Shown here: one piece after another, positions 1 through 8,798 of the stretch
Numbering within the stretch: the first letter of the stretch is position 1
Layout: every line of letters starts with the position of its first letter
Program-made: the position numbers and the translations under genes
The notes under the pieces: generated by a model
Told to the model about the DNA's origin: nothing
The model's database searches: none
Seen by the model: only the letters and a program-made list of their open reading frames with translations
Assembly: GCA_021157815.1 (NCBI GenBank)
Contig: JAGGVT010000089.1
Span: 1 to 8,798, forward strand
DNA: 8,798 bases
DNA from: a bacterium
GTDB lineage: Bacteria > JAJVIF01 > JAGGVT01
Reading direction: 5' to 3'

Positions 1-2
1 AT

Positions 3-656
3 AATGATTCATACATCCTCTACGAGTTTAATCTCAAGAGCAAATCGTCCAGGTCTCTTGGCAAGTTCCCTCTGGAAGTGTTCATGGTCAAGTACGATGA
101 GGAAAACGGATTGCTGCAGTTTAACGGATTGGAATATCAATTCATGGCGACTTTCGATCTCGACAGGCAAAAGAAAATCGAGACAACAGACCGTATTATG
201 CAAAGAAGGAAAAAAGCGCCGGTTGAGGTTGAGGTTACAACCGGGCACAGCAAACTGACTCTCAGGTTTAATGATGAAAAAGTCATGATTCCATATTCCC
301 GCGAGGAATTTTTGTATGGGTATAATTCCGAGGACGGTCTCTTTCTGGATAACGAGCATCCGCAGTCGATTCTGTTAAAAACCAAATGGTATCCCGGTTT
401 TTGGATTCTGATAGACATCGCGAATAAGCGTATTATGAAATTATCCCTGCCTCAATGGCTTGAGCCCGGGATGAAAGTATCGTGGCATGTTACATCTACG
501 GGAACATTGTATTTCTGGAAAGTGGCGGGCGAAAAGGCCGGACTTTATAAAATCATCCCTGAGGAGTATCCGACATTCAAAGAATTTGTCGACCTGATAT
601 ATAAATTCAATCTGGCGCGGCGTAAATCCGGTACTGGCAATAACGAAAGAGCATGA
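3..656 (+). CDS. Unrecognised protein, 5' end missing (partial)
   Basis: The reading frame is open from the first complete codon in the window (base 3) to TGA at 654-656, so 217 residues are visible and the true start is probably to the left. A GTG at 78 could serve as a start, but the residues before it (such as SYILYEFNL) look like normal protein and no ribosome site precedes that GTG. The product is a soluble-looking, mixed alpha/beta protein. It alternates aromatic and charged residues and has tryptophan-rich strands near the middle (TKWYPGFWILIDI) and later (VSWHVTSTGTLYFWKV). The end is basic. No membrane segment, signal peptide, cysteine cluster or catalytic motif is visible, and I do not recognise the family. 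No clear terminator follows; the next gene has its own promoter 40-70 bases downstream. That it is a real gene is fairly sure; its function is unknown. Confidence 0.7.
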   Translation, partial: NDSYILYEFNLKSKSSRSLGKFPLEVFMVKYDEENGLLQFNGLEYQFMATFDLDRQKKIETTDRIMQRRKKAPVEVEVTTGHSKLTLRFNDEKVMIPYSREEFLYGYNSEDGLFLDNEHPQSILLKTKWYPGFWILIDIANKRIMKLSLPQWLEPGMKVSWHVTSTGTLYFWKVAGEKAGLYKIIPEEYPTFKEFVDLIYKFNLARRKSGTGNNERA

Positions 657-697
657 AAAATTGGCATGGCTGACGACAATCTGATGACTTTTGAGTT

Positions 698-726
698 TTG
701 ATTATTTAAATTGTGCGTGATATAAT
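698..726 (+). promoter_or_regulatory. Sigma-70-like promoter for the tandem exported-protein genes
   Basis: TTGATT (698-703) and TATAAT (721-726) are separated by exactly 17 bases, and the -10 box is preceded by TGA (718-720), giving an extended -10. Transcription would start near 733, leaving a leader of about 110 bases before the ATG at 843. It lies in the 186-base gap after the first gene, where a promoter is expected. It was identified by consensus match only. Confidence 0.5.
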
Positions 727-765
727 TCATTGATATAAATGGAGGAGTATAAGAGTTAATTAAGA

Positions 766-803
766 CTCATTACCCGCTGACCTGAATGAGGGCCAAGGTA
801 ATG
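766..803 (+). promoter_or_regulatory. Leader region with two mutually exclusive stems
   Basis: Within the predicted leader, CTCATT (766-771) can pair with AATGAG (785-790), while CATTACC (768-774) can pair with GGTAATG (797-803). Both stems need bases 768-771, so only one can form at a time, as in attenuators and riboswitches. I see no T-tract after either stem and do not recognise a known riboswitch core. The stems are short (6 and 7 bp), so chance is a serious alternative. Confidence 0.22.
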
Positions 804-842
804 TTATTTCATGATTTTTCGTAATATCCGGGAGGATATGGC

Positions 843-1529
843 ATGAAAAATATCCGTTTGTTAATTTATCCAGCGGTGTTCATGTTTGTTGTGAGTTTCA
901 GTTTCGCCGCTTTCGGCCAGGCGGGACGTGCGACATTCAAGGTGTTCGATAATGAACCTGAAGTGATTGAGCTTTCCAAAATGAAACAGGAAAGCGGAAG
1001 CGTTTTCAGCGACGCCGATGGAGACGGGATATACGACACTTTATCAATGGGAGACATGGAATTGACATGCGAGATTGATGAAGCCAACGCTTATGGCATC
1101 ACATATCTCGATAAAAAAAATGTGGTTTATTATCCATCATTTGATTCGTCAATTCCAAAGCCGGGCGAATACGCGCTTAACGGGTTTATTCATTACTTTG
1201 ACCCCAAGGGCATGAGCATTTATTTCGCCGTGGTTTTAAACAGGCTTAGCGACAAGGAAGAGGACGTGTTAAGGAAGTCGAACAAGAAACTTGTGCCGTA
1301 CCGAGCCGATTTTATTGACTCAAACGGTTTGAGAGTCGGAATCCCGACACTGATTTTGCTCCCATATTCCAAACTAATATATAACGCTGATTTCCAGAGG
1401 TTCTCTAAATCCACGGATACAATCCTGCTTGCACATAATCCGGAAGCGCCTAATAGAGAACTGTACATTATGCGGAAGGTTCCTGATTTAAAGGATAGCC
1501 TGCTTTTGATTCACTACAAATGGTATTGA
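843..1529 (+). CDS. Exported protein with signal peptide, paralogue of the next gene
   Basis: The start is ATG 843, with the ribosome site GGAGGA at 831-836, six bases upstream. The 228-residue product begins with a basic n-region (MKNIR), a hydrophobic core (residues 6-24) and a probable signal peptidase I site after AFG (about residue 25), so it should be exported. Residues 57-65 (DADGDGIYD) match the DxDxDGxxD calcium-binding loop found in dockerin, thrombospondin type 3 and EF-hand-like repeats, here as a single copy. Later marks are GFIHYFD at 114-120 and a C-terminal block ending in IHYKWY. Both align with the downstream gene (GLIHYFD, and IFYRWF at the end), so the two are diverged tandem duplicates. 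A run of eight A lies at 1113-1120. The last bases overlap the start of the next gene, which suggests co-transcription and coupled translation. Family and function are not recognised. Confidence 0.8.
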   Translation: MKNIRLLIYPAVFMFVVSFSFAAFGQAGRATFKVFDNEPEVIELSKMKQESGSVFSDADGDGIYDTLSMGDMELTCEIDEANAYGITYLDKKNVVYYPSFDSSIPKPGEYALNGFIHYFDPKGMSIYFAVVLNRLSDKEEDVLRKSNKKLVPYRADFIDSNGLRVGIPTLILLPYSKLIYNADFQRFSKSTDTILLAHNPEAPNRELYIMRKVPDLKDSLLLIHYKWY

Positions 1530-2281
1530 TACAAGAGAAATTCAAATCAAATCCCCTCAAGCAGGGGATTTTTTGTGCTTTTATTCTGGGATTCCTCATT
1601 TTTGGGACCATGATAGCCATGCCGGGATGCGGTACTGGCAATCAGCCGGAGCCAAATGAAAAGGTGGCATCGAAAGAAAGCGAGGATACGTTTGTCCTCA
1701 TGGGGTATCGCGACAATGTTCTTCAAAAATCGTTTGAATTGATTAACGCAAGCGAAGATTTCATATCATCGGAAATGAACATTTCCACTAATATTAAAAT
1801 CAACGGCGTGGCTGAACAAATTCAGATTGATGCGCAAAACGCGTATCCATGCGCTTATCCCGATAACCGTATGCTTGTTTTCTACCCGTGCGCAAACATA
1901 AAGCTGCCGGAAGATGATGAAACAATTCCGATTGGATTAATTCACTATTTCGATGACTTGCAGATGAACGTGTTTTTCTATGTTATCGCATCGATGTCAA
2001 CTGGAGATGAGATGATAACTGAATCATCAGATGCCTTGCCGTCATCAGAATATAAATTAGTATTTCAATCCGGGGATGGTTCACAGTATGGCATTGCCGG
2101 AAGCCGAATTCTGAATAAAAGCGACTTGGCCGATGAGGAGGCTTTCCGTAAATTCGATACATCAAGCCGTACGGTGCTTGTCGGCACAAATTCTTTGGAC
2201 GAGAACAAGTTCCTATTTGTCTTTCTTAAAATTCCCGACTGGGATGACAGAATATTCCAGATTTTTTACCGGTGGTTCTGA
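1520..2281 (+). CDS. Probable lipoprotein, paralogue of the preceding gene
   Basis: This 253-residue protein starts 10 bases before the end of the previous gene. The ATG at 1520 has no good ribosome site, so translation is probably coupled to the upstream gene. I keep this start because it supplies the basic n-region (KFKSNPLK) and the hydrophobic core (residues 17-33); the next in-frame ATG (1610) would remove the core. The core is followed by M-P-G-C with Cys37, a plausible though non-ideal lipobox. The mature part is acidic. It shares with the preceding protein the NAY block, GLIHYFD at 139-145, a FRKFDTSSRTVLVGTN block matching FQRFSKSTDTILLAHN, and the aromatic C-terminus (IFYRWF). The DxDxDG loop of the first paralogue is absent. 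A perfect terminator-like hairpin (1549-1574) lies inside codons 10-19. Function is unknown; export and paralogy are well supported. Confidence 0.75.
   Translation: MVLIQEKFKSNPLKQGIFCAFILGFLIFGTMIAMPGCGTGNQPEPNEKVASKESEDTFVLMGYRDNVLQKSFELINASEDFISSEMNISTNIKINGVAEQIQIDAQNAYPCAYPDNRMLVFYPCANIKLPEDDETIPIGLIHYFDDLQMNVFFYVIASMSTGDEMITESSDALPSSEYKLVFQSGDGSQYGIAGSRILNKSDLADEEAFRKFDTSSRTVLVGTNSLDENKFLFVFLKIPDWDDRIFQIFYRWF
1549..1574 (+). terminator. Terminator-shaped hairpin inside the start of a coding region
   Basis: AAATCCCCT (1549-1557) pairs perfectly with AGGGGATTT (1563-1571) around a five-base loop (CAAGC). The T-tract runs from 1569 to 1574. It stands 20 bases after the stop of the upstream gene, an ideal place for an intrinsic terminator, yet it also forms codons 10-19 of the next gene. 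It may therefore act as a partial terminator or attenuator that translating ribosomes open. Hairpin and T-tract are directly visible; activity is inferred. Confidence 0.55.
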
Positions 2282-2302
2282 GTTACCTAATTCCCCTGCC
2301 TG

Positions 2303-2332
2303 CTGACAGAATCAGAATGAAAATGATATTAT
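2303..2332 (+). promoter_or_regulatory. Sigma-70-like promoter for the acyl-ACP-reductase fusion gene
   Basis: CTGACA (2303-2308, five of six to TTGACA) and TATTAT (2327-2332) are 18 bases apart, with TGA just before the -10 box. Transcription would begin near 2339, some 45 bases before ATG 2384. It lies directly after the stop of the second paralogue, so the fusion gene need not depend on the upstream operon. Confidence 0.45.
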
Positions 2333-2383
2333 TTCCATCTTTAAACAGTCTGGAATGGCGTCCGGTATTATGTGGTTCAAGCA

Positions 2384-4420
2384 ATGACATCAGGTTCTCT
2401 TAAAGAGATAGTATCAGTTTCAATAGGCTCATCCCTGCGGGATCATACTTTCGAATGTGAATTTCTGGGTGAGCGATATCTCATACGGCGAATCGGGACT
2501 GACGGCGACAAGCAAAAAGCAAGGGAACTGATTAAAGAATACGACAACAAAGCATCCGCGATTGGGCTTGGTGGAATTGATGTCTTCTTCCAGGTTGGGA
2601 ATAGAACATACGTTCATAAAGATGGCATGAGACTAATGAAGGCGGCGAAAAAAACGCCGGTCGTGGATGGCAGCGGACTTAAACACACGCTCGAAAGATG
2701 GGCGATTGCGTATCTGCATAACGTGCATCCTGAAATTCTAAAAAACAGGCGAGTTCTTGTAATGAGCGGGATAGACCGTTCGGCTATGGCTGAGGTTATC
2801 AGTGAATTCGCATCGAAAGTTTCCTTCGGCGATTTCCTTTTCAATCTGAGATTATCGATTGTCATTAAAAACCTGGCATCATTGAAGAGAATCGCGAGAT
2901 ACGTTCTCCCGATATTATGCAAACTTCCATTTGAATGGATTTATCCAACCGGACGTCGACAGGAAACCCGCCACGAACGTTACACATCGGTTTTTAAAAA
3001 ATCGGATGTTGTTGTAGGCGATTTCCACCAGATACGCCGTTACGCCCCGTTGGATTTAAAGGGCAAGTCAATAATCACCAATACTGTTACTGCGGATGAC
3101 AGAAAGGATTTGAAATCGCGTGGCGTCGAATGGCTGATTACAACAACGCCCATAATGGATGGCCGCACGTTCGGCGCGAATGTTCTGGAAGCGTTGTTCA
3201 TAGCGCATCTGACATCGCAGGGATATGAACTCGACCGGGAGGTTCGCCCATCGGTTACGCTGCGTGATGAGTATCTGAATCTGATTCTCGAAAGCGGGAT
3301 AGAACCGAGCATCGAGCAATTGAATCCCGTTGAGGAAAAGGTAACCAACCAGTTCGCGTTTGTAGTGCACCCGTTGAAATTGTCGGATGTTTTCGAAATC
3401 AAGGCTTTCAGATGGCTGAGGAATCTTCCACCCGCACTGCTTGAAATGGCGCTTGCCCAGCTTCCGCCTGTCCATGTGTCAAGAACATCGGTGATAACCA
3501 CTCCTGACGGGAAACAGACACAGGGGTCATTGTACGCGTTGATTATGACACCTAAAATGATGATGCGCCTTCCAGAGGAAAGGGTTTACACAGACCTGGT
3601 AAAAATCGCGAACCTGGCGAAACAACGTTCCATCGGGATTATGGGGCTTGGAGCGTTCACCAGCGTCGTTGGCGATGCCGGTTTGTCTGTCGCGAAAAGA
3701 AGCCCGATTCCGGTTACAAGCGGTAATTCGCTTACAATCTGGGCGACAGTTGAAACCGCGAAACAAGCGTGCAAATTAATGGGAATCAAACTTTCCAGTG
3801 CGTCAGTTATGGTAGTTGGCGCGACAGGCAGCATCGGCAAGGCGATTACCCGCATGCTGGCTCCACAAGTCGGTAGAATGGTGATAATCAGCCGAAGGCC
3901 GGAAAGAGTCCTGGAGTTTTCCCGCGAAATTCAATCTGTCTGCCCGGATGTCAACAGCGGAACTGTTGTTGAAACATTGATTGGAGAAATGGACCTTGTC
4001 ATAGCTACAACAACCGATCCTGATGGAGTTGTCGATGTCATGGCACTCAAATCGGGATGCGTTGTTCTGGATGTTGCCCGTCCGCCGGATGTCTCGAAGG
4101 AGCAGGCTGAAAGGCGCGATGACGTTCTTATTATCGAGTCAGGCGAAATTCGCATTCCGGGTGAAGTCGATTGGGGGGTTAATATTGGCATGCCTCCGAA
4201 TATCGCATATGCCTGTCTTGCGGAAACAATCCTTCTCGCGGTAAGCGGACGATTTGAAAGCTACACGCTTGGCAGGGAACTAGACATTGAAAAAATAAGG
4301 AAAATTGGTGAGCTTGCCATTCAAAATGGTTTTGAATTAAGCGAACCAATCAGCTTCGGACGGATGCTCAGCAGGGAGGATATCACCGCGATTCGAAACC
4401 GGGCGCAATCGAAAAGTTAA
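2384..4420 (+). CDS. Two-domain reductase: quinate-dehydrogenase-like domain fused to acyl-ACP-reductase-like domain
   Basis: I chose ATG 2384 (678 residues); GTG 2372 in the same frame is possible, and neither has a ribosome site. Residues 1 to about 310 (VSVSIGSS near the start, VVDGSG 93-98, GDFHQIRRY 212-220, TTTP...GRTFGANV 253-267) recall proteins named quinate 5-dehydrogenase on weak grounds. Residues from about 324 to the end align along their whole length with cyanobacterial long-chain acyl-ACP reductase (about 340 residues). Shared blocks are LGAFTS (422-427), TSGNSLT (445-451), the nucleotide-binding GATGSIG (479-485), LKSGCVVLD around Cys559 (LKQPCVLID in Synechococcus, where this Cys forms the acyl-thioester), and YACLAETILL followed by the closing helix IEKIRKIGELAIQNGF. 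The reaction by homology is acyl-ACP or acyl-CoA plus NADPH to fatty aldehyde; the substrate here is inferred. No aldehyde-deformylating oxygenase gene is in the window. The protein is cytosolic or membrane-associated, with no signal peptide. Confidence 0.85.
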   Translation: MTSGSLKEIVSVSIGSSLRDHTFECEFLGERYLIRRIGTDGDKQKARELIKEYDNKASAIGLGGIDVFFQVGNRTYVHKDGMRLMKAAKKTPVVDGSGLKHTLERWAIAYLHNVHPEILKNRRVLVMSGIDRSAMAEVISEFASKVSFGDFLFNLRLSIVIKNLASLKRIARYVLPILCKLPFEWIYPTGRRQETRHERYTSVFKKSDVVVGDFHQIRRYAPLDLKGKSIITNTVTADDRKDLKSRGVEWLITTTPIMDGRTFGANVLEALFIAHLTSQGYELDREVRPSVTLRDEYLNLILESGIEPSIEQLNPVEEKVTNQFAFVVHPLKLSDVFEIKAFRWLRNLPPALLEMALAQLPPVHVSRTSVITTPDGKQTQGSLYALIMTPKMMMRLPEERVYTDLVKIANLAKQRSIGIMGLGAFTSVVGDAGLSVAKRSPIPVTSGNSLTIWATVETAKQACKLMGIKLSSASVMVVGATGSIGKAITRMLAPQVGRMVIISRRPERVLEFSREIQSVCPDVNSGTVVETLIGEMDLVIATTTDPDGVVDVMALKSGCVVLDVARPPDVSKEQAERRDDVLIIESGEIRIPGEVDWGVNIGMPPNIAYACLAETILLAVSGRFESYTLGRELDIEKIRKIGELAIQNGFELSEPISFGRMLSREDITAIRNRAQSKS

Positions 4421-4441
4421 AATAAGGTGGTAAAATAGATT

Positions 4442-4676
4442 GCTGGTAACAAGGGACTTAAGAGCGTGTCGGGAAAGCATGTTGATTCTTAAACATACCA
4501 TTTTCCTGATAACTCTCGGGTGCCGTCCACACATCACGTCTTTTTGTGATTTGTGGGTGAAATGCATAACTTCGCAACATGTCACCCATAAAGCCGAGAC
4601 GGCTGTATGGGCGGCACCCGACGTTTTAAATCGGTTTGGTGCCTTTCCCGACAGGCTCTTAAGCCCCTTGTCCAGC
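4442..4676. repeat. 235-bp element with long terminal inverted repeats (MITE-like)
   Basis: The left end (4442-4477) and right end (4643-4676) are inverted copies. The core CTTAAGAGCGTGTCGGGAAAG at the left matches the complement of the right end with one change in 21. The match extends outwards through ACAAGGG to GCTGG with a 2-base gap and one more change. There is no transposase, so it is non-autonomous. A different palindromic repeat (4517-4620) sits inside it. I see no clear target-site duplication. It fills nearly all of the 285-base gap between the reductase gene and rfbB. Confidence 0.65.
4517..4620 (+). repeat. Cloverleaf-like palindromic repeat, copy 1 (104 bp)
   Basis: The ends CGGGTGCCG and CGGCACCCG pair, and the outer stem extends to about 17 positions with one G-T pair and one mismatch. 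Inside are three further hairpins: ATCAC/GTGAT, TTGTGGGTGA/TCACCCATAA (one G-T), and AGCCG/CGGCT with a three-base loop. A second copy lies inverted at 8302-8403, roughly 80 percent identical by eye. The outer and central stems are kept in both, so the structure may be what is selected. It may be a mobile palindromic element or a structured RNA. Confidence 0.75.
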
Positions 4677-4705
4677 TTAATTAAAATGAAGAAAGGCGGT
4701 TTGAT

Positions 4706-5722
4706 ATGAACGGGATACTGGTAACCGGAGGAGCCGGATTCATCGGATCCAATTTTGTCAGGATGCTGGCTGAGCTGCATCCATCATGGAAGTTGATTGT
4801 AATCGATGCCCTGACTTATGCCGGAAACCTGGATAATTTCCCCGATGGTTTCTGGGATGATGAAAATCGGGAATTTGTTCATGCGAATATTCTTGATGAG
4901 CATGTCGTTGACGAGCTGATGTCGCGAGTTGACGCGGTTGTGCATTTCGCTGCGGAAACTCATGTTGACAGGTCAATCCATGATGCCGGCAAGTTTATTG
5001 ACACTGATGTCAAGGGAACATGGGTGCTTCTGGAAGCCGCAAGGCGACATGAGATAAAACGCTTTCTGCATATCTCAACAGATGAGGTTTACGGTGAAGC
5101 GAAAGGGACACCATCTTTGGAGGGAGATGACCTGAAACCGAAAAGCCCGTACGCGGCATCAAAAGCGGCTGCCGACAGGCTGGTGTTCAGCTACTTCGCC
5201 ACCTATGACATGCCGGTGATAATCACCCGGTGTTCCAATAATTATGGCCCCTATCAGTATCCTGAAAAACTCATCCCGCTTTTTGTAACAAACGCGATAG
5301 AGGGTAAACCGCTGCCAATATACGGATCAGGTAAAAATACGCGCGACTGGATTCATGTGATTGATCATTGCCAGGCACTGGAGATATTGCTTCTGGACGT
5401 AGGGAATTGCGGCGAGGTTTTTAACCTGTCAAGCGGACAGGAACATTCGGTGCTTGATATAACGGATATCATTCTGAAAAAACTTGGCAAATCACATGAC
5501 GTTATCCAGCATGTTCGCGACCGCGAGGGGCATGTGCTTCGCCATGCGGTGGACTCAACCAAATTCAAGGAAACTTTCAACTGGATTGCTGAATGCAATT
5601 TCCAGCATAACATTGAGGAAACGATTCAGTGGTATATTGATAATGAGGACTGGTGGCGAAAGGTCAAACAGAAAAACGCGGATTACAATGAATGGATTAA
5701 AAAGCAATACTCAGACAGATAA
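4706..5722 (+). CDS. rfbB: dTDP-glucose 4,6-dehydratase
   Basis: This 338-residue enzyme (also called RmlB) converts dTDP-glucose to dTDP-4-dehydro-6-deoxyglucose with bound NAD, the committed step towards dTDP-L-rhamnose and other deoxysugars of surface polysaccharides; it is cytosolic. Length is normal for the family. The Rossmann motif GGAGFIG is at residues 8-14. STDEVYGE contains the Thr125-Asp126-Glu127 dehydration triad, and Tyr149-x3-Lys153 (SPYAASK) is the short-chain-dehydrogenase pair. The block NNYGPYQYPEKLIPLF and the later GSGKNTRDWIHVIDH are the usual substrate-binding regions of this family. ATG 4706 is preceded by AAAGGCGG (4692-4699). The gene starts 30 bases after a nested repeat, so its promoter may lie in or near that repeat; I found no convincing one. 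The companions rfbA, rfbC and rfbD are not in the window. A related nucleotide-sugar dehydratase is possible but less likely. Confidence 0.95.
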   Translation: MNGILVTGGAGFIGSNFVRMLAELHPSWKLIVIDALTYAGNLDNFPDGFWDDENREFVHANILDEHVVDELMSRVDAVVHFAAETHVDRSIHDAGKFIDTDVKGTWVLLEAARRHEIKRFLHISTDEVYGEAKGTPSLEGDDLKPKSPYAASKAAADRLVFSYFATYDMPVIITRCSNNYGPYQYPEKLIPLFVTNAIEGKPLPIYGSGKNTRDWIHVIDHCQALEILLLDVGNCGEVFNLSSGQEHSVLDITDIILKKLGKSHDVIQHVRDREGHVLRHAVDSTKFKETFNWIAECNFQHNIEETIQWYIDNEDWWRKVKQKNADYNEWIKKQYSDR

Positions 5723-5752
5723 AACGCTGCAGTTAAAACAGGCTGGTGAAAT

Positions 5753-5781
5753 TTGAATTTTGTCGGATAGAGGAGTATTAT
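5753..5781 (+). promoter_or_regulatory. Promoter-like sequence directly before the membrane-protein gene
   Basis: TTGAAT (5753-5758) and TATTAT (5776-5781) are 17 bases apart. Transcription would start near 5788, only about five bases before ATG 5793, giving an almost leaderless mRNA. A ribosome-site-like GAGGAG (5770-5775) lies in the spacer, 17 bases from the ATG, too far for a normal start. In a transcript from further upstream it could still help initiation. Confidence 0.35.
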
Positions 5782-5792
5782 CCTGGTGAATT

Positions 5793-6425
5793 ATGTGCGA
5801 CAAGATTAATCATGATGCGCAAAAGAAAAAGGTAATCCCCCTTAACAAAACGTATATGTGGGGGATTGTATTTTGTCTGGCTGCGTTAATCGCAATAGTG
5901 ATGTTCAACATTCTGAGAGAGCCATCGATTCCGGCAACGAAAATCGATTATCTTGCGCTCCTCAGGGATAATCATAATCGCAGTATGAGCTTAAGGGGAT
6001 TCACGCGCAAAGGCGGTAAAACGCTTGGCGACCTTCAGTCTCTGATGGCGCAGAAAATCGGCGCCCCGGTTATTTTCCCCGACTGGCTTGGCACTGATCC
6101 CTTAGTCGAAATCATCGGCGTAAAGGCAACAAAAATTGGTGACGACAAAACTGTCAATCTGGTTTTTAAATATGACAACAGGCATGTGGATTTCCTTATC
6201 CTGCACACAACGCGAACCGAAATCAAGGAACTCAATAATTTGACACAAGAGGAGCACGAGTTTCATTCTTACAGCTGGGGCAGGACAAACGCGTTTTATT
6301 GGGAACTCACAGAGGATAATCTGCCTGTAACATACGGCTTAATCAGCGATATCGAATCATCCGCGCTTCAACAAATGGCGTTCGAGACAATGCTTTCACT
6401 TAGGACTCACTTCGAACGGTTGTAG
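5793..6425 (+). CDS. Single-pass membrane protein with anti-sigma-like outer domain
   Basis: The 210-residue product has a basic cytosolic tail (residues 1-20, with KKK at 11-13), one membrane segment (about 21-41, WGIVFCLAALIAIVMF) and an outer domain of about 165 residues; the charge distribution puts the C-terminus outside. The outer domain (short early helices, then GAPVIFPDW, a strand VNLVFKYDNRHVDFLIL, then FYWELTEDNLPVTYGLISDI and a final helix) recalls the extracytoplasmic part of transmembrane anti-sigma factors. There is no zinc-binding HxxxCxxC motif in the tail and no sigma factor gene nearby, so this is resemblance only. The ATG at 5793 follows an in-frame TGA at 5787, so no longer frame exists. 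Codons 14-25 contain a hairpin, AATCCCCC (5834-5841) with GGGGGATT (5860-5867). The stop codon TAG is part of a dispersed inverted repeat. The gene faces tyrS. Confidence 0.75.
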   Translation: MCDKINHDAQKKKVIPLNKTYMWGIVFCLAALIAIVMFNILREPSIPATKIDYLALLRDNHNRSMSLRGFTRKGGKTLGDLQSLMAQKIGAPVIFPDWLGTDPLVEIIGVKATKIGDDKTVNLVFKYDNRHVDFLILHTTRTEIKELNNLTQEEHEFHSYSWGRTNAFYWELTEDNLPVTYGLISDIESSALQQMAFETMLSLRTHFERL

Positions 6426-6489
6426 GGGCGCTGCTTGCTGCGCCCTCTTCGGATGCACCATTCAGGGCGCAGCAAGCGACGCCCCTACA
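6421..6489. repeat. 26-bp inverted repeat between convergent genes
   Basis: The left arm, 6421-6446 (starting TGTAGGGGCG), and right arm, 6464-6489, pair in 24 of 26 positions around a 17-base spacer. Related GC-rich TAGGGGCG palindromes are a familiar type of dispersed repeat in bacterial spacers. It lies between two converging genes and could block transcription from both sides, but no T-tract follows on either strand. The left arm supplies the TAG stop of the upstream gene. Confidence 0.75.
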
Positions 6490-6515
6490 ATCGCTCAGCC
6501 TTGTCCGAGTTCCGG

Positions 6516-7718
6516 TTACCTTTTCATTATTCTCACAAACAACCGCTTCCCAATCGACAGGACATCTCCATCTTTCGGAGTGAATTCCATAGTCTCATCC
6601 GTTACCTTTTCCCCGTTGAGTTTGAAAGCTCCCTCACGGATTTTTCGCCTGGCTTCGCCTTTTGATTTCACGATACCGCCCTCATGCGCGAGATTAACAA
6701 TCCGACAAGGTTCGTCATCCTTTATTTCAAGTTCGGGGATATCATCGGGAATCTCGAATTCCGATGATGCGAACACGCGTTCGAATTCCTCGCGAGCCTC
6801 TTTTGCAGCCTGTTCGCCATGATATATCCCAACGATTTCCTCGCCGAGTTTTTTCTTCATCTCATTAGGATGAAGCGAACCATCCTCAAGCCCGGATTTT
6901 ATCCTCTCGATTTCCTCCCAGTTAAGATAGGTCGCGTATTCGAAATAACTTATCATGATACTGTCAGGAATCGACATCACTTTTCCGAACATTTGCGATG
7001 GCGCTTCGGTGATGCCAATCGCGTTGCCAAGCGATTTAGACATCTTTTCCTTGCCGTCAGTTCCAACGAGAATCGGAACAGTCATGCAGACCTGAAGCGG
7101 GTGGTTGTAGTATGTTTGAAGAGTCCGGCTCTGCAGCAGGTTGAAGAGCTGCTCAGTCGCGCCAAGTTCAACATCCGTCTTGAGCGCGATTGAGTCATAG
7201 GCGGTGAAAACGCAATAGAAAAACTCGTGCAGGTGAATCGGCAATCCCTCTTTCCATCGGATATCGAACGTGTCGCGCTCCATCATTCTTGCCACTGTAA
7301 ACTGCGCGCAGATTTTCATGAAGTCGGACATTTCAATTTTGGCTAGCCAGTCACTGTTGAACGCAATATTGGTCTTCTCCCTGTCGAGCACTGTAAAAGC
7401 CTGATCGGTATAGGTCTTCGCGTTCTTTTTAACCTCGTCAATGCTTAACGGCGGTCGTGTTTTGTTGCGTCCGGTCGGGTCACCCACAGTCGCGGTGAAA
7501 TCGCCTATGAGAAAATCTATCTGATGGCCTATGTCCTGCAGCTCTTTTAGTTTGCGGATGGGAACCATGTGCCCGATATGGATATCGGGGGAACTTGGGT
7601 CGATGCCCCATTTGATGCGTAAAGGGCGATCTTCCTTGAGCTTCTCAATCAGCTCATCCTCTTTTTCAAGGTGGACAATATGCCGCTTAAATATTTCCAG
7701 TTGTTTTTGTATATCCAT
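6516..7718 (-). CDS. tyrS: Tyrosyl-tRNA synthetase
   Basis: This class I synthetase (400 residues) activates tyrosine with ATP and charges tRNA-Tyr in the cytosol. HIGH is complete at residues 47-50 (PDIHIGH), KMSKS at 225-229, and GDFTATVGDPTGR at 72-84 is the usual block. An S4 RNA-binding domain occupies about residues 335-400 (GIVKSKGEARRKIREGAFKLNG). AYDSIALKTDVELGATEQ (173-190) is the tyrosine pocket region typical of the TyrZ-like group, but the usual GGTDQ is GATEQ here. I start at ATG 7718, not the longer 7775 frame. GAGGA precedes 7718 by eight bases, family members begin near here, and a promoter overlaps the longer option. The gene is separated from the upstream small gene by a terminator and its own promoter. 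No T-box leader is visible in the short leader. It faces the membrane-protein gene. Confidence 0.96.
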   Translation of the reverse strand: MDIQKQLEIFKRHIVHLEKEDELIEKLKEDRPLRIKWGIDPSSPDIHIGHMVPIRKLKELQDIGHQIDFLIGDFTATVGDPTGRNKTRPPLSIDEVKKNAKTYTDQAFTVLDREKTNIAFNSDWLAKIEMSDFMKICAQFTVARMMERDTFDIRWKEGLPIHLHEFFYCVFTAYDSIALKTDVELGATEQLFNLLQSRTLQTYYNHPLQVCMTVPILVGTDGKEKMSKSLGNAIGITEAPSQMFGKVMSIPDSIMISYFEYATYLNWEEIERIKSGLEDGSLHPNEMKKKLGEEIVGIYHGEQAAKEAREEFERVFASSEFEIPDDIPELEIKDDEPCRIVNLAHEGGIVKSKGEARRKIREGAFKLNGEKVTDETMEFTPKDGDVLSIGKRLFVRIMKR

Positions 7719-7747
7719 TGTTTTTGTCCTCGACGTTATGCTCTGTA

Positions 7748-7775
7748 AGTATAATCGCCCCTTTATTGGATTCAA
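7748..7775 (-). promoter_or_regulatory. Promoter of tyrS
   Basis: Read on the minus strand, TTGAAT (7775-7770) and TATACT (7753-7748) are 16 bases apart. Transcription would start near 7741, about 23 bases before the chosen ATG at 7718 and just before the GAGGA ribosome site. This supports the shorter tyrS start. Confidence 0.45.
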
Positions 7776-7810
7776 ACAGAAATGGGGAATTTACCATAAC
7801 TCAAAAATGC

Positions 7811-7838
7811 AAAAACGTCCGCGAAAAAAGCGGAACGT
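7811..7838 (-). terminator. Intrinsic terminator after the small four-cysteine gene
   Basis: On the minus strand ACGTTCCGC pairs with GCGGACGT (8 bp, one bulged T) around a seven-base T-rich loop, followed by TTTT and, after GCA, another T-run. It lies 34 bases after the stop of the gene ending at 7872 and upstream of the tyrS promoter, as a terminator should. Confidence 0.6.
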
Positions 7839-7871
7839 CCGAACGGGGGTCCACATTCAAGGACCACGAAA

Positions 7872-8165
7872 TTAATAATCATCGGGTTCAAGCGTGGTCT
7901 TTGCACTCGAATCCGTTTCTTCCACCGCCGTCTCAGATTCCTTTACCCATTCCTCCCAGAAAGGACACTCATCCAGCTCCCTTTCAATTACCAGTTCACT
8001 GCGCGCTATTGGGAATCGAAAAACCTCCAGTCCGGAGTAATTAAAAACATTGCATCTGAACGCGATGTATGACGTGTCTTCAAGATTATCCACAATTTTT
8101 CCCTCATCGAGAATTTCGAGGTGACGGCAGTTGACGCATGTTTTTATTTTTTTGAACTGGCTCAT
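7872..8165 (-). CDS. Small four-cysteine protein, probably metal-binding
   Basis: The 97-residue product has Cys10 and Cys13 as a CxxC pair (TCVNCRH) with a third cysteine at 38 (FRCNVF) and a fourth at 67 (DECPFWEEW). This arrangement suggests one zinc or iron site in a rubredoxin- or zinc-ribbon-like small domain. The last 25 residues are acidic and Ser/Thr-rich and are probably disordered. No signal or membrane segment is seen. The ATG at 8165 has only a weak ribosome site (GTGGGA). A gene-like amino-acid composition, a paired upstream AT-rich promoter and a downstream terminator support it being real. The product is not recognised; the role is unknown. It reads in the same direction as tyrS, 153 bases upstream of the tyrS start, but looks like a separate transcript. 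Confidence 0.7.
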   Translation of the reverse strand: MSQFKKIKTCVNCRHLEILDEGKIVDNLEDTSYIAFRCNVFNYSGLEVFRFPIARSELVIERELDECPFWEEWVKESETAVEETDSSAKTTLEPDDY

Positions 8166-8182
8166 TGTAGTATCCCACTTAA

Positions 8183-8210
8183 ATTATATTATAAAATCAC
8201 GAATACGCAA
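8183..8210 (-). promoter_or_regulatory. Possible promoter of the four-cysteine gene
   Basis: On the minus strand TTGCGT (8210-8205) and a perfect TATAAT (8188-8183) are 16 bases apart; a second overlapping TATAAT lies at 8193-8188. The start would be near 8176, leaving only about ten leader bases. The -35 box is weak and the area is AT-rich, so this is tentative. Confidence 0.3.
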
Positions 8211-8301
8211 AATGGAACCCCCCAGGGAGTACAATTATTAATCTTGACATATGTAACCCCTGTCCCTGCAATGTGTAAACCTTGTCCGTGGACAAAACAG
8301 C

Positions 8302-8403
8302 CGGGTGCCGCCCATACATCAGTCCCGGCTTTATGGGTGTTTGCCGCGAAGTTGCGCATTTCACCCACAAATCCCGCTTCGCGTGATGTGTGGGCGGCAC
8401 CCG
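8302..8403 (-). repeat. Cloverleaf-like palindromic repeat, copy 2 (102 bp, inverted)
   Basis: Read on the minus strand this matches the element at 4517-4620 at roughly four bases in five. The outer arms pair over 20 positions with a single G-T. The central stem TTTGTGGGTG/CACCCATAAA is kept, and the first side hairpin is CGC-GAA-GCG, different in sequence from copy 1. This copy is not enclosed by the 21-base terminal repeat seen around copy 1. Confidence 0.75.
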
Positions 8404-8433
8404 AGTTGGACTATTGAAAAAGTATATATGTAG

Positions 8434-8455
8434 GGGCAGCCCTTTGTGGCTGCCC
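8434..8455. repeat. Short GC-rich hairpin repeat
   Basis: GGGCAGCC (8434-8441) and GGCTGCCC (8448-8455) form a perfect 8-bp stem with a six-base loop. The flanking TAGGGG context resembles that of the larger repeat at 6421-6489, although the stem sequence differs. No T-tract follows. Confidence 0.55.
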
Positions 8456-8543
8456 AAGGGATGGCATAAATGCAGGGCAACCATGGGGGAAACTGTCTCA
8501 GAACTAATAAACATCTAGTAAATATCCTGTGAATATCTAACAA

Positions 8544-8567
8544 TTTTGTGCTGTGTTTTGTGCTGCG
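8544..8567 (+). repeat. Two tandem 12-base units
   Basis: TTTTGTGCTGTG (8544-8555) is followed at once by TTTTGTGCTGCG (8556-8567), with 11 of 12 bases identical. It is too short to assign a role and is probably a replication slip. Confidence 0.5.
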
Positions 8568-8569
8568 GG

Positions 8570-8625
8570 CATCCTGCCTGCATCTTTTCAAATCTTAAGT
8601 TAAATCAAGAAATGCAGGCAGGATG
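8570..8625. repeat. 14-bp perfect inverted repeat
   Basis: CATCCTGCCTGCAT (8570-8583) and ATGCAGGCAGGATG (8612-8625) are perfect inverted copies separated by 28 AT-rich bases. It has no gene beside it that it could terminate. It is unrelated in sequence to the other palindromes here. Confidence 0.65.
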
Positions 8626-8685
8626 GGCTGTTGAAAAAGGGTTAATAGACCAGAAAATCATAATAAAACTATCAAGTATATTCAA

Positions 8686-8760
8686 TGTCATTCCGGGCTT
8701 GACCCGGAATCCATCTTCAAGCCTGGAAGACGTGGATTCTGAATCAAGTTCAGAATGACA
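8686..8760. repeat. Composite palindrome of the CATTCCGGG...CCCGGAAT type
   Basis: The arms 8686-8713 and 8733-8760 are 28-base inverted copies differing at six positions, all of them transitions. Each arm is itself a hairpin around the loop CTTGA or its complement (ATTCCGGG/CCCGGAAT on the left, ATTCTGAA/TTCAGAAT on the right), and the six differences are paired so both hairpins stay intact. A third small stem, TCTTC/GAAGA, joins them. Repeats of this type are widespread in bacterial spacers. Confidence 0.7.
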
Positions 8761-8798
8761 ATTTGCCATCTTTGAGGGAAGATAAAATTAAAACAGGG

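Follow-up and report, generated by a model that had tools for sequence, protein, structure and literature searches.

A two-part protein with an acyl-ACP-reductase-type module and a probable partner module of similar predicted fold, a candidate fatty-aldehyde synthase

The window analyzed here comprises 8,798 nucleotides (positions 1–8,798 of contig JAGGVT010000089.1) of a draft bacterial genome (GCA_021157815.1; 3.2 Mb, 221 contigs, 91% complete), whose phylum is represented by four genomes in the comparison. The open reading frame at positions 2,384–4,420 of the forward strand was confirmed as real. It encodes a two-part protein of 678 amino acids, and a GTG at position 2,372 is a possible alternative start. 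An N-terminal part of about 315 residues (N module, residues 1–315, positions 2,384–3,328) precedes a C-terminal part of about 355 residues (C module, residues 324–678, positions 3,353–4,417). The same full-length fusion is present in all three sister genomes of the source phylum (50–54% identity), and each of the four genomes also carries a second, free-standing N copy. The neighbors of the fused gene in the window (two lipoprotein-like genes and genes for dTDP-glucose dehydratase and TyrRS) are uninformative about lipids.

AlphaFold modeled the whole protein with a mean pLDDT of 90; residues 323–663 of this model superimpose on residues 1–341 of cyanobacterial acyl-ACP reductase (AAR), with Z 34.6 and an rmsd of 2.6 over 322 residues at 24% identity. 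Sequence comparison covers AAR 37–335 (E 3e-25), so the preliminary description of this half as an AAR homolog holds. When the profile of the C half was compared with solved structures, PigE (4ppm, E 2e-60) scored better than AAR (E 3e-46). NCBIfam models gave 201 bits for PigE (NF053554, E 2.6e-59, cut-off 850) and 95.2 bits for AAR (TIGR04058, cut-off 449.7), both matches being sub-equivalog; a cyanobacterial-type AAR used as a control for TIGR04058 scored 648.6 bits. The closest sequence relative of the C module is thus the reductase domain of the PigE/TamH-type fusions of an aminotransferase with a thioester reductase. A closer match to a dehydrogenase family with a known different reaction had been raised beforehand as a reason to doubt the assignment. 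The N-terminal reductase domain of PigE is indeed nearer, but it belongs to the same reaction class as AAR (PMC8341465). Unlike the PigE/TamH-type proteins, the window protein has no aminotransferase domain detectable with Pfam, and its score lies below their family cut-off.

The residues expected for catalysis were mapped onto AAR. The GATGSIG dinucleotide loop (residues 479–485, positions 3,818–3,838), already recognized in the preliminary description, aligns with AAR 162–168 (GATGDIG), and its glycines 479 and 482 are kept in 95 of 95 C modules. Cys611 (positions 4,214–4,216), the predicted acyl carrier, aligns with AAR Cys294, to which the acyl group is bound in that enzyme (PMC7089970); the equivalent residue of PigE is Cys296 (PMC8341465). 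All 51 fused sequences and all 95 C modules have this cysteine. The acyl group had earlier been assigned to Cys559 (positions 4,058–4,060). This residue corresponds to AAR Cys240, and alanine takes its place in 47 of the 51 fused sequences and 84 of the 95 C modules, which rules it out as the acyl site. Because Cys611 is the invariant counterpart of Cys294, the residue named earlier was wrong, whereas the underlying idea survives. The prediction that the C half is an acyl-thioester reductase forming a fatty aldehyde is well supported by the fold, the cofactor motif and the invariant acyl cysteine. The NADPH-phosphate residue, Arg504, is kept in the window protein and is Ile or Pro in most fusions, so that cofactor preference may differ from that of AAR.

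The C module shares with cyanobacterial AAR (TIGR04058; PDB 6JZU) the fold over its whole length, the GATGxIG loop and the acyl cysteine. It differs in its sub-cut-off score, in the attachment of an N module that is itself AAR-like in predicted fold, and in the tested features linked to the aldehyde-deformylating oxygenase (ADO). The AAR residues needed for ADO binding (R73, R79, K80 and Y247) are Pro, Thr, Asp and Arg in the C module, so all four tested are lost. ADO (PF11266) had been reported missing near the gene; the absence extends to the whole draft source genome and to 36 other N-bearing genomes. Both observations fit the earlier suggestion that the end product may not be an alkane. 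The carmabin TAD (PDB 9e4s–9e56) is a near-equal structural match to both halves of the window protein (Z 33.8 for C, 13.8 for N), but it is part of an assembly-line protein and shares only ∼19% (C) and ∼10% (N) identity. Literature searches on the carmabin TAD and on AAR in Chloroflexota yielded nothing useful.

The N module belongs to an unclassified family. The preliminary description called it quinate-dehydrogenase-like, a label for which the sequence gave no support. No Pfam family matched the window N module at E ≤ 1, and the family of 61 members that includes it gave isolated chance-level matches, none of them to shikimate dehydrogenase. The Shikimate_DH family (PF01488) instead matches the C half (residues 466–577, 40.3 bits, above the gathering cut-off of 24.3). 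The reading of N as a shikimate or quinate dehydrogenase thus found no support, given the lack of a family match and of a glycine-rich nucleotide loop at the putative loop position. Sequence searches of N against solved structures also returned nothing. Folded alone from the 61 sequences, N gave a confident model (pLDDT 94, pTM 0.91). Its nine best structural matches were all AAR or carmabin TAD entries (Z 13.0–14.1, the highest to AAR 6jzz; 248–266 residues, ∼10% identity), and the next folds followed about three Z units lower (Z 10.1). From this model and the profile alignment described next, we infer that N adopts a far-diverged AAR-like fold.

A common origin of the two modules appears likely from these models. 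Profile–profile comparison of N and C with hhalign was not significant and no better than that of 17 unrelated control families, so the argument for common origin rests on the predicted fold at Z ∼14. The longer profile alignment (156 columns) is collinear with the secondary structure and pairs AIGLGG of N with MGLGAF of C, TPVVDGSG with IPVTSGNS, the SGVDRxG loop with GATGSIG, and TNTTTxED with DVARPPDV. In this register, which follows secondary-structure order and the collinear alignment, the place of the AAR loop GATGDIG would be taken in the window N module by SGIDRSA (residues 128–134, positions 2,765–2,785), which is not a GxGxxG motif and has no glycine-rich character. Helix correspondence, anchored on Glu269, which is invariant in N and would equate to Glu614 of C, places Asn266 (positions 3,179–3,181) at the putative counterpart of the catalytic cysteine. 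The whole-protein model has a pTM of 0.64, leaving domain packing uncertain, and no N–C interface was seen.

Conservation within N was scored over twenty positions that are invariant or nearly so in free-standing copies; these copies also conserve the motif DGSGLKHTLER (residues 95–105, positions 2,666–2,698). Free N proteins scored 18–20, the window protein and two sister fusions 20, and two other fusions 15–17. The remaining fusions, mostly from Chloroflexota, scored 4–10, which suggests that N has probably lost its pocket there and not in the group of the window protein. Since the pocket residues are intact in the latter group, its N module probably retains a ligand-binding or catalytic job. 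To judge from label and distribution, the free-standing form of N is probably the family annotated as "quinate 5-dehydrogenase" in bacteria including Thermus (deino9.00587, PMC9425974); the annotation is noted in that study for Thermus, and no function is shown there.

Across bacteria, N is hardly ever present in a genome that lacks a C module. In a set of 385 genomes, C was detected in 48 and N in 37, each of which also has C (hypergeometric p 4e-42 by genome, ∼3e-24 by family). The two are fused in 10 of the 37 N-bearing genomes, adjacent on the same strand in 9, within 2 kb in 2 and unlinked in 16. N was found in none of the 98 genomes of the cyanobacterial phylum (that of G050, a genome encoding an AAR that scores above the TIGR04058 cut-off). 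The 80 named loci include 50 complete fusions, mostly from Chloroflexota, with others labeled Planctomycetota, Wallbacteria, Myxococcota and Calditrichota. At ten Firmicutes loci in this set N and C are separate adjacent genes, with the recurrent order coaX-dus-HTH-N-C-greA-lysS. Fused C modules group in a single clade with 100/100 support. Two rows without N break this pattern in the tree; one is cut by a contig end, and the other (G085) has N elsewhere in its genome. Plasmid searches returned nothing with free N and 15 distant matches with C, of which 13 carry annotations as fusions with class III aminotransferases. This near-obligate pairing points to an unrecognized two-part enzyme.

Clues to the fate of the product come from the partners of the C module. 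In the Thermus-like phylum (that of G022), N is present in 106 and C in 107 of 111 genomes. A fusion of C to the acyltransferase PlsY was confirmed by the PlsY domain in one of them (L025:8365-10026), and most others have open frames of ∼550–700 amino acids, a length compatible with a PlsY–C fusion. One genome of this phylum, G577 (96% complete), has N and no detected C. The phylum looks like Deinococcota, given its PlsY-fused C module and the N-type annotation in Thermus (PMC9425974). Where it treats fusions, the PlsY structure paper names one of PlsY with a fatty-acid-binding protein and none of PlsY with a reductase. Other C modules are joined to class III aminotransferases, and aminotransferase–reductase fusions of this kind were described earlier (PMC10829540). 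In some Chloroflexota the N–C fusion is followed by genes for an SDR-type dehydrogenase, a PlsC/DAGAT-like acyltransferase and an SCP2 protein.

We propose, with moderate confidence, that the window gene encodes a fused two-part fatty-aldehyde synthase, in which C makes an aldehyde for lipids and N is a partner half of the AAR fold. Judging from the fold and the conserved residues, an acyl group from acyl-ACP or acyl-CoA would be transferred to Cys611 of the C module. Hydride from a nicotinamide cofactor held in the GATGSIG fold would then release a long-chain aldehyde, in the manner of AAR and the PigE reductase domain. N, with the same predicted overall fold, far diverged, without the glycine-rich loop and with a putative Asn in place of the catalytic Cys, would function solely in combination with a C module, forming the other half of the enzyme. 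It would most likely bind the acyl chain, the carrier or the product in its own pocket and stabilize or gate C; in most Chloroflexota fusions, where the pocket residues are lost, it is probably only structural. The aldehyde would probably enter lipid synthesis (as alcohol, amine, ester or diol) and not alkanes. Counting against this proposal are G577, the 16 of 37 genomes in which N and C are unlinked, and the lack of significant N–C sequence similarity.

The N module might instead be an independent enzyme, such as a second dehydrogenase, acting on the aldehyde or on another pathway substrate, with the fusion providing ordinary channeling. We regard this as possible but doubtful. It would account for the "quinate 5-dehydrogenase" label, for the general resemblance of N to two-domain amino-acid dehydrogenases, and for the ∼20 polar or glycine residues that free N proteins keep across phyla, as an active site would. 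The frequent separation of N from C, its occasional duplication and the second free N in the four source-phylum genomes are likewise easier to place. However, N matches no dehydrogenase family and shows no GxGxxG at the expected loop. Moreover, most Chloroflexota fusions have lost the residues conserved in free N and yet persist as fusions, which would bar a required second catalytic step unless another enzyme substitutes.

Doubt could also be directed at the substrate. The thioester that C reduces could be non-fatty (polyketide-like or amino-acyl, as for PigE and the carmabin TAD), with N recognizing this substrate or its carrier protein. PigE, and not AAR, is the best sequence match of C, and the carmabin TAD almost equals AAR as a structural match. 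We nevertheless consider this reading unlikely: no NRPS, PKS or carrier gene was seen in the window or in the recurrent neighbor clusters examined, those recurrent neighbors that can be named point to lipids, and occurrence in nearly all genomes of the Thermus-like phylum suggests a place in core metabolism. The most skeptical account, that N is an inert leftover, an unrelated α/β domain that scores against AAR by chance and has been retained since an ancient fusion without any functional tie, draws on the missing sequence similarity to C and the loss of pocket residues in many fusions. It is very improbable in view of the 37/37 co-occurrence, the separate adjacent genes in Firmicutes, the intact motif residues in the window N module, and the gap of about three Z units between AAR-type chains and all other folds.

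We know of no assigned role for AAR-type reductases outside cyanobacteria that lack an attached aminotransferase. If the two modules form one fatty-aldehyde synthase, as we propose, a near-obligate partner predicted to share the reductase fold offers a direct handle on these enzymes, and the N family, unnamed in Pfam and NCBIfam and almost universal in the Thermus-like phylum, acquires a functional hypothesis. The group of the window protein is useful here because both halves lie in one polypeptide and the N residues are intact.

N-glyceroyl-alkylamine lipids and long-chain diols both need a reduced fatty chain, and no enzymes are known to be the source of the N-glyceroyl-alkylamine phosphoglycolipid or of the diols. 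A phospholipid of the N-glyceroyl-alkylamine type is common to Thermus, Meiothermus and Deinococcus, and Meiothermus is also reported to contain long-chain diols (PMC3035268). We infer that N and PlsY–C would make the aldehyde for such lipids, which links the alkylamine and diol lipids of the Thermus-like phylum to two testable genes. The full combination is put forward tentatively: that N and C are halves of an unrecognized fatty-aldehyde synthase, N being an ancient reductase twin that became an obligate partner and has a ligand or an active site of its own, and that this enzyme is also the aldehyde source for the Thermus/Deinococcus-type N-glyceroyl-alkylamine phosphoglycolipid (and long-chain diols).

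Several further features were recorded at these loci. A conserved protein of ∼185 residues with a weak helix-turn-helix match is encoded at the ten Firmicutes loci (e.g., L159:8500-9057), mostly directly upstream of N, and may be a local regulator. At G184:C2:146056-148936, two N genes in tandem lie directly ahead of a C gene of the same orientation. The free N gene of the source phylum adjoins genes for a DUF3084 protein and for sugar-kinase-like, ArgZ-like and LptC-like proteins in three of the four genomes (L026, L028 and L029), an envelope-related context. Directly upstream of the fused gene in the window, the overlapping forward-strand genes at 843–1,529 and 1,520–2,281 encode two paralogs of lipoprotein-like or secreted type, 32% identical across 157 residues and without a Pfam match; they are a tandem duplication in an unknown family. 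Inverted 45-nucleotide arms at 4,583–4,627 and 8,295–8,339 (87% complementary, 3.7 kb between them) are possibly a dispersed intergenic repeat. A 33-nucleotide inverted repeat with a 17-nucleotide loop (6,414–6,496), between the convergent open reading frame at 5,793–6,425 and tyrS, is perhaps a bidirectional terminator.
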